From assembly GCA_946481265.1 (NCBI GenBank), contig CAMLNE010000213.1, positions 1-7,375 of the forward strand: 7,375 nt of DNA, given 5' to 3'. Position 1 is the stretch's first letter. The number at the start of each line of letters is the position of its first letter. The position numbers and the translations under genes were made by a program. The DNA is from an uncultured Panacagrimonas sp. (GTDB lineage: Bacteria; Pseudomonadota; Gammaproteobacteria; Nevskiales; Nevskiaceae). Under the pieces are notes generated by a model that was given only the letters and a program-made list of their open reading frames with translations, did no database searches and was not told the DNA's origin. Shown here piece by piece: positions 1 to 7,375 of this stretch.

Positions 1-56
1 CGTAGCGACGCAACCTGCGAGGCCGCGCGCGGCGGGGATCCGGTGAGTCGTGAAGG

Positions 57-77
57 GGTGCCCTCGGCAGGAATCGA
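57..77 (-). repeat. tRNA-Arg 3'-end copy in repeat unit 1
   Basis: These 21 bases match 275-295 of the tRNA gene exactly, that is, the T-loop end, the 3' half of the T stem, the acceptor 3' strand, the discriminator A and the first CC of the CCA end. The next base in the transcribed direction (56) gives CCC instead of CCA. The body of a tRNA is absent, so this is a fragment and not a second tRNA gene. Confidence 0.9.
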
Positions 78-165
78 CCACGCCCGCGCGGTTGGGGCAT
101 GGCGCGGAGCGTAGCGACGCAACCTGCGAGGCCGCGCGCGGCGGGGATCCGGTGAGTCGTGAAGG

Positions 166-186
166 GGTGCCCTCGGCAGGAATCGA
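166..186 (-). repeat. tRNA-Arg 3'-end copy in repeat unit 2
   Basis: Identical to 57-77 and to tRNA positions 275-295. Base 165 again gives CCC in place of the CCA end. On the tRNA-proximal side the match stops at 187, where the repeat has c and the tRNA has a. The match also continues past the tRNA end into the flanking repeat sequence, so the duplication includes both tRNA and downstream DNA. Confidence 0.9.
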
Positions 187-273
187 CCACGCCCGCGCGG
201 TTGGGGCATGGCGCGGAGCGTAGCGACGCAACCTGCGAGGCCGCGCGCGGCGGGGATCCGGTGAGTCGTGAAG

Positions 274-349
274 TGGTGCCCTCGGCAGGAATCGAACCTG
301 CGACCCTCCGCTTAGGAGGCGGATGCTCTATCCACTGGGCTACGAGGGC
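274..349 (-). tRNA. tRNA-Arg (anticodon CCU)
   Basis: Read on the - strand, the 76-nt gene folds into a cloverleaf. The acceptor GCCCTCG pairs with CGAGGGC, followed by discriminator A and an encoded CCA. The D arm contains GGAT. The anticodon stem TCCGC/GCGGA encloses the loop CTCCTAA, giving anticodon CCT. The T arm is GCAGG-TTCGATT-CCTGC. One D-stem pair (C with A) is not Watson-Crick. The tRNA decodes the rare arginine codon AGG, which is seen in this window in dacB, the CBS gene and opgD. The gene is transcribed leftwards, away from the lipoprotein gene, and is followed at once by the 109-bp tandem repeats. The 3' end of a tRNA is also a common integration site, but no integrase or element is seen here. 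Confidence 0.97.
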
Positions 350-512
350 GAAGCGCGAAGTCTAGCGAAACGCCCGCTCGCACTCACGCCCGGCAAACCT
401 CGGAAAACACTTTCCCTTTGGCCGCAAGTCGGTTGTTTGAGTTTGTACTTTCAAGCTAGCATCCCGCTCATATCGAAGCGCCGCGCAATGCCTGCGGCAG
501 TCTGGGGGTTCT
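350..512. other. Divergent intergenic region between tRNA-Arg and the lipoprotein gene
   Basis: No gene is seen. The stretch is poorer in GC than its surroundings around 395-460 and must hold the tRNA promoter (- strand) and probably the lipoprotein promoter (+ strand). A weak + strand candidate is TTGTTT at 433-438 with TAGCAT at 457-462 (18-bp spacer). On the - strand TAGACT (359-364) is a poor -10 candidate followed by a GC-rich CGCG stretch. That would suit a stringently controlled tRNA promoter, but it lies very close to the tRNA 5' end. Neither is secure. Confidence 0.4.
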
Positions 513-2738
513 ATGGGCAGTCACCGTTTCCTGCGGGCTCTCTTTGCCGCCCTTTTCGCGTTGGCGATCGCTGGTTGCGGAGGTGGCGGGGCCAGTGGTG
601 GGTTCGGTGACGGCGGCACGGATCCCGGAACGGATCCGGGCACCGATCCGGGGACGGACCCGGGAACGGATCCAGACGCGCCCACGGCGACGGGCCTTCT
701 GCTCACCCTGCCGGATGGCTCGCAGCTGGCCGGTGACGCGGATACGCCGGCGGAAGGGCTGCGCATCGTCGCGGTCGCACTGGACGACGCCAACCGCACC
801 GTGGCCGGCGTGCAGCTGCAGTTCTCGGTGAGCACGGGCGAAATCACGGGCGGCACGCTCACCACCGACGCCTCGGGGCGCGCCACGGCGACGCTGACCA
901 CCGCCAATCCGCTGCCGCGCGGCATCAACGTGACGGTCGAGGATCTCAACGGCAATGCCACCGCCACCACCGCGGTGACCGTGGTGGCCCCCGCCAGCAA
1001 CGCCGATCCGCAGCCACGGCTGGGCACGCTCAACTCCACGGGCACGGCTTTCGCCCAGGGCACGTTCTCGTTCCAGGTTTCACCGCTGGCCGCCGGAGGC
1101 AGCTCCGGTCTGCGCGTCGACATCTACGACGTCGCCAACAACGCGGTCATCACCGAGCCGGTGAACGTGACATTCAGTTCGCCCTGCATCACCGCGGGCA
1201 CCGCGGTCGTGAATCCCTCGGCGGCCGTTCCGAACACGGGCACGGCCACCGATGGCGCCGTGCTCGCCACCTACCAGGCGCGTGGCTGTTCGGGCAACGA
1301 CACCGTGACCGCGCGTGCCGTGATGGGCGGAACGGCGCAGACCGCCCAGGGCACCATCAACGTGCTGCCTTCGTCGCTGGCGAGCATCCGCTTCGTATCC
1401 GCCACGCCGATCAGCATCGGCCTGCGCGGCAGCGGCCTGCAGGAGACCTCGACCGTCACCTTCCAGGTGGTGAATGCCTCCGGTGGGCCGATCCCCAACC
1501 AGGAGGTGAGCTTCTCGCTCAATACCGATGTCGGTGGCATCGCACTGAGCCCGGACACTGGCACGACCGACACCCTGGGCAATGTCAGCACGGTGGTGAC
1601 TTCGGGCACGGTCAGCACGGCGGTCCGCGTGACCGCGACCGCCGCCAGCGGCGGATCAACGGTGAGCAGCCAGTCCGAGCAGCTCACGATCACCACCGGC
1701 ATTCCCGACCAGGACAGCTTCTCGCTGTCCGCCGAGTGCGTGAATGTCGAAGGCCTGAGCATCGACAACGTCCAGGTGCCGATGCTGCTGCTGGCCTCGG
1801 ACCGCTACAACAACCCGGTGCCCGACTCCACGGCGGTGACCTTCACCACTGAAGGCGGTTCGATCGTCGGCAGCTGCAACATGCAGGACGGCGCCTGCAC
1901 CGTGAACTGGCGCAGCCAGAATCCGCGGCCCCTGCCGTACAACGGCTGCGTGTCGGGCTCGGTGGCGGGGATGGACGATGCCCTGTGCTCCGCGGCAAGC
2001 CCCACCGGTGCGGCCCGCGCCGGCCGCAGCACGGTGCTGGCCTTCGCGGTCGGGGAGGAGAGCTTCGACGATCTCAACGGCGACGGCCTGTTCGACGTCA
2101 ACACGGAAGTCTTCGACGACCAGCCCGAAGCCTTCCTCGACCTGGACGAGGACGGCCAGCGCGACGAGACCGGGCCGACCGAGCCATTCCGGGACTTCGA
2201 CCAGTCGGGCGGGTTCGACCTCCCCGATGGCCTCTTCAACGGCCTGCTCTGCGCCACGGGGGATCCGAGCAACATCCAGTGCCCGCTGCCGCGCACCCTG
2301 CACGTCCGCGACAGCATCACGATCGTGATGTCGGGCTCGTCGCCGGTCATCGACACGAATGCGGCGCCGGTCGGCGACGTGACGGTCGGCGGGGCGGGCA
2401 TCTATGACCCGGGCACGCGCACCATCACGATCGACGCCAACCAGCTGTTCTCGCTGAGCGTGGTGGTACGCGACGTCAACGAGCAGCCGATGCCGGCGAC
2501 CACGGCCATCGAGTTCGCCGCGGACGGCGATGCGGGCGACCTGCAGGGGACCACCACGTTCAGCGTGCCCTGCATGAACGACGACCGCGCGATCGCCAAT
2601 ACCTACGGCGTGTCGTTCAAGGGTGCCGACCTGGAGCCGACCGATCCGCCGGGCTCCAGCGTTCTCGAGCTGACGGTGACCTCGCCCTCCGGCGTGGCCA
2701 CGATCCTTCCGTTCACGGTGATCACCAACCCGCCCTGA
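513..2738 (+). CDS. Secreted lipoprotein with tandem Ig-like (Big_1-type) domains and calcium-loop motifs
   Basis: The 741-aa product starts with a lipoprotein signal peptide: basic n-region (H4, R5, R8), hydrophobic core, and lipobox IAGC with the lipidated Cys at 22. Gly follows at +2, so outer-membrane sorting is likely. A Gly-rich stretch and four TDPG repeats (36-54) form a flexible linker. The rest is Ser/Thr/Val-rich beta-sandwich sequence with Big_1/invasin-like phrases (for example DASGRATATLT near 119 and VTFTTEGGSIVG near 442). Approximate domains are 57-158, 165-285, 288-395, 398-515 and 590-740. Residues 520-569 hold three DxDxDG-type loops. Ten cysteines besides Cys22 could form disulfides. 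The ATG at 513 gives a complete signal peptide; the upstream GGGGGT (504-509) is only a modest ribosome site. A terminator follows directly, suggesting a monocistronic unit. An adhesin or surface-structure role is inferred from domain type; the exact function is unknown. Confidence 0.9.
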   Translation: MGSHRFLRALFAALFALAIAGCGGGGASGGFGDGGTDPGTDPGTDPGTDPGTDPDAPTATGLLLTLPDGSQLAGDADTPAEGLRIVAVALDDANRTVAGVQLQFSVSTGEITGGTLTTDASGRATATLTTANPLPRGINVTVEDLNGNATATTAVTVVAPASNADPQPRLGTLNSTGTAFAQGTFSFQVSPLAAGGSSGLRVDIYDVANNAVITEPVNVTFSSPCITAGTAVVNPSAAVPNTGTATDGAVLATYQARGCSGNDTVTARAVMGGTAQTAQGTINVLPSSLASIRFVSATPISIGLRGSGLQETSTVTFQVVNASGGPIPNQEVSFSLNTDVGGIALSPDTGTTDTLGNVSTVVTSGTVSTAVRVTATAASGGSTVSSQSEQLTITTGIPDQDSFSLSAECVNVEGLSIDNVQVPMLLLASDRYNNPVPDSTAVTFTTEGGSIVGSCNMQDGACTVNWRSQNPRPLPYNGCVSGSVAGMDDALCSAASPTGAARAGRSTVLAFAVGEESFDDLNGDGLFDVNTEVFDDQPEAFLDLDEDGQRDETGPTEPFRDFDQSGGFDLPDGLFNGLLCATGDPSNIQCPLPRTLHVRDSITIVMSGSSPVIDTNAAPVGDVTVGGAGIYDPGTRTITIDANQLFSLSVVVRDVNEQPMPATTAIEFAADGDAGDLQGTTTFSVPCMNDDRAIANTYGVSFKGADLEPTDPPGSSVLELTVTSPSGVATILPFTVITNPP
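618..677 (+). repeat. 12-bp repeats encoding a TDPG linker
   Basis: Five near-identical 12-bp units encode TDPG four times and a final TDPD, just after the lipidation site. The units differ mainly at third codon positions (ggc/gga/ggg, acg/acc, gat/gac). The repeat is therefore maintained at the protein level and was not freshly copied. It likely spaces the folded domains away from the membrane. Confidence 0.9.
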
Positions 2739-2752
2739 GCGATTCGACTTCC

Positions 2753-2789
2753 AGAAGGGCCCGGTGCTTGCACCGGGCCCTTCTTTTTT
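2753..2789 (+). terminator. Rho-independent terminator after the lipoprotein gene
   Basis: A perfect 13-bp GC-rich stem (2754-2766 with 2771-2783) closes a 4-nt loop, CTTG (2767-2770). It is followed by six T residues (2784-2789). It starts 15 bases after the stop codon at 2738. There is no T run on the other strand, so it works for + strand transcription only. It separates the lipoprotein unit from dacB. Confidence 0.96.
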
Positions 2790-2868
2790 CACGGCCCGCA
2801 CGCGCGTGCAGGGAACTCGACCTGATCCGGAGGGTCCGCACAGGGCGACGTCCTTTCCCCCCTGACCT

Positions 2869-2872
2869 GGAG
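2869..2872 (+). promoter_or_regulatory. Ribosome binding site for the TTG start of dacB
   Basis: GGAG lies 9 bases before the TTG at 2882. The longest open frame reaches back to a TTG at 2768, but that codon is inside the terminator hairpin and the residues it would add (charged, Arg- and Pro-rich) do not look like a signal peptide. No in-frame ATG or GTG exists between the two. The TTG at 2882 is therefore preferred. Confidence 0.65.
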
Positions 2873-2881
2873 CTTTCGCAT

Positions 2882-4351
2882 TTGTCCGGACGCAGCGCCT
2901 TTCGCCGCCCAGGGTCCGCGCTCGTCGCGCTGTCCCTGCTTGCCTTCACCGGCACCGCCTCCGCGCAGAAGGGCTGGAAAGCCCTCGACGCCCTCCAGCG
3001 CGACGGCGCACGCGTCAGCGCCGCGGTGCAGGATCTCGCGGAGCCGGGTGTCCACCAGACGCTCAATGCCGATACGCGCCTGACCCCGGCCTCGATCACC
3101 AAGCTCGTCGTCGCCGCGATGGCGCTCGACGTCTGGCCGGCCGACAAGAGCTTCGAGACACGCGTGATGGTCAATGGCCGCCTGCGCGACGGCCACGTGA
3201 CCGGCGACCTGATCCTGCACGGGGACGGTGATGCCACGCTCGATCATCGCGACCTGTGGACGTTGGCCGGCAAGGTGCGCGCGGCCGGAGTCCGCACGGT
3301 AAGCGGCAATCTGATCGCGAATCCGGCCTATGGCCCGCTGGGCTGCGACAACCTCGATCGCTGCGAGGCGCTCAGTCGCAGCGATACCGCCTACAACACG
3401 CCGCTGTCGGCGCTGGCGGTGGACTACGGCACCTGGTGCGTCGAGGTGATGCCGTCGGCGGCCGGTGAGCCGGCCGGTCTGCGCGCCTGCGGCGGAACGC
3501 CGCTGCCCATCCCGGTCGAAGGCCGCATCAACAGCGGCTCGGCGCGCGCCAAGGAGAACTTCTGGATCGAACGGCGAACCGGCGAAGGTGGCGATGTGCT
3601 CCACGTCGGTGGCGTGGTCGGGCCGGGCGAGCCGCGGACGGTCTACCGTGCGATGTCGGATCCCTCGCTGGGTACCGCCAGGCTCCTGCGCCAGATGCTC
3701 GAGGAGCTCGACGTGCGCATCGGCGGCACGACGCGGGTCCAGTACGGCGCACCGATCCAGGCCGACAGCGTGATCGCCCGCGTGCAGGGCGCCGTGCTGC
3801 GCGAGCAGCTCGCCCGCATGCTGCGCTACTCGAACAACTACGTGGCCGATCTGCTGACCCTCAACATCGCGGCGGCACGCGGTTCCGAGCCGCCCTCGCA
3901 GCTGGCCGAGGCCTCGCTGCTGCTTGCCGGTCAGCTGACGCACGAGGCGGACGCCCGCCGTTCGCCGCCACGCCTGTTCAGCGGCAGCGGCCTGACGCCG
4001 GAGAACGAGATGTCGGCGGCCGAGATGGTGTCCATGCTCGAGCAGCAGTACCGCAATACGGTGACCTTCCCCGCGTTCTACGGCGGGCTGGTGGTGCCCG
4101 AGCAGGCGCCCTTCGCCTTCCTGCGCGGCGGTAGCCGCGAATGGCGCGAACGGGTCGCGCTGAAGACCGGCACCATGAACGATCCGCACTCGGTGTGTGC
4201 GGTGGCCGGCTACCTGCGCCGCAAGAACGGCGGCTGGATGGCCTTCGCCATCCTGGTCAACGGAGGCGAGAAGAAACACCGCCACGTGCCGCTGTACAAG
4301 GCCATGGAAGCGATCCGGAAGGACATCGATGCGCTGCTCGCGCGCTACTGA
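2882..4351 (+). CDS. dacB: D-alanyl-D-alanine carboxypeptidase/endopeptidase, PBP4 type (peptidase S13)
   Basis: This periplasmic enzyme removes terminal D-Ala from peptidoglycan stem peptides and cleaves D-Ala-mDAP cross-links, acting in murein maturation and turnover. Started at TTG 2882 it has 489 residues, close to E. coli PBP4 (477). A Sec signal peptide ends near residue 28 (TASA before Gln). All three active-site motifs are present: SITK (Ser71, Lys74), SNN (Ser317 to Asn319) and KTG (428-430). Family signatures also appear, such as HGDGDATL near 113 and SGSGLTPEN near 367. The segment between the first two motifs, where PBP4 proteins carry extra domains, contains four cysteines (155, 161, 186, 203), with a fifth at 439 after KTG. 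The gene sits between the terminator at 2753-2789 and the CBS gene, with no clear promoter in its leader. The family assignment is secure; the split between carboxypeptidase and endopeptidase activity cannot be read from sequence. Confidence 0.93.
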   Translation: MSGRSAFRRPGSALVALSLLAFTGTASAQKGWKALDALQRDGARVSAAVQDLAEPGVHQTLNADTRLTPASITKLVVAAMALDVWPADKSFETRVMVNGRLRDGHVTGDLILHGDGDATLDHRDLWTLAGKVRAAGVRTVSGNLIANPAYGPLGCDNLDRCEALSRSDTAYNTPLSALAVDYGTWCVEVMPSAAGEPAGLRACGGTPLPIPVEGRINSGSARAKENFWIERRTGEGGDVLHVGGVVGPGEPRTVYRAMSDPSLGTARLLRQMLEELDVRIGGTTRVQYGAPIQADSVIARVQGAVLREQLARMLRYSNNYVADLLTLNIAAARGSEPPSQLAEASLLLAGQLTHEADARRSPPRLFSGSGLTPENEMSAAEMVSMLEQQYRNTVTFPAFYGGLVVPEQAPFAFLRGGSREWRERVALKTGTMNDPHSVCAVAGYLRRKNGGWMAFAILVNGGEKKHRHVPLYKAMEAIRKDIDALLARY

Positions 4352-4370
4352 GGGCCGCGACGCGGTCCGA

Positions 4371-4399
4371 TTGTCAGGTCCGGCGGTGGGCAGTATGGT
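4371..4399 (+). promoter_or_regulatory. Sigma70-type promoter for the CBS-domain gene
   Basis: TTGTCA (4371-4376, five of six consensus bases) and TATGGT (4394-4399, four of six) are separated by exactly 17 bases. Transcription would start near 4406, giving a leader of about 26 nt with a good ribosome site. This is the best promoter-like sequence seen in the window. It lies in the 80-bp gap after dacB, so the CBS gene can be expressed independently even though no terminator follows dacB. Confidence 0.6.
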
Positions 4400-4431
4400 G
4401 CGGTCATACACGGCGATGCGGGAGAAGGGCC

Positions 4432-4839
4432 ATGGCGAAGCTCGATTCGGTGGTGGTGCGCGACTACATGACTCCCGCCGACAAGCTCGTGAAGTTCGCG
4501 CCGCACACCGAGGTGATGGCGGCCATCAACCTGCTGGTCAAGCACCACATCAGCGGTTCGCCGGTGGTGGACGAGGCAGGCAAGGTCGTCGGCATGCTCT
4601 CGGAGATGGACTGCATGCAGGTCGGCCTGATCGCCGCCGAGGACACCTGCGTGGCCGGGCCGGTCAGCCAGTTCATGAAGGAGAACGTGATCTCCGTATC
4701 GCCCGACGACAGCCTCACGCAACTCGCGCAGATGTTCCTGACCAAGCCGTTCCGTCGCTACCCGGTCATGGAGGGCGGCAGGCTGGTGGGGCAGATCTCG
4801 CGTTCGGACGTGCTCAAGGCGATCAGCTCGCTGTGCTGA
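4432..4839 (+). CDS. Stand-alone CBS-domain pair protein
   Basis: The 135-aa product is almost entirely one pair of CBS domains (a Bateman module): about residues 9-64 (starts DYMTP, then SGSPVVDEAGKVVGMLSEMD) and 77-133 (starts FMKENVISVSPDD, then RRYPVMEGGRLVGQISRSDV). Such modules usually bind adenine nucleotides such as AMP, ATP or SAM and report energy or metabolite state. No catalytic or membrane domain is attached, so it is probably a cytosolic sensor or an adaptor acting on a partner not identifiable here. The ATG at 4432 has GGAGAA at 4421-4426 (5-base spacing); an open frame extends upstream into dacB, but this start fits the family and its ribosome site. A promoter precedes it. No ligand or partner can be named from sequence. 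Confidence 0.93.
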   Translation: MAKLDSVVVRDYMTPADKLVKFAPHTEVMAAINLLVKHHISGSPVVDEAGKVVGMLSEMDCMQVGLIAAEDTCVAGPVSQFMKENVISVSPDDSLTQLAQMFLTKPFRRYPVMEGGRLVGQISRSDVLKAISSLC

Positions 4840-4933
4840 GGGCGGGGCGCCGCGAAGCCCGCGCTGACCGGGAAAGCCCCGCGATGGCGTCCGCACGCCT
4901 CGCGCCTCGCACATCTCGCGGTGCAGGGCTGCC
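4840..4933. other. Short gap between the CBS gene and hslR
   Basis: This is 94 bases of GC-rich DNA. There is no T-tract terminator, no convincing sigma70 promoter and no convincing sigma32 pair (CTTGAA with CCCCAT), although hslR is heat-shock controlled in E. coli. Read-through from the CBS promoter into hslR is therefore plausible. Confidence 0.4.
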
Positions 4934-5353
4934 GTGAGTCGGGCCGCACAGCGACTGGAGGAAGCGGACGAGGACGCGGCCGGCCCGGTCCGCCTGGACA
5001 AGTGGCTGTGGGCCGCCCGTTTCTACCGTACCCGCAGCATCGCCAAGCAGGCCATCGAATCCGGCCACGTGCGCTACCAGGGCGAGCGCGCCAAGGTGGG
5101 TCGCGCGGTCCAGGTCGGCGCCGTGGTGAAGCTGCGCCAGGGCTGGGACGAACGCGAGGTGATCGTGAGTGCGCTCAGTGCGGAGCGTCGCGGCGCACCC
5201 GAGGCGCAGCAGCTCTACCAGGAGACCGCCGACAGCCTGAAGGCGCGCGAGGAGGCCCGCGTGGTCCGGCGCGCCGGACCGGTGTTCGACGCCGAGCGAC
5301 CGCCGCGCGACCAGCGACGCGCGGGTACGCGCTTCAAGCGGGGCGGGGCATGA
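4934..5353 (+). CDS. hslR: Heat shock protein 15 (Hsp15), S4-domain ribosome-associated protein
   Basis: Hsp15 binds 50S subunits that carry a stalled nascent chain with tRNA and helps recycle them; the S4 domain binds rRNA. The 139-aa protein closely resembles E. coli Hsp15 (133 aa). The S4 core starts at residue 19 (VRLDKWLWAARFYRTRSIAK) and runs through ESGHVRYQG to VKLRQGWDEREVIV near 65-78. The EAQQLYQETADS segment follows at 90-101 and the basic tail ends in RFKRG. The first 18 residues, acidic and variable, are slightly longer than in E. coli. The start is GTG at 4934, the first available in frame; the ribosome site (AGGG near 4925) is modest. The stop overlaps the start of the next gene (ATGA at 5350-5353), indicating translational coupling. 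No heat-shock promoter is visible directly upstream. Confidence 0.95.
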   Translation: MSRAAQRLEEADEDAAGPVRLDKWLWAARFYRTRSIAKQAIESGHVRYQGERAKVGRAVQVGAVVKLRQGWDEREVIVSALSAERRGAPEAQQLYQETADSLKAREEARVVRRAGPVFDAERPPRDQRRAGTRFKRGGA

Positions 5354-5784
5354 GTGGCCGACTGATCGAGGATGCCGCCGGCATCGATGCCCTGCTGGCC
5401 TCGACCCGGCGCATCGCGGTGCTGGGCATCAAGACCGAGGCGCAGGCCAGCCAGCCGGCCTACTACGTGCCGGCCTACCTGGCGCGGGCGGGTCTCGAGG
5501 TGATCCCGGTGCCGGTCTATTACCCCGACGTCACGCGGATCCTCGGGCAGACGGTGTATCGCCGGCTGGTGGATGTACCGGGCCGGATCGACCTGGTCGA
5601 CGTTTTCCGTCGGCCGAAGGATCTGGCCGCCCACCTGGACGACATCCTCGCTGCGCGTCCGCGCGCGGTCTGGCTGCAGCAGGGCATCCGCGACGATGCC
5701 TTTGCGCGCCGCCTGGCGGCGGACGGGATCGACGTGGTGCAGGACCGCTGCCTGATGGTCGATCATCGGTCCCGCCTGCGCTGA
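5350..5784 (+). CDS. CoA-binding protein of the YccU family
   Basis: This is a 144-aa single-domain protein with a Rossmann-type CoA_binding fold, related to the CoA-binding part of succinyl-CoA synthetase alpha. Visible family features are the opening strand and turn RIAVLGI (21-27), the helix YYVPAYLARAGLEVIPV (38-54), ILGQTVYRRLVDVP (64-77), IDLVDVFRRP (80-89), AVWLQQGI (106-113) and the closing VVQDRCLMVDH (129-139). The expected VNP after the second strand is replaced by VPVYYP. The ATG overlaps the hslR stop by 4 bp, so the two are probably co-translated. The open frame extends back to 4921 without a break, but that part overlaps hslR in another frame and has no homology to this family. 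The cellular role of YccU proteins is not established; binding of CoA or a CoA ester is inferred from family. Confidence 0.93.
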   Translation: MSGRLIEDAAGIDALLASTRRIAVLGIKTEAQASQPAYYVPAYLARAGLEVIPVPVYYPDVTRILGQTVYRRLVDVPGRIDLVDVFRRPKDLAAHLDDILAARPRAVWLQQGIRDDAFARRLAADGIDVVQDRCLMVDHRSRLR

Positions 5785-5851
5785 TGTCGTCCCGACGTCG
5801 CTGGCCACGTCCTGCCTTTCTCTCTTTCCGTTCTTCACTCCCGTTGCCCCC
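5785..5851. other. Pyrimidine-rich leader before opgD
   Basis: From about 5812 to 5851 the + strand is nearly all C and T, with only five purines. No Shine-Dalgarno-like purine run precedes the opgD ATG, and no sigma70 promoter or T-tract terminator is apparent. No in-frame alternative start with a ribosome site was found. Confidence 0.6.
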
Positions 5852-7375
5852 ATGAAAAGACGAGACCTCCTCGCGGCGGCGCCCGCACTGCTCGCCGCCG
5901 GCCTGCCGCCGGCCCTGGCCCTGCTCGCCTCGCCGGCCGATGCGGCCGAATCCCTGCGCAAGCTCGGCGAGGCCGAGAAGTTCGACTACGCGACGCTCAA
6001 GGGCCGCGCCCAGAAGCTCGCCGGCGAAGCCTGGAAGTCGCGCGCCAACCAGCTCCCGGAGTCGGTGGCGGCGATGGACTGGGACCAGTACCAGGCGCTG
6101 CGCTTCCGCGACGATCACCTGCTGTGGCGGGATCCGGATTCGCGCTTCCGCGCCGCGTTCTTCCATCTCGGGCTGTTCTTCAAGACGCCGGTGCACATCT
6201 ACGAGCTGGTGGACGGCAAGGCGCAGGAATTCGCCTACGACCCGGCCATGTTCGACTACGGCAAGAGCGGCGTGGTCGGCCGGAAGCTGCCCAAGGATCT
6301 CGGTTTCGCCGGCTTTCGCCTGACCTTCCACACCGACCGCACGCGCGACGTGGCGGCCTTCCTGGGTGCGAGCTACTTCCGTGCGGTGGGCGGCGAGTGG
6401 CAGTACGGACTCTCCGCGCGCGGCCTGGCGATCGACTCGGGCATGGAGCGGCCGGAGGAATTCCCCGAGTTCGTGGCGTTCTGGCTGGAACGTCCGCAGC
6501 CGCGCGTGAACCACGTCATCGTCTACGCCCTGCTGGATTCGCCGAGCATCACCGGCGCCTACCGCTTCGTGATCACGCCGGGCAACACGCTGACCATGGA
6601 AGTGGACGCCGCGCTGTATCCGCGCAAGGCGATCGAACGCCTGGGCATCGCGCCGATGACCAGCATGTTCCAGCACGGGGAGAATGATCGGCGCATGGCC
6701 AATGACTGGCGCCCGGAAATCCACGACTCCGATGGCCTGGCCATGTGGAACGGCGCCGGCGAATGGATCTGGCGGCCGATCACCAATCCGCGCAACCGCC
6801 GCTTCAACGTCTATGTCGACGAGAACCCGCGCGGCTTCGGTCTGCTGCAGCGCGACCGCAACTTCGACCACTACCAGGACGACGGCGTGTTCTACGACCG
6901 CCGGCCGAGCCTGTGGGTGGAGCCCAGGGCGGGCTGGGGCCGCGGGTCGGTGCAGCTGCTCGAACTGCCCACGGTGGACGAGACCTTCGACAACATCGTC
7001 GCGTTCTGGTGTCCCGAGCAGCCTCCGGTGCCGGGCGAGGAACTGCTGTTCAGCTATCGCCTGCACTGGGGCGGCAAGCCGCCGGTGGAGCCGTCGCTGG
7101 CCCAGGTGGTGGCCACGCGCACCGGTATCGGCGGTGTGGTCGGGCGCAAGCGCACCTACTATTCGACCCGCTTTGCGGTGGACTTCGCGCACGGCGACCT
7201 GTCGCTGCTGGGCGGCGACGTCAAGATCGACCCGATGATCACGGTCTCGCGCGGCCGCGTGGAAATCACCTCGGTGCGTCCTCTGCACGCCATCCAGGGC
7301 TACCGCGCCATGTTCGACGTGGTCCCGCCGGACGATTCGGAGATACCCATCGACATTCGCCTGTACCTGGGTGTC
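5852..7375 (+). CDS. opgD: Periplasmic glucan biosynthesis protein OpgD/MdoD (3' end beyond window)
   Basis: The first 508 codons are present and the frame is open to the window edge; E. coli OpgD has 551 residues, so perhaps 40-50 are missing. OpgG/OpgD proteins act on beta-1,2-glucan backbones of osmoregulated periplasmic glucans and form glycoside hydrolase family GH186. The N-terminus is a twin-arginine-type signal (KRRDLL at 2-7, hydrophobic stretch, likely cleavage after ADA at 31), which favours OpgD over Sec-exported OpgG. Conserved blocks include AFFHLGLFFKTPVHIYE (about 98-114), DLGFAGFR, AFLGASYFRAVGGEWQYGLS, a conserved acidic HDSDGL (291-296), FDHYQDD (338-344) and RPSLWVEP. The ATG at 5852 lacks a clear ribosome site but starts exactly at the signal peptide. 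The gene is 67 bp after the CoA-binding gene, without a terminator between. Confidence 0.94.
   Translation, partial: MKRRDLLAAAPALLAAGLPPALALLASPADAAESLRKLGEAEKFDYATLKGRAQKLAGEAWKSRANQLPESVAAMDWDQYQALRFRDDHLLWRDPDSRFRAAFFHLGLFFKTPVHIYELVDGKAQEFAYDPAMFDYGKSGVVGRKLPKDLGFAGFRLTFHTDRTRDVAAFLGASYFRAVGGEWQYGLSARGLAIDSGMERPEEFPEFVAFWLERPQPRVNHVIVYALLDSPSITGAYRFVITPGNTLTMEVDAALYPRKAIERLGIAPMTSMFQHGENDRRMANDWRPEIHDSDGLAMWNGAGEWIWRPITNPRNRRFNVYVDENPRGFGLLQRDRNFDHYQDDGVFYDRRPSLWVEPRAGWGRGSVQLLELPTVDETFDNIVAFWCPEQPPVPGEELLFSYRLHWGGKPPVEPSLAQVVATRTGIGGVVGRKRTYYSTRFAVDFAHGDLSLLGGDVKIDPMITVSRGRVEITSVRPLHAIQGYRAMFDVVPPDDSEIPIDIRLYLGV

Follow-up and report, generated by a model that had tools for sequence, protein, structure and literature searches.

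The window (the whole stretch of 7,375 nucleotides analysed here) begins with a tandem array of 109-bp units behind a tRNA-Arg(CCU) gene, and on balance we favour the view that this array is a tandemly amplified tRNA-linked element, namely a relative of RtT in inverted orientation. The RNA of that name is known chiefly from the tyrT locus of Escherichia coli. In the window, the array repeats the 3′ arm of the tRNA beside it, with the T-loop interrupted by a hairpin-bearing insert. Elements of the same build recur behind other tRNA genes, carrying those tRNAs' own tails, and copied tails begin at two positions of the T-loop, one in RtT-type and the other in window-type elements.

Anatomy of the tandem array

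The features of the locus are as follows.

274–349, minus strand: tRNA-Arg, anticodon CCU, with encoded CCA (ARAGORN, Arg CCT; Rfam RF00005, 68.3 bits over 277–349)
1–273, minus strand: tandem array with a period of 109 bp, sense-downstream of tRNA-Arg(CCU), open at window base 1
240–273, minus strand: leader from the tRNA to the first element, part of the 109-bp repeat, with copies at 131–164 and 22–55
165–239, minus strand: first element, consisting of a split T-arm and a tRNA 3′ copy (model R2, 27.3 bits, E = 2.1e-5)
230–239, minus strand: copy of the T-arm 5′ side, CTCGCAGGTT, with 9 of 10 bases as in the tRNA
187–229, minus strand: 43-nt T-loop insert with the motif TCGCTACGCTC and the hairpin CCAUGCC/GGCGUGG (hairpin by eye, on the model alignment)
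166–186, minus strand: copy of the 21 nt preceding the terminal A of the tRNA, starting at T55, with CCA changed to CCC (from the sequence)
56–130, minus strand: second element, with the T-arm 5′ copy at 121–130, the insert at 78–120 and the tRNA 3′ copy at 57–77 (R2, 27.3 bits, E = 2.1e-5)
1–21, minus strand: third element, interrupted by the window edge (identity with the start of the other elements)

The sequence-only reading had described a perfect 109-bp tandem array with a third unit merging into the tRNA, and this description was borne out. Positions 1–109 and 110–218 are 100% identical in the repeat comparison, and Tandem Repeats Finder reported a period of 109 with 2.7 copies and 99% matches over 1–295; as the array reaches window base 1, its perfection refers to at least 2.5 units. 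The third register (219–327) agrees with the other units at only 78%, because the tRNA begins at 274, while 219–273 repeats, as judged by eye, the start of the other units, so that the unit runs on into the tRNA. The array (1–273) lies downstream of the tRNA (274–349, minus strand) in its transcribed direction and every full unit contains 21 nt of the tRNA 3′ end (57–77 and 166–186), both as previously claimed. The base following this copy is C in both cases, in place of the final A of the tRNA's CCA. In addition, each unit carries a 9-nt stretch, TCGCAGGTT, identical to the 5′ side of the T-arm of tRNA-Arg(CCU); a match of at least 9 nt to the T-arm region was reached in 4 of 2000 shuffles, and to the whole tRNA in 38 of 2000. 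The tRNA-derived portions of the unit are the two sides of the T-arm, with 43 nt between them. Antisense pairing of the leader and the insert with the tail copy was no better than in shuffled sequences (677/2000).

On the minus strand of 1–231 three frames are open through the array, the period of 109 not being divisible by 3. This is possibly due to the G+C content of 74% (44% C and 30% G in the unit), and the open frames were discounted as evidence of a coding role.

Since the array starts at window base 1, an assembly artefact at the contig edge might be suspected. A like 105-bp unit, however, stands in tandem in the Panacagrimonas MAG G001, and RtT-type units are found in tandem both in the complete E. 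coli K-12 genome and on large contigs from the order; we consider an artefact very improbable.

Recurrence behind other tRNA genes

Comparison within the order was based on 85 genomes, reached via G001. The MdoG protein, which was matched in 74 of them, indicated G034 (83%) and G001 (76%) as the nearest genomes. A search of related genomes had been recommended by the sequence-only reading, and its outcome was divided. Neither of the two nearest genomes has a tail copy behind tRNA-Arg(CCU), and when the tRNA together with the array was compared with the 85 genomes by BLAST (8 candidates scored per genome), the matches listed covered only query bases 1–87, which comprise the tRNA and a few further bases; a 41-bp match in G001 was dropped, as the stretch appears coding by eye. 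On the other side, elements of 105–108 bp were found in these two genomes behind Arg(ACG), Arg(TCG) and Gly(CCC), each with the tail of its own tRNA. The tRNA searches behind this result gave 46 matches in G001, 44 in G045 and 46 in G034, and the contexts scanned for tail copies numbered 207 from all loci collected and 37 for G034. In G001 the 105-bp unit behind Arg(ACG) is present in 1.6 copies. The tail copies of G034 lie behind Arg(TCG), Gly(CCC), Thr(GGT) and Ser(TGA), the latter two being of a make that differs from the window's. The G034 elements behind Arg(TCG) and Gly(CCC) share with that of G001 the T-stem, GTTCGCTNCGCTCACGCC, a hairpin, and GGTCGAWTC followed by the own tail. Among eight anticodons compared between G001 and G034, one pair, Thr(GGT), could be read as empty and filled, with a copy of another type. 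Behind tRNA-Ser(GGA) of G001 we also observed a long antisense tail copy (29 nt by eye; L249) and, at L313:1501-1516 (G001:C42:33680), the insert motif in the opposite direction.

The pattern TCGCTNCGCTCNCGCC-N(8-38)-GGTCRAWTC was matched six times in 3 of the 85 genomes and the reversed pattern not once; all six matches fall inside a tRNA gene or within ~560 nt of one. To these six belongs L300:1443-1556 (G034:C1:1784898-1785011), where ~40 nt split the T-loop of a whole tRNA-Arg(TCG); this split gene, which scores 48.5 bits with the Rfam tRNA model, immediately precedes an intact tRNA-Arg(TCG).

The model R2 was trained on five of the six pattern matches (Arg ACG, Arg TCG twice, Gly CCC and Val GAC), with the window excluded. 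Over the 7375 bases it scored both window units at 27.3 bits (E = 2.1e-5); because the next best match had 14.4 bits and the intact tRNA 10.8, we take it that over half of the score of the units is owed to the insert. The insert is set apart from the shuffle level by R2 only and not by pairwise alignment, in which the window insert and that of G001 did not exceed shuffles (750/2000 local, 335/2000 global). Plain slippage duplication of the tRNA tail and its flank, with no inserted element, would agree with the perfect identity of the units and with the 1.6 copies in G001. Under such duplication, however, neither the R2 match nor the split T-arm is expected, and the intact tRNA has a low score with R2; we hold plain duplication to be rather improbable. 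The related suggestion of a scar of repeated duplication was correct as to the tandem duplication, but other tRNAs, too, are followed by the kind of T-loop insert that the unit contains.

At E ≤ 0.1, R2 had matches in 29 of the 85 genomes, with noise mixed into the weak end. Twenty R2 loci were inspected, and 13 of them have a same-strand upstream tRNA whose tail (13–17 of 17 nt) recurs within 700 nt; the own tail is at the end of the R2 match in 11 of these 13 and outside it at L320 and L324. The seven loci lacking an own tail comprise L319, with its tRNA on the other strand, and six hits of 26.1–30.1 bits at which no tRNA was called; L329 and L331 are equally weak, yet a tRNA is called there. 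For L315, a locus starting at the contig start, the stretch inspected differs from the R2 hit.

We group these sequences as inverted-type tRNA-tail elements, a class defined in the present analysis. The window array belongs to it in that two units match the model trained without the window, the own tail starts at the T-loop base T55 (22 nt, with a terminal C in place of A), and the elements lie downstream of the tRNA on the same strand.

RtT-type elements and the two apparent orientations

The E. coli tyrT repeat had been named as the known analogue of the array. The Rfam RtT family RF00391 gave no match in the whole window at E ≤ 1 or in 1–420 at E ≤ 10, and its curated score of 45 bits was accordingly not reached; Plastid-ycf2, sX14, SpF41 and Afu_513, hit at loose thresholds, all remained under their own cut-offs. 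The same family was matched in 21 of the 85 genomes of the order at E ≤ 0.01, in 11 of them above the curated score. Downstream of some tRNA-Arg genes of the order the gene's own tail recurs in longer units, and these give Rfam RtT matches under the cut-off. Our RtT model R1, built from 20 cores including two from E. coli, had matches in 41 of the 85 genomes, and its best score for a window unit was 2.5 bits, with nothing higher on either strand. The window unit likewise lacks the RtT core GGTTCGA ... CCCGAAGGGYGA ... GARTAATCC in the tRNA sense. Hence the proposed analogy holds for the plan (own tail, insert-split T-arm, tandem units downstream of the tRNA), but not for recognition by the RtT models.

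Comparison with E. coli tyrT shows the RtT unit as a T-arm in which a hairpin-bearing insert follows GGTTCGA and the arm continues at AATCC; the two T-arm halves pair with each other (RNAalifold, alignment A3). RtT-type elements follow Tyr, Gln, Arg and Ser tRNAs in the order, with at least 10 host anticodons (Tyr, Gln, four Arg, four Ser), as well as Glu tRNA in the wider class, and as a rule the tail is that of the host.

A window-type model, R3, was built from 21 matches, the window included, and at E ≤ 1e-4 was found in 34 of 369 Gammaproteobacteria. Six of 29 R3 loci have a same-strand upstream tRNA, five with its own tail (the same strand only having been examined). On the opposite strand, R1 overlaps R3 in 19 of the 29 wider loci (E ≤ 1.1e-4); in 15 of the 19 a tRNA lies upstream on the R1 strand, 7 to ~230 nt off, and the remaining four have a tRNA on the other side (two loci) or none called (two loci). 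The small number of same-strand tRNAs at R3 loci is thus accounted for by many of these being RtT-type elements viewed from the other strand. The converse test gave a weaker result: R3 applied to 24 RtT loci at E ≤ 0.1 gave 11 matches, i.e., three opposite-strand overlaps, one same-strand overlap and none in E. coli, the other seven being five intact tRNAs and two other places. The opposite-strand overlap is partly to be expected, since the hairpins are nearly self-complementary.

The clearest evidence comes from the length of the copied own tail, which separates the two types, being 18–19 nt in 28 of 29 RtT-type and 22–23 nt in 15 of 17 window-type copies, in a non-random survey of 74 copies from 282 tRNA contexts at loci selected by matching something; the 28 copies outside the motif classes include 19 of 18–19 nt, four of 22 nt and five of other lengths. 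The window's own tail has 22 nt, counting its mismatched last base. TTCGAA reads the same on both strands. A top-strand element placed 3′ of TTCGA would thus be followed by a tail from A58/A59, and a bottom-strand one by a tail from T55; these starts give the two lengths observed. By our reading, the bottom strand of the split tRNA gene in L300 has TTCGA, an insert ending in GAGC, and then AACTCCC, and the E. coli RtT insert ends in GAGT and is followed by AATCC. Both types would therefore fit, as far as their letters go, one polar element placed 3′ of TTCGA on either strand.

Hairpin covariation and conservation of the elements

In alignment A7, which like A6 was fitted to the structure of the model, 12 of 19 pairs changed on both sides (a value reached in 8/500 shuffles), the covariation score was 0.397 (0/500), and two-sided changes amounted to 56 cells against a shuffle mean of 18.0 (0/500), with a sharp drop for shifted pairings. 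As the alignment is a fitted one and palindromic DNA would behave likewise, the covariation falls short of proving an RNA role. The Gly(CCC) element shows 89 identities in 107 columns between G034 and G001, and the 103 bases beyond it 71 identities in 123 columns with 40 gaps.

These data bear on the possibility that the units are a processed trailer RNA under selection (an RtT-like small RNA or a module for termination and 3′ processing), with gene conversion keeping tail and tRNA identical and no mobility involved. The paired changes in the hairpin and the conservation of the Gly(CCC) element relative to the bases that follow it speak in its favour, as do the annotation of the E. coli RtT as a small RNA, rttR, and the Northern signals of RtT RNAs, encoded upstream of tRNA genes, in Actinobacillus pleuropneumoniae (PMC4986893). 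It follows from the same source that an association with several tRNAs is in itself already known. By eye, T-run terminator-like hairpins stand between the tRNA and the RtT element at L140, L142 and L149, which sits oddly with a trailer RNA in every transcript. The absence of the array behind the same tRNA in G001 and G034, and the split tRNA-Arg(TCG) of L300, which looks insertion-like, also count against an explanation by selected trailer RNA alone; we regard it as unlikely, though the strongest competitor of a tandemly amplified tRNA-linked element.

Surroundings of the array

Six window genes were scanned, encoding a Big_1 lipoprotein-like protein, a D-Ala-D-Ala carboxypeptidase, CBS, S4 and CoA-binding proteins, and MdoG. 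Named relatives of the lipoprotein-like protein include proteins of a Panacagrimonas MAG and a Nevskiaceae bacterium, and a genome scan with its family gave 137 relatives, the best 80 being retained. A 12-bp repeat at 618–673 codes for an Asp-Pro-Gly-Thr run in this protein, and contig L001 begins within a relative of its gene, at query residue 89. The adjacent tRNA-Arg(CCU) faces away from this gene in the window and towards it in G034, G002 and G003; comparison by eye of window 274–349 with L263:3523-3599 points to an apparent local inversion. G001 has the upstream sequence of the window, its contig ending there. L002 and L003, from MAGs labelled Algiphilus and Acidovorax, have equal match coordinates and scores and are possibly one contig binned twice.

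The sequence-only reading had also raised a tRNA integration hotspot. The corresponding explanation, that the units are tandem core-site copies left by a tyrosine integrase targeting the tRNA 3′ end, finds a basis in phage contig L122, which carries the last 29 nt of tRNA-Arg(CCU) (1353–1381) ~115 nt upstream of a reading frame (53–1237) matching Pfam Phage_integrase; this tail is likely an attachment site for tRNA-Arg(CCU). This tail beside an integrase gene lends the hotspot idea partial support, but the scan of six window genes revealed no integrase; what borders the array on its far side lies beyond the window. Moreover, the insert recurs behind tRNAs whose tails differ, and the ends of the copies lie at two fixed T-loop positions. 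We consider an attachment-site scar to have only a slight chance of being correct. In viral contigs the leader pattern matched 0 stretches and the tail pattern two, one of them a phage tRNA-Val. A stretch of viral contig L123 (8278-13160) has 14 tRNA genes, and its tRNA-Val(CAC) bears the 21-nt tail of the window tRNA.

Proposed origin and role

Under the favoured view of the array as an inverted-orientation relative of RtT, the unit would consist of a short leader and a copy of the adjacent tRNA's 3′ arm (T-stem, acceptor 3′ strand and CC) with a palindromic insert in the T-loop. The RtT insert starts after GGTTCGA, and the window insert seems to be turned round, ending before TCGAWTC. Such an array would most likely have arisen in three steps: a duplicated tRNA 3′ end would supply a dispensable T-loop, a palindrome would come to lie in it, and the unit would then be multiplied through unequal recombination between near-identical copies.

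The array is probably transcribed as a trailer of the pre-tRNA, because it lies sense-downstream and no minus-strand terminator was found between tRNA-Arg(CCU) and the array. A scan for sigma-70 promoters in window 1–700 found none. By analogy with the tyrT locus of E. coli, such a trailer would play a part in termination and 3′ processing. Older work linked Rho to E. coli tyrT, and the C-rich unit would suit Rho.

Arguments can be advanced both for selfish insertion (the T-loop target, the two orientations, the split whole tRNA) and for function (the conservation behind Gly(CCC), the known RtT RNAs). More tentatively, and with odds that we place somewhat against it, RtT and window elements may form one lineage of tiny non-autonomous palindromes that insert site-specifically into the near-palindromic tRNA T-loop on either strand; the tandem arrays would be their amplified form, and survival would be secured by the intact tRNA beside the duplicated tail.

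The window kind adds further tRNA hosts, and the two kinds together show two apparent orientations and two fixed T-loop break points; site-specific insertion at TTCGA offers a concrete, testable origin. The natural arrays also offer material for asking whether such repeats end transcription, yield excised RNAs or are merely carried. As a caution, tandem tRNA tails are not necessarily scars of integrases.

Comparison with known systems

Integrase attachment sites in tRNA genes resemble the window in their direct repeats of the tRNA 3′ end, whereas no island lies between the repeats within the window, the unit is of 109 bp and the T-loop breaks are fixed. With REP/BIME palindromes the window elements share the character of short intergenic palindromes, but differ in being tied to tRNA tails; rtT-like elements upstream of gatY, rbfA and cvpA have been reported as BIME members (PMC2965389).

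Inverted-type elements occur in Nevskiales and other Gammaproteobacteria behind Arg(ACG), Arg(TCG), Gly(CCC), Val(GAC), Lys, Pro and Phe tRNAs. The window agrees with them in motif, hairpin, break at T55, own tail and position. Several of them have CTCGCTNCGCTCGC and the hairpin loop YTCCNGR (by eye), whereas the window has TCGCTACGCTCCGCG, a longer loop, and CCC for CCA.

A literature search over titles and the beginnings of abstracts, with subscription journals mostly outside its coverage, found neither T-loop inserts nor two orientations for such elements. With RtT (RF00391, E. coli tyrT) the window array shares the sense-downstream position and the tandem units, and with the E. coli tyrT repeat also the 3′ end of its own tRNA and the hairpin-bearing insert splitting the T-arm. 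It differs from the latter in unit length (109 bp against 178) and in the own tail (21–22 nt against 19). The CCCGAAGGG core, present in RtT, is missing from the window in the tRNA sense, and the window insert appears to read opposite to that of RtT.
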